A DNA stretch of 64,000 nt, taken from positions 310,001-374,000 of the forward strand of contig NZ_SODI01000001.1 of the NCBI RefSeq assembly GCF_004365915.1. The letters are read 5' to 3'. This document shows, one piece after another, positions 1 through 64,000 of the stretch (position 1 is its first letter; the number at the start of each line of letters is the position of its first letter). The position numbers and the translations under genes are program-made. Under the pieces are notes generated by a model. That model was not told where the DNA came from. It did not search any database and saw only the letters and a program-made list of their open reading frames with translations. The DNA is from Cryobacterium psychrophilum (GTDB lineage Bacteria > Actinomycetota > Actinomycetes > Actinomycetales > Microbacteriaceae).

Positions 1-87
1 TCAAGCCCGGAGCGGGCAGCCCGGAGCACACCCGCGCGCTCAATTCGGTCAGCACTGCCGATTTGTGGCTCCCGCGACCTCGCGATG

Positions 88-1626
88 CTACTTCTGCAGC
101 CCGTTCACGAATCCGGCGGCGGCGTGGCGTGCAGCGTCGGCGGCTGCGGAACCGGCCCCGGAGGCCAGCACGTCCAGGTCGGCGTCGGGCACCGACGCAG
201 GGGCGTCGTCCACGTCGTCCGCCGGCACGGTGTCGGTCTCCGGCGTGGCCTGCTGCTGCTTCGTCTTGGACAGGGCGGCGCCCGCTGCGCTTCCCCCCAC
301 GAGGCCGGTGAGCAGATCCTTGATCCCCACGCCCATGGTGGACGAGAGCACGGCGTCGACCTCGGAGAAGCCGGACGCCACATTCTTGCTCAGCTGGCTC
401 GCACCATCCGTGGAAATCACCGTCAGCTGGTCGATGTTGCTCATCGGCGCGGCCAGTTCGTGGGCGATCTTGGGCAGCATCTCCACGAGGCGCAGCTGGA
501 TCAAGGCTTCGGACTGTTGTGCGACGGCCTCCGCCGACAGTCGCGTTGCAGTGGCCTCGGCGGTGCCCCTGGCGAGAATGGCGTCGGCTTCCGCCTGGCC
601 CTCGGCCCGCGTGGCTTCCGCGTTGGCGACGCGGCTATCCCGGTCGGCGGTTGCCGCGGCAACCGATGCCTCGGCGGCCGCCAGTGCCGTCACGCGAATA
701 CGGTACGCATCCGCGTCGGCAATCGCGTTCACCTCTGACTCGAGCTCGGCCTTGCGCAGGCTCGCGCGACGCTGAGCGGTAAGTTCCTGCTCCTGCACGA
801 TGGCCTGCTGCGCCTTCGCCTCGGCGAGCGGCCGGGAAGCGGCTGCCTCGGCGGCCGCCTTGTCGGTGTCAAGCTGAAGCGCCGCCTGACGCAGCGCGAG
901 CGTGTTCCGGGCCTCGGCCACGGCCTGCTCGGCCGCGATCGAGGCTTCCTGCGATTCCCGGTTGGCGAGGTGCTCGGCGACCTCGGCCTGACGGCGCACC
1001 TTGGCCTGCTCCGCACGTCCGATATCGCGAATGTAGTCGTTCTCGTCGGTGATGCCCTTGATCTCGAACGAGTCGACGTCGAGTCCCTGGTTGGCGAGTG
1101 ACTCGCGTGCGGTGGCCAGTACGGCGCTTCCGAGCTCATCCCGTTTCTGGATCACGGTCATCACGTCGGTGGCACCGATCGAGGAGCGCAGGGAACCGGA
1201 CAGCACCTCCTGGGCGAACCCATCGATGTTCTTGTCCTGGCCGAGGAAACGCTGGGCGGCGGCGCGGATATTGGCCGGGGCGTCACCCACCTTGACGATG
1301 GCCACGGCCTCGACGGTCAGCGTGATGCCATTGCGGTCCTGGGCGATGGCCGTGATTTCGATCGCCCGGCTGCGCAGGCTGATCTTGAAGGCCTTCTGAA
1401 AGAAGGGGGTGATGAAGACGCCCTGGCCGTGCACGACCCGCTGCCCCGACTCTTCGAGGGTGGCCCCGTCGACGATCGTCTTCCGTGATTTCTTGCCCGT
1501 GATGATGAGGGCCTCGTCGGGTCCCGCGTTCTTGTAGATGGTGCGCGCGTAGATGAGGGCAACCACGAGGATGACCACAACCGTGACGAGAATTCCGGGC
1601 AGCGGGCCGAACAGGAAATCGAGCAT
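88..1626 (-). CDS. Flotillin family (SPFH/PHB) membrane scaffold protein
   Basis: Flotillins are membrane-anchored SPFH-domain scaffolds that organise membrane microdomains. The 512-residue product has one N-terminal membrane segment (about residues 5-25), a PHB/SPFH domain (about 30-200), and a long Ala/Glu/Gln-rich coiled coil (about 200-370) with repeated AEA-type motifs typical of flotillins. The C-terminal tail is low-complexity and acidic. The ATG at 1626 is preferred over an upstream GTG at 1662 because AAGGA lies about 7 bases before it and the membrane segment follows directly. No NfeD partner gene is adjacent, although NfeD often accompanies flotillin. Family assignment is secure; the cellular role here is inferred. 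Confidence 0.9.
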   Translation of the reverse strand: MLDFLFGPLPGILVTVVVILVVALIYARTIYKNAGPDEALIITGKKSRKTIVDGATLEESGQRVVHGQGVFITPFFQKAFKISLRSRAIEITAIAQDRNGITLTVEAVAIVKVGDAPANIRAAAQRFLGQDKNIDGFAQEVLSGSLRSSIGATDVMTVIQKRDELGSAVLATARESLANQGLDVDSFEIKGITDENDYIRDIGRAEQAKVRRQAEVAEHLANRESQEASIAAEQAVAEARNTLALRQAALQLDTDKAAAEAAASRPLAEAKAQQAIVQEQELTAQRRASLRKAELESEVNAIADADAYRIRVTALAAAEASVAAATADRDSRVANAEATRAEGQAEADAILARGTAEATATRLSAEAVAQQSEALIQLRLVEMLPKIAHELAAPMSNIDQLTVISTDGASQLSKNVASGFSEVDAVLSSTMGVGIKDLLTGLVGGSAAGAALSKTKQQQATPETDTVPADDVDDAPASVPDADLDVLASGAGSAAADAARHAAAGFVNGLQK

Positions 1627-1875
1627 GGGGGTCCTTCCGGCGCCGAAGCGCAAGGCTGACACATCCCCGGCCGGTCGCCGCGGGTGCCTGATACCCCATC
1701 AGTGTCGCAGAGATGCACATGGTCTGCCGCAATTGCGAAGATGCGCAAATCCGTCTCGGACGCGCATTGACAAGGCGCGCAGTGCTGGCCATTCTGTCGG
1801 TAGCAGACGTGTGCCGTTGGATGCGGTGGCGAGGCCAGACTGTTCTACTCGGCAGCTGATGCGAGGAGGACGACA

Positions 1876-2598
1876 ATGCCAATTCTTGTTCCCCGGTGGG
1901 AACTCACCCTGCTCGGTTGCTGGCAATTGAAACAAAACGACCAACCGGTCGACGTCGGCGCCAGACAAAAACGCGTCATCACAGCAATCGCGCTACTGGG
2001 GATTCGGCCGCGCCACTTCATTGCCACACTGCTCTGGCCGGACGGGTCAGAGGCGCAAGCCGCCGGAAATCTCCGGGCCAGCATCTTTCGAATCTCCCAC
2101 GAGCTCCCCTTCCTGATGCGCACCACCGAACCGCTTCAGCTCGGGAACCAGGTGGCCGTCGACGTGCATCAACTACGGCGGATGATCGGCGCCGTCATCG
2201 ACTCAGGGGAACCGGGGGTCCCGAGCGCCACGATCGAACTCCTTCGCACGACCGAGCTGCTGCCGGGATGGTACGAAGATTGGGTTGTGTGCGAGCAGGA
2301 GTTGCTCCAGCACGAGCGCGTGGACGCGCTGGAGATCCTTGCCAGGCGGTATCTGGCCCGGGGGGATCCCTCTCATGCCATTGTGGCCGCGCGATCCGCG
2401 GCATCCATTGAACCGCTGCGGGAAAGCCTGCAGCTTCTGCTGGTGCGCGGGCATCTTGCGGCCGACAATCGCCCCTCCGCATTGAGTGCCTACCGAGATT
2501 TCTGCGTTCGCCTTCGACGCGAACTCGGCGTGGCGCCCTCACCACGCTTCGCCGCACTTCTCAAGTCTGAACTCGCCGGCACCGTTAGGGCGACCTGA
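1876..2598 (+). CDS. BTAD/SARP-like transcriptional regulator
   Basis: The 240-residue protein has a winged-helix OmpR-type DNA-binding region (about residues 8-95, including the LLWPDGSEAQAAGNLRASI stretch typical of SARP-type regulators). A bacterial transcriptional activation domain of TPR-like helices follows (about 97-235, ending RRELGVAPSPRF). It lacks the NB-ARC/ATPase extension of large SARPs, so it is a small stand-alone regulator. A GAGGAGGA ribosome site precedes the ATG. No biosynthetic gene cluster is next to it, so its targets are unknown; it is divergent from the flotillin gene and upstream of an enoyl-CoA hydratase gene. Confidence 0.85.
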   Translation: MPILVPRWELTLLGCWQLKQNDQPVDVGARQKRVITAIALLGIRPRHFIATLLWPDGSEAQAAGNLRASIFRISHELPFLMRTTEPLQLGNQVAVDVHQLRRMIGAVIDSGEPGVPSATIELLRTTELLPGWYEDWVVCEQELLQHERVDALEILARRYLARGDPSHAIVAARSAASIEPLRESLQLLLVRGHLAADNRPSALSAYRDFCVRLRRELGVAPSPRFAALLKSELAGTVRAT

Positions 2599-2734
2599 AG
2601 CGCCGACCGCGGTCCCGCGCTGAAGGCGTCGTCGCACCGAGCTAGAGATCCCTAGGACTTCCTAGTATGTTAGGTGCACGTCGCTGGCACAGTCGCCCGG
2701 ACATGACGGCACCATTCGAGGGGACATACATCAG

Positions 2735-3511
2735 ATGAGCACCTACGAGAACATTTTGCTGGAACGCCGCGGTCAGGTTGGCTTGATCACACTCAACCGA
2801 CCTGAGGCGCTCAACGCACTCAACGACGCCCTCATGCGCGACGTTGTGGCCGCTGCGGCCGAGCTGGATCGGGACCCGGAGATCGGTGCGATCGTGATCA
2901 CCGGGTCCGAGCGAGCCTTCGCCGCCGGAGCTGACATCAAAGAGATGGCCCCGCAGTCGTACATGGAGATGTATGCCGCTGACTGGTTCGCCGGCTGGGG
3001 CTCCCTGGCGGCCGTGCGCACCCCGGTCATTGCGGCCGTCGCCGGCCACGCGCTCGGTGGCGGCTGCGAACTCGCCATGATCTGTGATTTCATCATCGCG
3101 GCCGACACCGCCAAATTTGGCCAGCCGGAAATCAAGCTTGGCGTCATTCCCGGCATCGGCGGCTCTCAGCGGCTCACCCGCGCCGTCGGCAAGGCCAAGG
3201 CCATGGAGCTCATCCTGACCGGGCGCACGATGGGCGCAGAGGAAGCGGAGCGGTGCGGCCTCGTCGCCCGCGTTGTGCCGGCTGCGGATCTCCTCACCGA
3301 CGCGCTCGCGACGGCTGCGGCGATCGCGTCGCGCTCCACCCCGATTGCGATGCTCGCGAAGGAAGCGGTGAACGCGGCCTTCGAGACCACGCTTGCCGAG
3401 GGCATCCGCTTCGAACGTCGCCTCTTTCACTCGACGTTCGCGACCGAAGACCAGAAAGAGGGCATGGCGGCGTTCGTGGAGAAGCGAAGCCCGGTCTTCA
3501 CCAACCGGTAG
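2735..3511 (+). CDS. Enoyl-CoA hydratase/isomerase
   Basis: This crotonase-fold enzyme (258 residues, normal length) is predicted to hydrate trans-2-enoyl-CoA in fatty-acid beta-oxidation. The oxyanion-hole motif AAGADIKEM is present, as are both catalytic glutamates of true hydratases: one in GGGCELAM (about E112) and one in FGQPEIKLG (about E132). Translation starts at ATG 2735 behind a GAGGGGA site. The gene ends 6 bases from the convergent TetR gene with no terminator visible between them. The acyl-CoA dehydrogenase gene lies just beyond, suggesting a shared acyl-CoA degradation role. Confidence 0.93.
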
Positions 3512-3517
3512 GGCAAC

Positions 3518-4123
3518 CTACGTCGTCGGTACCCGGATTCCGTTGACGACGAGGGCCGCGAGCTCGTCATAGGCCTGGGCCGCGGTGAGGCCCGTGCTCT
3601 CCGAGATGTGCTGCTGTTGAATGCGCACCATCACGGCAGACACGGCCTCAGCGATGAATGCCGCCGGCACCTCACGAAACGCCCCGACGCGAACACCGTC
3701 GCTGATGAGTTCATGCACGCGCGCCGAGGCGAACTGCGTGTTGCGCTCATAGATGGCATTGGCCGGCGGGAACGCTGCCACGTCGTCGATGAAGGCAGCG
3801 GATGCCGGACGCAACTCGTCGCCCACCGCGCGGAGATAGGAGGCAATGCGGTCGGTCGGGTCGAGCGTGCCGTCGAGCTTACGCTCCACCCGCTCGGTCG
3901 CGCCACGAAAGAAGAACACGACGGCCTTCTGCACGAGCTGCTCGCGGCTACTGGCGAGGGAGTAGATGGTCGATTTGGAGCAGCGCAGTCGATGGGCCGC
4001 CGCTGCAAGAGTCACGTCGGAGAAACCCTCCCTGAGGAAAAGGTCAACAAGTTGGCCGAACAGTTCATCCTGACGTGCAGACCACCGTTCACGGGGACGC
4101 TGGGCGACGGTCGGAAGAGTCAT
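3518..4123 (-). CDS. TetR/AcrR family transcriptional regulator
   Basis: The 201-residue protein has an N-terminal TetR helix-turn-helix (about residues 12-58; FSDVTLAAAAHRLRCSKSTIY contains the recognition helix) and an all-helical ligand-binding C-terminal domain. The ATG at 4123 gives the standard family length; the open frame extends upstream to 4303 but without TetR similarity. It is divergent from the acyl-CoA dehydrogenase gene. The 86-base intergenic region carries a perfect palindrome (4168-4185), so it probably represses that gene and itself, with an acyl-CoA as a plausible but unproven ligand. Confidence 0.9.
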   Translation of the reverse strand: MTLPTVAQRPRERWSARQDELFGQLVDLFLREGFSDVTLAAAAHRLRCSKSTIYSLASSREQLVQKAVVFFFRGATERVERKLDGTLDPTDRIASYLRAVGDELRPASAAFIDDVAAFPPANAIYERNTQFASARVHELISDGVRVGAFREVPAAFIAEAVSAVMVRIQQQHISESTGLTAAQAYDELAALVVNGIRVPTT

Positions 4124-4152
4124 GGTCGATCCTGTCTGGTGATACATATGGT

Positions 4153-4164
4153 GTACGCTCGTAC
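4153..4164. promoter_or_regulatory. Short palindrome in tetR/acyl-CoA dehydrogenase promoter
   Basis: GTACG-CT-CGTAC, an inverted repeat with 5-base arms, lies 3 bases from the larger palindrome at 4168-4185. It may be a second half of a compound TetR operator, or chance. Confidence 0.35.
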
Positions 4165-4167
4165 TCG

Positions 4168-4185
4168 AAATCGTACCAACGATTT
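4168..4185. promoter_or_regulatory. Probable TetR-family operator
   Basis: AAATCGT-ACCA-ACGATTT is a perfect inverted repeat with 7-base arms and an 18-base span. It sits between the divergent TetR gene (start 4123) and acyl-CoA dehydrogenase gene (start 4210), 25 bases upstream of the latter. Size, symmetry and position fit a TetR operator controlling both directions; binding is inferred. Confidence 0.65.
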
Positions 4186-4209
4186 GCGCGAGGTAACACG
4201 AGGTAAACA

Positions 4210-5448
4210 ATGACGTTCCGCTCCCCGACTGCCACACACCTGCCGTCCACGACGGATCTGCCAGCCCCCGCCGACCCCGTGGGCGCAGACGTACCGTATC
4301 CAACCGCCGACCTGCTGTTCATCACGGATCTACTCTCCGAGGCCGAGGGCGACCGCCTCGCTCGCGCGCGGCAGTTCTTCCAGGCGGAGGTCCGCCCGAT
4401 CGCGGTCGACTTCTGGAATCGCGCCGAATTTCCCTTCGCCCTGCTCCCCAAGCTGGCCGCGCAGAACCTGAGCGGGATCGGAGAGAACGACACGAGTCAC
4501 CTGCTTGCCGGCCTCCTTCAAATGGAGCTCACCCGCGCCGACACGTCCATCTCCACATTCTTCGGCGTGCATCACGAACTCTTTGCCGCCTCGATCGAGC
4601 AGCTCGGCTCCGAGGAGCAACGTGACCGGCTGCTGCCCGACCTGCTGGCGCTTCGAAAAATCGGGGCCTTCGCGCTCACGGAGCCACAGCACGGCTCCGA
4701 TATTTCCCGCGCCATGGAGACCACCGCCACCGCCGACGGCGAGGACTGGGTGCTCAACGGGCACAAACGCTGGATCGGGAATGCGGCCATGGCCGACTAT
4801 GTGCTGGTGTGGGCGCGCGACACCGCCGACAACCAGATCAAGGGCTTCATTGTGGAGAAGGAACGCCCCGGATTCTCCACGAGCACCATTGAGAACAAGA
4901 TTGCCGTGCGAATCGTGCAGAACGCCAACATCACCCTCGACAACGTGCGCATTCCGGCCGGCAATCGACTCCCGGGCACCAACAGTTTTCGGGACACGAA
5001 CGTGCTCCTGCGCAACTCCCGGGTTTGGGTCTCGTGGCAGGCCGTCGGACAGCAATTCGCGGCCTTCGACGTGGCTCGCGCCTACGCTCTGGAACGACGT
5101 CAGTTCGGGCAGCCCATTGCCGCCTTCCAGCTGATTCAGGAGCAGCTCTCGCGCATGATCGGCAATGCCACGCTCTGCCTCACGCTCATGGTGCAACTCG
5201 CCCGCCTGCAGGAGTCGGGTCGCCTGACCATGGACCAGGCCGCCCTTGCGAAATCGACGTGCACCGCACGCATGCGCGAAACCGTCGCTCTCGGGCGTGG
5301 CATCCTCGGCGGAAACGGAATCAGCACCGATTACGAGATGGCGAAGATATTTGCCGACGCCGAAGCGATCTACTCCTACGAGGGAAGCTACGAAATCAAC
5401 GCTCTCCTCGTGGGTCGCGCCGTCACCGGCATCTCCGCGATCGCCTGA
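4210..5448 (+). CDS. Acyl-CoA dehydrogenase, glutaryl-CoA dehydrogenase-like
   Basis: This FAD-dependent dehydrogenase (412 residues) oxidises an acyl-CoA to the enoyl-CoA. The N-terminal helical domain, the middle beta domain (GAFALTEPQHGSD, FAD/substrate loop) and the C-terminal helical domain are complete. The catalytic base is the glutamate of SYEGSYEI (about E391), the position used by glutaryl-CoA dehydrogenase-type enzymes. The ending INALLVGRAVTG is also typical of that subgroup. A GAGG site precedes ATG 4210. Substrate (glutaryl-CoA or other short acyl-CoA) cannot be fixed from sequence. It is divergent from, and probably controlled by, the TetR gene. Confidence 0.9.
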   Translation: MTFRSPTATHLPSTTDLPAPADPVGADVPYPTADLLFITDLLSEAEGDRLARARQFFQAEVRPIAVDFWNRAEFPFALLPKLAAQNLSGIGENDTSHLLAGLLQMELTRADTSISTFFGVHHELFAASIEQLGSEEQRDRLLPDLLALRKIGAFALTEPQHGSDISRAMETTATADGEDWVLNGHKRWIGNAAMADYVLVWARDTADNQIKGFIVEKERPGFSTSTIENKIAVRIVQNANITLDNVRIPAGNRLPGTNSFRDTNVLLRNSRVWVSWQAVGQQFAAFDVARAYALERRQFGQPIAAFQLIQEQLSRMIGNATLCLTLMVQLARLQESGRLTMDQAALAKSTCTARMRETVALGRGILGGNGISTDYEMAKIFADAEAIYSYEGSYEINALLVGRAVTGISAIA

Positions 5449-5452
5449 CCGA

Positions 5453-6289
5453 CTACCTCGCCGCATCCGGGTGTGCCCGCCCGGTGAGTTCGACGACTTC
5501 GGCCAGTTCCGCCAGGTGGTAAGCGCGTGACGCTTCGGCGGGAGTGAACGGGTCCCCCGGACGCGAAAAGTACAGGGGCTCATTCCACGCCCGCGGGATC
5601 TTCAGGAGGGTGTCATCGACCGGCCCCGCCGGCACGGTAACGATTCGCGCCGACAGGAGTTCCGCCGTCGCCTGGGCGAGCTCGCCCGGATCGCCCGCAA
5701 CCCGGGCCGCCAGGCCGAGCGCCTTCGTCTGCCCATCGGTGAGGGCCAGCGGCGTGGTGGGCCACACACGCGTCGCCCGGCCACCACTGGCCATGATGCT
5801 CGCGAGGATGTCGTCGTCCGAGAGCTCCCCCGGCGCGCTCACCACGAATTCGTCGAGGACGCCACCGTCCACGGGATGCACATGGATGCTGAGAATATTG
5901 ACGTCAAGTCGCGAGAAACCATGGGTGACCCGCTCCAGGGTCCCGCTCTCGTCGGGAAGTATGGTGCGTACCCGCCACAGCGCCGGCGAGGCGTGCAGGG
6001 TCGACCGTCGCCGCAGAGCCGGAGCGTGCAACCAGCGTCGAAGCAGCCGCCGCGTCCCGGGTTCGGCAACCCAGATCACGAGTGTCGTCGCCGTCAGGGC
6101 AAGGACGAGAACCTTGGCCACATAGGGCAGCTCGGTGCGCACGACAGCGGCGTGTACCAGCAGCTCGATAGGGAGAATCGTGACAACGTTCGCCACGGTC
6201 TGGCGCGTCTTGGACGCCTCCGGCAGCTGCCCGCAGTCGTCGCAGCGCAGCTCGGCGGTGGCCAACCTCGGTCTTCTCGATCTCATCAT
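5453..6289 (-). CDS. Membrane-anchored ACT-domain protein
   Basis: The 278-residue protein starts with a short cytoplasmic stretch containing CDDC, then two hydrophobic helices (about residues 33-53 and 58-77). An ACT-like small-molecule-binding domain follows (about 100-175, beginning WRVRTILPDESGTLERVTHGF). The C-terminal 100 residues are not recognised. Ligand and function are unknown; ACT domains usually bind amino acids. The stop lies 4 bases from the convergent acyl-CoA dehydrogenase stop. A CAGACT element six bases before the ATG suggests a leaderless transcript. Confidence 0.7.
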   Translation of the reverse strand: MMRSRRPRLATAELRCDDCGQLPEASKTRQTVANVVTILPIELLVHAAVVRTELPYVAKVLVLALTATTLVIWVAEPGTRRLLRRWLHAPALRRRSTLHASPALWRVRTILPDESGTLERVTHGFSRLDVNILSIHVHPVDGGVLDEFVVSAPGELSDDDILASIMASGGRATRVWPTTPLALTDGQTKALGLAARVAGDPGELAQATAELLSARIVTVPAGPVDDTLLKIPRAWNEPLYFSRPGDPFTPAEASRAYHLAELAEVVELTGRAHPDAAR

Positions 6290-6428
6290 GTTCTCAGTCT
6301 GGGGAGTCCACGTTTCTCACTCGTTGCGCGCAGGTCACATGCCAGCGAATTGTGCGCAGGCGGGTACCGGCGCCCGGTCATGACCAAAGACCCTGTGATT
6401 CGGTCGTGTGCGCGCGTACGCTGGCCGC

Positions 6429-7988
6429 ATGACTGACCAGGAGCGTGCGAATCGTGAGGTTCATGACACGGATATCTTCGCTGGCGACCTGCCCGACTTT
6501 CTCAATCGCTGGGTGTCCGCGCAACGGTGGTTTCCGAACGGGAGAGTCCCTCCCGCGCTGAGCCTCGTCGGGCAGTGGACGCTGGCCTCGCCGGATCCGG
6601 ACGTGCAGCTGCGAACTCTTCTCGTTCGTGACGAATCCAGTAGAGGAACTGCGGTCTATCAGGTTCCCATCAGCGAACGCGTGGCGCCCGCCCCCCACCT
6701 TGAGCCCGCCCTCATCGGCGTGGCAGGCGAGGCAGCTGGTGCAGCTCGATTTGTGTACGACGGAACCCATGACACCGTGTGGGTCACCGCACTGCTGCGT
6801 TTCATTGTGGAACGCGGACTCGTCCCCGAGCAATTTCAGGCCTCATCCGCGACGATCGCGCGGGGACAACCGATTCACGCCGCACATCCCTCCTCCTCGC
6901 TCGCGAGCCGGGTGATCTCTTGTCCGGTGCGCTCCAGCCGGGTCCTGACCGGTGAACAGTCGAACACGTCGATCATCTGCGACCTGGGCGGCGGGGACCG
7001 TTCGGTGCCGCCGGTCATCTGCAAGGTTTTCCGAGCGATCCATCACGGGCAGAACCCGGACGTCGTCGTGCAATCGGTACTCGCGCAGGCGGGGTCGATC
7101 TATATTCCCGAGCCGCTCGGCGCCGTGGCCGGCGAGTGGAACGATCCCGGCCAGCCTGACGGACGTGCCTCCGGTCATCTCGTCTTTGTTCAGGAATTCA
7201 TTCCCGACGTAGCGGACGCCTGGCGCACGGCCCTGCTCGCGGCCGCCGCCGGTGAAGACTTCAGCGAACCGGCCCGGCGCCTCGGCCACGCGACGGCGGG
7301 CGTGCACGCCGACCTCGCTGCGGCCATGCCGACACTCGAGGCGACCCCGCGCGTGATGGTCACCATGGTGACGGCCATGCTCGATCGGTTCCGTCAGGCC
7401 GCGATCGAGGTCCCCTCGCTCCTGGCCGTACGTCCTGAGGTCGAGAGAATCTTTGCGCGTGCCCTCACGGTTCCCTGGCAGCGGCTGCAGCGCATCCACG
7501 GGGATTTTCACCTCGGGCAGGTGCTGGATGTTCCGGGGCGAGGGTGGATCCTGCTCGATTTCGAGGGAGAGCCGCTTCGGGCCGTCAGCGAACGCGATCA
7601 GCCGGACGCGCCGCTTCGCGATGTCGCCGGGATGCTTCGCTCATTCGACTACGTTTCCGGCACCGTCACCCACTCGCACCCCCACCTCGACCCCGAGCGG
7701 GTTGCCGCGTGGGCGCTGGCCTGCCGACGTGCGTTTCTTCAGGGTTATGCCCTGGGATCGAAACCGCGGGGGTCACGACAGAGCATGTCCGACGGTGAGC
7801 GCGAGAGCGGCGACCACGCCGGTGACAACGCCGGTGACAACGCGCTTCTCACCGCGCTCGAACTCGACAAGGCCATTTACGAGACGGTTTACGAAACCCG
7901 AAACCGACCGGATTGGCTGCCCCTGCCCCTGGCTGCCGTGAGACGCATCACGAGCACCTACGCACGCAGCCGGAACGACCACGACTGA
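6429..7988 (+). CDS. mak: Maltokinase (aminoglycoside-phosphotransferase fold)
   Basis: Maltokinase makes maltose-1-phosphate from maltose and ATP, feeding the GlgE glycogen pathway. The 519-residue protein has the maltokinase N-terminal cap (about residues 25-130) and a kinase-like lobe with catalytic loop IHGDFHLGQ and metal motif LLDFEGEP. The ATG at 6429 is chosen over GTG 6408 because TACGCT (6417-6422) lies exactly six bases upstream, fitting a leaderless start. An acidic insertion near the C-terminus contains a 12-base tandem repeat encoding AGDN twice. GlgE/TreS partners are not in the window; malQ lies far away at 46-48 kb. Confidence 0.88.
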   Translation: MTDQERANREVHDTDIFAGDLPDFLNRWVSAQRWFPNGRVPPALSLVGQWTLASPDPDVQLRTLLVRDESSRGTAVYQVPISERVAPAPHLEPALIGVAGEAAGAARFVYDGTHDTVWVTALLRFIVERGLVPEQFQASSATIARGQPIHAAHPSSSLASRVISCPVRSSRVLTGEQSNTSIICDLGGGDRSVPPVICKVFRAIHHGQNPDVVVQSVLAQAGSIYIPEPLGAVAGEWNDPGQPDGRASGHLVFVQEFIPDVADAWRTALLAAAAGEDFSEPARRLGHATAGVHADLAAAMPTLEATPRVMVTMVTAMLDRFRQAAIEVPSLLAVRPEVERIFARALTVPWQRLQRIHGDFHLGQVLDVPGRGWILLDFEGEPLRAVSERDQPDAPLRDVAGMLRSFDYVSGTVTHSHPHLDPERVAAWALACRRAFLQGYALGSKPRGSRQSMSDGERESGDHAGDNAGDNALLTALELDKAIYETVYETRNRPDWLPLPLAAVRRITSTYARSRNDHD

Positions 7989-8097
7989 ATGGACACGGGT
8001 GTCACCGGCGGCAGGCGGTGGACGAGTGAGGCCCGGCGGCCGACAGACGATGCGCGGGACCACTTCGCTGCCTCCTCGCCGCGCGCTGATCAACGGA

Positions 8098-8520
8098 CTA
8101 GCCGGCCTCCTGGATTGCCAGGTTATCGGCGACGAAGTGCCAACCGTCTGCATCGGATAGGCGGTCGATGCTGGTGAGCTGGACCTTCGTGCCACCCGAA
8201 TTCGAGGAGATCAGCGGAAGAGACGGGGAGCACGCAACCGTCCAATCGCCGGGCTCGGGGGCAGCGACCAGGCACGGGTCGCCGGTTGTGATTGCCTTCG
8301 CCGCGAAGTACTCGACATCGTCGATGACGGCGAGCAGGCGGGTCGATTCCGGGCTGACACTGGCGACGTCCTGAAGTTCAGCCGGCAGCACGTCGGCCTC
8401 GGTCTGATCACGATCGAACGCACCGACGCCGCTCGAATCGGAGGAACACCCCGAGAGCACCAGGACGGAGAAGGCAATCGACAATCCGGCTAATGCAATT
8501 CGAGGAAAATTCGCCGTCAT
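8098..8520 (-). CDS. Predicted secreted lipoprotein of unknown function
   Basis: The 140-residue protein has a signal peptide (about residues 1-24) ending in the lipobox LSGC, so it is expected to be lipid-anchored on the outer face of the membrane. The mature part has no recognised domain and contains two further cysteines that could form a disulfide. It is convergent with the maltokinase gene. No function is proposed. Confidence 0.7.
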   Translation of the reverse strand: MTANFPRIALAGLSIAFSVLVLSGCSSDSSGVGAFDRDQTEADVLPAELQDVASVSPESTRLLAVIDDVEYFAAKAITTGDPCLVAAPEPGDWTVACSPSLPLISSNSGGTKVQLTSIDRLSDADGWHFVADNLAIQEAG

Positions 8521-8990
8521 ATCTGAATCCTGTCATGTCCGGCCCCGCGAGAACCACATCACCCACGACTGCCCACGTTGTGGAGTCGCTGACGCTGATT
8601 CGCGCCTGAAGACGATGTACTCCGGTCGACCGCTCTCACCGAATTCTCTCGCCGGGAGGCAGAAGACGAGTTGTTCGAGGGAGAGAACCGATCACAGGCT
8701 CGCACGACGATGACACCACGTCCCAGCGACGCGCAGGTCGACACCGCCACGCAAACGTATGCACGGCTGTCCCGAACGTCCCGGCTCACCGGCCTCGTTG
8801 GCGTGCCCTCATCGATGGCAGGGTGATCGGCGTCAACCCGTTCGGGGCCTCGCGGTTCGTGGTCGTGGTCGTGGTCGTCAATGATCATTCCGGCGCAAAC
8901 GCACCGGTCTTCTTCAGTCGAAAGCTCTCACAGTGGCCTGCCCTCGGGGCGACACGCTGACATGCAGCGGAACTGGCTACAGTGTGCAGC
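8521..8990. other. Intergenic stretch without a supported gene
   Basis: No open frame here has a convincing start, ribosome site or known domain. It contains a short GGTCGT hexamer repeat near 8860-8880. The right end carries the probable promoter of the gene starting at 8991 (TACAGT at 8978-8983). Confidence 0.5.
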
Positions 8991-9311
8991 ATGACGCTAA
9001 AAGCAATCGAGCCTCCTGCCCGCACGTTCAGCTGGTGGCTCACCAACGAGGAGGTCGGCCGGATGCTCGCCCACCACCGCGGCTGGCGACTATCGGACCG
9101 GGGCGCGGTCGTGGCCGGCAAGGTGCTGCACAAGACAATTGCGCCCTCGCTGGAGGTGCTCGGAACGGCGGCGCTCGCCTCCGGCTGGACGATGCGGGCG
9201 TCCGTTCCGCGCAGCGACGGAAGCGGGCCGACGCACTTCATGTGGGGCGTCTTCGACGCCCGCTCCGAGAGCGAAATCGCCGAGCAGGTGAAGTTCCTCG
9301 CGGCAGCGTGA
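8991..9311 (+). CDS. Conserved hypothetical protein, 106 residues
   Basis: A soluble alpha/beta-looking protein without a recognised domain. TACAGT (8978-8983) lies seven bases before the ATG, which fits a leaderless mRNA and supports this start over the GTG at 8982. Codon use looks like its neighbours. It precedes the glycosyltransferase gene by 59 bases but has its own probable promoter, so a functional link is not shown. Confidence 0.6.
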   Translation: MTLKAIEPPARTFSWWLTNEEVGRMLAHHRGWRLSDRGAVVAGKVLHKTIAPSLEVLGTAALASGWTMRASVPRSDGSGPTHFMWGVFDARSESEIAEQVKFLAAA

Positions 9312-9370
9312 AACTCTCACGCATTTACCGGAAATAATCTGCTAATGTCCCCTCCATAGGGGGTAGAATA

Positions 9371-10816
9371 ATGCGGACGCAACCGTTCAGTCGAGGCGTG
9401 GGACTGGTCGTCGGAGCCATCGCCGGAAGCGCCGCGCTCCTGCTGTGGCTTGCCGTCGCATCAGATTCGCCGCCGCAGGGAAACGTGCCGAGCGAAGGCA
9501 TCATCTTCGGCATCTGGCGGCTCTTCTACGATCTCGAGGCCCCGTCCCCTCGCGTGCTGCTCGCCGCTGTGGCCCTCGCCGTCATGTTTGCCGCCGGGGT
9601 CGCGCTCATCGAGATTCAGGTCTCGAACAAGGCGCGTCGCTCCTTCGACGTGCAAACGTCACCGCTGGCTCCGAAGGTGATCATGGCCGCCACCCGCGGC
9701 ACGTTCCACGGCCCGGTGGTCGTGACCGTGTTGATCCCCGCCCACAACGAGGAAGCGTCCCTGCCCGACACGCTGAGGTCCATTCTGGCGCAGTCACACC
9801 GCCCCGGCCGAGTGATCGTCGTGGCCGACAACTGCACCGACGGCACCGTTGCCATCGCGCGCAGCCACGGCGTGGAGGTCGTTGAAACGGTCGAGAACAC
9901 GGCCAGGAAGGCCGGCGCGCTCAACCAGGTACTACGCAGAATCCTGCCGGATCAGGGCCCGAACGACGTCATCATGGTGTTGGATGCCGACACAGCCGTT
10001 GACGACGGATTCCTCGCCGGTGCGGTCTCGCGTTTCACCAACGACCGCGGACTGATGGCGGTGGGCGGTCTCTTCTACGGCGAGGAGGGCGCGGGTCTGC
10101 TCGGGCAGCTGCAGCGTAACGAATACGTGCGTTACTCCACCCAGATCGGACGCCGCCGCGGCCGGGTCTTCGTGCTCACGGGCACGGCGTCGCTGTTTCG
10201 CAGCACGGCGCTGCGCAGCGTCGCCGCCCACCGCGGCGTGAGCATCCCGGGGATATCCGGTGATGTCTACGACACGGCCGCACTGACCGAAGACAACGAG
10301 CTGACGCTCGCGCTGAAGTCCCTCGGCGCGCTGATCATCTCCCCCGCCGAATGCACGGTCGTCACCGAGGTCATGCCGACCGTGGAAGCCCTGTGGGTGC
10401 AGCGCCTGCGTTGGCAACGCGGCGCCCTCGAAAACCTCGGCGCCTACGGCATCACACGGGCCACGTTTCGCTATTGGGCGCAGCAGCTGGGCATCGGCTA
10501 CAGCGTGATCGCTCTGGGCTGCTTCGTGCTGCTCATCGTGATCACCGTTCTCGCCGTGAACGTCTGGGTCTGGTTTCCGTTCTGGCTGGGCCTCGGTTTC
10601 GTGTTCACGGCCGAACGTGTGGTGAGCGTCTGGAAGGGCGGCTGGCGCGCTCGCCTGCTCGCCGCCGCGCTGGTTCCCGAGCTGGTCTTCGATATCGTGC
10701 TGGATCTGGTCTACGTGCAGGGCATCATCGACATCACGCTCGGACGCACGGGCGCCTGGGGCCACGTGGACCATGCTCCGACCGCGACGGCCTCCGTCGA
10801 GGAGGCCTCCTCATGA
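9371..10816 (+). CDS. Membrane glycosyltransferase family 2
   Basis: A processive-type GT2 enzyme (481 residues) that should transfer sugars from a nucleotide-sugar at the membrane. Two N-terminal membrane helices (about residues 8-30 and 58-80) precede the GT-A domain (about 118-350). Motifs are VLIPAHNEE, the DAD metal motif in VLDADTA, TEDNEL, and QRLRWQRG (QxxRW), a set seen in cellulose/hyaluronan-synthase-like enzymes. Two or three more helices follow. The stop overlaps the next start (ATGA), indicating translational coupling to the small membrane protein. The polymer or lipid product is unknown. Confidence 0.88.
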   Translation: MRTQPFSRGVGLVVGAIAGSAALLLWLAVASDSPPQGNVPSEGIIFGIWRLFYDLEAPSPRVLLAAVALAVMFAAGVALIEIQVSNKARRSFDVQTSPLAPKVIMAATRGTFHGPVVVTVLIPAHNEEASLPDTLRSILAQSHRPGRVIVVADNCTDGTVAIARSHGVEVVETVENTARKAGALNQVLRRILPDQGPNDVIMVLDADTAVDDGFLAGAVSRFTNDRGLMAVGGLFYGEEGAGLLGQLQRNEYVRYSTQIGRRRGRVFVLTGTASLFRSTALRSVAAHRGVSIPGISGDVYDTAALTEDNELTLALKSLGALIISPAECTVVTEVMPTVEALWVQRLRWQRGALENLGAYGITRATFRYWAQQLGIGYSVIALGCFVLLIVITVLAVNVWVWFPFWLGLGFVFTAERVVSVWKGGWRARLLAAALVPELVFDIVLDLVYVQGIIDITLGRTGAWGHVDHAPTATASVEEASS

Positions 10817-11070
10817 CCGGCTTCGTCCAGGCACTCCCCACCGGCATCCTGCTGCCAACGTCAGTGCTGCATTCCCACTTCTTTGCCATTCTGGCATCGT
10901 TCGTGGCCATCAACACGGTCATGTATGCCGCGCTCGCCATTGCAAAAATTGTGCCGATGGTGCACTTCGCTGATTTTGTCCCCGGTCGACGGCGTCGGGC
11001 CGAGACGCGCGGCATCCACCCGGATGCCGCAACCCGCGAACAGCCGGGGACGGAACGCGAGCCCGGCTGA
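10813..11070 (+). CDS. Small one-helix membrane protein coupled to GT2
   Basis: An 85-residue protein with one strong hydrophobic segment (about residues 18-50) and a basic, disordered C-terminal tail. Its ATG overlaps the glycosyltransferase stop by four bases (ATGA), so the two are probably made together. It may be an accessory subunit of the glycosyltransferase, which is inference from coupling only. No family is recognised. Confidence 0.65.
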   Translation: MTGFVQALPTGILLPTSVLHSHFFAILASFVAINTVMYAALAIAKIVPMVHFADFVPGRRRRAETRGIHPDAATREQPGTEREPG

Positions 11071-11123
11071 CGGCACAGAAACTGCTAACATCCCCCTAAC
11101 GCGACGACGCTCGGGAGGGGTCC

Positions 11124-11981
11124 ATGTCTGAGTGCGAACCTCAGGTGTATCGCCCCTGCGACCGGGAACTCCTCAAGGGAGCGCTTCGGGAGCTCGCAGG
11201 GCAATCCGGAATCGGAGTGATATTCGCCGGATTGGTTGACCGTTCCCAGCTCACGATCACCGAGTTCGTGGGCACCACCACGCACGGCCTACGAAACCTG
11301 GTCGTGCAAACCGGCGAGGGAATCGGTGGACGCGCGCTGCTGCAGGCCCGCCCGGTCGGCGTTTCCGACTACTTCAACTCCGACCGCATCACACACCAGC
11401 ACGACAGGGCCGTACGCATCGAAGGCCTGCGCGCGATGGTGGCCCTGCCGGTCCTCGTCGGAGGCCAGCCCCGCAGCATGCTCTACGCCGCCACTCGCGA
11501 CAGTGCGTCCATTGGCGAGCGATCGATCGATCTGCTCACCGCTGGTGCCTCCCTCATCTCCCGGGAACTCTTGATTCGCGACGAGGTCGACAACCGCGTC
11601 TCAATCCTCCGGGTCGTGGACCAGCACGCCACGGAGCCCCTCGACCGCGACCTGATCGAGATCGTGCGTATCGCCCACGCCGAACTGCTTTCGATGGCCC
11701 GCCTCACCACCGATCCGGCATTGTCGTTGCGGCTCCTCGCCGTGACCCAGCAGCTCGTCGGCTCCTCGAGCGTTCCGGCGGATGCCCCCCGCCTCACGCC
11801 CCGTGAATCAGATGTCCTCGCCCAAGTGGCTCTCGGCTGTTCCTATGCCGAGGTGGGCCGTCGCCTCGCCCTGCGCCCGGTCACCGTGAAGGGCTACATG
11901 CAGACCATCATGTCCAAGCTTCATGCCCATAGTCGCACCGAGGCGGTGCAGGTGGCTCGCCGGCTGCGTCTGCTGCCCTGA
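11124..11981 (+). CDS. GAF-domain LuxR-family transcriptional regulator
   Basis: The 285-residue protein has a GAF-like sensory domain (about residues 15-155) and a C-terminal LuxR helix-turn-helix (about 222-280, LTPRESDVLAQVALGCSYAEV). There is no receiver domain, so signalling is probably by direct ligand binding, in the style of regulators of catabolic genes. A GGGAGGGG site precedes ATG 11124. Its promoter shares a 14-base core with the upstream glycosyltransferase promoter (12 of 14 identical), so co-regulation or autoregulation is possible. Confidence 0.85.
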   Translation: MSECEPQVYRPCDRELLKGALRELAGQSGIGVIFAGLVDRSQLTITEFVGTTTHGLRNLVVQTGEGIGGRALLQARPVGVSDYFNSDRITHQHDRAVRIEGLRAMVALPVLVGGQPRSMLYAATRDSASIGERSIDLLTAGASLISRELLIRDEVDNRVSILRVVDQHATEPLDRDLIEIVRIAHAELLSMARLTTDPALSLRLLAVTQQLVGSSSVPADAPRLTPRESDVLAQVALGCSYAEVGRRLALRPVTVKGYMQTIMSKLHAHSRTEAVQVARRLRLLP

Positions 11982-12097
11982 TCCAGAATCCGCGCCGAAC
12001 CACCTCCCCCAGGAGGTAGTGGCTCGCACAGCACACTGTCAGTCTGGGCATCTGCCAGGGCATAAGGCCCCGGCCACGGTGTCAAGGGAGATATCGC

Positions 12098-13432
12098 ATG
12101 CTCGAACAAACCGCAATTCGTGAGGTGCGTCCCGCGCGGCGCCGCACATCAATGGCCAGGGTAGCCGTGGCGAGTTCCATGGGCAGCATCATCGAGTTCT
12201 ACGACTTTCTGATCTACGGCACCGCAGCGGCCCTCGTCTTTCCGCAGGTGTTCTTTCCGGCTCTGGGCACGGCGGCGGGCACCCTCGCGTCGTTCGGCAC
12301 CTTTGCCGTCGCCTTCGTTTCCCGCCCACTCGGAGCGATCCTGTTCGGTCATTTTGGTGACCGCCTCGGCCGCAAGAAAACACTCGTGAGCACGCTGCTC
12401 ATCATGGGTATCGCCACCGTCACGATCGGCCTGCTCCCCGATGCGAGCATGATCGGTGTCGCGGCACCCATCATCCTCGTCCTGCTGCGTTTTCTTCAAG
12501 GCTTCGCCGTGGGCGGCGAATGGGCCGGTGCCGCACTGCTCGCGGCCGAATACGCTCCGCCGAAACGGCGAGGCCTGTACGCCGCGTTCCCGCAGCTCGG
12601 CCCGTCGATCGCCTTTGCACTGGCCAGCGGCACATTCCTCATCATCAACCTGACGCTTGGTGACACCTCTGACGCGTTCCTCAGCTACGGCTGGAGAATC
12701 CCGTTCATCCTCAGCGCCGTGCTTGTTGTCATCGGACTGTACATCCGCCTCAAGATCGAAGAGACTCCGGTCTTCACCGCGGAAACCGAAGCCAGGGTCG
12801 CGGCGCCGGTTGCCCGCAAGCTGCCGGTGTGGGAAGTCGTGCGTAACCAGCCGCGCCAGATCCTGCTCGGCGGGGCGTCGACCATGATGCTCTTCGCGTT
12901 CTTCTACACCGGTACCGCCTTCCTGAGCGCCTACGGCACCAACCCCGACGGGCTCGCCCACAGCCGCCCGACGATCCTCTCCCTCGGTATCCTCGGCGCC
13001 CTGGTCTTCGCCATCGGCACCATCGCAAGCGCGATTATTTCCGACCGCTTGGGCCGACGCCCGGTGATTGTGGCCTCCTGCATGATTGCTGTGCCATGGG
13101 CACTCGCCCTGTTCCCGATTCTCGACATCGGTACCGAGTGGTCATTCGCGCTCGGCCTCGCCGGTACGCTGCTCATCGTCGGAGGCATCTACGGCCCGGT
13201 CGGCGCCTATCTGCCAGAACTCTTCGCCACCCGGTATCGCTACACCGGTGCCGGAATGGCGTACAACCTGGGCGCATTGGTCGGCGGCGGCATCACTCCG
13301 CTTGTGGCGGCATCCATTGGAGCCAGCCTGGGCAGCTACTCGATCGGCCTGCTGCTTGCCGGCGTCAGCGTGGTCAGCCTGCTCGCCACCTTCGGGTTGC
13401 CGGAGACCAAGGGCATCAGCATGAAGGACTAG
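12098..13432 (+). CDS. MHS family (metabolite:H+ symporter) MFS transporter
   Basis: A 444-residue secondary transporter with twelve predicted membrane helices. The MFS signature between helices 2 and 3 (GHFGDRLGRKK) and the MHS-typical RFLQGFAVGGEWAGA and SIIEFYDF motifs are clear. Members import organic acids such as shikimate, proline/betaine or alpha-ketoglutarate; the substrate here is not determinable. GGGAG precedes ATG 12098. It follows the GAF-LuxR gene on the same strand by 116 bases, so regulation by that protein is possible. A strong terminator lies just downstream. Confidence 0.9.
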   Translation: MLEQTAIREVRPARRRTSMARVAVASSMGSIIEFYDFLIYGTAAALVFPQVFFPALGTAAGTLASFGTFAVAFVSRPLGAILFGHFGDRLGRKKTLVSTLLIMGIATVTIGLLPDASMIGVAAPIILVLLRFLQGFAVGGEWAGAALLAAEYAPPKRRGLYAAFPQLGPSIAFALASGTFLIINLTLGDTSDAFLSYGWRIPFILSAVLVVIGLYIRLKIEETPVFTAETEARVAAPVARKLPVWEVVRNQPRQILLGGASTMMLFAFFYTGTAFLSAYGTNPDGLAHSRPTILSLGILGALVFAIGTIASAIISDRLGRRPVIVASCMIAVPWALALFPILDIGTEWSFALGLAGTLLIVGGIYGPVGAYLPELFATRYRYTGAGMAYNLGALVGGGITPLVAASIGASLGSYSIGLLLAGVSVVSLLATFGLPETKGISMKD

Positions 13433-13458
13433 GGCCAAGATCCGTCACCGGACACACG

Positions 13459-13507
13459 CGAACAGCCCGCCGAGCTTCCCCTCAGGGAGAGCCCGGCGGG
13501 CTGTTCG
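13459..13507. terminator. Bidirectional hairpin terminator
   Basis: A perfect 14-base-pair stem (13459-13472 pairing with 13494-13507, arm CGAACAGCCCGCCG) with a 21-base loop lies between the convergent MHS transporter and aldo/keto reductase genes. No U-tract follows, which is common in actinobacteria. Confidence 0.85.
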
Positions 13508-13522
13508 CACGCACTACGTCGG

Positions 13523-14374
13523 CTACGGGATGTAGTTGAACTCGTCCGGGTTCGGGCCGGTGCGCTCGTCGCGGTTGAGCGCCGTGATCGAGGCGAGGTC
13601 GCCATCCGTCAGCTCGAAGTCGAAGAGCGCGAAGTTCTCGTCGACGCGGGCACGCGTGACCGACTTCGGGAAGACGACGTCGCCGCGCTGCAGGTGCCAG
13701 CGCAACGTCACCTGTGCGGCCGTGCGGCCGACGCGGTCGGCAATGGCCGTGATCACGGGATCCCCGAGCACGCCTCCCTGGGCCAGGGGTGACCAGGCTT
13801 CGGTCACGATGCCGTGCGCGTTGTTAAACGCACGCAGGGTGTCCTGTGTGAGGTACGGGTGCACCTCGATCTGGTTCACGGCGGGAACGGTGTCCGTCTC
13901 GTCGAAGAGCCGCTGCAAGTGTGCCTGCTGAAAATTGGAGACGCCGATGGATGCCACGCGGCCCGAACGCGCCATCTCTTCCATCGCCGTCCACGTCTCC
14001 ACATAGTCGCCCACGGCCGGGAGCGGCCAGTGAATGAGGAAGAGGTCAATCGATTCCAGGCCGAGATCATCGAGCGTGCGGTCGAACGCGGCGAGGGCAT
14101 CCGCTCGCGCATGGAAGCCGTTGTTGAGTTTGCTCGTCACGTACACCTCCGCGCGGGCGAGACCGGATTCGGCGATGGCCTGACCAACCTCCTTCTCGTT
14201 GCCGTACATCTCGGCCGTGTCAATGTGGCGGTAACCGGCCTCAAGCGCGGCGAGCGTTACGGCCTTTGCATCCGCCGCGGCGATCTGGAACGTGCCAAAA
14301 CCGAGCTGGGGAATGGTGGCGCCGCTGTTGAGCGCGATGGCGGGTACGGCGGCGAGATTGGACGGTGCAGTCAT
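13523..14374 (-). CDS. Aldo/keto reductase
   Basis: An NADPH-dependent oxidoreductase of the AKR superfamily (283 residues). The catalytic tetrad is visible: Asp and Tyr in HIDTAEMYGNE, Lys in VTSKL, and His in FLIHWP. The C-terminal cofactor region FPKSVTRARVDEN is also present. ATG 14374 has AGGAG upstream; the open frame continues a further 167 codons upstream without similarity. Close to the 2,5-diketo-gluconate reductase-like group; the physiological carbonyl substrate is unknown. It lies 31 bases downstream of the oxidoreductase gene and may be co-transcribed with it. Confidence 0.92.
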   Translation of the reverse strand: MTAPSNLAAVPAIALNSGATIPQLGFGTFQIAAADAKAVTLAALEAGYRHIDTAEMYGNEKEVGQAIAESGLARAEVYVTSKLNNGFHARADALAAFDRTLDDLGLESIDLFLIHWPLPAVGDYVETWTAMEEMARSGRVASIGVSNFQQAHLQRLFDETDTVPAVNQIEVHPYLTQDTLRAFNNAHGIVTEAWSPLAQGGVLGDPVITAIADRVGRTAAQVTLRWHLQRGDVVFPKSVTRARVDENFALFDFELTDGDLASITALNRDERTGPNPDEFNYIP

Positions 14375-14405
14375 GGGAACTCCTAAATCGTTGACAGGCG
14401 TGGGC

Positions 14406-15332
14406 TTACGGCAGATCGACGGTGACGATGATCTTGCCGCGGGTGTGCCCGACCATGTTGAGCCGGTAGGCATCCGCTGCCTCAGCGAGCGGAAAGACGC
14501 GGGCAACGTCAATGGTGAACGCGTTCTCGTCGACGAGGTCCGCGAGGCGTTGCAGATCGGCGCCGGAGGGGTCAACCCACATCCACGTTCCGCCGTGCGC
14601 CTCGGCGTCACCGTCGGCGACGGATGCGTGTCGACCGCCGTCGGCGAGCACGGCGAGGGTGGTCGTGAGCACGCCGCCCACGAAGTCGGCGACGACGTCA
14701 ACGCCGGCCGGGGCCAGTGCTCGCACGAGTTCGGTGAGGCCGTCGCCGTACTCGATGGGTTCGGCGCCGAGCGCACGAAGGTAGTCGTGGTTGGCCTGCG
14801 ACGCGGTGGCCAGTACGCGCGCCCCGCGGGCGACAGCGAGCTGGATCGCGAGGGACCCGACTCCCCCGGCGCCACCGTGGATCAGCACGGTGTCCCCGTC
14901 AGCGACGCCCAGACGGGTGAGCACCTGAAACGCGGTCAGGCCAGCCAGCGGCAACCCGGCGGACTGCTCCCAGGTGAGGGACCGAGGCTTCCGGGCGACG
15001 AGCCGCTCGGGAAGAGCGATGAATTCCGCGAAACTGCCGGCCTGGACGACGTCCTTCCGGCCGTTGGAGATGACCTCGTCGCCAACGGCGAAGTGCGGCG
15101 CATCGACACCGACGGCTTCGACGACACCGGCCACGTCCCAGCCGGGGACGGCGGGGAAACTGATGTCGAGCATCGGATCGAGATACCCGGCCATGACCTT
15201 CCAATCCACCGGATTGACTGCGGCCGCCTTCACCCGAATCAGGACCGTTCCCGGTCCGACCTTGGGCAGGGGCTGCTCGGTCAACTCGAGAACATCGGGG
15301 CTGCCATATTCGCTGTACGTTATTGCTTGCAT
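14406..15332 (-). CDS. NADP-dependent quinone-oxidoreductase-like MDR protein
   Basis: A zinc-free medium-chain dehydrogenase/reductase (308 residues). It has a GroES-like N-terminal domain (about residues 1-110) and a Rossmann domain with nucleotide motif GGAGGVGSLAIQ, then the typical C-terminal GKIIVTVD. Such enzymes reduce quinones or enones using NADPH. It is upstream of, and probably co-transcribed with, the aldo/keto reductase gene, suggesting a shared carbonyl/quinone detoxification role (inference). Confidence 0.9.
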   Translation of the reverse strand: MQAITYSEYGSPDVLELTEQPLPKVGPGTVLIRVKAAAVNPVDWKVMAGYLDPMLDISFPAVPGWDVAGVVEAVGVDAPHFAVGDEVISNGRKDVVQAGSFAEFIALPERLVARKPRSLTWEQSAGLPLAGLTAFQVLTRLGVADGDTVLIHGGAGGVGSLAIQLAVARGARVLATASQANHDYLRALGAEPIEYGDGLTELVRALAPAGVDVVADFVGGVLTTTLAVLADGGRHASVADGDAEAHGGTWMWVDPSGADLQRLADLVDENAFTIDVARVFPLAEAADAYRLNMVGHTRGKIIVTVDLP

Positions 15333-15417
15333 TGTGGGTGGAACGTGGCCTGGCGGCAGCGTATTCCGGCGGTCAGCGTCCTCTCAGCCGACGTTCGCTC
15401 CGTCCCGGGTCCGAACG

Positions 15418-17652
15418 CTAGCGAAACTCCGGCGTCAGCGGTTCTTCCGACACGAGGTAGAGACGCTGCGTGGCCCGGGTCATGGCGACGTACAGCGCGC
15501 CGGCACCCCGTTCCGATACCGCGATGACGGACGCGGGTTCCACGACGATGACGGCGTCGAACTCGAGTCCCTTGGCGTCCTGGGGGGTGAGCAGGGCAAT
15601 GTCCCGAGTCAGCCCCAACGGCCCACGCCCAACGAGCGGGCCGAACTCCGCCGTCAGGGCCGCATCCAACGCCGTGATCTGCGCGTCAACGGCAATAACG
15701 GCAAGGGTCCCTTCGTGCTCGAGGCGCCGATCACGACGCACGGCCTCCGCAACATCCGTGACGTATTCCACCGGCCACAGGCTCGCCCGAACGGTGCGCG
15801 AGGGCGTGATGTGCAGGCCGTGCGCAAGCGCCACGCGTTCGGCGACCTCAGCGATCTGACTCGGTGTGCGGTAGTTCACCGTGAGTTCCTCCAACCGCCA
15901 CCGGCCCTCCTCCAGCGATCCCTGCAGCACGGGCTGGAGCGCGTCCTTCCAGCTGGCGGATGCGGCGGCTGACGCCGCCTGGGCGATGTCGCCCACGATC
16001 GTGAACGAGCGCCGCGGACCGCGGCGCAGCAGCAGCCGCCACTGCATCGGCGACAGCTCCTGGGCTTCGTCAACAACGACGTGGCCGTACGTCCAGGTGC
16101 GATCACGACCGGCGCGTTCCGCGGTCGTCGCGCGATCGCCCAACTCGGCAAAGCTCTCCGCGAGTTTCTTCGCGTTGACCAGACCCTTGACCTCCATGTT
16201 TTCTATGGCCGATTCCGCGTTCTCAATGTCGCGCTTGCGCTGTTCCTTGGCGGCCCGTTTCTGCGCCTGATCGACAACGTTGTATTCGCCAAGCAGTTCC
16301 GCGGCCTCGTCGAGCAGGGGAACGTCGGAGATCGTGAGTTCAGCGTCGCGTGAACGCCGAAGGAGCGCCCGCCGTGCATCCGACCACCCGGGAGTGAGCT
16401 CGGCGAGCCACTGCGGGCGCGCGAATATGTCCTGCACAAGCTTCTGCGGGGTGAGGGGCAGCCAGGCGGTGTTCAACGCGACCCTGACGTCGTCGGCCAG
16501 GCGCAGATCTTCCCGCAGCATGGGAAGATCGGTGTCGTCCATTGACCGCCCCTGCTCCTTGAGCTGGGCCAGCCACTGTTTCGCGAGCGCACCGAGCGCT
16601 ATCTTCACGAAGGTGACCCGCGCCTCGTTGTGCGGTTTGCCACCGGATTGTGCCCGGGCGATGGCGTCGCGGAAGAGCTGCGGGTGCACCGTGAGGCGAT
16701 CGCCGTTCACGACGAGGGTGAGGGGTTGGGCCGGCACCCGCTGACGGGAGCGAACAGCGCGCGCCATGACATCCGCCATGAAGGTCTGGCCCTTGAGCTC
16801 GGCGACCGCCGGGATGTCCTCCCGAGTCGCTTCCACCCCCGAGAAGAGTTGGCCCACCGAGGCGAGCACGACACCGGTCTCACCCAGGGACGGCAGAACG
16901 GCTTCGATGTACTGCAGGAACGACCGCGACGGACCCACAATGAGCACGCCGGAATCCCGGAGACGGTCGCGGTGCGTGTAGAGCAGGTAGGCCGCACGGT
17001 GCAGGGCGACCGCGGTTTTTCCTGTTCCCGGCCCACCCTGCACCACCAGCACGCCGGGGAGGTCAGAGCGAATGATCTTGTCCTGCTCGGCCTGGATGGT
17101 GGACACGATGTCGGTCATGTGCCCCGTGCGCTGGGCAGTGAGGGCGGCAAGCAGCGCTCCCTCACCCTGGTGCAGGGTAGCGCCGGCGTCGTCGAGCAGC
17201 GTGGCGTCAAGAATCTCGTCTTCGATACGAACGATGTTGCGTCCGCTGGACAGCAGGTGCCGCCGGGACCGGGCTCCGAGGGGGGTGGCCGCGGTCGCCT
17301 GGTAGAAGGCGCTCGCCTGGGGAACGCGCCAGTCGAGCAGGATCGGGTGCAGTTGCTCGTCGCGGAGGCCGACGCGTCCGATGTAGCGAAAAACGGGCTC
17401 CCCGGTTGTTTCATCGGCTGCTGTTTCCAACCGTCCGAACGCCAACCGATCATCAACCTCGCGCAGCTGCATGATTCTGTCTTCGTAGAGCCTCGCGAAG
17501 TTGTCCCGCTCAGACCGCGCCTGGTGATTGCCACCCACGTCGAGTCTCCGCACCGCCGTCAGCTGCTGCTCGGCCTCCCGTTGCAGCGCATCCAACCGAG
17601 CGTAGAGCGTGGTGACGTAGTCCTGTTCACGCGCAAGCTCTTGATCGATCAC
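15418..17652 (-). CDS. helD: HelD-type RNA polymerase recycling ATPase
   Basis: A UvrD/Rep-like SF1 ATPase of 744 residues. HelD proteins bind stalled RNA polymerase and release nucleic acid and sigma factor. It shows an N-terminal coiled-coil arm (about residues 1-60), Walker A GGPGTGKT (about 206-213), DEAQ Walker B in VVVDEAQELSPMQWR, and the C-terminal motif YVAMTRATQRLYLV. Start is GTG 17652 with GGGGAG upstream. The related rifamycin-resistance protein HelR has similar architecture, but I see no rifamycin-associated palindrome upstream, so HelD is the safer call. It lies downstream of the jet operon with a 109-base gap. Confidence 0.85.
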   Translation of the reverse strand: MIDQELAREQDYVTTLYARLDALQREAEQQLTAVRRLDVGGNHQARSERDNFARLYEDRIMQLREVDDRLAFGRLETAADETTGEPVFRYIGRVGLRDEQLHPILLDWRVPQASAFYQATAATPLGARSRRHLLSSGRNIVRIEDEILDATLLDDAGATLHQGEGALLAALTAQRTGHMTDIVSTIQAEQDKIIRSDLPGVLVVQGGPGTGKTAVALHRAAYLLYTHRDRLRDSGVLIVGPSRSFLQYIEAVLPSLGETGVVLASVGQLFSGVEATREDIPAVAELKGQTFMADVMARAVRSRQRVPAQPLTLVVNGDRLTVHPQLFRDAIARAQSGGKPHNEARVTFVKIALGALAKQWLAQLKEQGRSMDDTDLPMLREDLRLADDVRVALNTAWLPLTPQKLVQDIFARPQWLAELTPGWSDARRALLRRSRDAELTISDVPLLDEAAELLGEYNVVDQAQKRAAKEQRKRDIENAESAIENMEVKGLVNAKKLAESFAELGDRATTAERAGRDRTWTYGHVVVDEAQELSPMQWRLLLRRGPRRSFTIVGDIAQAASAAASASWKDALQPVLQGSLEEGRWRLEELTVNYRTPSQIAEVAERVALAHGLHITPSRTVRASLWPVEYVTDVAEAVRRDRRLEHEGTLAVIAVDAQITALDAALTAEFGPLVGRGPLGLTRDIALLTPQDAKGLEFDAVIVVEPASVIAVSERGAGALYVAMTRATQRLYLVSEEPLTPEFR

Positions 17653-17761
17653 TCAAACTCCCCTAAACCCAAAGCTCCAGTTTAGTCGCGGTCGACCGGG
17701 TGCCTGCCCGCCACAGGGGCCAGCCGTTGTGCTGCAAGAGAAAGCCCCGGAGGCACGTGCC

Positions 17762-18769
17762 CTACAGGTCGGCGTAGTGGATGGCCGCGACGTCGGGGTG
17801 CGCCCGCAGCCGACTCTTGAGGGCGTTCTCCCCGTACGTCGTGAAGATCGGGTTCTCGGGGTCAACGGTGATGCCGGGCGCGTGCAGGGTGTCCGGCAAA
17901 TCCAACAGCGGAATCGTGGCGTCAAGGGCCGGCCCGAAAAAGAACGGGATCGAGATGCGGTCCTGCCCGATCAACGGGGAGATGACGCGGTGCACGGTGG
18001 CCTTCAGGTAGCCGTCGGTTGCCACCTCCAGCAGTTCTCCGATGTTGACCACGAAGGCACCGTCGAGCGGTGGCGCATCGATCCAGTCGCCGTCCTTCTC
18101 CACCTGCAGGCCGCTCTTGCCCGGCTCCACGAAGAGGAGCGTCAGCACGCCGGAGTCCTTGTGCGCCCCGACGCCCTGCTGCGGGGTGGGGTCGGACTTG
18201 CCCGGGTAGCGCACGATCTTGATCAGGGTGAAGGGTTTGCCGGCGAAAGCGTCGTCGAAGACATGCTCATCGGCGCCGAGGGAGAGCGCCCACGCCTGCA
18301 TGAGACGAAGCGCGACCGCGTTCAGCGCCTCGCACCATTGGGCCATGACCTCCTGCAGCTCCGGCAGGGCGACGGGCCACTGGTTGGGGCCCTCCAGCCG
18401 CATGAAATCGCGGGTGTCGGCCGTGCGCGGCACGGTCTCACGTTCCGGGCCGATGTCGATCTGTTCCCGCCAGTCGACGATGCCCTTCGTGAGCTCGCCG
18501 CCTACCCGCGTGTAGCCGCGAAAGTGGGGACTCTGCAGGTTCTCAATGGCCATCTTGTCGGCTTCGGGGAGCGCAAAGAAGGCGCGTGCGCAACCCAGGA
18601 CACGTTCGATGAGGCCGGCCGGAACCCCGTGCCCGGTCAGGTAGAAGAAGCCGAAATTGTGGGTGGCTTCGCGCAGTTCCACTCGGAACGCCTCGGCGTC
18701 CGCGTCCCCTCCGTTGAGTCGGGAGAGGTCGAGGACGGGAAGGGAAACGGATGGTGCGGCGCCTCTCAT
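17762..18769 (-). CDS. 2-oxoglutarate/Fe(II) oxygenase, isopenicillin N synthase-like
   Basis: A 335-residue non-haem iron oxygenase. The DIOX_N region (about residues 10-120) precedes the jelly-roll core. Metal ligands H203 and D205 (GAHKDSG) and H260 (TVHRV), and the 2-oxoglutarate-binding R271 in RIS, are all present, so the enzyme should be active. Its ATG overlaps the jetC stop by four bases (ATGA), so it is translationally coupled to the SMC-like operon and occupies the position where jetD normally sits. Substrate is unknown; most relatives act on small molecules, some on amino acids. Confidence 0.88.
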   Translation of the reverse strand: MRGAAPSVSLPVLDLSRLNGGDADAEAFRVELREATHNFGFFYLTGHGVPAGLIERVLGCARAFFALPEADKMAIENLQSPHFRGYTRVGGELTKGIVDWREQIDIGPERETVPRTADTRDFMRLEGPNQWPVALPELQEVMAQWCEALNAVALRLMQAWALSLGADEHVFDDAFAGKPFTLIKIVRYPGKSDPTPQQGVGAHKDSGVLTLLFVEPGKSGLQVEKDGDWIDAPPLDGAFVVNIGELLEVATDGYLKATVHRVISPLIGQDRISIPFFFGPALDATIPLLDLPDTLHAPGITVDPENPIFTTYGENALKSRLRAHPDVAAIHYADL

Positions 18770-21700
18770 GCGTCTATCATTGCACTCTCCAGAACGGCCG
18801 GCGCCACGGCTGGCACGGTGGAGACCAGCGGGATGATGTAGGAGTAACCGGTGGCGTTGTTCTTCGTCATCGACAGCACGAGTTCCATGTGCGGCTCAAG
18901 GGCCGTCACCTTGTCGAGTGGGGCTCCCACAATGAGTTGGAACCCGAGACCCTTCCAGGCCGCAACGGCCCGACCGGCGAACTCCGAGTCAGACTTCACG
19001 AAGCCCTCATCGAGGAACACCGGGGCGAAGCGCGGTCGGGTTCGGCTCTCGTCCCCCAGCTGGAACCGCAGCGCGGCGCCGACAACAAAGGCGACGAGCT
19101 CTTGCGACTCTCCGCCGCTCTTACCGCCGAGGGACGAGTAGGTGCTCACGTCGACCCCGTCGGGGGTGGTGCGCACGGCGGTGATCTCCACGTGCTTGCG
19201 CACATCGAGCAGCAGATCGCGCGAGGATTCCTGGCGCGATTCCCCGTCAGGGCGACGAATCAGGTTCATGAAGGCCTGCAACCGCGTGAAGCGGCTCTCG
19301 GTCTGCTCCTCGGTGAACGCTTCCGTGGCGCCCGACGACAGCGCCTTCAGCTCCTTTTGGAAGGCGGCAGCATCCTCGGAGTGCAACCGTCGCAGCGAAA
19401 TCTTCAGCCGATCCCGTCCGGCGCCGAAGGGAAGTGTCGTCAGGATCTCGTTGATCGGGCGGAGTCGGTCTTCGATCTCCTCGATGGAACTCGAGAATGC
19501 TCCGGCGAGCGGCACGAGGTCCTGCCCGCTCCACGCCGCGAGTCGTCGTTTCCATTCCTGGCGTCGCTCATGCAGTCCGAGCGTGTACACGGCATCGAGA
19601 ATGTCCCGGTAGGCCGTGAACGATTCCATGGACACGCCGATGTTCGGGTCGGGCCAGCGGCTTTGGAAGGTCTCGAAGATGCGCATCAGGGAGTCCCGCG
19701 CGCGGAGGGCGTTGCCGCGGTCCTGCGCGGACTGCGCGATGAGTCCGTCGCGCAACCGTTTCACTCCCGCCTCGTACTGGGTCAGGTCGGTCTGGTCGGT
19801 TACGAGGGCGAACTGCGCGTCGAGGTGGGTGGCGTGTTCCGGCGCGAGGGTCACGGACGCGGTGCGTTCGATCCGATCGAGGGCGTCACTGAGGGTGTCC
19901 TGGGCGTCGACGATTCGCGCCTGCTCTGTTGCGAGCTGCTCGGTCGTGCGCTCCGTGGCATGCTTGAGCTTCTGCACTCCGTCGAGCTCGGTCGCGAGGC
20001 GTTCCTCCTCGTCTTTCAGGGCCAGGAGCACGTCGCTCGCCCCGAGCACCCGCTCATATTCGGCGGTTTTCTCGGTGATGCGCGCCTCTGCGCCCGCGGC
20101 GTCGATCGTCGACCAGACGGTGTCGACGATGACCTGCTGCGCGACGGTGTGTGCGCGCAGTTCGGTGATGCTGTTGCCCCGTTCTGTCGCTTCGCCGGCC
20201 AGCCGGGTGGCGGTGGCTCGACGCTCGGCTAGTTCCGTCTCGATGTCGTCGAGCCGGGTGCGGTTGGAGAATCCGATGATGGATTTCTGGTCCCGGTTCC
20301 ACCCGTGCGCTCCTCGGCCGCCGTTGCGGGTCTGGCCGTTGCGGGTGACCCGCGCCCCGTCGCCGGGCAGGTCTGCCGCGCCCTCGACGCAGCGGGCGTC
20401 GAGGGCCTCGGCCTGAACGCGCGCCCTGACCCAGCCGCTGAACGGCGAGCCCTTGTGCACGAGCTTGCCGGAGACGAATCGCACGTCACCGTCCGCGGTC
20501 GTGAAGTCTTCGAGCGTGACGCCTTCGAAATGGATGCGAACGGGGAGGTGCAGCGGATCGATGGCTTCGCTCAGCGCCCGCAGGCGGGTCGCATCCACCA
20601 GCATCACCCGGATGATGGGGGCAAGGGTAACCTCGGCCGCGTGCCGCCACGCTTCCTCGGCCGGTGCCAGGTCGATGAGTTCCGCCACGAAGGGCAGGTC
20701 CTCGATCGGGATACCGCTCGCCTCGGCGATCATGACGCGGGCGTTGTGCAGGTGCTGCGGTACGAGGCTCGCTCGCCCGGTGAGAAAGGCGCGCTCCTGC
20801 GTGAGTTCCCGAATCTGGGCCTCCACCGGATACGACGTCTTGTGCAGCAGGTCGCGTTGTTCGTCGAGGTCACGCTCACGCTTGGCGCTCTGCGCGAGAA
20901 AGGTCTGGGCCGCGGCCTCGGCACCCCGCAGGTCATCGAGGGAGCGGATGTCGAGCGACAGCGCTCGCACGCGTTCGTCGAACCGGGCGCGTTCGCCCGC
21001 CACATCGTCGCTCTTGTCGCGAAGTCGCGCCTGTTCGTTCTGCAGGCTGACGAGCGCGTCACCGCCGTTGTCGCGCTGCCGGTGCTGAATTTCGCCGACC
21101 CGGGTCTTCAGGTCGGTCTCGCTGTCTCGGCTGCGCGTGAAGGCGGCGAGGTTGTCCCGTCGCTTCGCGCGGTTGGCGTCGGCGGCGAGGTCGAGCAGGC
21201 TGCGCTCGGTCTGCAGCTTCCAGAGCACGAACGGCGTGTCGCCGTCGCGATGCACGCCGAAGGTGTCGATGAGGTCGGCCTTGGCCGATGCCGCTTCGAA
21301 GTCACGGTACAGGTCGGGCAGGCGCTCGAGAACCTTGGCCTTCTGCGCCTCGGTGACCATGGCCCCGTAGGAACGTTCCAGGTCTTCGAAGTGATCGACG
21401 GCCTTGTCTGCGGCGGCGAACGTTGCCGGCTGCTCGAGCACCATCGACTTGTACAGCCCGTCGACGCTCTGGACCTGTTGTCCGGCCTGGATCCGGGCGA
21501 GCAGCCGCAGGGCTTTTCCTCCCTCGCCGTTGGCCCCGATGCCCAGGCGGGTGAACAGCGTCTGCGCGAAGGCGGCGTAGGTGTCGAAAACGTCCATCTC
21601 CGGGAACCTGGTCTTCAGCGCCCGCTTGTCGAATCGGGATTCGGCGATCTCGGCGAGGTCACGCAGGTCGAGGTGTCCGTCGACGGTTGCCATCTTCATC

Positions 21701-22176
21701 GAGATGTCAGCGAATCGTGTCGCCGCCCGCGGGAGGAAGTAGGCGCGCAGCACGGTGAAGCGCCGCTGGTTGTCGTCGATGAACGTCATGGCCACGGCGC
21801 CCCACGTTGACGAGTCGGCGCCGCGCAAGACCTGGTCGTGCAGTTGTCCGGTGCCCGTCTCGCGGGTGGAGTCGGTCTTGCCCTTGAGGTACGTCATGAG
21901 GTTGCGCTGGTCGGCGCTTCGCGCGCGGCCGGATCCGGCGTCATTGGACGCACCGTTGAAGGGGGTGTCCGACGGCATCATCAGGGCGAGGTACGCGTCA
22001 AGCAGGCTGCTCTTGCCCGTGCCGGATGCACCGGATACGAGTGTGGCGGTTGGCGCGAAGGCCACGTCGTGGTGGCCGTGGAAACCACCCCAGTTCACCA
22101 TTTGAAAGGATTCGGCGCGCCACTGCGTGGTTCCTTCGGTGGATCCGTCGATGTAGAACAGTGCGGAATCGCTCAT
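18766..22176 (-). CDS. jetC: JetC: SMC-like ATPase of Wadjet/MukBEF-type complex
   Basis: The 1136-residue ATPase is the motor of a plasmid-restricting or chromosome-organising SMC complex. Walker A is GASGTGKS (about residues 49-56), followed by two long coiled-coil arms around a hinge-like region (roughly 520-680). The ABC signature SGGES lies at about 1020 and Walker B VFLDEG at about 1053-1058. This layout is that of JetC/MukB-like proteins. The ATG overlaps the jetB stop by four bases and its stop overlaps the oxygenase start by four. All ATPase motifs look intact. Confidence 0.93.
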
Positions 22177-22895
22177 GAGATGCTCTCCAGTTCGCGCTCG
22201 CCGATGGTGTGCGTTTCGGCGGTTTCGGGCGACTGTTGCTCGTCATTCTGATTGAGCAGCCACTCCAGAAGTTCCGCGAGGCGCTCGACCGGCAGCAGCA
22301 CCTCGATCACCGCGGAGATTCTGAACCGATCGGGGTCGCTCGTCTTCAGCAGCACCCGCGCCTTGGCAAGGCTGTCCACGGCCGCGGTGGCCCGGCGGGC
22401 GTCGCCGGAGAGGTCCGTGGCGTTCTCCGGCCGGAAGCGCGCCACATTGTCGACGAGGTTATCGCGGTCCACGATGACGATGTCCTGCCCGTTGGCGCGT
22501 TCGCTGCGAAAACGCTGGCGCAGCAGCACGAGCAGGATCGTCTCTTCACGCGAGTACGACACGTCGTGCAGCAGCGTAGGGAATCGGTCTCCGCCCTCGG
22601 CGACGGCCTGGCGTTTGAATGCGACCTCATAGTGCAGGTCGATGTGCAGGTCGAGGAACACGTCGTTGAGCCGAGATTTGATCAGGCCCTGCGCGGCGAG
22701 CAGGGTGCGCCATTCCACGGGTTGGAGCGCCGCAGAGATGTAACGCTGCTTCATGAGCAGCACCAGGGTCTTGCGCTGTGCGATGGTGAGGCCACCCTCA
22801 TCCCCCTCAAACAACGAGAAGTTCTCCGTCGAATTCTCGAGGGGGTGCTCGGTGTCTGCGCCGCCGTCGGCGTCGTCGGTCCAGGTGTCAGTCAT
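22173..22895 (-). CDS. jetB: JetB: DUF4194 (MukE/MksE-like) subunit
   Basis: A 240-residue winged-helix subunit of the DUF4194 family, which binds the kleisin in Wadjet/MukBEF-like complexes. The core (about residues 40-215) contains the helical segment [20 protein letters not shown] and the conserved [13 protein letters not shown]. The N-terminal 35 residues are acidic and probably disordered. It overlaps jetA by eight bases and jetC by four, so the three subunits are almost certainly co-expressed. Confidence 0.9.
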
Positions 22896-24402
22896 GATCA
22901 GGTCCTGAGTTCAGGGCGGCCAGTGCCGCCGTGTCGTGCTCGTTCAAAACAATTCGGGGCACGGCGAACGACCGCACCGTGCCGTCGGGGCGTACCGTCT
23001 CGAAGGCTTCACTGACCTTCGAGTGGTGCACCGTGCCCAGCTGGGTCGCCATGTGCAGCAGCCCCAGAATTTCGACGGGGCGGCGCAGGCCGGCATCCAG
23101 GCCATTGAAGGCGTCACCGATGGAGGCACCGTTCCCGGCATGGAGCGCCGCGGAGGACGCGGCAACAATCGCGAGACGCATGTCGTCCAGGAGCGGTCCG
23201 CCCTGGCCACGCAGCGCACCGAGGCTGGCCGGCTCGGGGGCGTCCCCCGACACGTCCTCCAGCTCGGGCGGCGCAAGGTGCGCTCCCGGGTCGTAGAAAC
23301 GTTCGCGGAGGTGCTCCACATCGAGCGTTCCCGGCATCAGCTCGGCGGTGACGGTCGACCGGGGTCCGGCCGTCTCCATCCAGGTGGCCAGCTCCTTGTT
23401 GATCTCCCGCAGCAGGCGCTCAAGCTCCCGGTCCTTGACGACGTCATGGTTGACGATGTGCTCGCGCAAAGTCGTGGTGAGACCGTTTCGCTGCGTGAGC
23501 ACATCGTCGATTCCCTTACGGATGAGGCTCACGGTGCCCATGAAACTGCGCCGGTCGTCGGCGCTCAGCTCCAGGGCGAAGGGGTGCAGCAGAATCGTTT
23601 CGAGGTCGTTCTTCAGTTCCTGCATGAGGGCGTCGTTGCGCAGCAGGGTGAAGGCCCCCTCGAAGGCGCGGCCCTCCGCGGTCGACGTCATGAGGGCATC
23701 CGTTTTCGTGAGGTAGTCGTCGAGAACCTCACTGATCGGGCGTTCCTCAGCGCGGAAATCGTTCACGATCTGCCGGTGCATGCCAGCGACGGATTCTTCG
23801 ACCCGTTTGAAGTCGCTCGGAAGTTGGGTGATGAGGTTGACCAGGTTGGCGTAGCCCTCGTGCATTTGCTCCGAGGACGTTTCCGCTATTTCACCGCCGG
23901 CCGCGAGACGATCTCGTTCGCTCTGTTTTTCGGCGATCTCCTGGTCGAGGCGACGGATGCGCTGCTCACGATCCGGGTTGGCCTGTGTGGCGCGGTGACG
24001 CACGGCGTCGACGATCGTCGTCAGACGTGACTCGCTGATGAGCGCGCGGTCCCGGGAGAGGCTCGCGACCAGCAGCAGCGCCTCGAGGGCGTGCGACGTC
24101 AGCGAGTACTGTTCCTCGCCGTTGTCTCCCGTCTCGCGGTAGAGCCATTGGTCGTTCATCCACTGCACGCAGAGGGCACGACCGTTCTTGCCCGGCACCT
24201 CGCTGCCCACCGAGCGCAGGTCGGCCAGGTACGCATCCACCTGGGTGTGCAGCAGGTCGGCCTGCACGCTGCGCCGGTCACGACTGAACGACGATTTGAA
24301 GACGGCGAGCACGAAGGGCGCCCACTTGCGATCCAGGAGCCGAAGGGTCGGTTTGTCGAACGCCTCACGCACCCGCGCCAGTTCGGCCGCAATATCGCTC
24401 AC
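22888..24402 (-). CDS. jetA: JetA: DUF3375 kleisin (MukF/MksF-like) subunit
   Basis: First gene of the operon, a 504-residue DUF3375 protein. In Wadjet this is the kleisin that bridges the ATPase heads. The N-terminal winged-helix region ([19 protein letters not shown]) is followed by a coiled coil (about residues 140-190) and the C-terminal winged helix. Start is GTG 24402 with AAGGGA upstream. It is divergent from the alpha/beta hydrolase across 99 bases, which should hold the operon promoter. No jetD is found on either side. Confidence 0.92.
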
Positions 24403-24501
24403 TCAGTTATTCCCTTCAAGACCTCATCAACCGTAGTCGCCCGTAGGCCACACCTGGACTGCGGTCGGTTTCTCGTGCGGGTCATGGTCAAATAGATTCT
24501 G

Positions 24502-25284
24502 ATGCACACGCCCCCCGCTCCCCCGCCCAAGATCGTTCACGCCACCGACGGCACACAACTGGCCACCTATGAATTCGGTGATCCGGATGCCCCCACCGTC
24601 TTTCTCCTGCACGGTTTCGCTTCCAGCGCGCTCGCCAACTGGCACCACACCGGTTGGGTGCGGGACCTGGTTCGTGCGGGCTACCACCTCATCGCCCTCG
24701 ACCAGCGAGGTCACGGGGCCAGCGACAAGCCGCTCTCGGCCGCGAGTTTCGCCATGGGCACCCTGGTCGACGATGTGCTTCGCGTGCTCGACGCCTACCT
24801 GATCAACGAGGTCGGCTTCGTCGGGTACTCCCTCGGCGCCCGAGTCGGCTGGCGGGCGGCCCATGACCACCCGGACCGGATCAGCCGAGCGGTCCTCGGC
24901 GGCATCCCCGATGGGGATCCGCTGAAGCGCTTCGACATTGCGGATGCCCGCGCCCACATCGAGCACGGGGTGGACGTGACCGATCGCCTGACCGGTGCGT
25001 TCCTGAAGATGGCGAAGGCGGTTCCGGGGAACAACCTCACATCACTCGTGGCCCTCGTGGAGGGAATGCGCGATGGCGAACAGCCGAGCGCGGCGAATGC
25101 TCCGCTCCAGCCGGTCATGTTCGCGACGGGAAGTGACGACCACATCCTCGAGGCGTCGCGCGCGCTCGCCGCGGTGACCCCGCAGGGCACATTTTTTGAG
25201 ATCCCGGGCCGCAACCATTTCAACGCGCCCACGTCCCGCGACTTCCGCGACGCGGCCCGTTCTTTTCTGGCGCACGCCCTGTGA
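24502..25284 (+). CDS. Alpha/beta hydrolase
   Basis: A 260-residue alpha/beta-hydrolase fold protein. The nucleophile elbow is VGYSLGA, the acid is probably in TGSDDHI, and the histidine is in GRNHFNAP; the oxyanion HGF motif is in FLLHGFAS. Substrate is unknown (ester, lactone or haloacid-type substrates are common in this group). It is divergent from jetA and followed 33 bases later by a small membrane protein gene with its own ribosome site. Confidence 0.9.
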   Translation: MHTPPAPPPKIVHATDGTQLATYEFGDPDAPTVFLLHGFASSALANWHHTGWVRDLVRAGYHLIALDQRGHGASDKPLSAASFAMGTLVDDVLRVLDAYLINEVGFVGYSLGARVGWRAAHDHPDRISRAVLGGIPDGDPLKRFDIADARAHIEHGVDVTDRLTGAFLKMAKAVPGNNLTSLVALVEGMRDGEQPSAANAPLQPVMFATGSDDHILEASRALAAVTPQGTFFEIPGRNHFNAPTSRDFRDAARSFLAHAL

Positions 25285-25317
25285 GACTGTGACGAACGTT
25301 TCTTGAAGGAGCAACAT

Positions 25318-25626
25318 ATGAATGACCCCCGCGCGAAGATGGACGGCAACAACCTTCTGGGCATGGGCGCCCCACGCCCGGACTGGTCCAAGACCCCGGG
25401 CCGTGTGCCGGGCTTCTGGCTGACGCTCGCCGGTTTCATCCTGGCCATCGTCTTCCCCCTGCCGTCGCTCATCGTCGCGGTCATCGGCCTCGCCTACGCG
25501 ACACAGGCGTTTCGGGTGATTCCCGCCAAGGCCAGAGGACGCGGCCTGGTGATCGTGTCGTTCGTGCTCGTGGGGCTTTCCGTCGCCCTCGCCCTGACCC
25601 GCACCATCCTCTCCCTGCTCCCGTAG
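25318..25626 (+). CDS. Small two-helix membrane protein
   Basis: A 102-residue protein with a polar N-terminus (about 35 residues) and two hydrophobic segments (about 38-62 and 78-100), resembling DUF4190-type proteins. ATG 25318 follows GAAGGAG. Function unknown. It is downstream of the alpha/beta hydrolase on the same strand and may be co-transcribed with it. Confidence 0.7.
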   Translation: MNDPRAKMDGNNLLGMGAPRPDWSKTPGRVPGFWLTLAGFILAIVFPLPSLIVAVIGLAYATQAFRVIPAKARGRGLVIVSFVLVGLSVALALTRTILSLLP

Positions 25627-25753
25627 CTCACCCCGGACGGTGGCCACCGGTCGGGGCCGGCATCGCGGCGGACGGGCACGGAGGCCTCCGCGCATGTGTC
25701 GAATTTTTACGGGCGTGTTCGCGAAAGGGCACGCGCTGCCACAGGCTGTGGTC

Positions 25754-26962
25754 ATGTCAGTCTTCCCCGTAGCGCCCCTCGAAAGTATTCGGGCAGAGCG
25801 CAGCAGCATCAAGTGGACTCGGTTTCCGGCCGACGTACTTCCCTTGTTTGTCGCCGAGATGGACTACACCCTCGCCCCCGAGATCGTTCAGACGCTCGTG
25901 GAGCGCGTGCAGGCATCCGATACCGGCTACCTCGACGGCCCCGGCCCCCTGGCTCCCGCCTTCGCGGACTTCGCCCTCACCCGCTGGGGTTGGCGGGTGA
26001 ACCCTGTTCATGTGCACCTCGCCACCGATGTGAGCGTCGGGATCGTCGAGGCGCTGCGTCTCGTGGTGCCGCGCGGTGGGCGCATCTCGATCACGCCGCC
26101 CGTGTACCCGCCCTTCTACGAGCTGGTCGAAGAGGTCGCCGCCGCCGCCGTCGAGACGCTGCTTCTCGAGCGCGCCGGTACCTGGTCGCTCGACCTCGAC
26201 GCCCTCGAGCGCACGTTCGCCAGCGGAATTGACGCGTTCCTGCTCTGCAATCCCCACAACCCGCACGGCATCGTCTTCGACCGGGAAACCCTCGAGGAGC
26301 TCGCTCGTCTGGCCGCGACGTACGACGTCTTCGTCGTCTCCGATGAGATTCACGCCCCGCTCACCCACCACGGCGTCACGTTCACACCCTTCGCCCCCCT
26401 CGCCGCGGCGGCCGGCGCGCGCGCCGTCACCGTGACGTCCGCGAGCAAGGGCTGGAATGTGGCCGGCGTGAAGTGCGCGCTCATCATTGCGGCGAACGAC
26501 GACACCAACGAGCTGCTGAACCGCCTTCCCGAGGAGGTGGCCTGTCGCACCAGTATCCTCGGGCTGCACGCCAATATCGCAGCCTTTGCCTGTAGCGACT
26601 GGCTCGACACTGCCATCACCCAAATTGTCGAAAACGATCGCTTGCTCGCGACCCTACTCCGCGAGCAGCTGCCCGCCGTGATCTATCACCGGCCCCGCGC
26701 CAGCTACCTGGCCTGGCTCGATCTTCGCCACCTGGGTCTCGGCGATTCTCCCTACCGCCGCATTCTCGACGACGCGAGGGTCGCCCTGAACGACGGCGAG
26801 TGTTTCGGCCCCGGCGGCCGTGGGTTCGCCAGGCTCAACCTCGCGTGCTCCCCCGATACCCTGCGCGAGGCCGTGGCGCGCATCGCCGCCCTCGTGGCGC
26901 GTGCGCCAGGCGCCCCCGCGCACGGTCCCGATCACGGTCCCGCGCTGACGAGTGCGGCCTGA
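25754..26962 (+). CDS. MalY/PatB-type PLP C-S lyase (aminotransferase class I/II)
   Basis: A 402-residue fold-type I PLP enzyme of the MalY/PatB group, which cleaves cystathionine or cysteine conjugates to release a thiol. The PLP lysine is in SASKGWNV, the cofactor-binding region contains NPHNPHG and SDEIHAPL, and the substrate-binding arginine lies near FARLNLA. ATG 25754 begins where family similarity starts; no good ribosome site is seen, so the start is uncertain. The O-acetylhomoserine sulfhydrylase gene follows closely, suggesting a methionine/cysteine metabolism pair. Confidence 0.87.
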   Translation: MSVFPVAPLESIRAERSSIKWTRFPADVLPLFVAEMDYTLAPEIVQTLVERVQASDTGYLDGPGPLAPAFADFALTRWGWRVNPVHVHLATDVSVGIVEALRLVVPRGGRISITPPVYPPFYELVEEVAAAAVETLLLERAGTWSLDLDALERTFASGIDAFLLCNPHNPHGIVFDRETLEELARLAATYDVFVVSDEIHAPLTHHGVTFTPFAPLAAAAGARAVTVTSASKGWNVAGVKCALIIAANDDTNELLNRLPEEVACRTSILGLHANIAAFACSDWLDTAITQIVENDRLLATLLREQLPAVIYHRPRASYLAWLDLRHLGLGDSPYRRILDDARVALNDGECFGPGGRGFARLNLACSPDTLREAVARIAALVARAPGAPAHGPDHGPALTSAA

Positions 26963-27022
26963 GCGGTGCCTTTCACAACGGATACCCCCGCGCACGCCCC
27001 GTCGACCGCTACAGGACCCCCG

Positions 27023-28381
27023 ATGGCAGCCACCGAGCCGGTGACACCCTCCTCTGAGGCCCGCGCCGTTGCCGCGCCGATCGCCGACTGGACGGACTTC
27101 AGGTTCGATACGCGCCAGGTTCACGTGGGTGAATATCCGGATGCGAACCGGGGCGCACGGATACCGCCGTTGACGTTGAGCGCTGGATACGTGTTCGATT
27201 CCTTCGACGACGGGGCCGCACGGTTCTCCGGCGATTCCCGTGAGCCCATTTACTCCCGCCAGGGCAATCCCACGAACGCCGTGGCCGAGGCCCGCCTCGC
27301 CTCCCTCGAGGGCGGAACGGCGGCCGTTGTCGTGTCCTCCGGACAGGCGGCCATCACGGCGGCCTTGTTCGCCCTCGCGGAGTCGGGTGAACACATCGTC
27401 TCGACCGCGAGCATCTACGGCGGCACCCGCATCCTGTTTGGCCGAAGCTTTCGCCGCTTCGGCGTGGAGGTCGACTATGTCTGGGACACCGATAGCGACG
27501 CGGCCTGGGACGCGGTCATCCGTCCGACCACGAAGGCGATCTTCACGGAGACCATTCCGAATCCGCGCAATGACGTGGTCGACATTGCGCGGATCAAAGC
27601 AGTCGCCCGCCGTCACGGTATCCCGCTCGTTGTCGACAACACCGTTGCCACGCCCTACCTGATTCGGCCGTTCGAGCACGGCGCCGACATTGTCGTGCAT
27701 TCCACGACCAAGTTCTTGAGCGGCCACGGTGCCGGCGTCTCCGGCGCGGTAATCGACGGGGGCACCTTCGACTGGGCCGGAAGCACCCGCAGCTACCCGC
27801 TGCTGACCGATTCGCTGCGACCGGGCTCACCCTCGCTGCTCGACCGCTTCGGCCCGGCCGCCTACGCGCAGTATGTGCGTGAGGCCGTGGTCAACGACAT
27901 CGGACCTTCGCTCTCCCCCTTCAACGGATTCCTGCTGCACCAGGGCATTGAGACTCTCTCGCTTCGGATGGAGCGCCACGTCGACAACGCGATAGCCATC
28001 GCCCACTGGCTTGAGGAACAGCCGGAGGTGCAGGCTGTGGACTATGCCGGGCTCGCCAGCAGCCCCCTTCGCGAGCTGGCGCAACGCTATTACGGCGGGC
28101 GAACCGGGTCGGTCTTCGCCGTCACGGTGACGGGCGGCACCCAGGGCGCCCGCGCCTTCTCCAACGGGCTGCGCATTTTCAGTCGCATGACGGGGATCGG
28201 GGACACCCGGTCGATGGTGCTGCATCCCCTCACCACGACGCACGCGTCGTTCGCCCCCGACCTCAACGCCCGGTTGGGCATCACCGCCGGAATGCTGCGG
28301 CTGTCGGTGGGGATCGAATCGGTCGACGATCTGATCGCTGATCTACGGGACGGTCTGGACCGGGTCGCCGCGGTACGCTGA
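27023..28381 (+). CDS. metY: O-acetylhomoserine sulfhydrylase (Cys/Met PLP family)
   Basis: A 452-residue PLP enzyme of the Cys/Met metabolism family, expected to condense O-acetylhomoserine with sulfide to give homocysteine. The PLP lysine is in [11 protein letters not shown], and the N-terminal [12 protein letters not shown] and active-site SRQGNPTN motifs are typical of MetY-like enzymes. ATG 27023 is preferred (AGGA six bases upstream); a GTG at 26966 would add 19 residues. It follows the C-S lyase gene by about 60 bases and is probably in one operon with it. Confidence 0.88.
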
Positions 28382-29213
28382 TCGCGCGTCGCCAGGCTCC
28401 TCCCGGCAGCCCGGTCACCGGCCAACCGGTTTCGAAGTGTGCACCCGCGTTGTCTCGCACCGCGCCGGGATCCGCGCACGCATTGGCGAGCAGCGCATCG
28501 GCTTCCACGGGCCGAGCACCATCGAGATCGAACAGCCAGACGCGTGTGGTCGTCAAGGGCACGTCCGTTGAATCGGGGAGAGCCCCATCCTGCGCCTGTC
28601 CCTCCGGCGCAGATCGGTCGTGCAGACCTGTACGACCACCGTTGTGCCGGAGAGGATGGCAAGCTGAACGGCCGCTTCATTGGCGATCCGCAGGTTTCCC
28701 GATGCGTCCAGGTCTATCTCAACATTGATCCGGGCCATGTGCCAGCCGCCACAGGACACGACGGCACGGCTGATGGACTCTGCTGATGGATTCTGCTGGC
28801 AGCAGACCGCGGCTCCAGAGTCGCACATTCCGCTCAGGATCTTCCCTGACAGCGGCGCGATCCGGAAGACCGAGCGACCGAGACAGGTGTTCAACGCCCT
28901 GAACAGCGCGGCTCACGAGCCGACCGAGCCTCCGGCCCGGTCGGACTCGCCCACCAACGACCCCCGCGTGCACCATTGCCGTCGGTATCTGAGACACGCG
29001 ACGTTTATCGGGCACTGCCATCCGTTGCTTCCTCCCCCAAAGGTTCACGTTAGACATGCCTATCCTAGGCCCCCGGAAGGCCGACGACGCAACACCCGGT
29101 CGGATGGAGCGGTCCCGTTGAATCCGGTCACGCCGGGTTTCGCAATCCGCCCAGGGGTCAGGGGTCAGCGCCACACAGTGCACCAGGGGCCTCTTGCCGC
29201 GTGCCCAAGCACG
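28382..29213. other. 830-base region without a well-supported gene
   Basis: No frame here has both family similarity and a good start. The only plausible reading is on the minus strand (28553-28738, listed separately). A second minus-strand frame (28281-28610, containing TTTRVWLFDLDGARPVEAD) could be its frame-shifted continuation, so this may be a decayed gene. Nothing else is seen. Confidence 0.45.
28553..28738 (-). CDS. Possible small protein or frame-shifted gene remnant
   Basis: A 61-codon frame beginning MARINVEIDLDASGNLRI, which reads like a folded beta-rich start. It loses plausibility after about 40 residues, where the -1 neighbouring frame looks more protein-like (SAPEGQAQDGALPD onward). 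No good ribosome site is seen. It may be a small gene or the start of a frame-shifted one; no family is recognised. Confidence 0.3.
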   Translation of the reverse strand: MARINVEIDLDASGNLRIANEAAVQLAILSGTTVVVQVCTTDLRRRDRRRMGLSPIQRTCP

Positions 29214-29540
29214 TTAGACGGCGGTTCCCCCAGCGATCGTGTAGGACCACAGCTCGCTGCTCACACCAACGGGGCGGGCGACCGGTTCGCCTTCTGTGGG
29301 CTTCTCACTGCGATGGCCGTGTCCGAAGGCGGGCGATGAAACCCAGGCCTGGAAGGACTCCTCATCGGCCCAGCGGGTGAGGACAAGCCAGGTGTTGCGG
29401 TCGTCGGTGGGCTTGAGCAGCTCAAAACCTTCAAATCCGGGTCGATCGTCAACGGCACCGGCCCTCGCCGCGAATCTGTGGGCCAGTTCGTCGCCACTGC
29501 CATCGGCCACGGTGATCGCGTTGATCTTGATGATCGTCAT
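29214..29540 (-). CDS. Antibiotic-biosynthesis-monooxygenase (ABM/IsdG-like) domain protein
   Basis: A 108-residue ferredoxin-like ABM-domain protein. It starts MTIIKINAITV and contains RPGFEGFELLKPTDDRNTWLVLTRWADEESFQAW, split across the two core strands and helix, close to the heme-degrading/monooxygenase subgroup. The ATG at 29540 matches the family N-terminus; the open frame continues upstream without similarity. Heme degradation is possible but not shown. Confidence 0.82.
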   Translation of the reverse strand: MTIIKINAITVADGSGDELAHRFAARAGAVDDRPGFEGFELLKPTDDRNTWLVLTRWADEESFQAWVSSPAFGHGHRSEKPTEGEPVARPVGVSSELWSYTIAGGTAV

Positions 29541-29663
29541 AGGGCTGCTGCTTTCTGTCGGGGTTCGAGTGTGCCTCCCATGGTGGCAGCCCGTGCTGCG
29601 AATCCCCCACACACGATTTGAGCCTGTGCTCTCACAGGTTGCCATCTCTAAACTGGAGTGACC

Positions 29664-30326
29664 ATGCGACTCCTTCTCATCCGCCACGGCCAGACACCCT
29701 CCAACGTTCTCGGACTGCTCGACACCGCGCATCCCGGCCCCGGACTCACCGCAGTCGGTACTGCTCAGGCCGCTGCCGTTCCCGGATCCCTGCGAGTCCA
29801 TTCGACGGAGGCCATCTTCGCGTCAACCCTCATTCGCACGCAGCTCACTGCCGCTCCGCTCGCCGCAGCGCGCGACCTCCCCGTACAGGTGTTGCCGGGT
29901 CTGCACGAGATCGAGGCTGGCGCGCTTGAGGGGCTCAGCGATCGCGATTCCGTTCGCAAATACATGGAAACCGTCTTCGCCTGGGTGCATGGTGACCTGA
30001 GCGCCGCCATGCCCGGGGCAGCCAACGGGCAAGTCTTCCTCGACCGTTTCGACGCCGATATCGCCCATATTGCCGCCACTACGCAAACCGCAGTGGTCTT
30101 CAGCCACGGCGCGTCGATCCGCCTGTGGACGGCCATGCGCGCCATCAACGTTCCCCCGATGTTCACGGCGCACAACGATCTCGACAACACGGGGATCGCG
30201 GAACTGACAGGTTCCCCCGAAGACGGCTGGACCCTACAATCATATGCCGGACAGCCGTTCGGTGGCAGCGGGTTGGCCGACCCGGCGGCCTCCGACCCGA
30301 TGGGCCATGCCGTCGACAGCGTTTAG
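29664..30326 (+). CDS. Histidine phosphatase family protein
   Basis: A 220-residue phosphoglycerate-mutase-like phosphatase. The catalytic LIRHGQTPSN motif is at the N-terminus and the second histidine is in VVFSHGASIR; E in LHEIEAGALEG is the usual third element. GGAG lies five bases before ATG 29664. Substrate is unknown; such enzymes dephosphorylate small phosphorylated metabolites. It is convergent with the MmcQ/YjbR gene. Confidence 0.9.
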   Translation: MRLLLIRHGQTPSNVLGLLDTAHPGPGLTAVGTAQAAAVPGSLRVHSTEAIFASTLIRTQLTAAPLAAARDLPVQVLPGLHEIEAGALEGLSDRDSVRKYMETVFAWVHGDLSAAMPGAANGQVFLDRFDADIAHIAATTQTAVVFSHGASIRLWTAMRAINVPPMFTAHNDLDNTGIAELTGSPEDGWTLQSYAGQPFGGSGLADPAASDPMGHAVDSV

Positions 30327-30364
30327 GTCTCCCCCCGAGTCTCCCGGCGAGCGGGAACCCAGCT

Positions 30365-30721
30365 CTACGCCCTGGTGCCCCTGGCCCGCGGCACCTTCGG
30401 CCGCACCAGGGCATGGCTGGCATGGATGAGTTGCTCCACGAGTTCGACGTCCACATGGCCGTCGAGCACAATCGTGATCCAGTGCTTCTTGTTGAGGTGG
30501 TACCCCGGAGCGATCTGGCCGGGAAACTCCTCCCGCAGGGCGCGGCTCTCCTCAGGATCGCATTTGAGCGACACCGTGAGCGGATCTTCAGCCAGGGCGG
30601 AGAGCGCGAAGATCTTTCCGTTTCCGGTGGTCTTGAAAACACTCGTCTCCGGGCCGAAAGGAAAGGTTTCCTCCGACTGGGGCAGGCTCAGGCAGAATTC
30701 AACGAGGTCATCCGGACTCAT
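30365..30721 (-). CDS. MmcQ/YjbR family DNA-binding-like protein
   Basis: A 118-residue MmcQ/YjbR (CyaY-like double-wing fold) protein, with the typical N-terminus SPDDLVEFCLSLPQSEETFPF and the core LKCDPEESRALREEFPG. ATG 30721 is supported by TAACAT (30734-30729) seven bases upstream, fitting a leaderless mRNA. Members are small cytosolic proteins of unclear function; DNA binding is suggested by fold only. Confidence 0.87.
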   Translation of the reverse strand: MSPDDLVEFCLSLPQSEETFPFGPETSVFKTTGNGKIFALSALAEDPLTVSLKCDPEESRALREEFPGQIAPGYHLNKKHWITIVLDGHVDVELVEQLIHASHALVRPKVPRARGTRA

Positions 30722-30826
30722 GCCATAAATGTTACGCCCCGGCGCCGCGGCACCTGCGGTCCCGAGGAACACACCGTCGCGCGATGCGCACGGGCGATGT
30801 TCCCGGGCCGAGGGCAGCGGATGCCG

Positions 30827-31825
30827 TTACACCAGGGAACCGGCCATTGCCTCAGCGGTGAGCGCCACCGAGCGCAGACGGGCGTCAATCTGGGTGGACG
30901 GGTGCGCGAGGATGAGTTCGTCGGCCTGGGTGGACGCGGCGAAGTCCTTGAGGAAGGCACGCACCTCAACCGGCGATCCGACCGCGGAGTAGCGCATCAT
31001 GTTGGCCAGCTGGGCGCCCTGGGTGGTCGTCAGGAAGGCGTCGATCTGCTCGTCCGTGTAGTCAGGCGTCGCGGGTCCGCGCGAGATCATGCCGCGCACG
31101 CGGCGGCGACGGACTGTCTCGAACTGCTGCACGGCATCCGCCGACTCGTCGGCGGCGATCACATTGGCCGCCACGATCACATGCGGCGCGGCGAGCTGCG
31201 CCGAGGGGGTGAAAGCACGGCGGTAGGTGGCGACGGCCTCGTACAGGGAGTCGGGCGCGAAGTGGGAGGCAAACGCGTAGGGAAGGCCGAGGGCCGCGGC
31301 CAGTTGCGCGCCGAACAGCGAGGACCCGAGAATATACAGCGGCACGTTGGTTCCGGCGCCTGGGATCGCCTGCACGCCAGGCACGATCGACTCGCCGCGC
31401 AGGTATGCCTGGAGCTCCGTGACGTCCTGGGGGAATTGGTCGCTCGCCCGCGGGTCGCGCCGCATGGCCCTGGCCGTGGTCTGGTCACTCCCCGGTGCTC
31501 GGCCGAGTCCGAGGTCGATGCGGCAGGGGTAGAGCTCGGCCAGGGTGCCGAACTGCTCGGCAATCACCAGCGGCGAGTGGTTGGGCAGCATGATGCCGCC
31601 GGCACCCAGGCGGATGCTCTCCGTATGCCCCGCAACATGGCCGATCAGGATGCCCGTGGCCGACGATGCGATTGTGGGCATGTTGTGGTGTTCGGCGTAC
31701 CAGACGCGCGTGTATCCGTGCTTCTCGGCGGTTTGCGCGAGCGCGACACTCCCCGAAAAACTCTCCCGGATCGTGTGCCCTGGAGTGATGGGTGCGAGGT
31801 CAAGAATGGATAGCGGAATCGTCAT
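30827..31825 (-). CDS. LLM-class flavin-dependent oxidoreductase
   Basis: A bacterial-luciferase-like monooxygenase (332 residues) of the single-domain MsnO8/YhbW-like group, with the typical start [22 protein letters not shown] and [10 protein letters not shown] motifs. It should use FMNH2 (or F420) to oxidise an unknown substrate. ATG 31825 matches the family N-terminus; an ATG at 31846 is possible. Upstream lie the 15-base tandem repeat and the divergent small PLDc_N-like membrane protein gene. Confidence 0.88.
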
Positions 31826-31925
31826 GCTGGGTTCAACCGCTTTCATCCTCGAATCGTTACCAAGACGTCCAGAGAAATGTGGCGGCGTGAGTGGCGGGGG
31901 GTATCGTTCGGGTACACGACACAGT

Positions 31926-31955
31926 CGCTGAGCGCACAACCGCTGAGCGCACAAC
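31926..31955. repeat. Perfect 15-base tandem duplication
   Basis: CGCTGAGCGCACAAC is present twice, directly adjacent (31926-31940 and 31941-31955). It sits just upstream of the ribosome site of the small membrane protein gene at 31969. Confidence 0.9.
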
Positions 31956-31968
31956 CGCGGAGGAACCC

Positions 31969-32208
31969 ATGAAGGCCAGGAAGCAGTGGAGCGATCTCAG
32001 CTCGGAGCAGTGGAGCGATCTCAGCTCGGAGCAGCGGATCGGTATCAAACTTGCCGGCGTGCTGCAGTTCGCTCTGGCCGCCGCGGCGTGGTTCGATCTG
32101 GCCATGCGTCCGGCGAGAAAGGTTCGGGGCAAGAAATCGCTGTGGGCCATAGTCATCGGCCTGAATTTCGTCGGCCCGATAGCGTACTTTCTGCGGGGTC
32201 GTCAGTAA
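31969..32208 (+). CDS. Small membrane protein, PLDc_N-like, with tandem repeat
   Basis: A 79-residue protein. After a repeated soluble stretch it has a hydrophobic helix ([21 protein letters not shown]), a basic loop, and a second helix ending [11 protein letters not shown], the pattern of the short phospholipase-D N-terminal (PLDc_N) membrane proteins. GGAGG precedes ATG 31969. Residues about 6-21 are QWSDLSSE repeated twice, encoded by a perfect 24-base tandem duplication. Function unknown. Confidence 0.75.
31984..32031. repeat. Perfect 24-base in-frame tandem duplication
   Basis: Copies at 31984-32007 and 32008-32031 are identical and each encodes QWSDLSSE. The frame is kept, so the protein is lengthened by eight residues. 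It is the second exact tandem duplication within 110 bases. Confidence 0.92.
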
Positions 32209-32247
32209 GTCTCGCTGGCAGCGACGGTGCCTCTATACACTCAGCAC

Positions 32248-32751
32248 GTGCCCCGACTCGTCGTTGTTCTTCCGCTCTCGCCCTTGCAGGTGGGCGATCA
32301 ATTCCCCGTGAACGAATGGCCCCTGCACATCACCGTGCTCGCCCCGTTTCGAACGGATGCCGCACCCGGGCACGTGGCAGCGCTCATTGCCGCAGCGGCA
32401 TCTGCTGAACCGGCAATCCCAGCCGTCGTGGGTCGCAAGCAGATGTTCGGCCGCCGTCACGACGTGCCGGTCTCTGTCATGGTGGAGAACGAGGCTCTCA
32501 CACGATTGCACGAACAGCTCGTGGCGGCCGTTGGGCCGTTGGGCGAATCGCCCCAAGAACCGGCCTTCACCGGAGCCGAGTTCACACCGCACATCACGTT
32601 TAAGAACCACGGTCGTATGCACGCCGGAGATACCGTCCTTCTGGAGCAGATTGCGGTCGTGGACATGGCGCCGCGGTCGGCCGCCGGCGGGCGCACGGTG
32701 CTGGCAACAGTGGTTTTGTCGGGGTCGACCCGCGGCGACCACGAGGCCTGA
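32248..32751 (+). CDS. 2'-5' RNA ligase family protein (2H phosphoesterase)
   Basis: A 167-residue 2H-phosphoesterase with both HxT motifs: HITVLAPF near the N-terminus and HITFKNHG near the C-terminus. These act on 2',3'-cyclic or 2'-5' linked phosphates in RNA or nucleotides. GTG 32248 is preferred: TACACT (32236-32241) lies six bases before it, fitting a leaderless start. An upstream GTG at 32227 has no signal. Substrate unknown. Confidence 0.83.
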   Translation: MPRLVVVLPLSPLQVGDQFPVNEWPLHITVLAPFRTDAAPGHVAALIAAAASAEPAIPAVVGRKQMFGRRHDVPVSVMVENEALTRLHEQLVAAVGPLGESPQEPAFTGAEFTPHITFKNHGRMHAGDTVLLEQIAVVDMAPRSAAGGRTVLATVVLSGSTRGDHEA

Positions 32752-32810
32752 AGAGGATCGGCGCCCCGCACGCGCCGCTGTACAGTACGCTCGGAGCCAA
32801 TCCCCGGCAT

Positions 32811-32993
32811 ATGCCCCCGTTTGGGTTACGCGAAGCGGATAACCGTTACGTCAACAATCCCCACGTATATGTGCTCTGCAGTGAGCCGCTCGACATGGAC
32901 CTTTCCCGGCGCCTTCGTCGTGGCGACCAGCGGGGAATGGCAGCCGACGACCACGCTCCACCCGCATTCCTCATCGAGAAAGCCTCCTCATGA
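32811..32993 (+). CDS. Possible small protein coupled to DUF6545 gene
   Basis: A 60-codon frame starting ATG 32811 whose TGA overlaps the next ATG (ATGA at 32990-32993). No domain is recognised and no good ribosome site is visible, so support rests on the coupling geometry alone. It could equally be a leader frame that controls translation of the membrane protein. Confidence 0.35.
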   Translation: MPPFGLREADNRYVNNPHVYVLCSEPLDMDLSRRLRRGDQRGMAADDHAPPAFLIEKASS

Positions 32994-33997
32994 TCCTCGC
33001 CATTGAACTCTTCGTCCTCGCCAGTCTGTGGGTGTCCGCCATTCTCTGTCTGCCCTCCGCGCTGCGTGGGAAAAGGCTGCTGGTGTTCTGGTTCCTGTTC
33101 GCGTTCGCCGTGACCATGACGCCGCAGCCGCTGCCGATCTACCTCGCCGTTGATTCCCTGCTGGGAGGGATCAACACGACAAGCTTCATTTTTCACGCCA
33201 CGGCCATCATCACCATTGCTTTGATCGATACTCTCGTGCAGAGCGCCACGTCGAAGGACGGCCTGTCCCGGCGCCGCAATCTCATCTCGGCTTCCGTGAC
33301 CACGGGAATCATCGCGCTGCAGGCCGTGCTTTTTTTCGGAGGCGAGTGGCGGTTCAATACCGTTCGTGAGGCCCTCCCCCAGGTCGATTTCATCCTGTAC
33401 TCATCAACCACCTGGCTCGCTCTCGGGTTCTTCTCTGTCTCCGTCGCCGCCGCCTGCCTCCGCGACATTGCGCAGCAGACCCGAACCATCACCAAAGTAT
33501 CGCTGTCCTTCATCGCCCTCGGCTGCCTTGGCGTGCTGGTCTTCGCGGTGGTGAGCCTCACCGGTGCGGGCCTCGGATTCGCCAACCACGAGAGCACGTT
33601 TTCTCAAGATGCCCACGGGCTCTACCTCGCGTCGTTGTTCATGGCGCCCCTGAGCCTGGCCATCGGCGCCGGCCTCACCTCCGCCGTGGATGGAATCATC
33701 ACCCTGGGGCGAAACGCGCGGTCTCGTTCCCTGCTCCTGCGCCTCACGCCGCTGTGGATCGGTCTTATGGCCGACACTCCCGAACTCTCGTTGGATTCCG
33801 CAAACTCACGGGCCGCAAGCTTGTTCGGGAAAGACCCAACGCCTCGCCTGTACCGGCGCTATGTCGAGGTTCGGGACAGTCTGCTGGTTCATCCGCAGCA
33901 GATCACGGCACGCAATGAACAGATTCTGCGCGCGGCGGAGAATCACATTGCCGCGCAGTCCTCCACGTCACCGTCCCGCGCGGTGCCGGCGTCCTAA
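32990..33997 (+). CDS. DUF6545 / MAB_1171c-like membrane protein
   Basis: A 335-residue protein with about seven hydrophobic helices in residues 1-240. A cytoplasmic C-terminal domain follows, beginning LTPLWIGLMADTPE and containing LYRRYVEVRDSLLVH, the pattern of DUF6545 (MAB_1171c) proteins. These are usually found beside XRE or ImmA/IrrE-type genes; no such partner is seen here. Function is unknown although it is often labelled a putative transporter. Start overlaps the small frame upstream by four bases. Confidence 0.78.
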   Translation: MILAIELFVLASLWVSAILCLPSALRGKRLLVFWFLFAFAVTMTPQPLPIYLAVDSLLGGINTTSFIFHATAIITIALIDTLVQSATSKDGLSRRRNLISASVTTGIIALQAVLFFGGEWRFNTVREALPQVDFILYSSTTWLALGFFSVSVAAACLRDIAQQTRTITKVSLSFIALGCLGVLVFAVVSLTGAGLGFANHESTFSQDAHGLYLASLFMAPLSLAIGAGLTSAVDGIITLGRNARSRSLLLRLTPLWIGLMADTPELSLDSANSRAASLFGKDPTPRLYRRYVEVRDSLLVHPQQITARNEQILRAAENHIAAQSSTSPSRAVPAS

Positions 33998-34046
33998 GCT
34001 GGACCCGCACCGGGCAACCGGAGCACTCACCAGAGGAGCTGTCGCC

Positions 34047-34709
34047 GTGAGCGAGCCGATCGTGCACCAGTTTTCGCTCGCGCAGCTCGTCGAGAAGGCT
34101 CGGACCCTCGCCGTGCCGGGTGAACGACACATTCTCGGTATCACCGGTGCGCCGGGAACCGGCAAGTCCACGGTGGCCGCGCTCGTGGTCGAGGCTCTCG
34201 GACCGGACCTCGCAACGCTCGTGCCGATGGATGGGTTCCATCTCTCGAATGCCGTGCTGGAGGACCTCGGTCGGCGCGGCCACAAGGGCGCTCACGACAC
34301 CTTCGATGACTTTGGTTATGCCGTGCTGTTGCGGCTCTTGCGCCATCAAATCGGAACGCCCCGATCCCATACCGGCCTGCCCATCTATGCGCCAGAGTTC
34401 CGCCGCGACCTTGAGGAATCCGTGGGCTCGGCGATCCCCATTTCCGCCGCTACTCCGCTCATCGTCACCGAGGGGAATTATCTGCTCCTGGAGCGCAATT
34501 CCTGGCCGGATGCACGTCAAATGATGGATGAAGTCTGGTTTCTCGACCTCGCGGACGAAACTCGACGGGAACGCCTCATTCTGCGGCACGAGACGGTCGG
34601 CAAGACGCATGCCGAGGCCGAACTCTGGGCCTGGGGTTCCGACCAACGCAACGCCGCCCTGATTGAGTCCACGCGAGATCGAGCCGACTTCGTCGTGCGG
34701 CTGGTCTAG
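34047..34709 (+). CDS. Nucleoside/nucleotide kinase family P-loop protein
   Basis: A 220-residue P-loop kinase of the uridine/pantothenate kinase-like group. Walker A is GAPGTGKST (about residues 32-40), followed by the substrate-loop VPMDGFHLSN and by TEGNYLLLE, a signature of this family. The phosphate acceptor (nucleoside, pantothenate or sugar) cannot be decided. GTG 34047 has AGAGGAG upstream, eight bases away. It follows the DUF6545 gene by 49 bases. Confidence 0.85.
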   Translation: MSEPIVHQFSLAQLVEKARTLAVPGERHILGITGAPGTGKSTVAALVVEALGPDLATLVPMDGFHLSNAVLEDLGRRGHKGAHDTFDDFGYAVLLRLLRHQIGTPRSHTGLPIYAPEFRRDLEESVGSAIPISAATPLIVTEGNYLLLERNSWPDARQMMDEVWFLDLADETRRERLILRHETVGKTHAEAELWAWGSDQRNAALIESTRDRADFVVRLV

Positions 34710-34765
34710 CCCTTCACGGGTAGGCGACTCTGCACCAATGCGGGCGGAACCAATGCGGTCGGGCC

Positions 34766-35077
34766 CTACAACGTCGGCTCGTCGCGGCGGTCTCGCTGAG
34801 CAGGGCGCCCCGTCATCCGTTCGATCTCCGCGTCCACGTCAGACTCGGTGTGGTAGCGCCGCCCGGGTCCGTAGGCGTCCAACCCGATGAAGAGCGCCGC
34901 CACTCCCATGCCAAAGATCGCCCAGACGGGCCAGAAATAGGCATCGGGAGTCGTGATGAACCAGATAACCGTCAACATGATTGACACGGCACCCCATACG
35001 CCGATGTAGGTCCAGAAGCTCGACCTGGCTTTGAGCCGTTTTCTCGCTTGTCTTCTCAGTTCCTCATGCTCATTCAT
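34766..35077 (-). CDS. 2TM-domain small membrane protein
   Basis: A 103-residue protein with two membrane helices (about residues 22-42 and 47-66), preceded by a basic EELRRQARKRLKAR stretch, which is the 2TM-domain pattern. The C-terminal tail is charged. ATG 35077 is chosen because TATGGT (35090-35085) lies seven bases upstream, giving a leaderless start. Function unknown. Confidence 0.75.
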   Translation of the reverse strand: MNEHEELRRQARKRLKARSSFWTYIGVWGAVSIMLTVIWFITTPDAYFWPVWAIFGMGVAALFIGLDAYGPGRRYHTESDVDAEIERMTGRPAQRDRRDEPTL

Positions 35078-35139
35078 GGCCATCACCATACGCGCGAAAC
35101 GCGTGCCTGCCTACGGGAGAAAGTCCCGGCTCCGACCCC

Positions 35140-35420
35140 TTTCGAAAGGCCAAAATTCGGGTGATGTGGCTGCCGAGGATGAGGGTGTGCATCTCGTCGG
35201 TGCCCTCCTGGGTGCGCACCGCTTCAAGGTTGTTGGCATGCCGAAGCGGCGAATAGTCGAGCGTGATTCGGGTGCCGCCCAGAAGGGCGCGGGCCTTCCG
35301 GTAGATGTCGACGGCTTCCCGAAGGTTGTTGAGCGCGCCGGCATCCTTCAACCGGTTGATTTGGTGCGCCGCACGCGGCTTACCTGACAGCATGCGTTCC
35401 AGGGAATACGCGAGGTCCAC
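35140..35420 (-). pseudogene. Remnant of glutaryl-CoA dehydrogenase-type acyl-CoA dehydrogenase
   Basis: The minus-strand frame encodes INRLKDAGALNNLREAVDIY, then ARALLGGTRITLDYSPLRH, ANNLEAVRTQEGTDEMHTL and ILGSHITRILAFR. This is the C-terminal end of a glutaryl-CoA-dehydrogenase-like enzyme, including its catalytic glutamate region (here EGTDEMH). Nothing of the remaining 300 residues is present, and the frame reads on past the normal end to 35070. It is a 3'-end fragment of a deleted gene. A full-length relative is at 4210-5448. Confidence 0.75.
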
Positions 35421-35518
35421 CTCATGGTTGTCCCTCGCCGCGCTCTTTTCGGCCACGATCTCCACGGGGAAATGCGTTCGCTCGTGCCTGTCGGTGATCT
35501 GCGGCCGACGACGCTCCT

Positions 35519-36025
35519 TTAGCGGGCAGGTGCCCGGAGTGTCTGCCGCACGGTTGCGGCGCCCGATTCGAATGCGAACGTCACGACAACGTTTGCCGGT
35601 CCTCTCAACGTGAAGCGTGACAGGACCGTAAAGGCGAGGGCCTCTCCCGGTGCGAGCGTTCGTGGTGCTCCGTCGGCGACCGAGATTCGTCGCTGGTCCA
35701 GGTCGGTGTAGCCGGTCAGTGCCACGTCGTAAGCCGTTGCTGTTCCCGCGTTGATCAGCATCCACTGTCCGTCGGCAACGGACTCTATCGCCCAGGCCAC
35801 CTCGGCGTTTGCCGGAATGAGTGCGGCCTGCCTGAGACGCCCGGGGCGCCGCGGTGCGGCAGTGACCGCGGCCAGTGCCGCGCGATTCTGGGCGTCGAGG
35901 GCTCGCCGGTTGTTCAGCAGGGTAAGGAAGCCAAAGATGGCGGCGACGATCACCGTGAGGAACGATGCGGCCACGCCCCACCACTCCGCCTGCAGGCTGC
36001 TCAGCGCAATTTGCTCCGGAGTCAT
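35519..36025 (-). CDS. Hypothetical membrane-anchored protein
   Basis: A 168-residue protein with one N-terminal membrane helix (about residues 17-38) and a beta-rich domain (about 65-165) that reads like an immunoglobulin-type fold (ends TLRGPANVVVTFAFESGAA). ATG 36025 is supported by TACGCT (36037-36032) six bases upstream. Function unknown. The acyl-CoA dehydrogenase remnant lies directly downstream. Confidence 0.7.
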   Translation of the reverse strand: MTPEQIALSSLQAEWWGVAASFLTVIVAAIFGFLTLLNNRRALDAQNRAALAAVTAAPRRPGRLRQAALIPANAEVAWAIESVADGQWMLINAGTATAYDVALTGYTDLDQRRISVADGAPRTLAPGEALAFTVLSRFTLRGPANVVVTFAFESGAATVRQTLRAPAR

Positions 36026-36121
36026 GATCGCAGCGTAGCGGAGCCATTGCCCTCTGGCCCGGGGCTTGTCAGACTGACAGCATGATGTGGTCGGGAGTGT
36101 TTGCAAGATCCGGTGCACGAG

Positions 36122-36616
36122 ATGCCTGACAACACGCTGATCCTGCTTCGGCATGCCAAATCAGACTGGTCGGGTCTTGAGGCCGACCTCGATCGGCCGT
36201 TGAATGATCGCGGCAGACAGCAGGCGCCGCTCGTGGGCAGGTGGCTGGGGCACCATGTCGCTCGCATTGATCTGGCCGTGGTCTCCCCCGCGATCCGGGC
36301 GCAGAGCACGTGGAGCCTCACGGCTGGCGAACTCGACGTGACACCGTCCAGAGTGACCGACGACCGACTGTATGCCGCTTCGAGCATGCAGCTTCTCGCC
36401 GTGGTGCGCGAGCTTCCCAGCATGGCGCACACGGTGGTGCTCGTGGGACATAATCCCGGGATCGAAGACCTGGTTGCTGTTGCCACGGGCGAGTGGGTGC
36501 ACATGAATACTTCTGCGGTGGCCGTCATCCGTTTCGAGGGGGTGTGGGCAACGGCCGGTGACATGGCGGCGTCGCTGACCGTGTTCGGCCGGCCACCGAG
36601 GGAGATTCGGCACTGA
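36122..36616 (+). CDS. sixA: SixA-type histidine phosphatase
   Basis: A 164-residue short histidine phosphatase. The N-terminal LLRHAKSDW and C-terminal VLVGHNPGIEDL motifs are those of SixA, which in enterobacteria dephosphorylates phosphohistidine proteins; actinobacterial substrates are unknown. The start is placed at ATG 36122 by alignment with the family. A 15-codon frame from 36082 overlaps this start in another frame. Confidence 0.87.
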   Translation: MPDNTLILLRHAKSDWSGLEADLDRPLNDRGRQQAPLVGRWLGHHVARIDLAVVSPAIRAQSTWSLTAGELDVTPSRVTDDRLYAASSMQLLAVVRELPSMAHTVVLVGHNPGIEDLVAVATGEWVHMNTSAVAVIRFEGVWATAGDMAASLTVFGRPPREIRH

Positions 36617-36658
36617 CCGGCTCCCGGCAGCGTGGCGGCCTGGCCCCGCTTTTCACGG

Positions 36659-38347
36659 TCACAGAGTGGGCAGGACCTGCTCTCGCACCTGTTTGCGCAG
36701 GATCTTGCCGAGCATCGAGCGCGGTGTTTCGGTCATCTGCACGATCCGGCGTGGAATCTTGTACGCCGCGAGGTGTTCCCGGCAATGGTCGCGCAGCGCG
36801 TCTTCGTTGAGTGTGGCGCCCGGTGCGAGTTCAACGGCGGCGACCACCAGCTCTCCGCCGCGTTCGAGCGGTTTGCCGAACACGGCGGCGTCGACAACTG
36901 AGGGGTGCAGGCGCAGGACGGATTCCACCTCGGAGGGTGAGATGTTGAACCCGCCGGTGATGATGAGCTCCTTGGCACGATCCACGATGGTCGTGAAACC
37001 GTCGGCGTCGACGGTGACGATGTCGCCCGTGCGCAGCCACCCCCCGGGCAGTAGGGCTTTCTGGGTCTCGTCCGGGTTGTTCCAGTAGCCCTGGAACACC
37101 TGTGGTCCCTTGAGGAGCAACTCCCCAGGCTGCCCCTGCTCCACATCGAGTTTCGGGTCGTCGAGGTCGACAACCCGCATGAGTGTCGACGGGAATGGTA
37201 CGCCAATCGTTCCGGCGCGACGCGTCGGATAAAACGGGTTGCCGAGGGCGACCGGGGAAGATTCGGTCATGCCGTACCCCTCCACGAGAAGCCCGCCGGA
37301 GACCGATTCCCACAGCTCCACGACATGGTCGGGCAGGTTCATTGCGCCCGAAATGCAGTACTTGCACGAGCGGAGGGAGATCCCCTTCTCTTTGGCAGCC
37401 TGGGCGGTGCGCTCGTAGATGGGTGGGACGGCGCAGTACACCGTGGCGGGTGACTTCTTCATGGCGTCGAGGATCAGCCCCGGCTCGAATTTGGGGAAGA
37501 GCACGAGCAAACCCTGTTTGCGGATGCCAAAAGTGAGGTAGAGCGTCATGCCGAAGGCGTGGAACATGGGCAGGATCGCGTAGAAGATCTCCTTGCGGTA
37601 CTCGGCTCCGTGCATCCACGCCTCGCCCTGCAAGGCATTGGAGTAGAGATTGAAGTGGGTGAGCATGGCGCCTTTGGGCCTGCCGGTCGTACCGGAGGTG
37701 TACTGGATGGCGGCGAGATCCTCGACGGACGGGCGCGGGTGCTCCGGGTCGATCGACCCGTGGCTGAGCAGCTCTTTCCACGGGATGGTTCCCGGAGCGG
37801 GTCCGGTCATCGCCTCTCGTGATTCCCTCAGGCTCTTCGCGGGAAGGTGCAGGGCGAGCCGTTTCACGGTGGGGAACGCGGACAGCAGGTTCACCGACAC
37901 GATGTGGTCGATCTCGATGTCGTCGGGGAAGGCTCGCAGGGAGGAGACGGACTTGTCCCATGCAATCACGATGCGCGCCTGGTGGTCTTCAAACTGGTGC
38001 CGCAACTCACGGGAGGTGTATAGCGGGTTGTGCTCGACGACGACGGCGCCGAGGCGCAGCACGGCGTAGAACGCGACGACGTGTTGCGGGCAGTTGGGCA
38101 GCAGCACGGCTACGCGGTCTCCCGCTCGCACACCGAGCTTCCGCAGGCCCTCGGCCGCGCGGTCGATCTGATCGCCGAGCTCGGTATACGTTGTGCGGCG
38201 CCCGAAGAACTCGAGTGCGGGATGGTCACTGGCCTCGGCCACGGAGCGTTCGAGCATCGCCACGAGGGACTCGGTGGGGAGGTCGATCTCGGCCGGCACA
38301 CCCGGTTGGTAGTTCGTGACCCAGGGTTGCTGCTCAGTGTTAGGCAT
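36659..38347 (-). CDS. fadD: Long-chain fatty-acid--CoA ligase (AMP-binding)
   Basis: A 562-residue acyl-CoA synthetase that activates fatty acids with ATP and CoA. The AMP-binding P-loop IQYTSGTTGRPKGAML, the GYGMTESSP motif, the hinge region WLRTGDIVTVDADGF and the C-terminal lysine in PRSMLGKILRKQV are intact. ATG 38347 follows AGGA closely. The gene is convergent with sixA. Immediately upstream lie three exact 13-base repeats at the expected promoter position. With the acyl-CoA dehydrogenases and enoyl-CoA hydratase in the window it fits fatty-acid degradation or remodelling. Confidence 0.92.
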   Translation of the reverse strand: MPNTEQQPWVTNYQPGVPAEIDLPTESLVAMLERSVAEASDHPALEFFGRRTTYTELGDQIDRAAEGLRKLGVRAGDRVAVLLPNCPQHVVAFYAVLRLGAVVVEHNPLYTSRELRHQFEDHQARIVIAWDKSVSSLRAFPDDIEIDHIVSVNLLSAFPTVKRLALHLPAKSLRESREAMTGPAPGTIPWKELLSHGSIDPEHPRPSVEDLAAIQYTSGTTGRPKGAMLTHFNLYSNALQGEAWMHGAEYRKEIFYAILPMFHAFGMTLYLTFGIRKQGLLVLFPKFEPGLILDAMKKSPATVYCAVPPIYERTAQAAKEKGISLRSCKYCISGAMNLPDHVVELWESVSGGLLVEGYGMTESSPVALGNPFYPTRRAGTIGVPFPSTLMRVVDLDDPKLDVEQGQPGELLLKGPQVFQGYWNNPDETQKALLPGGWLRTGDIVTVDADGFTTIVDRAKELIITGGFNISPSEVESVLRLHPSVVDAAVFGKPLERGGELVVAAVELAPGATLNEDALRDHCREHLAAYKIPRRIVQMTETPRSMLGKILRKQVREQVLPTL

Positions 38348-38700
38348 ATGTCTATCCTGCCCGAACCGTGCGGTCGCAGCGTGCGGTCGCAGCGTGCGGT
38401 CGCAGCGTGCGGCGGCGTGAGACGTGGATGCCACTACAGCGGCGATGGTGGTGGTGCGAGCGGCCCGTACGTGCCGGACGTGCGTGCCGAAGATGCCGTG
38501 CGTGCCGAGCAGCGACTGCTGATGCCCGTGAGGGCTGCGAGGGCTGCGAGGGCTGCGGTGAGGCTGGCGGCGCCGATGGGGAGAACCGAGCCGGGTGATG
38601 TCGTGCGTGAGGCGCGATCCGGTTCGTCGTGCAGAGCATGGCGGTGCCCGTCGTGCCCACTATGGCGGCGGGGTGGTGCGACGGTGCGACGGTGCGACGG
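38348..38700. other. Low-complexity intergenic region
   Basis: No supported gene. Besides the 13-base repeats it holds short tandem runs, for example GAGGGCTGC units near 38530-38560 and GGTGCGAC units near 38675-38700. Confidence 0.6.
38367..38418. repeat. 13-base tandem repeat upstream of fadD
   Basis: CGTGCGGTCGCAG occurs three times exactly (38367-38379, 38380-38392, 38393-38405), followed by a partial fourth copy. It begins 20 bases upstream of the fadD start, in the promoter region. Confidence 0.92.
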
Positions 38701-40476
38701 TCAGCCTGTGCGGGATGCGCCGACCGGTGGGGAGGTGTCGTCGTTTGATCCGTATTCGTTGAGGATGAGAGCGTTCTTGCTCGGCATTGCGATGCGACGT
38801 TGTTGGCCATCGACGTCTGGTGGTGGCCGGAGCCAGTATTGGCCGCCGTTGCAGAAGATCTGCCAGCCGTTGTTGTGCAGGAGCAGGTGATGGAATTTGC
38901 AGAGGCTGATACCATCGGCGATATCGGTCTTGCCGTTGTGGGCTTTCCAATGATTGATGTGGTGGGCCTCGGTCCAGGAGGCTGGCCGAGTGCAGTCGGG
39001 CCACCGGCAGCCGCCATCCCTGACAGCGAGACCCAGTCGTTGGCGAAGGGTGAAGAGACGGGAGTCGCGTCCCACGTTCACGCACTGCCCATCGTCGGAA
39101 AACATCACCCCCACGGTTCCGGTGTCGCAGAGATTGCGGTCAATGGACTCCCACGAGATAGAGGCGGGGTTTCCCTCTAATTGCCCGAAGCCGCTGCCGT
39201 CGGTGAGGGTCTTCTGCGTGACCATGACGCGCACGGCGGGGCGGCGACCGCCGAACACGCGGGCGGCCAGGCGTCCCTTGGGATGGCCCTGGCCGAGTTG
39301 GTAGTCGCGTGGGTCTGCGCTTTCAGCTTCACCGGCCAGGCGGAGCATTTGCACGAGGGCATCGGCGGCGATCTGGTCGAGCGTCCGAGGGTCTTTCAGG
39401 AGGGCGTCGGCCCAGGACGCTTGCTCCGGGTCGACGAATCGCACTCCGGTGCGGCGGGGACTGGTCGCTGTTTCGTAGGCGGACAGCACGAACTCGCCCT
39501 CTTCGGGAGCGAGAAGGGCGCTGCTGCGCACCATGCCGTCCCGTTGGCGCCAGACCCTCCAATATCGCTGGTCGCGGGCGGCTTTTTCGCCGGCGGCGAT
39601 GCTGGCCTCGTTAAGGCGGTCGCGCAGGCGTCGTGCCCGTTTGAACAGTTGATCGGCGTTAAGCGCTTCGGCCTCGTGAAGCAAGAGCTCAAGCGCTTCA
39701 CCGAGTTTCTCGGCGGTGATGGCGGTATCAATGTTGCCGAGGCCTTTGCGGATGCCATCGGCCTTGGCGATGGAGAGCATCCCGCTGCTGACGGCGTGGC
39801 CGATTGGAGCCTGCCACGGGACTGTGACCAACGCGCGGCCGGGATCAGGGTTGTCGATGGCATCCTGCACGAGTTTGTCTACCGCCTCGGTCTCGGCTAG
39901 CAGTGTGCCCACCGAAATCAACGTGGTGGCCTCGCCGCGGGTGGATCCGGTAACCTGCTGGATCATGTCTTCTGGGTTCACGAATCCCCGCTTCGCGGCC
40001 AGCCCGGAGTGTCCGAGTTCGGGGCGGGACCGCCGCGCGATGCTCGCGGCCATCCAGGCGGCCCGCGTGTCGAGCAGGCGGCGGGCGTCGGCGATGAGTC
40101 GCTGACCTGCGATCGCCGCAGCGTCGGTCAGCACTTCGTACGCGGCGCTCGAGCAACCCAGTGCATTCACCGCGGTGATCGCCCGAGCGAGCTCGCTCCC
40201 CACATCGCCGGTCGTTGCCGAGGCTGGCGCGACGGGCGGCACGATGGGCATCGCGGGACGCGCCGCGGAGGGTGCCGCTGGTCGGGTGAACGATCGGCCC
40301 GATTCCTCGGCGGCGACCACGGCACCGGCGCTCAGGACGCGGACGGAACGGCGGCGCGGCCCCACGGCCAGCGCCGGGCTGAGGCTTCGGGTCGGGACTC
40401 CCGAGCGATCACCCATCACGTCAGCCACAGCATCCGCTGCCTGCCCGACTCTTATGGTGCCGCTGAGACCTTCCAT
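38701..40476 (-). CDS. DUF222 / 13E12-repeat protein with HNH nuclease motif
   Basis: A 591-residue protein of the actinobacterial 13E12 repeat family. A central DUF222 region (about residues 90-420) precedes a C-terminal HNH motif: CRWPDCTRPASWTEAHHINHW followed by DGISLCKFHH, with paired cysteines and histidines intact. Members occur in many copies in Microbacteriaceae and are often linked to mobile DNA; biochemical role is unclear. ATG 40476 has TACAAT (40488-40483) six bases upstream, so a leaderless mRNA is likely. The upstream DNA is unusually AT-rich. Confidence 0.9.
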   Translation of the reverse strand: MEGLSGTIRVGQAADAVADVMGDRSGVPTRSLSPALAVGPRRRSVRVLSAGAVVAAEESGRSFTRPAAPSAARPAMPIVPPVAPASATTGDVGSELARAITAVNALGCSSAAYEVLTDAAAIAGQRLIADARRLLDTRAAWMAASIARRSRPELGHSGLAAKRGFVNPEDMIQQVTGSTRGEATTLISVGTLLAETEAVDKLVQDAIDNPDPGRALVTVPWQAPIGHAVSSGMLSIAKADGIRKGLGNIDTAITAEKLGEALELLLHEAEALNADQLFKRARRLRDRLNEASIAAGEKAARDQRYWRVWRQRDGMVRSSALLAPEEGEFVLSAYETATSPRRTGVRFVDPEQASWADALLKDPRTLDQIAADALVQMLRLAGEAESADPRDYQLGQGHPKGRLAARVFGGRRPAVRVMVTQKTLTDGSGFGQLEGNPASISWESIDRNLCDTGTVGVMFSDDGQCVNVGRDSRLFTLRQRLGLAVRDGGCRWPDCTRPASWTEAHHINHWKAHNGKTDIADGISLCKFHHLLLHNNGWQIFCNGGQYWLRPPPDVDGQQRRIAMPSKNALILNEYGSNDDTSPPVGASRTG

Positions 40477-40849
40477 ACGACCATTGTAGCCCAAAAAGAA
40501 TAAATATGTGAGTAATGCTTATCTTTTTGACTAACAGTCTAAGAAATATATTCGCCATCGAGACAGGCGCCACCTGGTTCACAGCACGGCCCCGCTTGCG
40601 CACGAGGAACCACTGGCCTGCTACTGAGCAAACCTACTCTGACCCACCGACACGCTGACCGCTGACCCGCACCCGTCAGTGCCGAGTTCGACGCGGTTCT
40701 CGCCGAGGCCCCCACGAAACGCCATACGTCGTCGACCGACACCAACTGACCCCGGCCGTCCCATCGGACAAATTGACGGCGTCCTCGTTCACACCTCACG
40801 CACTGATCGACGGCGGCGTCACGCCGCGCCATGCGTGCCACGGCATCCG
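40477..40849. other. Intergenic region with AT-rich promoter island
   Basis: Bases 40490-40550 are much richer in A+T than the rest of the window and lie just upstream of the DUF222-HNH gene. The remaining 300 bases show no supported gene; short frames there have no recognisable similarity. Confidence 0.55.
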
Positions 40850-41743
40850 TCAGTGTGAAGCGGATGCCTCGCCAACGCTGAGCGTGACCGGCGTGCTCCA
40901 GGGGTCGTCGACTCGCAGCCTGTTGCCGTCGTCCTGCACCGGGATGGATCGATGACGAAGGCGTTCACTCAACGCGTCGAGGTCGGCGCGCGTCGGCACC
41001 GTGATGGCGACCTCGGCGAGTCCGAGACTGGCGGCGCGGGGCCCGGCGCCACGACTGTTCCACGTGTTCATCGCCATGTGGTGGTGGTACCCCCCGGCGC
41101 TCACGAACAGTGCTCCCGGCAGCTCCGCCGTGATCTCGAAACCGAGGGCATCCACGTAGAACGCCCGGGCCGTCGCAACGTCGCCCACCTGCAGGTGCAC
41201 GTGCCCCACCTTCGCCTGGCTGTTCGGCGCGGCGTCACCGCTCCCCTGCAGATTCTCACGCAGGTACCGGTTCGGGTCGAGCGCGAGCGTTTGCATCTCA
41301 ATCCGGCCGTTCCGATAGACCCACTCCGAGCGGTCCCGGTCCACGTACAGTTCAATCCCGTTGCCCTCCGGGTCGGTGAAATAGAAGGCTTCGCTCACGA
41401 GGTGGTCGGCGCTGCCCGCGAAAGAGGAGCGGCGATCGCGCGAAGCCTGGTATACCGTCGCGGCGAGCGCAGCACGGGTGTCAAAGAGCAATGCCGTGTG
41501 AAACAGTCCGGCCTGGGAGCGCGACGAAACCGGCAGTCCGGATGCGTGCTCGAGAACGACGAGCGGGGTGAGACCACGCCCGAGCACAACGGAGGAGCCG
41601 CGCTCACTGAGGGTTTCAAGCCCGAGGGCGTCCCGGTAGTAGGAGGACATGAGCGCAAGGTCCCCCACGCGCAGGCCCACAGCGTCCATGCCGGTTTCGG
41701 CGGCCAGCAGATCTTCGCCAGATCGGGTTGTGGGCTGGGTCAT
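40850..41743 (-). CDS. Two-domain VOC family protein (catechol 2,3-dioxygenase-like)
   Basis: A 297-residue vicinal-oxygen-chelate protein with two beta-alpha-beta modules per half: the first starts VGLRVGDLALMSSYYRDALGL, the second VGHVHLQVGDVATARAFY. Potential metal ligands are H in LFHTALLF or GHVHLQ, and E in NGIELYVD. This is the CatE/glyoxalase-like arrangement. ATG 41743 follows AGGAAA. An inverted repeat at 41785-41814 lies in its promoter. Substrate unknown. Confidence 0.87.
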   Translation of the reverse strand: MTQPTTRSGEDLLAAETGMDAVGLRVGDLALMSSYYRDALGLETLSERGSSVVLGRGLTPLVVLEHASGLPVSSRSQAGLFHTALLFDTRAALAATVYQASRDRRSSFAGSADHLVSEAFYFTDPEGNGIELYVDRDRSEWVYRNGRIEMQTLALDPNRYLRENLQGSGDAAPNSQAKVGHVHLQVGDVATARAFYVDALGFEITAELPGALFVSAGGYHHHMAMNTWNSRGAGPRAASLGLAEVAITVPTRADLDALSERLRHRSIPVQDDGNRLRVDDPWSTPVTLSVGEASASH

Positions 41744-41784
41744 TGTGGTTTCCTGCAATCTACGCTCCGGCGCATTTGGTTGTA

Positions 41785-41814
41785 GCTTCAAGTCAAGCAG
41801 AAAGTGATTGAAGC
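41785..41814. promoter_or_regulatory. Inverted repeat upstream of VOC gene
   Basis: GCTTCAA (41785-41791) and TTGAAGC (41808-41814) form an exact inverted repeat with a 16-base spacer, 42 bases upstream of the VOC start. It may be a regulator site; no regulator gene is adjacent. Confidence 0.35.
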
Positions 41815-41879
41815 GTCAAGTAAAGTCGCCAGCCCAAGGTGCCGCTGGCAACGACCGCGCCCGGCCGACGGCCCGAGCA

Positions 41880-42476
41880 TCAGCGTGCGCGCCTCGCCCG
41901 GCGGCGCTCTCGCCACGACAGGGCATCCAGGGCGGTGACTTCGCGTTCCTTCTGCTGCTCCCGCTCGCGGGAACGCGCCGCCCGTCGCTCCCGCCAACGA
42001 GACACCTCCGCGGCAATATCGCGAGTCGGCGTTACGACCGGCGGTCCGCCCTGGAGCTGCCGGCGCGCGGAAACGACCCGCCGGTTGAAGTCTTCGAGAA
42101 TCTCCCGCACCATGGCCTCCGAGGTGGCCGCGTCCAATCGCGCGTCGAGGGCGGCGTGCTCGGTGCGCAGCGTGAGCGCCGGCGGGCCGAGACCGGTGAT
42201 CTTCTCACTCTCGATCTTCTGGCGGATCCACCAGTCAGGGTCATACGCATTCTGCAGGTTCGGCAGCGGCTTTCCGGCGCCCGGCAGGTTGTCGAATTCA
42301 CCGCGACGAATTGCCTGCTGAATGGCCATTTCCACGTACTGCGCGCGGGCCTCCATCATGGACTGCCCCGCCGTGTTCTCTTCCGGCTCCGGCGCATCCG
42401 TTGGAGGCGACCGCTTCTCCCCCTGATACCGGGCCACATTCAGCCGGGCGTCGCTGCGGTCCTTCTTGCCGGTCAT
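41880..42476 (-). CDS. DUF1992 (DnaJ-homologue subfamily C member 28-like) protein
   Basis: A 198-residue protein with the DUF1992 domain (about residues 45-125), recognised from AIQQAIRRGEFDNLPGAGKPL and the following DPDWWIRQKI. The C-terminal third is a highly charged Arg/Glu coiled coil. ATG 42476 has TAGGCT (42489-42484) seven bases upstream, fitting a leaderless mRNA. Function in bacteria is unknown. Confidence 0.9.
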   Translation of the reverse strand: MTGKKDRSDARLNVARYQGEKRSPPTDAPEPEENTAGQSMMEARAQYVEMAIQQAIRRGEFDNLPGAGKPLPNLQNAYDPDWWIRQKIESEKITGLGPPALTLRTEHAALDARLDAATSEAMVREILEDFNRRVVSARRQLQGGPPVVTPTRDIAAEVSRWRERRAARSREREQQKEREVTALDALSWRERRRARRAR

Positions 42477-42524
42477 AGGGGCAAGCCTAGAACGCGTTGC
42501 GGGTGGCCGCGAGTGCCTCCTGTT

Positions 42525-42811
42525 CTATTGGGGCGAACGGATGCCCAGGCGGCGGCCGTGAATCAGCAGCCAGAAGATGATGGCGACCTCACCGACGAAC
42601 AGGAACTGGGCTAAAACGGCCGAGGAGCCCGCAACAAGAGTGATGCCACGGCGTCGGCGAGGTGTCCGGCGCCGGCAAGGGCGAGCAGACCGCCGAAGAC
42701 CCCGAGGCTGGTCACCCAGATCGTGGTGAAGGCCTCGACGGAGTGCAGCATGAGGGCCGGTTCCTTCAACTGTGTGACCGCCCACGCCTTCTCGGCCATC
42801 GACAGCTGCAT
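42525..42811 (-). pseudogene. DUF4386 membrane protein remnant, frame-shifted
   Basis: Two overlapping minus-strand frames together give a DUF4386-like C-terminus: FTTIWVTSLGVFGGLLALAG then AGHLADAVASLL in one frame, and VGEVAIIFWLLIHGRRLG in the other, ending at 42525. The 5' two thirds of the gene are missing and the order suggests an additional internal loss after the first helix. It abuts the TetR remnant head to head. The family call is from pattern memory and is moderate. Confidence 0.55.
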
Positions 42812-43070
42812 CTATGGATTCGCGGTGCAAGAAAAGGCACTCCCGTTTCACACCGAGGAGGAAACCGCTGCCATGGACTCACACGTGCTCGCCAACCTGC
42901 CGACGTCCGAGCACCCCTACCTCGCGGAGCTCACCGCAGATCACGTGCTGCAGCCCGACTACGACTACGACTACGACTACGAGGTCACGTTCGACCTCGA
43001 CCTCGACCGCGACCGCGACCGCGACCTGAAGGGTCTCGAACGCATACGCGGGAATGCCACCGACGAGTAG
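42780..43070 (+). pseudogene. TetR regulator C-terminal remnant with repeat expansion
   Basis: The plus frame reads HAFSAIDSCIYGFAVQEKAL, then HTEEETAAMDSHVLANLPTS and EHPYLAELTADHVLQP, which is the ligand-binding C-terminus of a TetR/AcrR protein. The DNA-binding half is absent. The usual GYDYGDEFEFGLDLILDGL segment is replaced by DYDYDYDYE and DLDLDRDRDRDL, encoded by hexanucleotide repeats at 42957-43028. It is a non-functional fragment joined to the divergent DUF4386 remnant. Confidence 0.7.
42957..43028. repeat. Hexanucleotide tandem repeats in TetR remnant
   Basis: GACTAC is repeated four times (42957-42980), and GACCTC/GACCGC units run from 42993 to 43028. They replace a conserved TetR segment. 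Confidence 0.9.
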
Positions 43071-43139
43071 TGGCCGCCATTGCGTGAGCCACGTCCCCGC
43101 AGCGACACGGTCAACCCGGGTCACGTGCCCACGCCCGAG

Positions 43140-43931
43140 CTAGGTACTCGACGTCTTCTCGAGCAGCCGCAGCACGGCCGCGACTGTCTCATCAGCCGCC
43201 TGCGCCTGTGGGTAGTGCCCGACGCCGGGGAGCAACACGACCTCCGCAGGCAACTGCGCAGCGATCCAGGCCGCCTCGGCTGCCGGATCTTTCCAGTCCA
43301 CGTCAGCCTCCCCCATTACGACAACCGCCGGCGCACGAACCGCGGACAGCTATCGTTCGGCCGGTTCGTGGGTCGTGCGCGTGGTCTGCACGAACGCCGC
43401 CCAGTGACCGGGGCGCTGCAGGTTTTCACGCACCAACGCAGTGTGCGCGGCGAAATCAGCGGGACGGATGCCGGGCATCCATTTCGGGTAATACCACATG
43501 AAGGCGCGGGGTCCCCATGGTTTGGTCAGCAGCAGCCGCAGCATACGCGCCTGCGCACGGCCACCGGGCGGATTGCGCACGAACGGTCCGATGAGCGCGA
43601 GTCCGTGCACCTTTCCGGGCTCGTCGGCGGCTGCGATCACGGCCGCGCCGGCGCCCATCGAGTTGCCGACGATCACAGCGGGAGCGCCCCACTCATCGAT
43701 GAGCGCCAGCAGATCGGTGGCCAATGCCACGTCGTCGTAGGCCGAAAAGGCGGCGTCGCTATCACCGTGACCACGGATGTCGACGGTCACGACCCGATAC
43801 CCGTGGCGCGCCAGCACCGGGGCGAAGTGCCGGTAGGACTGGCGGAGCTCACCCATTCCCGGCGCACAGATGTCGAGTTGCCCCTCGGTCCCGAACACTT
43901 CATAGGCGATACGCCCGTTGGGGCGCTACAT
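43140..43931 (-). pseudogene. Alpha/beta hydrolase interrupted by two TAG codons
   Basis: The minus-strand frame encodes an alpha/beta hydrolase, with RPNGRIAYEVFG at the start, nucleophile GNSMGAG, acid in VVVMGEADVDW and histidine in LPGVGHYPQ. It is interrupted in frame by TAG immediately after the ATG (43928-43926) and by TAG at 43352-43350, then runs to its natural stop at 43140. The full triad is present once the stops are ignored, so inactivation is recent. A GTG at 43898 could start a 182-residue truncated product lacking acid and histidine. Confidence 0.75.
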
Positions 43932-44135
43932 GGCTCGCGCTCATACCCGAAAGTTATCCCGCATGACCTCACCGGTCAAGTACCACCCCGCAGCATCCTC
44001 GGCGAGCTCGGGAGGGTGCGTTGCCCCCACCGGACGACTGCACGGCCGTGCAGAATACCGATTCCGGAGCATCCACTCGCCGCCGAGCTGGCAAGACCTC
44101 ACAATTTGGGGGCGCGCATCGAGTACCGTTAGAGT

Positions 44136-45953
44136 ATGACGCCTCCTGAAACAACCACCCGGAGCGATGCAGACGCTGCCCCCGCAACGATAACCTTCGC
44201 CGATCTCGGACTCAACGACGCAATGCTGAAGGCGCTCAAGGTCGTCGGGTACGAGACCCCCTCTGCGATCCAGGCCGCGACGATTCCGCCGCTGCTCGAA
44301 GGCCGTGACGTCGTGGGCCTCGCCCAGACCGGAACCGGCAAGACCGCCGCATTCGCCCTCCCGATCCTTTCCCGCCTCGACCTCGCGCAGAAGAACCCGC
44401 AGGCCCTCGTGCTGGCCCCCACCCGCGAACTTGCCCTGCAGGTCTGCGAAGCCTTCGAGAAGTACGGCTCCCACATGCGTGGCGTGCACGTGCTCCCCGT
44501 TTACGGCGGACAGGGCTATGGCGTTCAGCTCTCCGCCCTGCGTCGCGGTGTGCACATTGTCGTCGGTACTCCCGGTCGCATCATGGACCACCTCGAAAAG
44601 GGCACCCTCAACCTGAGCGAGCTCAAGTACCTCGTGCTCGACGAGGCCGACGAAATGCTCAAGATGGGCTTCGCCGAAGACGTTGAGACCATCCTCGCTG
44701 ACACCCCCGACACCAAGCAGGTGGCCCTGTTCTCGGCCACCATGCCGACTTCGATTCGCCGCATCTCGCAGAAGTACCTGAACAACCCGAAAGAGATCAC
44801 GGTCAAGAACAAGACCACGACCTCCGCGAACACCACGCAGCGCTACCTCGTCGTGTCGTACGGCCAGAAGGTGGACGCGCTCACCCGCATCCTCGAGGTC
44901 GAGAACTTCGAGGGCATGATTGTCTTCGCCCGCACCAAGAACGAGACCGAGACCCTCGCCGAGAAGCTGCGCGCACGCGGCTACTCCGCCATGGCCATCA
45001 ACGGTGACGTTCCCCAGGTGCAGCGTGAACGCACCGTTGAGCAGCTCAAGAGCGGCAAGCTCGATATTCTCGTCGCAACGGATGTCGCCGCTCGCGGCCT
45101 TGACGTTGAGCGCATCAGCCACGTCATCAACTTCGATATTCCCATCGACACCGAGTCGTACGTGCACCGTATTGGTCGCACCGGACGCGCCGGTCGTAGC
45201 GGTGCCGCGATCAGCTTCGTCACGCCGCGCGAGCGTCGCCTGCTCACCGCGATTGAGCGGGCCACCCGCCAGCCGCTCACTCAGATGCAGCTGCCGAGCC
45301 CGGATGACGTCAACGTCACCCGCCTGGCCCGCTTCGATGATCAGATCACCGCGGCCCTCGGCGAGTCCGACCGCATCAGCAAGTTCCGCGACATCATCGC
45401 GCACTACGTGCAGCACCACGATGTGCCGGAGGCCGACGTCGCCGCCGCGCTCGCCGTGGTCGCGCAGGGTGAGACTCCCCTGCTGCTGACCGCGAAGGAT
45501 GCCCGCGTGCAGCGCTTCGATCGCGACCGCGATGACCGCGACGCCCGCCCGCCCCGCGGTGATCGCAACGACCGCAACGACCGTCGTGACGACCGCGGAA
45601 CGCGCGGTGACCGCCCCGAGCAGGGCGACCGCGTCGAGCGCCGTCCGCGCAACCCGGACCGCGCCCTCGCCTCGTACCGCATCGAGGTGGGCAAGCGTCA
45701 CAAGGTGGAGCCGCGCCAGATCGTCGGAGCTCTCGCCAACGAGGGCGGCCTGAGCCGTGACGACTTCGGTCACATTCAGATCAACCCGGAGTACTCGCTG
45801 GTCGAGCTGCCCGCCGATCTGTCGTCGGAAACTCTCTCCAAGCTCTCCGGCACCCGCATCAGCGGCAAGCTGATCGAGCTGCGTGCCGACGGCGGCGGTG
45901 GCGTGCGCCGTGAGGACCGCGACCGCAGCGAGCGTCCCCCGCGCCGCTACTAG
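44136..45953 (+). CDS. deaD: DEAD-box RNA helicase (DeaD/CsdA-like)
   Basis: A 605-residue ATP-dependent RNA helicase likely involved in ribosome assembly and cold adaptation. Motifs: Q-motif region GYETPSAIQ, Walker A AQTGTGKT, VLDEADEML, SAT in FSATMP, ARGLD, and HRIGRTGRAGR. A DbpA-type RNA-binding domain lies near the C-terminus (about residues 510-575), flanked by Arg/Asp-rich tails. ATG 44136 has TACCGT (44124-44129) six bases upstream, suggesting a leaderless mRNA. A strong terminator follows at 45971. Confidence 0.94.
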   Translation: MTPPETTTRSDADAAPATITFADLGLNDAMLKALKVVGYETPSAIQAATIPPLLEGRDVVGLAQTGTGKTAAFALPILSRLDLAQKNPQALVLAPTRELALQVCEAFEKYGSHMRGVHVLPVYGGQGYGVQLSALRRGVHIVVGTPGRIMDHLEKGTLNLSELKYLVLDEADEMLKMGFAEDVETILADTPDTKQVALFSATMPTSIRRISQKYLNNPKEITVKNKTTTSANTTQRYLVVSYGQKVDALTRILEVENFEGMIVFARTKNETETLAEKLRARGYSAMAINGDVPQVQRERTVEQLKSGKLDILVATDVAARGLDVERISHVINFDIPIDTESYVHRIGRTGRAGRSGAAISFVTPRERRLLTAIERATRQPLTQMQLPSPDDVNVTRLARFDDQITAALGESDRISKFRDIIAHYVQHHDVPEADVAAALAVVAQGETPLLLTAKDARVQRFDRDRDDRDARPPRGDRNDRNDRRDDRGTRGDRPEQGDRVERRPRNPDRALASYRIEVGKRHKVEPRQIVGALANEGGLSRDDFGHIQINPEYSLVELPADLSSETLSKLSGTRISGKLIELRADGGGGVRREDRDRSERPPRRY

Positions 45954-45970
45954 GCCTCCGCAGTCCGTAA

Positions 45971-46004
45971 CGAATCGCCCCCGAGATTTCTCGGGGGCGA
46001 TTCG
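45971..46004. terminator. Strong hairpin terminator after deaD
   Basis: A perfect 16-base-pair stem with a 2-base loop (45971-45986 pairing with 45989-46004; arm CGAATCGCCCCCGAGA) 17 bases after the deaD stop. Confidence 0.92.
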
Positions 46005-46138
46005 TGTGTGCGAGGCCCGCACCGCGGCATCCGCCGGCGAAGAAGACATCTCCGCTGGCACCAGGGGCAGGTAAACACTGCCCGCCACACCTCAATCCAG
46101 CGATCACCCACGTGCTCGAGGCAGTCCTCACTGCCACT

Positions 46139-46205
46139 GCACTCGTTCGGAGCGGTGGCACTCGTTGGAACGAGTGCCACGGACGCCAACGAGTGCCACG
46201 AGGAC
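46139..46205. repeat. Nested palindromic element, copy A
   Basis: Between the convergent deaD and malQ genes. The inner palindrome is GTGGCACTCGTT-GG-AACGAGTGCCAC (46155-46180). Outer arms are GCACTCGTT (46139-46147) and AACGAGTGC (46188-46196), continuing CACGAGGACG. Related copies lie at 51559 and 54966. Could act as a bidirectional terminator or be a small palindromic repeat family. Confidence 0.75.
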
Positions 46206-46241
46206 GCACGCCGTCAACTGGATGGTTCGAGCCGCCCTCGG

Positions 46242-48365
46242 TCAGCGGATGCCGCCGATCGCCCGCACGAGAGCGGCAAACCTCGGGTTCGTGGCGAGGT
46301 CGTCGATCGATACGGGCTGCCCGTCCGGTCCGGCCAGCGGCACCCGCCAGTTGGGATACTCATCGACGGTTCCGGGCTGGTTCTGCGTGCGTCGTTCGCC
46401 GACCGCGTCGGCCAGCGCCACGCCCAGCAACGCCGAGGGCGTGAGCGCCGTGAACGCGTACAGGGCCTCCACGGTGGACTGAACGTCGACATCTTCCGCC
46501 AGCAGGCCGCGCTGGCGCAGCAGATAGAGCACGGTGCTCTGCTCGGCCGCCGCGATAGCGCGTTCTTCCTCCACGGGGTGCGTCAGCAGGCCGAGTGATT
46601 CACGCAGGGTCACGTGGTCGCCGGCGAGGTATCCGGCCGTCGGCGGGAGGTCATGGGTGTTGACGCTCGTGAGGCAGCGCTCCCGGTACAGCTCCGGCGC
46701 GAGCGGGCCATCCGCCGTGCGCTCGAACCAGAGAATCGACGTGCCGTAGATGCCGCGTTCGGTGAGGTAGCCGCGCACCCACGGCTCGAAGACGCCGAGG
46801 TCCTCACCGATGACAACGGCTCCGGCCCGCTGCGCCTCGAGTGCCAGGATGCCGATCATCGCCTCGTGGTCGTAGTGCACGTAGGTGCCCTCCCGCGGGC
46901 TGGCACCGACCGGAACCCACCAGAGCCGGAACAGTCCGAGAACATGGTCAACGCGAATGCCCCCGGCATGCCGCAGCACGCTCCGGAGCATGTCACGGTA
47001 GGCCGCATAGCCCGTGGCGGCCAGTCGTTGCGGATGCCACGGCGGCTGCGACCAATTCTGACCCTGCTGGGTGAACACGTCCGGCGGGGCGCCCACGGTA
47101 ACCCCGGCCGCAAGCACGTCGCGCAGCGTCCAGGCATCCGCTCCTCCGCTGTGCACGCCCACCGGGAGGTCGTGCACGATGCCCAGGCCCATGCCGGCCG
47201 CGACCGCTGCGCGCTGGGCGTGCGCCAGTTGTTCGTCGCAGACCCATTGCAACCAGCAGTGAAAGTCGATGCGGGCGGCAAGGGCATCCCGATGGCTGCG
47301 GGCGAAATCGCTGTCCGGCCCGGTCGGTTCGACCCGCCACTCCGGGGCGTCGGGTGCAAACATTTCACTGAGCGCGCACCACAGGGCGAAATCCTCGAGA
47401 GATTGCCCGCGCTCGGCGCGGAAGTGCGCAAACTCGCTGGCCCGAGCAGCGCTCGGCGGTACGGCGTGCATGAGTTCGAGCGCGCTGAGTTTGGCCGCGT
47501 AGACCGGATCCCGGTCAAGCCGGTCGGGGTCGGTGTTGGCCACGTGTTGTTCGGCCGCGAGCCGCTGCACGATGGCGAGCTGCCCGGGCGCCAGCAGGTC
47601 GTGCTCCGGCACGTTCTCCACGCGAATGTAGAGCGGGTGAAAGAACCGCCGGCTGGTGGGGAGGTAGGGTGACGGTTCAACGGGTGGTGCCGGTTCGGCG
47701 GCGTGCAGGGGGTTCACGAGCACGAAATCCGCGCCGTAGTGGGCGACCGAGATCGTGGCGAGGTCGGCGAGGTCGGCGAAATCGCCGATGCCCCACGATC
47801 GTGACGAGCGCACCGAGTACAGCTGGGCCATCAGTCCCCACGCGCGTCGGCCGTCGAGAGCGCCCGGCGTCTCCAGGCGCTGCGGCGTGATCACCAGCGA
47901 AGCGGCTACCGCGCGGTCACCGCTTCGAGCGTGCACGCTGTGCCAGCCGAGAGGAAGCGAGCCCGGAATACCGAAGATGCGCCGGCTGATGGTCTCGCCG
48001 TCGATTTGCTCCGTGTCCCACCATTCGTCGTTTTGCTCCAGGTCGGTGCGGCTGCCGTCTTCGGCGATGATCCAGACCGACGCGGATGTTCCCTGCCGTG
48101 CATGCACCTGCAGCCCCTGTTCCGCGCCCTCGCGCAGTACGACGACAGGCGGCAGCATCAGCCGCCACGGAGCCAGGACGCGTTCGCGGCGCGATGCCCG
48201 CACCTCGTCGACGGTCTCGGCGGCCACACCCAGGGCGCGCAGCACAGCACGCAGGGTGCGCGCACTCACCGGTATGCGCTCGCCGCCCTCTCCCCAGTAC
48301 CAGGTATCCACTCCGTGGTCCCGCGCCAGGTCGAGCAGGTCGGCTTCGCTTTCCGTGCTGGTCAT
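46242..48365 (-). CDS. malQ: 4-alpha-glucanotransferase (GH77 amylomaltase)
   Basis: A 707-residue MalQ enzyme that transfers alpha-1,4-glucan segments in maltodextrin and glycogen metabolism. GH77 hallmarks are present: nucleophile Asp in GGIRVDHVLGLFRLWW, acid/base Glu in VIGEDLGVF, and NTHDLPPTAGY near the C-terminus. An N-terminal extension of about 200 residues is typical of actinobacterial MalQ. ATG 48365 is supported by TAGAGT (48377-48372) six bases upstream. It is convergent with deaD and complements the maltokinase at 6.4 kb. Confidence 0.93.
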   Translation of the reverse strand: MTSTESEADLLDLARDHGVDTWYWGEGGERIPVSARTLRAVLRALGVAAETVDEVRASRRERVLAPWRLMLPPVVVLREGAEQGLQVHARQGTSASVWIIAEDGSRTDLEQNDEWWDTEQIDGETISRRIFGIPGSLPLGWHSVHARSGDRAVAASLVITPQRLETPGALDGRRAWGLMAQLYSVRSSRSWGIGDFADLADLATISVAHYGADFVLVNPLHAAEPAPPVEPSPYLPTSRRFFHPLYIRVENVPEHDLLAPGQLAIVQRLAAEQHVANTDPDRLDRDPVYAAKLSALELMHAVPPSAARASEFAHFRAERGQSLEDFALWCALSEMFAPDAPEWRVEPTGPDSDFARSHRDALAARIDFHCWLQWVCDEQLAHAQRAAVAAGMGLGIVHDLPVGVHSGGADAWTLRDVLAAGVTVGAPPDVFTQQGQNWSQPPWHPQRLAATGYAAYRDMLRSVLRHAGGIRVDHVLGLFRLWWVPVGASPREGTYVHYDHEAMIGILALEAQRAGAVVIGEDLGVFEPWVRGYLTERGIYGTSILWFERTADGPLAPELYRERCLTSVNTHDLPPTAGYLAGDHVTLRESLGLLTHPVEEERAIAAAEQSTVLYLLRQRGLLAEDVDVQSTVEALYAFTALTPSALLGVALADAVGERRTQNQPGTVDEYPNWRVPLAGPDGQPVSIDDLATNPRFAALVRAIGGIR

Positions 48366-48484
48366 GCGCACACTCTATCGGCCCGGTTTCGCCGCACGTT
48401 CTCCTTCGGGGCGTGCAATGACGCCCCGGCTCCGTTGGCCCCGGCCAGCGGGCGAAGTCGATGCCCTCGATCCGCTGGTCACGG

Positions 48485-49162
48485 CTATGACTCCGGCGTG
48501 ACGATTCTCTCGCGGTCCCACGGCACGGCCCAGTCGAGTTCCTCGAACATGCGCGACAAGACGATCGCGGTGAAACCCCAGATCAGATTGCCATCAACAC
48601 GGAATGCCGGGGCACGGAAGGTGCGGTCGCCCACGCTGTGCACCGTTGCGACCCGGTTGACCGGGTCGAGCAGATCCCCCACGGGAACACGAAACACGTC
48701 AACGGTCTCCCGGTGGTCGACTGCGGCCACCTCCGACGGGTGCGTCCACCACGCGGGCACCGGCGTGACGAGATGGTTACTCACCGGAATCGAGAAGTCA
48801 GGCAAGGTACCGAGCGGTTCAAGCCCATCGGGGTCGAGCCCGGTCTCTTCGACGGCCTCGCGCAGCGCTGCCGCGATGGGGCCAGCATCGGAGGCGTCCA
48901 ATCGTCCACCAGGGAACGCGATCTGCCCCGGATGGCTTCCCAACGTCGAGGCGCGACGCAGTAACAGCACATCCAGATCGCGCGACACCGCAGCAATCCC
49001 GGTTCCCCGTGCCAGCTCCGAATCGAGTACTCCAAAGAGCACGAGCACTGCGGCCCGCCGCGGCAGCAAGGCATCCGGCAGCGCGCGCGAGATGTCGGTG
49101 TGCCAGTCGAGTCCCCGCTCGCACAGCGCTGCAAGCTCGGCGCGGGGGTCATCGTGAGTCAT
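48485..49162 (-). CDS. CoA pyrophosphatase, Nudix hydrolase
   Basis: A 225-residue Nudix enzyme predicted to hydrolyse CoA or acyl-CoA to phosphopantetheine and adenosine 3',5'-bisphosphate. The CoA-specific segment HPGQIAFPGGRLD runs into the Nudix box (REAVEETGLDP). ATG 49162 has TAGGCT (49174-49169) six bases upstream. A natural fit with the several acyl-CoA enzymes in the window, though no operon links them. Confidence 0.92.
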   Translation of the reverse strand: MTHDDPRAELAALCERGLDWHTDISRALPDALLPRRAAVLVLFGVLDSELARGTGIAAVSRDLDVLLLRRASTLGSHPGQIAFPGGRLDASDAGPIAAALREAVEETGLDPDGLEPLGTLPDFSIPVSNHLVTPVPAWWTHPSEVAAVDHRETVDVFRVPVGDLLDPVNRVATVHSVGDRTFRAPAFRVDGNLIWGFTAIVLSRMFEELDWAVPWDRERIVTPES

Positions 49163-49212
49163 GGCTCCAGCCTACGGACAAGCACCGCCATATTGACCAG
49201 GCAGCGACCGGG

Positions 49213-49671
49213 TCAGTTGTGCGAATAATGGCGCGACGTGGGCCTGGTCCAGAGGAATAGAACCAGAGGGACCGCCATGATCAGAGCCATGAGTCCCCCG
49301 GCGATAACTCCGTACATCACGCCCGGGGTCGTGTACCCCATCATGTTCAACGCGATGATGGCAAACACAGCGAGCCCGATGAACGCGAGCAGACAGCCGA
49401 GCATCGCCCGTAACCATCCGTCAGCGGATGCGTCGAATCTGTCATCGCGAACGAGTACCACAACGCGTAATGCGATGCCGGCAACAGCCTGCCAGCAGGC
49501 AATGGCGGCGACACCCCAGATGACGGACGGAACCTGGAGTGGTTCGACCTCCGGGAACACGGCGACCACGCTCGCCGCTGCATGCGGGAGAAGCCACAGC
49601 TGCGTGAACACGGACACGAGCAGCACCGCGAGAAGTGCTGCGGTCAGCGTGAACGAGATCCCACGTCGCAT
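49213..49671 (-). CDS. DUF2975 membrane protein
   Basis: A 152-residue protein with four predicted membrane helices, matching DUF2975: a first helix (about residues 8-30), the loop EPLQVPSVIWG, and the segment WLRAMLGCLLAFIGLAVF. GGGGAGG precedes ATG 49671. DUF2975 genes are often followed by a small helix-turn-helix gene; none is visible here. Function unknown. Confidence 0.8.
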   Translation of the reverse strand: MRRGISFTLTAALLAVLLVSVFTQLWLLPHAAASVVAVFPEVEPLQVPSVIWGVAAIACWQAVAGIALRVVVLVRDDRFDASADGWLRAMLGCLLAFIGLAVFAIIALNMMGYTTPGVMYGVIAGGLMALIMAVPLVLFLWTRPTSRHYSHN

Positions 49672-49783
49672 CTCTGCCTCCCCTGTTTGGTATCCAACAT
49701 GGTACGGACACCGCGCCGCAAGCCGCCATGACGCCGAGCGCTCTCCCGTGAACGCGGGACGCTGCTCCCCGCGACGCTCGTGC

Positions 49784-50193
49784 TCAGTCGAGAAGGGCGG
49801 CGACCGCTTCGATCTCAACCAGCTGGTCGGTGTAACCGAGAACGGTCACGCCCATGAGGATGCTCGGGGCATCGTGTTCGCCGAACGCTGCGCGCACGAC
49901 ATCCCATGCGGTCACGAGATCTGCCTGCTGGGCCGATGCGACCAGCACACGAGTGCTGATGACGTCCGTAAGCCCTGCTCCTGCCGCCGAGAGGGCGCTC
50001 CGCAGGTTGACGACGGCCTGTGCCGCCTGAGCGGCATAGTCGCCGATACTGCGGCGGTCGTTCCGTCTGCGTTCAACGGACAAGCGTCCGCCAGAAAGAC
50101 CAGGCGCGCACCAGCTTGCGCCGTGGCGGCATGCGCATGGTGGGCGATATCCGACAGGGCGGTTGAGCGAATCACGGTCACGGAAATCGGCAT
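49784..50193 (-). pseudogene. RidA/YjgF family gene with one frameshift
   Basis: Two minus-strand frames join into one RidA (enamine/imine deaminase) protein: AGARLVFLADACPLNADGTT (start ATG 50193), then after a one-base loss near 50047-50052 DYAAQAAQAVVNLRSALSAA to the end VEIEAVAALLD. Total length 410 bases is not divisible by three. The start has TATCGT (50205-50200) six bases upstream, so the promoter is intact. It is either a recent pseudogene or a sequencing error. Confidence 0.75.
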
Positions 50194-50233
50194 GACCCCA
50201 CGATACTGGTGCGCCACAAACCGGCCCGGTCTG

Positions 50234-50656
50234 CTAGTCGTCGGAGGGGCTGCGACGTTGTTGCTTCGTAGCGGAACGCTGCTCCTTGACGGCGAGCCAC
50301 CGCCGTCCGGAACCGCGAGTGGGCTTGGTGGCGCGGCGGCGAGGGCCATCGGGCGCCAAAGCATCGGCCACGAGGTCGGCGAGCTTACGCAGCGCGATCT
50401 CCCGGTTTCGCAGCTGGGAGCGGTGCTCGGAGGCGGCGACGGTGACCACCCCGGAGACAAGTCGGCGGTCGAGGCGCTCGAGCAGTCGCATCCGTTGGCT
50501 GTGGGTGAGCACCAGGGAGTCGGCGATGTTCCAGGACAGCTGAACCCGACTGTCGGAGGTGTTGACGTGCTGGCCGCCCGGCCCGGACGAACGCGAGAAT
50601 CGCCAGCCGATTTCCGATGCGGGAATCGTGAGTTCGGTCGATATCTCCAGATCCAT
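50234..50656 (-). CDS. arfB: Alternative ribosome-rescue factor ArfB (GGQ peptidyl-tRNA hydrolase)
   Basis: A 140-residue release-factor-like protein that frees ribosomes stalled on mRNAs lacking a stop codon. The catalytic GGQ is in RSSGPGGQHVN, and the C-terminal basic tail (RRRATKPTRGSGRRW onward) is the mRNA-channel-binding helix. ATG 50656 has CAAACT (50668-50663) six bases upstream. Divergent from the LysE-type gene. Confidence 0.93.
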   Translation of the reverse strand: MDLEISTELTIPASEIGWRFSRSSGPGGQHVNTSDSRVQLSWNIADSLVLTHSQRMRLLERLDRRLVSGVVTVAASEHRSQLRNREIALRKLADLVADALAPDGPRRRATKPTRGSGRRWLAVKEQRSATKQQRRSPSDD

Positions 50657-50718
50657 GTTCCCAGTTTGCCATGCGCGAGGGAAAACCGCTCTTCCGCGCG
50701 CGACAGTAAACTTGGCAG

Positions 50719-51342
50719 GTGCAGTTCTCCCTGTGGTTGGCCCTGTTGGGCGCCGGTACCCTCATCAGTTTCACGCCCGGTGCGGGGGCGATCAACACCA
50801 TGAGCAATTCCCTGAACGCGGGCTTCCGCCGTTCCCTGTGGGGAATTTTCGGCCAACAGGCTGCCCTGCTGATCCACATTGTGATCGTGGCGCTCGGCGT
50901 GGGTATCCTCGTCGCCAGTTCGCCGCTCGCGTTCAACGTCATCCGCTACGCCGGCGCCGCCTACCTGGTCTATTTGGGCATCCGTCAGTTTCTCGCCAGG
51001 CCCGCGCTCGATGCCGACAGGGCGCAGGCCCTGCGCGACGAACCGCGCTGGTCGATGTTTCGCCGCGGCGTGTGGGTGAACCTGCTTAACCCCAAGGCGA
51101 TCGTGTTCTTTCTGGCGTTCCTGCCCCAGTTCATTCGCGTCGACCAGCCGATGCTGCCGCAGTACCTGATTGCCGCCGCCACCGTCGTCGTGATCGATAT
51201 CGTCGTGATGTGGTTCTTCTTCGCCGGCACCGCACGGTCATTTCAGCGCTTCACCCGCGACGCTCGCGGTCAACGCGTGTTGAACCGAATCTTCGGGGTA
51301 CTGTTCGTCGCCGTCGGCGTGCTGCTCGGCGTCATCCACTGA
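50719..51342 (+). CDS. LysE/RhtB family exporter
   Basis: A 207-residue amino-acid/metabolite efflux protein with about six membrane helices. The family motif FTPGAGAINTMSNSLNAGF near the N-terminus and WVNLLNPKAIVFFLAFLPQF are present. GTG 50719 has TAAACT (50707-50712) six bases upstream, fitting a leaderless mRNA. Its last 11 bases overlap the convergent GNAT remnant. Substrate (homoserine lactone, threonine, lysine or other) is unknown. Confidence 0.92.
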   Translation: MQFSLWLALLGAGTLISFTPGAGAINTMSNSLNAGFRRSLWGIFGQQAALLIHIVIVALGVGILVASSPLAFNVIRYAGAAYLVYLGIRQFLARPALDADRAQALRDEPRWSMFRRGVWVNLLNPKAIVFFLAFLPQFIRVDQPMLPQYLIAAATVVVIDIVVMWFFFAGTARSFQRFTRDARGQRVLNRIFGVLFVAVGVLLGVIH

Positions 51343-51515
51343 AAGGGGTCGTGAGGTCCTTGCGCATCTGCACCGCGGTCGTTTCGTACCCGAGAGATTC
51401 GTAGGGCGCGCGGGCGTTGACGTTGTACCCAAAAACGTTGCGCCCCATGGATGTTGCGCCGAGGCGACGTGCTTCCGCCTCGCCCAGCTGCATGGCGCGC
51501 CGCCCCAACCCCCCG
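51332..51515 (-). pseudogene. GNAT acetyltransferase C-terminal remnant
   Basis: The minus frame encodes GLGRRAMQLGEAEARRLGA followed by NVFGYNVNARAPYESLGYE and TTAVQMRKDL, the acetyl-CoA-binding motif A and C-terminal part of a GNAT acetyltransferase. The N-terminal half is absent. The broken edge lies about 45 bases from palindromic element copy C. Confidence 0.75.
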
Positions 51516-51558
51516 GTACCACCACCGGTGGCGCTCACGGCACTCCCTGGATCCCTCT

Positions 51559-51600
51559 GCACTCGTTCCTCCCCGTGCCACCGGCCCCAACTAGTGCCGC
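51559..51600. repeat. Nested palindromic element, degenerate copy C
   Basis: GCACTCGTT (51559-51567) and AACTAGTGC (51589-51597) match the outer arms of copies A and B with one mismatch. It lies between the convergent LysE exporter/GNAT remnant and antiporter genes. Confidence 0.5.
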
Positions 51601-51616
51601 GGCGGGTACACGGCCC

Positions 51617-52783
51617 TCACGCCGGGGACGGGCGCTTCGACCGGCTCTTCGCGGGCCGGGTGAACCGCTCCGCCGCGCGCGATCCGGCGACGGCGCTCGC
51701 GGCAATGGTGATCAGCGCTCCCAGAATGAGGGCTGCGGCCTCGCCGGGCAACAGCAGGTCCAGCTGCGTGCCAATGGTGGCCGCCGCGACCGGAACGCCC
51801 AGTTGCGCGGCGGACAGTACTCCGAGCGAGGCCGGCAACCCGATCACCCGCAGCACCACATGCACGAGCAGCGCCCCCAGACCGAGGCTGAGGCCCAGAA
51901 GCAGCATCGGTGGGCGAGTGACCAGGTCCCCAAAGCTCAGCGAGGCCCCCAGCCACACGAAGAACAGCGGGCCGAAGAATCCGTCGGTCAGGGCAAACAG
52001 TTGGTGCGCGAGGCGCCGCGGTTCACCGATGGCCGCCACAACCAGGCCGAAGGAGAATCCGGCCAGCATGATCGACACGTGACTGTAAACGGCCAGCCCG
52101 GCGAGCGCGAAGAGAATCGCCAACTGAATTCGCAGCTCCAGCGCAAATTTGCGGCGCTCGGACACGTTGTGAAGCCGGCGACGACTGCCCCCGCGTTCAA
52201 GCCAGCGCAGCGCAAAGAACAGAATGACCGCGCACAGGCCCACGGCGAGCGCGCCCAGTGCCGCGCGGCCGGCATGTGGCGGGTCCACGGCCAGTGGCAG
52301 CGCCACGATGCAGGCAATATCGGCCACGGCCACCTGGGTGGTCATGGCCAGAACCTGCGGGCCTCCGAGGCGCAGCGAATCGATGATCGGCAGCACGAGG
52401 GCCGCAGATGACGAGGCCAGCAGCACCACGTACAGCGGCGCATGCCCGGTGGCGAACACGACTGCGATAAACGTGCCCACACCAACGGCCAGCACGGCGG
52501 TGACGCCCGCCCGCAGCGCGCCCGTTCCCAGCGCGGAGCGAATCTTCGGGTCCAGCACGGGCACATGGGAACCCACAACGAACATGATCAGCGCGAAGCC
52601 GATGTCCGCGAGAAACGTGAAGATCGGATCCGAGGCATCCACGAGCCCCAGGCCGGTCTGGCCGATCATGATGCCAGCCAGCAGCTCACCGAGCACAACG
52701 GGCAGGTGCCATTTGCGTGGCAGCGCCAGCAGGGGCCCGACCAGGGCGACCAGGGCGATCAGGGCAAGGGTCAGGAACGTCAT
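51617..52783 (-). CDS. Cation:proton antiporter (CPA2/Kef-type membrane domain)
   Basis: A 388-residue Na+(K+)/H+ exchanger-like membrane protein with 11-12 predicted helices and no C-terminal nucleotide-binding domain. The LGELLAGIMIGQTGLG segment near the N-terminus and the substrate-pathway region FALIMFVVGSHV resemble CPA2 exchangers. AAGGAG precedes ATG 52783. It lies downstream of the small Cys-rich gene (52960-53124) on the same strand, so it might be co-regulated. Ion specificity unknown. Confidence 0.88.
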   Translation of the reverse strand: MTFLTLALIALVALVGPLLALPRKWHLPVVLGELLAGIMIGQTGLGLVDASDPIFTFLADIGFALIMFVVGSHVPVLDPKIRSALGTGALRAGVTAVLAVGVGTFIAVVFATGHAPLYVVLLASSSAALVLPIIDSLRLGGPQVLAMTTQVAVADIACIVALPLAVDPPHAGRAALGALAVGLCAVILFFALRWLERGGSRRRLHNVSERRKFALELRIQLAILFALAGLAVYSHVSIMLAGFSFGLVVAAIGEPRRLAHQLFALTDGFFGPLFFVWLGASLSFGDLVTRPPMLLLGLSLGLGALLVHVVLRVIGLPASLGVLSAAQLGVPVAAATIGTQLDLLLPGEAAALILGALITIAASAVAGSRAAERFTRPAKSRSKRPSPA

Positions 52784-52959
52784 CGTTCTACTCCTTGGTG
52801 CCCCTGCCGAAAGTGGAACTGACTAGAGACTAATCCTGCGGCGTTCGAAATCCGAGGATTACCACCGTTCTACTTCCTCAGCGGGTACGACCACGCCGCT
52901 GACAGACCGGATGCCGTCACTCACGTCGACGAAACGCGGATCGGGCACCCACCGGCGGT

Positions 52960-53124
52960 TTAGCGTCCGAGGAGCTTGGCGAAGAAGCCCTTGGGTGCGG
53001 GGTCATTCTCGTGCCCGCGGCAGCGATCGGAGCTCGGAACGCCTCGCATGACCTGATCGACGTGCTGGCCGCAGCCCGCCCACGTGGTCTTTCCACACTT
53101 CTTACACGCAACTGCACGGCACAT
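52960..53124 (-). CDS. Small Cys-rich (zinc-ribbon-like) protein
   Basis: A 54-residue protein starting MCRAVACKKCGKTTWAGCGQ. It has the CxxC pair C7-C10 and further cysteines, then a hydrophilic HVDQVMRGV stretch and a basic end, and recalls a small conserved actinobacterial family with the same start. AAGGAG precedes ATG 53124. A perfect ATACCCCATGGGGTAT palindrome lies 36 bases upstream and overlaps a TATGCT -10 element, so expression is probably under CsoR/CstR-type control. Confidence 0.8.
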   Translation of the reverse strand: MCRAVACKKCGKTTWAGCGQHVDQVMRGVPSSDRCRGHENDPAPKGFFAKLLGR

Positions 53125-53160
53125 AGATAACTCCTTCTGATTGAACTACTTCATGCAAGC

Positions 53161-53176
53161 ATACCCCATGGGGTAT
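53161..53176. promoter_or_regulatory. CsoR/CstR-type operator, site 1
   Basis: Perfect 16-base palindrome ATACCCCATGGGGTAT upstream of the small Cys-rich gene. Its right arm on the minus strand runs into TATGCT, a plausible -10, so repressor binding would block RNA polymerase. It starts directly after the upstream gene's stop codon region. Confidence 0.7.
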
Positions 53177-53650
53177 CTATCCGAACAGTGGGCGGCAGGT
53201 TGAGCACGTCGCGCCATCTCCAGTGTCGGACATGGCGCGATGTTCAGCCGTCAGCCGCTCGCGCAGGGCCCACGCAAGCAGAGCGACCGCAGCGAGCGCG
53301 ACAACGGGGCGAACGGCCCCCGTGAAGATCGGTTCGACGGTGCGCATATCTGTTGCCAGATACATGGCGATCAGGCTCAGCACGGGCCAGCGCAGGTCAC
53401 ACCGGGTGGCTTCCCCGCCGATCGGAGCCGAGAAGTAGCTCGCGACGACCAGCCCGAGCATCCCGGAGCCGATCACGGTGAGCGCATAGGCCCACCAGGA
53501 ACCGGGGAACGCGAGGGCTCCCCCGACAACGGCAAAGGCGCCCGACGCGATGCTCAGGACCACGTAGGTTATCGAGGCAACACCGAGCGCTATGATCCGG
53601 CGACGGGGTGCCCAGAGCCGCAGCTCAGCGAACGGGTTCGATATTCTCAT
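53177..53650 (-). CDS. Four-helix membrane protein with C-terminal CxxC
   Basis: A 157-residue membrane protein with about four hydrophobic helices, ending in a soluble tail that contains CSTC. Its last helix region (VALAAVALLAWALRERLTAE) closely parallels that of the upstream gene product, so the two are paralogues; this copy lacks the CPVCNK motif but has its own C-terminal cysteine pair. The start lies inside the end of the upstream gene (26 bases overlap), so they are one operon. No family name is known to me. Confidence 0.7.
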   Translation of the reverse strand: MRISNPFAELRLWAPRRRIIALGVASITYVVLSIASGAFAVVGGALAFPGSWWAYALTVIGSGMLGLVVASYFSAPIGGEATRCDLRWPVLSLIAMYLATDMRTVEPIFTGAVRPVVALAAVALLAWALRERLTAEHRAMSDTGDGATCSTCRPLFG

Positions 53651-54209
53651 GGGCACTTGACTCCTGGATCGGGGATGGGGCGGGCAGGCGGCAGGAGTTC
53701 TCGCGGGTCAGTCGCGCGTGTAGTGCCCAGCCGAGCAGAACGATGGAGGCGGCAGCCAGGTAGGGCTGCACGGGTTCGAAGAATTGCATCGCCCCCGTCG
53801 TGCCGAGGGCAAGCAGCACGATCTTGTTGCACACCGGGCAGCCGACGGCGAAGAACGTGATCACCCAGCCGGCCATACCGAGGCGACCCTCGGCGCGCTT
53901 CGGCGCTGCGCCCTCGGGGTAGGCCACGTAGGTGGCCGTCACGAGCCCGGCGAGAATCGCGCTCACGACCAGCACCGGCCAGGACCACACGGTGGGCGCC
54001 ACTTCTCGCGAGAAGAACGGCGTGTCGATCAGGTCGGTCGGGATAGCGATCACCAGGTACGTGCCGACGGCGGTGAGAAGGGCAACCCCCCAGCGGCGGG
54101 CAGGCCAGCGCCGCAGCGACGCCCCGGCCACGCCCAGCGAACGGGCCACTCGCCCTGCGCGCCCCTGCTCCGAAGGCGTGACTGCTTTTCGTGCGATTCG
54201 TGTGCCCAT
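53625..54209 (-). CDS. Membrane protein with CPxCNK motif
   Basis: A 194-residue protein with about four to five membrane helices. A conserved-looking CPVCNK motif sits inside a helix (FFAVGCPVCNKIVLLALG), suggesting thiol chemistry or metal binding in the membrane. GAGG precedes ATG 54209, and a CsoR/CstR-like palindrome (54234-54249) lies in the promoter. It is first in a two-gene operon with a paralogue. Function unknown. Confidence 0.72.
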   Translation of the reverse strand: MGTRIARKAVTPSEQGRAGRVARSLGVAGASLRRWPARRWGVALLTAVGTYLVIAIPTDLIDTPFFSREVAPTVWSWPVLVVSAILAGLVTATYVAYPEGAAPKRAEGRLGMAGWVITFFAVGCPVCNKIVLLALGTTGAMQFFEPVQPYLAAASIVLLGWALHARLTRENSCRLPAPSPIQESSAHENIEPVR

Positions 54210-54233
54210 TTGGCCTCGTCTGTAGGAAGTCTT

Positions 54234-54249
54234 ATACCTAGCGGGGTAT
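54234..54249. promoter_or_regulatory. CsoR/CstR-type operator, site 2
   Basis: ATACCTAGCGGGGTAT, an imperfect palindrome with the same outer bases as sites 1 and 3, 24 bases upstream of the CPVCNK membrane protein. On the minus strand its arm overlaps a TATAAG -10 candidate. Confidence 0.6.
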
Positions 54250-54406
54250 CTGATTACCGTACGACGCATTCGCTGCAGACTCAACTTCGACCGCCAGGCC
54301 ATCGACATGCGGCTGTGGAACATTTGGGCGACCTAGAGTGTTGCAACGAGCGCAATAACTGTCGGCAGAGGTGCCGACGGCACGTGCCACCACGACGAGG
54401 AGAATG

Positions 54407-54922
54407 ATGAACACTGAACAAGCAATCCTGGCTGGCGGCTGTTTCTGGGGAGCCCAGCAGCTGTTGCGTCGGCGTCCAGGAATTCTCGCCACCCGGGTCG
54501 GATACTCCGGCGGCGACACCCCGAACGCGACCTACCGCAACCACGGCGACCACGCGGAGGCCGTCGAGATCGAATTCGACCCCGCCGTCATCAGCTACCG
54601 CGAGGTGCTGGAGTTCTTCTTCCAGATCCACGACCCGTCTACCCTGAACCGCCAGGGCAACGATGTGGGCCGCAGCTATCGCTCCGCCATCTACTACACG
54701 TCACCCGAACAGAAGCGGGTCGCCGAGCAGACGATAGCGGATGTTGACGCATCCGGAATCTGGCCGGGCCCGGTCGTCACCGAGGTCGAGCCGGCCGGCG
54801 ACTTCTGGGAGGCCGAGGAAGACCACCAGGACTACCTGGAGAAGGCCCCGAACGGATACACCTGCCACTTCGTGCGTCCGGACTGGCATCTGCCGGCGCG
54901 CGCGGACGCATCCGCCAACTGA
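54407..54922 (+). CDS. msrA: Peptide methionine-S-sulfoxide reductase MsrA
   Basis: A 171-residue MsrA that repairs oxidised methionine. The catalytic cysteine is in GGCFWG (about C12), with [12 protein letters not shown] and the C-terminal NGYTCHF cysteine as a possible recycling residue. GAGGAG precedes two consecutive ATG codons (54404 and 54407); the second has better spacing. It is divergent from the CPVCNK membrane operon, so oxidative/thiol stress may be a common theme. Confidence 0.95.
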
Positions 54923-54965
54923 CCCACGTGTCCGAGACTGCCGAAGCCGGCGGTCTCGTTCGCAT

Positions 54966-55033
54966 TCGTGGCACTCGTTAGACTTGCGTGCACGCGTTGG
55001 AACGCGTGCCGCCAGTTCTAACGAGTGCCACGA
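54966..55033. repeat. Nested palindromic element, copy B
   Basis: Between the convergent msrA and pseudouridine synthase genes. Outer arms pair exactly over 17 bases (54966-54982 with 55017-55033; TCGTGGCACTCGTTAGA). An inner hairpin GCACGCGTT-GG-AACGCGTGC lies at 54990-55009. Same nested layout as copy A. Confidence 0.8.
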
Positions 55034-55092
55034 CGACGGGGATTCCAGCCGGATGCCCGATGGCCGACGCGACGGGGCGAGAGGCTCCTGCC

Positions 55093-56013
55093 TCAGGCGC
55101 CCTCGCCGCGCACCGGAAGTCGGCGCACGCTCGCGAACCGGCGCACTCCCCCGTCAATCGGATCGGTGAACGTCACCTCGCTGGCGAGCAGCTGCAGCGG
55201 GCGAGCGAAATCGTGCACCGAGACATCCTGAACAACGGGGTACAGCGGGTCGCCACTGATGGGGATCCCGAGGCCCAGCATGTGCATGCGCAGTTGATGG
55301 GTGCGCCCGGTGCTCGGCGTCAACCGATACACGCCCAGGTCGCCTTGCACCCTGTCGAGTTCGACGAGCGTCTCGGCGTTGACGGGAGCATCCGGCACGA
55401 CCTCGGCCTGCCAGTGGCCGTGGCGGGTCGTGAGGTGATTGCGCACGGTGACGGGCAACTTGAGGTCAGCCCGCAGCGGGGCGAGCGCGCGATAGACCTT
55501 GCCGACCTCCCCGCGTTGAAACATGGATTGATACGCCCCCCGCCACCGTCGCTCGGTCGCCAGAACCAGAACGCCCGACGTCACCCGGTCCAGTCGGTGC
55601 AGCGGCGAGAGCTCGGGCAGCCCCAACTCGGCTCGCAGCCGCACCACCACACTCTGTAGAACATGCCGACCGCGCGGAATCGACGAGAGAAACGGCGGCT
55701 TGTCGATCACCACGATGCGCTCGTCGCGGTGAATGACGTGCATCTTCCCGGGCACGAACACCTCGTCGGCCAGATCGCGATGAAACCACACGAAGGTGTG
55801 GGGCCGGTAGGGGTCATGGGCGGTAACCGGCGCCCCCGTCTCGTACACGAAACGCTCGTCGGCCAGAAACCCGGCCACGTCGACGAACTCCGACACCCGC
55901 TCGTGGAGCCAGTCCCCCATGGTCGCCCACGCTGGCGACTGCGTGCGCTCCGGGGTAGACACCCACGCGGCATCCAGCCCCTGTCGTTGCGGAAGAGGAG
56001 AACGCGGAGGCAC
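55093..56013 (-). CDS. RluA-family pseudouridine synthase
   Basis: A 306-residue enzyme that isomerises uridine in rRNA or tRNA. The catalytic aspartate is in the HRLDRVTSGVLVLA motif, and the later RTHQLRMHMLGLGIPISGD is characteristic of RluA-type synthases. GTG 56013 is preferred: TACGAT (56025-56020) lies six bases upstream and it matches the family start PPRSPLPQR. Target RNA is unknown. Confidence 0.92.
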   Translation of the reverse strand: MPPRSPLPQRQGLDAAWVSTPERTQSPAWATMGDWLHERVSEFVDVAGFLADERFVYETGAPVTAHDPYRPHTFVWFHRDLADEVFVPGKMHVIHRDERIVVIDKPPFLSSIPRGRHVLQSVVVRLRAELGLPELSPLHRLDRVTSGVLVLATERRWRGAYQSMFQRGEVGKVYRALAPLRADLKLPVTVRNHLTTRHGHWQAEVVPDAPVNAETLVELDRVQGDLGVYRLTPSTGRTHQLRMHMLGLGIPISGDPLYPVVQDVSVHDFARPLQLLASEVTFTDPIDGGVRRFASVRRLPVRGEGA

Positions 56014-56408
56014 CCCTCGATCGTACGTCGCCCAGCCGGCCGTGCTCCCACCGGCCACGTGCGTCAGGCCCACGGGTCAACCATCGCGCTCATCGGTGCC
56101 CCCGGCTGCCCAGCGGATGCCTACGCCGGGCAGCGGGTCCGCCCGCAAGTTGGGCGAGCTCAATCCGGGCGCACACGCCGTACGCCTGGGCGGGGCTGAC
56201 GATCGGCGCGACGCGGGAGACAAAAGATCACGATGAGGTAAATCAGCAGCGTCCTAGTGCGCGTCAGCCAGAAATTCCGCACCCCGGTTCGGCCCTACGA
56301 GGTCGAGAAGATCGAGCAGGGCCGGCACGGTATGTCGTGGGCATCCGGATCGATACGCGACACTGGGAGCAGGCAACCGTTGTCGCCAGAGATGAGGCCC
56401 TGCACCCC
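56014..56408. other. Intergenic region without a supported gene
   Basis: Between divergent rluA-like and P-type ATPase genes. The minus-strand frame ending at 56254 (LLDLVGPNRGAEFLADAH) looks faintly protein-like but has no start or family. Nothing else is seen. Confidence 0.5.
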
Positions 56409-59243
56409 ATGGACAATCAGGCACCGCTCGACCCGGCACCGATCGATGGGGCACCGATCGATCCGTGCATGCCCGATCCATCCGTGGTCGATGTGGCGGA
56501 GGTCGTGCGCCTGCTCGGCACGGATGCCACGCTCGGCCTGACCCCGAAAGACGCCGCCGGTCGCCTGGCCGTCGACGGCCCGAACGAACTCAACGTGACC
56601 GCGACAACGCCGACGTGGCGCAAGGTTCTCGCACAGTTCCAGGACCCGCTGATCTACTTGCTGCTGACCGCGACCGCGGTGTCACTCGGAGCATGGGCGA
56701 TCGAAGGCACCCCCGGCCTGCCGGTCGACGCCATCGTGATCGCCGCAATCGTCGTGCTCAACGCGGTGCTCGGCTTCGTGCAGGAATCCAAGGCAGACAA
56801 TGCGGTGGCGGCGCTGGCCGGCCTGACCGCGGCTTCCTCGACCGTACTGCGCGGCGGCGAGCTCATCACCGTTCCGAGCCGCAGCCTCGTGCGCGGCGAC
56901 CTGTTGGCGCTCAGCGAGGGCGACAGTGTCGCGGCGGATGCCCGGCTCGTCTCGGCGAAGTCCCTCCTCGTCGAAGAGGCTTCACTCACCGGGGAGAGCG
57001 GTGCAGTCAGCAAGGAAGCGCGGACTCTGACCGAGCCCGCAGCCCTCGGCGAGCGCCGGGACATGCTCTTCAAGGGAACCGCCGTCAGCCAGGGCGTCGG
57101 CCGCGCCATCGTCACCGGCACCGGCATGCACACGGAGGTCGGCGCCATCGCGACCATGCTCGAGTCGACGGTCGCCCACCCGACGCCCCTGCAGTCCGAG
57201 ATCAGCGCCATCGGCCGGATGCTGAGCAGGGTCGTGATCGCCATCGCAGTCGTAGTGATGCTCACCATCGTGCTCGTGCAGGGGGTATCCACCCCGGCCG
57301 GCTTCGTCACCGTGTTCCTGCTCGGGGTGTCGCTCGCCGTCGCCGCAGTGCCCGAAGGGCTGCCGGCGATCCTGTCGGTGATCCTCTCGATCGGGGTGCA
57401 GCGGATGGCCAGGCGGAACGCGGTAGTCAAGAACCTGAAATCCGTCGAGACCCTGGGGTCGGCATCCGTGATCTGCTGCGACAAGACCGGCACACTGACC
57501 CGGAACGAGATGACCATCCAACGGGTACTGACCGCGTCAGGGCGCGTGGACGTCACGGGGGTCGGCTACCGGCCGCTCGGCGACGTGCTCCACGACGGCG
57601 AACCACTCACCGACCCGGCGCTCCTGGCTGAGGTGCAACTCGTTCTCGGCGCGGGAGCCCTCGCCAACAACGCCCGCCTGACCGAGCACGACGGCGACTG
57701 GCGGATCCAGGGTGACCCGACCGAGGCGGCCTTCCTGGTCGCCGCCGGCAAACTCAAGGGCGCCAACGTCAACATGGCCCGCTTCGCGCGGGTCGACGAA
57801 ATTCCGTTCACCTCAGACCGCAAGATGATGTCCACCCTGCACCAGGAACGAAGCGACGGCAGCCTCCGCATCTTCAGCAAGGGTGCGCCCGACGTGCTGC
57901 TGCGGTTGTGTTCGAAGGTGCAGGTCGGCGGCGTCGTGGTTCCGCTGACCGACCAGCTACGCCGGCAGGCCCTCGACGACGTGCAGGAGCTGACCGAACA
58001 GGCCTATCGCACACTGGGCGTCGCCTACAGCCGCGGCGACGAGACCACCGGTTCGCTCGCCGAAGACGACGAACGCGACCTCATCTACGCCGGCGTGGCC
58101 GGGATCATCGACCCGCCGCGCGCTGCGGTGAAGCCGGCGATCGCAGAGGCCCACCGGGCCGGTGTGCGCGTGGTCATGATCACCGGCGACCACCCGGTCA
58201 CCGCCGCCAGGATCGCCAGCGACCTCGGCCTGGTCGAGCCCGGCGCGACGGCCCTCTCCGGCCTCGAACTCGACCGGCTTGACGAGGACGGCATGCGGGC
58301 CGCCGTGCGCACCACATCTGTCTTCGCCCGCGTCTCCCCCCACCACAAGTTGCGCATCGTCGACGCCCTGCAGACCAACGGTGACATCGTCGCGATGACC
58401 GGCGACGGCGTCAACGACGCACCCGCCCTGAAGTCCGCGGACATCGGCGTGGCGATGGGCATCACCGGCACGGAGGTGACCCGGGAGGCGGCGAAGATGA
58501 TCCTCCTCGATGACAACTTCGCCACCATCGTCGCCGCCGTGCGGGCCGGCCGGGTGATCCTCGACAACATCAAGAAGTTCCTCCGGTATCTGCTCTCCTC
58601 AAACATCGGCGAGGTGCTCACCGTGTTCCTCGGGGTGATCTTCGCGGGCGCTCTCGGCCTGACCGGGGCGAGCAGCGAGACCGTGGTGCTGCCCCTGCTG
58701 GTGACCCAGATCCTCTGGATCAACCTGGTCACCGATTCTGGACCGGCCCTGGCCATGGGCGTAGACCCCGAAATCGATGATGTGATGGCGCGGTCGCCGC
58801 GCGGTCCCGGCGACCGGGTCATCGACGGGCGGATGTGGGTGGGCATCCTTTACACGGGCCTGGTCATGGCCGTGGCCACCCTGGCCACCATCGACCTGTT
58901 CCTGCCCGGCGGGCTGCTCCCGGCCGGACGCGACAGCCTGGCCGTCGCCCGCACCGCCGGCTTCACCACGCTCGTCTTCGCCCAACTGTTCAACACCCTG
59001 AACGCCCGCTCGGCGCGTTCCACCGCGTTCCACCGCTTGTTCGCGAACCGGTGGCTCTGGGCGTCGCTCGGCCTCGCGGTGCTGTTGCAGTTGGCCGTGG
59101 TCGAGCTTCCCCTGCTCCAGACCGCGTTCGGAACGGCCTCGCTCGACGTCTGGCACTGGGCGATCTGCCTGGGGATGGCATCCCTCGTGTTGTGGGCGGA
59201 AGAACTGCGCAAGGTGCTCGTGCGCGCCCTCGCCCGCCGCTGA
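56409..59243 (+). CDS. Calcium-type P2 cation-translocating ATPase
   Basis: A 944-residue P-type ATPase that should pump a divalent cation across the membrane. The phosphorylation motif is DKTGTLT (D358), with TGES, MTGDGVNDAPAL and a full set of transmembrane helices. The ion-site residues of SERCA-type Ca2+ pumps are present: E316 in M4 VPEGLP, N732 and E735 in M5 SSNIGE, and N772, T775 and D776 in M6 NLVTD. The short N-terminal tail carries a low-complexity PID/PIDP repeat. ATG 56409 follows GAGATGAGG. Ca2+ (or Mn2+) is inferred. Confidence 0.9.
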   Translation: MDNQAPLDPAPIDGAPIDPCMPDPSVVDVAEVVRLLGTDATLGLTPKDAAGRLAVDGPNELNVTATTPTWRKVLAQFQDPLIYLLLTATAVSLGAWAIEGTPGLPVDAIVIAAIVVLNAVLGFVQESKADNAVAALAGLTAASSTVLRGGELITVPSRSLVRGDLLALSEGDSVAADARLVSAKSLLVEEASLTGESGAVSKEARTLTEPAALGERRDMLFKGTAVSQGVGRAIVTGTGMHTEVGAIATMLESTVAHPTPLQSEISAIGRMLSRVVIAIAVVVMLTIVLVQGVSTPAGFVTVFLLGVSLAVAAVPEGLPAILSVILSIGVQRMARRNAVVKNLKSVETLGSASVICCDKTGTLTRNEMTIQRVLTASGRVDVTGVGYRPLGDVLHDGEPLTDPALLAEVQLVLGAGALANNARLTEHDGDWRIQGDPTEAAFLVAAGKLKGANVNMARFARVDEIPFTSDRKMMSTLHQERSDGSLRIFSKGAPDVLLRLCSKVQVGGVVVPLTDQLRRQALDDVQELTEQAYRTLGVAYSRGDETTGSLAEDDERDLIYAGVAGIIDPPRAAVKPAIAEAHRAGVRVVMITGDHPVTAARIASDLGLVEPGATALSGLELDRLDEDGMRAAVRTTSVFARVSPHHKLRIVDALQTNGDIVAMTGDGVNDAPALKSADIGVAMGITGTEVTREAAKMILLDDNFATIVAAVRAGRVILDNIKKFLRYLLSSNIGEVLTVFLGVIFAGALGLTGASSETVVLPLLVTQILWINLVTDSGPALAMGVDPEIDDVMARSPRGPGDRVIDGRMWVGILYTGLVMAVATLATIDLFLPGGLLPAGRDSLAVARTAGFTTLVFAQLFNTLNARSARSTAFHRLFANRWLWASLGLAVLLQLAVVELPLLQTAFGTASLDVWHWAICLGMASLVLWAEELRKVLVRALARR

Positions 59244-59522
59244 CCCGGCCCCGACTCCGCCACACCACACACCGGCCTTGACGGGGCTGCTGTGAAGATT
59301 TCGGACAGCGGAAGTAATGGATTCTTCCACGCTGCCAGGGCTGGCTGATGCAGAACCCTTCGATGTGGCGGATACCGTCACGGCGGGCCGACCATGACCA
59401 CCTCACCTCCACGACGCCGAGTTGGTTCCAGCGCAATTGCCAGCTTCGCCATGGGCAGGGTTTGTCGAGCGGATGTTTTGCGCCGGCGGCTCCGGCGCTG
59501 GAGCGTTCCAGCAGCGAGCTGA

Positions 59523-59900
59523 TCAGGAGGAGACCGGCACGCCGTACTGGGCGGCGCTGGCGAATTCGATCCCGACGAATGCCTCCTCGCCGACGACGCG
59601 AGCGTCATGGCCCGGCGGGATCGTATAGGAGTCGCCGGCCGTGATGGTGGCCGATTGTCCGTCATCGAGTTCGATCTCGAGCGTGCCGGAGACGCAGTAT
59701 CCCACGTGATTCAGCTGGCAGGAGTCGGTGAGTACCACGGGCTTGATGCACTCGGACCAGACCCAACCGGGTTCCATCTGCAGGCGACCGATCGTGTGTT
59801 CGCCGAGGTGGTTCACACCCAGGCTGGTCTTCTCCGGTGCACGGTGCTCATCGGGCGAGTCGAAAGACTTCACCTGCAGCGAATTCTTGTTCCCTGACAC
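59523..59900 (-). CDS. Cupin domain protein
   Basis: A 125-residue single cupin barrel, with the metal/ligand motif region CQLNHVGYCVSGTLEIELDDG and the second strand PPGHDARVVG. Start is GTG 59900 with GGAGG upstream. Possible roles include sugar, oxalate or other small-molecule binding; nothing decides between them. Confidence 0.88.
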   Translation of the reverse strand: MSGNKNSLQVKSFDSPDEHRAPEKTSLGVNHLGEHTIGRLQMEPGWVWSECIKPVVLTDSCQLNHVGYCVSGTLEIELDDGQSATITAGDSYTIPPGHDARVVGEEAFVGIEFASAAQYGVPVSS

Positions 59901-60140
59901 TGGACCCTCCTTCTATGGGCCACCGGGCATAGCAGCTCTTGCGGCCACAGTAGTCTCCGGGCGACTATTCGTGAAGGGCCAAAGAGTACTTTGTGGCGTC
60001 TCCTCACGACTCCCAACATCCGCCTGGGATTTGCTGGCTTGTGCAGTGTCGCACCGCTGAAACCGGGGCTACTCTTACCGTCACAGGGCTCGGCACGCCA
60101 CATTCCACCGAGTGCTGGGCCACGAGGAGAGGCGGAGCGA

Positions 60141-60341
60141 ATGACGACGAACGCTCGAGGGAACACGATCGTGCGGGATGGCCCGTGGGGCTTCTTCTTT
60201 CTGCTGGCGTATATCGGAGCCGCGATCTACTTCGTCTCCCTGTCGAACGGATCATTCTGGGGCGTGATCATCGGGCTGTTGCAGGCGATCGCCTGGCCGG
60301 TCTACGTCGTGTTCCACGTGTTGACGCTGATCGGCGCCTGA
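60141..60341 (+). CDS. Small two-helix membrane protein
   Basis: A 66-residue protein with two hydrophobic segments (about residues 18-36 and 42-64), similar in outline to short actinobacterial membrane proteins. GGAG precedes ATG 60141. Function unknown. Confidence 0.7.
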   Translation: MTTNARGNTIVRDGPWGFFFLLAYIGAAIYFVSLSNGSFWGVIIGLLQAIAWPVYVVFHVLTLIGA

Positions 60342-60435
60342 CCGCCGACGGTTCTCATGCGGCCGCGCATTCGCTGTGGGAACAGGCAGATAACGGGGAT
60401 GCACGCTGTACCGTTGTCCTCAACAAGGAGGAGTC

Positions 60436-60864
60436 ATGGTCCAGGCCCGAGAGAGTGTCACCGTGCAGTTTCCGATCGACGAGGTGTTCGCCTTTCTCGC
60501 TGATGGGTTGAACAATCCGAAGTGGCGCCCCGGTGTTGTGTGCATCGCCCTGAAATCAGGGTCAGGCGTGGGCACCGTGTACACCCAGACGATGGCGGGG
60601 CCCGGTGGCCGAACGATCCAGGGCGACTACCGAATCACCCGCAGCGATGCACCGACCCAGCTCGATTTCGAGGTCGTAGCCGGCCCGGCTCGCCCCACCG
60701 GGTCCTTTCGACTTCGTTCGCTCTCCCCGACCAGCACTGAGGTGGAGCTCTCGATTAAGTTGATCCTCACCGGCATGCTCACACTCGTGCCCGCCATGGT
60801 CGCCAGGCAGGTCACGACCGAAGTGGATGCGATCCGCCGACTGCCCAGGGCGATGGCCGGCTGA
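60436..60864 (+). CDS. SRPBCC (START-like) family protein
   Basis: A 142-residue helix-grip protein of the polyketide-cyclase/dehydrase type, with FPIDEVFAFLADGLNNPKWR at the N-terminus and a C-terminal long helix. These bind hydrophobic small molecules. GGAGGAG precedes ATG 60436. A 41-codon frame follows two bases after its stop. Ligand unknown. Confidence 0.87.
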   Translation: MVQARESVTVQFPIDEVFAFLADGLNNPKWRPGVVCIALKSGSGVGTVYTQTMAGPGGRTIQGDYRITRSDAPTQLDFEVVAGPARPTGSFRLRSLSPTSTEVELSIKLILTGMLTLVPAMVARQVTTEVDAIRRLPRAMAG

Positions 60865-60866
60865 CC

Positions 60867-60992
60867 GTGCAGGGACCACGACCCACCGACGACAACAAGG
60901 ATGCCGTCCGTCGCGCTGCCGCCGATCTGCCAGACGCCTCGGTGAAGCACATGTTTGACAATGTGGCTGCGTTGGTCAACGCCGCGGCATAG
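60867..60992 (+). other. Possible 41-residue downstream frame
   Basis: A GTG-initiated frame begins two bases after the SRPBCC stop and ends HMFDNVAALVNAAA. No family or ribosome site is seen; it may be a small coupled gene or the tail of a lost gene. Confidence 0.25.
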
Positions 60993-61136
60993 GTCAGTCG
61001 AGCATTCCGCAGGGGTGAGCGCGCTACCGCCCACGGCTCCACAGCGCCCAGCGTTCGGGCAGCGCGCGTGAACCGAACGAAACCCGGCAACCGCCATCAG
61101 GATCAAGCCTGACGACGGGGCCGGGGATGTTTTCTG

Positions 61137-62942
61137 TCAACGCTGGGACGACACCTTGCTGCGCTCGGCGCCAGAGAGCTGCGCAACGTCGAGGGCGAAC
61201 AGGTCGCTGGACCCCGCGGTCGCGGCACCGAGCAGTCCGGCACAGGCCGGCAGAAGCTGCTGGGCATAGAACCGGGCCATCACGAGCTGGGTCTCTGCCT
61301 GCTGCGGGTCCCCCGCCGCCGCGCCGGCCAGGGCGGAGCGAGCCAGCAGCCATCCGCCGACGCAGAGTCCCCACATGCGCAGGTAGGGGACGGAACCGGA
61401 GAGCACGGCGTTCGGGTCCGCGCGGCCGGTGCGAAGCATCCAGTCGGTCGCGGTGTCGAGGGCGCCCAGTTGAGCGTCGAGGCCGTGCCGGATGGAATCG
61501 AACTCTGCTCCGGCGTCGGCCAGTTCTGCAAGGATGCCGCGCATGGTCGCCAGGAATTCGAGTGCGGAGTCCCCGCCACGCACGCCCAGCTTGCGACCGA
61601 CGAGGTCGGCGGCCTGGATACCGTTGGTGCCTTCGTAGATCGCCATGATGCGCACATCGCGATAGTGCTGGGCCGCGCCGGTCTCCTCGATGAAGCCCAT
61701 GCCCCCATGAATCTGCAGGGCGAGCGAGGTGAGTTCGTTGCCCAGGTCACTGCCAAAGGCCTTGCAGATCGGGGTCAGCAGACCGGCAATCTCGTCGGCG
61801 CGGGTGCGCACCGCGGCATCGGGGTTGTGAGTGCTCTGGTCGACGTACACGGCGTTCAGCAGCATGAGCCGGCGCGCGGCAGCCAGGTAGGTCTTCTGTG
61901 TCAGGAGCATGCGACGCACGTCGGGAAAGTCGATGATGGCCGAGTCGCGTTCCGTGGCGCCAATGGCCCGGCCCTGGCGCCGGGTTTGGGCGTAGTCGAG
62001 GGACTGCTGATACGCACGCTCGCTCACGCCGACGGCCTGCATGCCCACGGAGACGCGCGCCGTGTTCATCATGACGAACATGATCTGCATGCCCCGGTTC
62101 TCCTCGCCCACGAGGTACCCGGTCGCGCCGTCGTAGTCGAGTACGCAGGTCGGTGACCCGTGGATGCCAAGCTTGTGCTCGAGCGACAGCGCGGAGACGC
62201 CGTTGCGCTCGCCGAGGGACCCGTCGTCGTTCACGAGGAATTTGGGCACAATGAAGCAGGAAATGCCCTTGGTTCCGGCGGGAGCGCCGGGCAGGCGGGC
62301 AAGCACAAGGTGAACGATCTGCTCGGCCATGTCGTGGTCGCCATAGGTGATGTAGATCTTCTGGCCGGTGATGGCGTAGCTGCCGTCGTCGCGCTTGACG
62401 GCACGGGTGGTGAGCGCGCCGACGTCGGAACCCGCGTGCGGTTCGGTGAGGTTCATGCTGCCGGTCCACTCCCCGCTGACCATCTTCGGAAGGTAGCGCT
62501 GCTTCAGCTCATCGCTGCCGTAGTGCAAAAGTGCTTCAATGGCGCCCTGGGTGAGCAGCGGACAGAGTGCAAAGGCCACGTTGGCGGTGGACATCAGCTC
62601 CTGGATGGCCAAACCGACCGTGTGCGGAAAGTCGCCGCCGCCGAATTCCTCGGGCAGCGGCACCGCGCCCCAGCCCGTTTCAACGTACTGGCCGTAGGCC
62701 TCCTTGAACCCCGGGGAGGTGACGACGGTGCCGTCTGACTCCCGTCGCGCGCCCTGTACATCGCCGGCACGGTTGGTGGGCGCGACAACCTGCGCCATGA
62801 ACTCGCCGCACTGCTCGAGGAGGTCTACGACAGTGTCGAGGTCCGCATGCTCGAATCCGGGCAATTTGGCGATGCCGGGATATCCCACTACGTGCTCGAG
62901 GGTGAAAGCGATATCGGCTGTTTGGGGACGAAATTGGCTCAT
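61137..62942 (-). CDS. Acyl-CoA dehydrogenase (long, FadE-like)
   Basis: A 601-residue acyl-CoA dehydrogenase with the extended C-terminal domain of the FadE/DMSP-type group. Middle-domain motif NLTEPHAGSD, FAD-binding QIHGGMGFIEETGAAQHYRD with the preceding EIAGLLTPICKAF, and the catalytic glutamate expected in YEGTNGIQAADL are all clear. ATG 62942 has TACGCT (62955-62950) seven bases upstream. Substrate class is unknown. Confidence 0.93.
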   Translation of the reverse strand: MSQFRPQTADIAFTLEHVVGYPGIAKLPGFEHADLDTVVDLLEQCGEFMAQVVAPTNRAGDVQGARRESDGTVVTSPGFKEAYGQYVETGWGAVPLPEEFGGGDFPHTVGLAIQELMSTANVAFALCPLLTQGAIEALLHYGSDELKQRYLPKMVSGEWTGSMNLTEPHAGSDVGALTTRAVKRDDGSYAITGQKIYITYGDHDMAEQIVHLVLARLPGAPAGTKGISCFIVPKFLVNDDGSLGERNGVSALSLEHKLGIHGSPTCVLDYDGATGYLVGEENRGMQIMFVMMNTARVSVGMQAVGVSERAYQQSLDYAQTRRQGRAIGATERDSAIIDFPDVRRMLLTQKTYLAAARRLMLLNAVYVDQSTHNPDAAVRTRADEIAGLLTPICKAFGSDLGNELTSLALQIHGGMGFIEETGAAQHYRDVRIMAIYEGTNGIQAADLVGRKLGVRGGDSALEFLATMRGILAELADAGAEFDSIRHGLDAQLGALDTATDWMLRTGRADPNAVLSGSVPYLRMWGLCVGGWLLARSALAGAAAGDPQQAETQLVMARFYAQQLLPACAGLLGAATAGSSDLFALDVAQLSGAERSKVSSQR

Positions 62943-63111
62943 GCCTGACAGCGTAGCTAGGGATATCGCCGCGGTGGTGAGACCTCAGCATCTGTCCGGT
63001 TTTGTGCCGATTCCCTACAACTCTGTCGATAATCCACCGCGAATGGCGTTGTATTCCTACAAACAAACCGCGTTGGCACCGCAATGGCGCTCGTCGACGT
63101 GACCGCGCTGG

Positions 63112-63486
63112 TTAGTTTCCAGCGACGATCGGGATGCCGGTGGCGTCGGCGGCGCTTTGGATCGCGCCCGCATCGTGAACGTTGCTGAACCCGGCGGACT
63201 CCATGATCGACACGGCCTGGGCCGAGCGGTTGCCCGACTGGCAGTACACGATGTAGTCGCCATCCACCGGATATTCGGCGATCTCCTGCTCGAAAGATCC
63301 CGACTGCAGGTTGACGTTCACGGCCCCGTCGAGGTGCCCCGCGGAGTACTCGCCGGGAGTGCGCACGTCAACGATCACGGTGTTCGCGGCCACTGTTAGG
63401 GGTTCGGGCCCCGCACAGGCGGTGAGGCCGAGGCCGACCACGGCGAGAAAGCTGAGCATCAGGGGCAGGGTACGCAGGCGGCGCAT
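63112..63486 (-). CDS. Rhodanese-like lipoprotein
   Basis: A 124-residue secreted lipoprotein. A signal peptide ends in the lipobox LTAC, followed by a rhodanese domain with the sulfur-accepting cysteine in YCQSGNRSAQA. Expected to transfer sulfane sulfur outside the cytoplasm. AAGGAG precedes ATG 63486. The promoter carries ATACCCATAGGGGTAT, matching the other two candidate CsoR/CstR sites; a sulfur-responsive CstR-like regulator would suit this gene best. Confidence 0.9.
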   Translation of the reverse strand: MRRLRTLPLMLSFLAVVGLGLTACAGPEPLTVAANTVIVDVRTPGEYSAGHLDGAVNVNLQSGSFEQEIAEYPVDGDYIVYCQSGNRSAQAVSIMESAGFSNVHDAGAIQSAADATGIPIVAGN

Positions 63487-63521
63487 GGCGGGTCTCCTTC
63501 AGAATGGGAATCAGCCCCAGT

Positions 63522-63537
63522 ATACCCATAGGGGTAT
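63522..63537. promoter_or_regulatory. CsoR/CstR-type operator, site 3
   Basis: ATACCCATAGGGGTAT, 35 bases upstream of the rhodanese start. On the minus strand its arm overlaps TATACT, a good -10 element. Confidence 0.7.
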
Positions 63538-63748
63538 CAGGAGTGTTCGGCTTGTCACTGCGTTGACTGTCCGCGAGTGAAACGGCTGGCCGCGCAGCTC
63601 AGCCGACCCGGCTGCGAAGCACTCCGTGGTGATCTCTTCTCGAAGCCGCAGCCCGCGAACGAGGCGTCGGAGGCGGAAGCGCATTCGGCCGTTCTGTTAA
63701 GACGTGTTCTCGGCAACGGGGCCACCTGACTCGTTGCTGCTCCCCGGC

Positions 63749-64000
63749 TCACTGATCCGGGGAGTCGGGAAGCGGCGGGACGGGATCGGCCTGTCGGGTC
63801 CTGTTGTCGGCGGGGTCACGCTGGCGTCGGCTCGCGAGCAGAAACGGAATCCCGATGAGCTGCACGACACCACCGATCACGAGCGAGGTGCCGTAACCCC
63901 CAAGATCGGCGGCACGGCCCAGCGCCGGTTGGATGAAGACCCCGCCAAGGCTGCCGAACAGCGAGTCGAATGACAGCACGGTGGCGCGTTGCTCCGACGG
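63749..64000 (-). CDS. MFS transporter, C-terminal part (cut by window edge)
   Basis: The last 83 residues of an MFS permease, with the partial motif ATVLSFDSLFGSLGGVFIQPALGRAAD split over the final helices and a short polar tail. The start lies beyond 64000. Substrate unknown. On the minus strand the gene precedes the rhodanese promoter by about 200 bases. Confidence 0.8.
   Translation of the reverse strand, partial: PSEQRATVLSFDSLFGSLGGVFIQPALGRAADLGGYGTSLVIGGVVQLIGIPFLLASRRQRDPADNRTRQADPVPPLPDSPDQ

Follow-up and report, generated by a model that had tools for sequence, protein, structure and literature searches.

We analysed a window of 64,000 nucleotides (C1:310001-374000) from the Cryobacterium psychrophilum genome, a 3.68-Mb assembly in two contigs. 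Three overlapping genes on its minus strand form a jetABC operon. The first, jetA (22888..24402; 504 aa), encodes a kleisin-type subunit matching DUF3375 (PF11855, 358 bits) and the PADLOC model JetA1 (PDLC00464, 612 bits); jetB (22173..22895; 240 aa) encodes a KITE-type subunit matching DUF4194 (PF13835, 115 bits) and PADLOC JetB1 (354 bits); and jetC (18766..22176; 1136 aa) encodes an SMC-type ATPase with SbcC_Walker_B and AAA_29 matches and a PADLOC JetC1 score of 1325 bits (PDLC00517). Behind jetC, on the same strand, lies a 2-oxoglutarate/Fe(II) (2OG/Fe(II)) oxygenase resembling isopenicillin N synthase (17762..18769; 335 aa; DIOX_N and 2OG-FeII_Oxy in Pfam). The overlaps are 8 bp between jetA and jetB, 4 bp between jetB and jetC, and 4 bp between jetC and the oxygenase gene. 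Open reading frame coordinates, Pfam and PADLOC confirm the names, positions and 8- and 4-base overlaps that the first-pass annotation had given to the three jet genes. Pfam also assigned the genes on either side: downstream of the oxygenase, a UvrD-family helicase (15418..17652, minus strand; 744 aa), HelD-like by eye, and, divergent from jetA, an alpha/beta hydrolase (24502..25284, plus strand). Among 33 Cryobacterium jet loci, a UvrD-family helicase flanks seven, on either side and with the window included, within the stretches fetched, and an alpha/beta hydrolase flanks six. An Rfam scan of window positions 15000-26000 returned no match.

Pfam, PADLOC and PDB sequence searches agreed on the JetA, JetB and JetC families. 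The closest PDB chains by sequence belong to JetABC complexes of Wadjet, with JetC matching 8dk2 and 8as8 best, and the window's jetA is the sole DUF3375 match in a profile search of the genome. JetC has a Walker A motif (GASGTGKS, from residue 49), a signature motif (SGGES, 1020) and a Walker B motif (VFLDEG, 1053), so all three elements described earlier as intact were found. We take these motifs, and the metal-binding residues of the oxygenase, to have their customary roles. Type I Wadjet, JetABCD, was reportedly described by Doron and colleagues in 2018. A review (PMC10586767) presents JetABC as a DNA-shape-sensing, ATP-driven motor and JetD as the cutter, and names Wadjet structures for PA14 and GF4-3. 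Compared with type I JetABCD (PDB 8dk1-8dk3, 8as8/8q72), the window operon has the same three protein families, the same gene order and intact SMC ATPase motifs; it differs in that its DUF3375 JetA, DUF4194 JetB and SMC-ATPase JetC are not accompanied by a TOPRIM nuclease JetD in the operon, that no intact JetD occurs in the C. psychrophilum genome, and that it is near-core and mainly vertically inherited rather than patchy. An SMC-kleisin-KITE operon without a nuclease gene is also the arrangement of an MksBEF-like condensin.

The absence of jetD from the neighbourhood, as first annotated, is borne out: none is adjacent, and genome-wide JetD_C matches consist of two distant fragments only, C1:2980290-2980490, with one internal stop, and C1:2986420-2986590. 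These lie about 2.6 Mb from jetABC and 6 kb from each other, and match adjoining residues 304-363 and 363-413 of the JetD of another Cryobacterium genome, G239. Within the region that spans both (L004:10291-16591), a long open reading frame, RHS/YD-repeat-like as judged by eye, separates them. Of five JetD proteins compared, the fragments scored best against that of G239, which belongs to a distant Wadjet lineage (68.6 and 43.5 bits); scores against Glaciihabitans JetD were 40.8 and 22.7 bits. Because the fragments are split and nearer the G239 protein, they look like the ruins of a different Wadjet in C. psychrophilum and not a distant partner. The suggestion that a remote JetD serves this operon is thus unsupported for C. 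psychrophilum, and we rejected a JetD acting from afar on the pieces near 2.98 Mb.

The JetD-less operon is widespread in the genus. Close jetC copies, 62-81% identical to that of the window, occur in 53 of 57 Cryobacterium species, C. psychrophilum included, and JetD_C lies within 10 kb of none of the 53 copies. By comparison, all 21 distant jetC copies (23-48% identity, one of them a 33% fragment), from 19 genomes, have JetD_C within 10 kb; these counts leave out two weak jetC rows (G289 and G258:C39), and a copy split into several pieces was counted once. JetABCD is patchy in the genus (19/57 genomes). Of the 53 genomes with a close jetC, 32 gave no JetD_C match anywhere, so a remote JetD is unsupported there as well; the other 21 have a match somewhere. 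The genus holds 26 JetD places, 21 of them beside their own distant jetC, and JetD pieces away from any jetC occur in G282, G266, G267 and C. psychrophilum. Of 33 JetC copies from Cryobacterium, 30 have all three ATPase motifs; the remaining three, from congeners (L112, L113 and L114, in G287, G270 and G256), are interrupted, which may reflect sequencing error. Given these three and the four congeners without a close copy, jetABC is not essential everywhere and may be dispensable in some Cryobacterium species.

A JetD too diverged for Pfam was sought with a home-made profile built from five JetD proteins. It recovered the JetD loci, the two L004 fragments and three weak hits of 17-21 bits (L054, L058 and L059), which fall at the jetC end, where JetD gene calls are over-long; when applied to another 20 loci at class level, its single hit was L138, a JetD-bearing control. 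We rejected the idea that divergence hides the gene. Nor did another fourth gene emerge. The gene after jetC changes from species to species within Cryobacterium, and JetD, at five loci, is the only gene in that position common to more than two genera. The remaining genes shared there across genera come as locus pairs (L121/L137, L119/L126, L060/L132, and two genes in L070/L071), and an alternative replacement was rejected because none is found in more than two genera. In the L070/L071 pair, a Glaciihabitans JetABCD and a distant-lineage Cryobacterium JetABCD each have related versions of one gene pair behind them, which suggests a common defence insertion site.

A further neighbour was seen within the genus. 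In 24 of the 53 Cryobacterium genomes, counting the better k4 matches only, jetABC has a same-strand neighbour, k4, which encodes a helical protein of about 185-195 aa (L095:11399-11956, L084:5039-5620). The gene precedes jetA in one subclade and follows jetC in others, and further genomes have it elsewhere; the C. psychrophilum copy (G000:C1:2185241-2185780) is away from jetABC, and the jet loci searched outside Cryobacterium all lack it. k4 has no Pfam or NCBIfam match over cut-off, and UniRef calls some relatives 'Asparagine synthase'. Its AlphaFold model (pLDDT 84.7) gave no Foldseek match at E <= 0.001, and VIA-align returned generic long-helix rows only.

JetA-family genes without JetD extend well beyond Cryobacterium. 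Among 249 Microbacteriaceae genomes, DUF3375 occurs in 59 and JetD_C in 27. In a sample of 394 Actinomycetes genomes (JetA at least 290 bits, JetD at least 100 bits, lower rows dropped), JetD_C is present within 12 kb of 27 of 66 DUF3375 matches and absent from the other 39, a count in which jetB and jetC were checked at 19 loci and contig ends were unchecked. Of the 39 genomes that carry such a JetD-less gene, 32 yielded no JetD_C of at least 100 bits anywhere. In the 19 JetD-less loci fetched, jetC follows jetA in 18, the exception being L135 (G522), where no jetC was found after jetA, and the JetD profile hit none. One genus contains both states in closely similar operons: L054 (G118, without JetD) and L055 (G173, with JetD) are 95%, 92% and 93% identical in JetA, JetB and JetC, and by these identities the pair is a case of recent JetD loss or gain. 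Among 14 control genomes, Corynebacterium glutamicum alone had DUF3375 and JetD_C matches.

In Cryobacterium the operon is under purifying selection, with dN/dS of 0.06-0.21 for JetA, JetB and JetC (eight species pairs for each of three genes; dS >1 for the window pair), and its inheritance is mainly, not strictly, vertical. Jet distances correlate with those of eight core genes across 36 of the 53 close-jetC genomes (Mantel r 0.698, reached by 0 of 999 permutations), and the jet tree shares 17 of 33 splits with the core tree, whereas none of 200 random trees shared more than 3. Transfer occurs too, as indicated by the 7 of 23 well-supported jet splits that conflict with strong core splits and by the lack of correlation between JetC and ScpA identities to C. 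psychrophilum, the one reference used (rho -0.08, 51 genomes). On a tree of 86 JetA rows, 64 without and 22 with adjacent JetD, the JetD label changes a minimum of 6 times (shuffled mean about 20); this tree omits duplicate loci and unfetched JetA matches (G176, G167 and the partial or weak G147, G212, G132, G072 and G078). The window JetA falls in a 50-row clade of several genera, 49 of them JetD-less, in what is a quick tree with a long-branch warning. Just one member, from Glaciihabitans tibetensis, has JetD beside it; this species has the same type of JetABC as the window (JetC 71% identity). The row branching next to the clade also has JetD.

The related-genome survey thus found jetD missing beside every close copy, as in the window, and it did not uphold the accompanying proposal that the oxygenase had taken the place of JetD. 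That proposal, which would make the oxygenase a novel effector of JetABC, one that might modify DNA or proteins at looped plasmids, draws on the 4-bp overlap with jetC, seen in both C. psychrophilum and G292, and on the putative metal-binding residues: the catalytic set first reported is there in sequence, as HKD (203-205), H260 and R-x-S (271-273). Set against this, the gene adjoins jetC in only three of 57 Cryobacterium species, the third being G271, where a 34-bp gap replaces the overlap. Some oxygenase match occurs in 41 of the 57 genomes, and 25 genomes besides C. psychrophilum carry a full-length orthologue at 81% identity or more (leaving out G259, with two short pieces). In 23 of these 25, all except G292 and G271, it is on another contig, far from jetC, or in a genome lacking the close jetC. 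Twelve fetched congener loci (81-85% identity) contain no jet genes; twelve window genes besides the oxygenase were tested, and none was present. Cryobacterium sp. MLB-32 (G278), which groups with the three species in both core and jet trees, keeps jetABC and has no oxygenase match; its assembly is in 800 contigs, yet the slot after jetC is contiguous and without the gene. This oxygenase was found in none of 40 Microbacteriaceae jet loci scanned, and among all collected loci L098, L099 and the twelve fetched for the oxygenase are the only ones to carry it, so that no conserved linkage to jetABC emerges. The family is large (7308 matches among 7999 candidates scored). The best PDB matches are 9ovh, named as an ethylene/succinate-forming enzyme, and 6jyv, and the nearest named relatives belong to Cryobacterium sp. 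CG_9.6 and C. roopkundense. The DIOX_N and 2OG-FeII_Oxy domains are those of isopenicillin N synthase-like enzymes generally, and only the location beside jetC is unusual. We therefore rejected a coupled effector on linkage and regard it as very improbable: the enzyme probably performs ordinary small-molecule chemistry and is probably an incidental neighbour outside the complex that just landed there in a three-species lineage.

Three other explanations concern JetABC itself. A nuclease encoded elsewhere, either the JetD of another operon or an unrelated enzyme, might dock on JetB or JetA, and JetABC would then still restrict plasmids. JetB has a conserved N-terminal stretch of 10 residues, an LFEGDEG-type motif of the form SLFEGDEG(G/R)L, which is kept in the JetD-less window clade and absent from four g36/G178 rows. 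If this motif docks JetD, its retention would mean that a partner may remain; it could not be placed on the published IFDR motif. The 21 close-jetC genomes with a JetD_C match somewhere, and the four genomes with JetD pieces not beside jetC, point the same way. Against a borrowed nuclease stand the 32 genomes without any JetD_C match, the 21 of 26 JetD places that adjoin a distant jetC of their own, the broken state of the C. psychrophilum JetD and the lack of any other gene after jetC conserved in more than two genera, and we consider it unlikely. We think it more doubtful still that the complex is a plasmid defence that dispenses with cutting and instead compacts, silences or mis-segregates small circular DNA. 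Its PADLOC-supported membership of the Wadjet family would fit, as would the restriction of extrachromosomal DNA by human Smc5/6 mentioned in PMC10586767; near-core, mainly vertical inheritance is unlike that of the patchy JetABCD of the genus. Decay after nuclease loss might explain the interrupted jetC in L112, L113 and L114, but the low dN/dS, the intact motifs in nearly all copies and the retention of a close jetC in most species make a relic hardly credible.

We favour, with moderate confidence, a Wadjet-derived, MksBEF-like SMC complex that would not cut DNA. This was the first of the alternatives offered by the first-pass annotation, and it agrees with a missing JetD and an intact motor under purifying selection. 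JetABC would be a complete SMC-kleisin-KITE motor of Wadjet descent operating without the JetD nuclease: it would load on DNA and extrude loops by ATP hydrolysis, as in known Wadjet, and, having no cutter, would structure or tidy DNA rather than linearise plasmids. It might help to organise or segregate the chromosome alongside Smc-ScpAB, a role proposed for Pseudomonas MksBEF. ScpA (PF02616) was found in the genome, with a ScpB-like open reading frame beside it by eye; Smc-ScpAB is therefore probably present, and the data are most simply read as a second SMC complex, free of nuclease, with a part in chromosome structure or segregation.

Known relatives frame this reading. Pseudomonas aeruginosa MksBEF is described as an SMC-kleisin-KITE complex that arose from JetABCD when JetD was lost and that occurs together with Smc (PMC10586767, PMC7485682). 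It and the Cryobacterium complex are both nuclease-free. A chromosomal role is reported for MksBEF and would be a prediction for the Cryobacterium complex, which matches the JetA1 (DUF3375-type), JetB1 and JetC1 models and is related to a Glaciihabitans system that has JetD. Some Pseudomonas strains carry mksFEBG operons with a nuclease, according to another report (PMC10123090). The C. glutamicum MksBEFG system is an actinobacterial relative, but it has MksG/JetD; it is reported to be polar and directed at plasmids, not chromosomal (PMC7083940, PMC10123090). Since MksBEFG is reportedly placed off the chromosome (PMC7083940), 'chromosomal' is not a safe default.

More tentatively, and with confidence a little short of even, we propose that JetD has been lost repeatedly from Wadjet motors in Actinomycetes and that the motors persisted as nuclease-free loop extruders. 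The Cryobacterium motor would be a near-core second condensin, mainly chromosomally inherited, while in those genomes JetABCD of other lineages would come and go as defence, in an independent actinobacterial parallel to the proposed origin of MksBEF. JetD loss as that origin is an idea already present in PMC10586767; a literature search for JetD-less Wadjet and Cryobacterium Wadjet found no report of the JetD-less Cryobacterium clade.

As JetA-family genes without JetD are common, annotators should not infer plasmid defence from such a gene alone. Whether JetABC motors uncoupled from JetD act on chromosomes, and whether MukBEF and MksBEF came from defence, are unsettled questions according to PMC10586767. 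A single genus with both JetD-less JetABC (53 of 57 species) and JetABCD makes the question of chromosome versus defence testable in related culturable strains.
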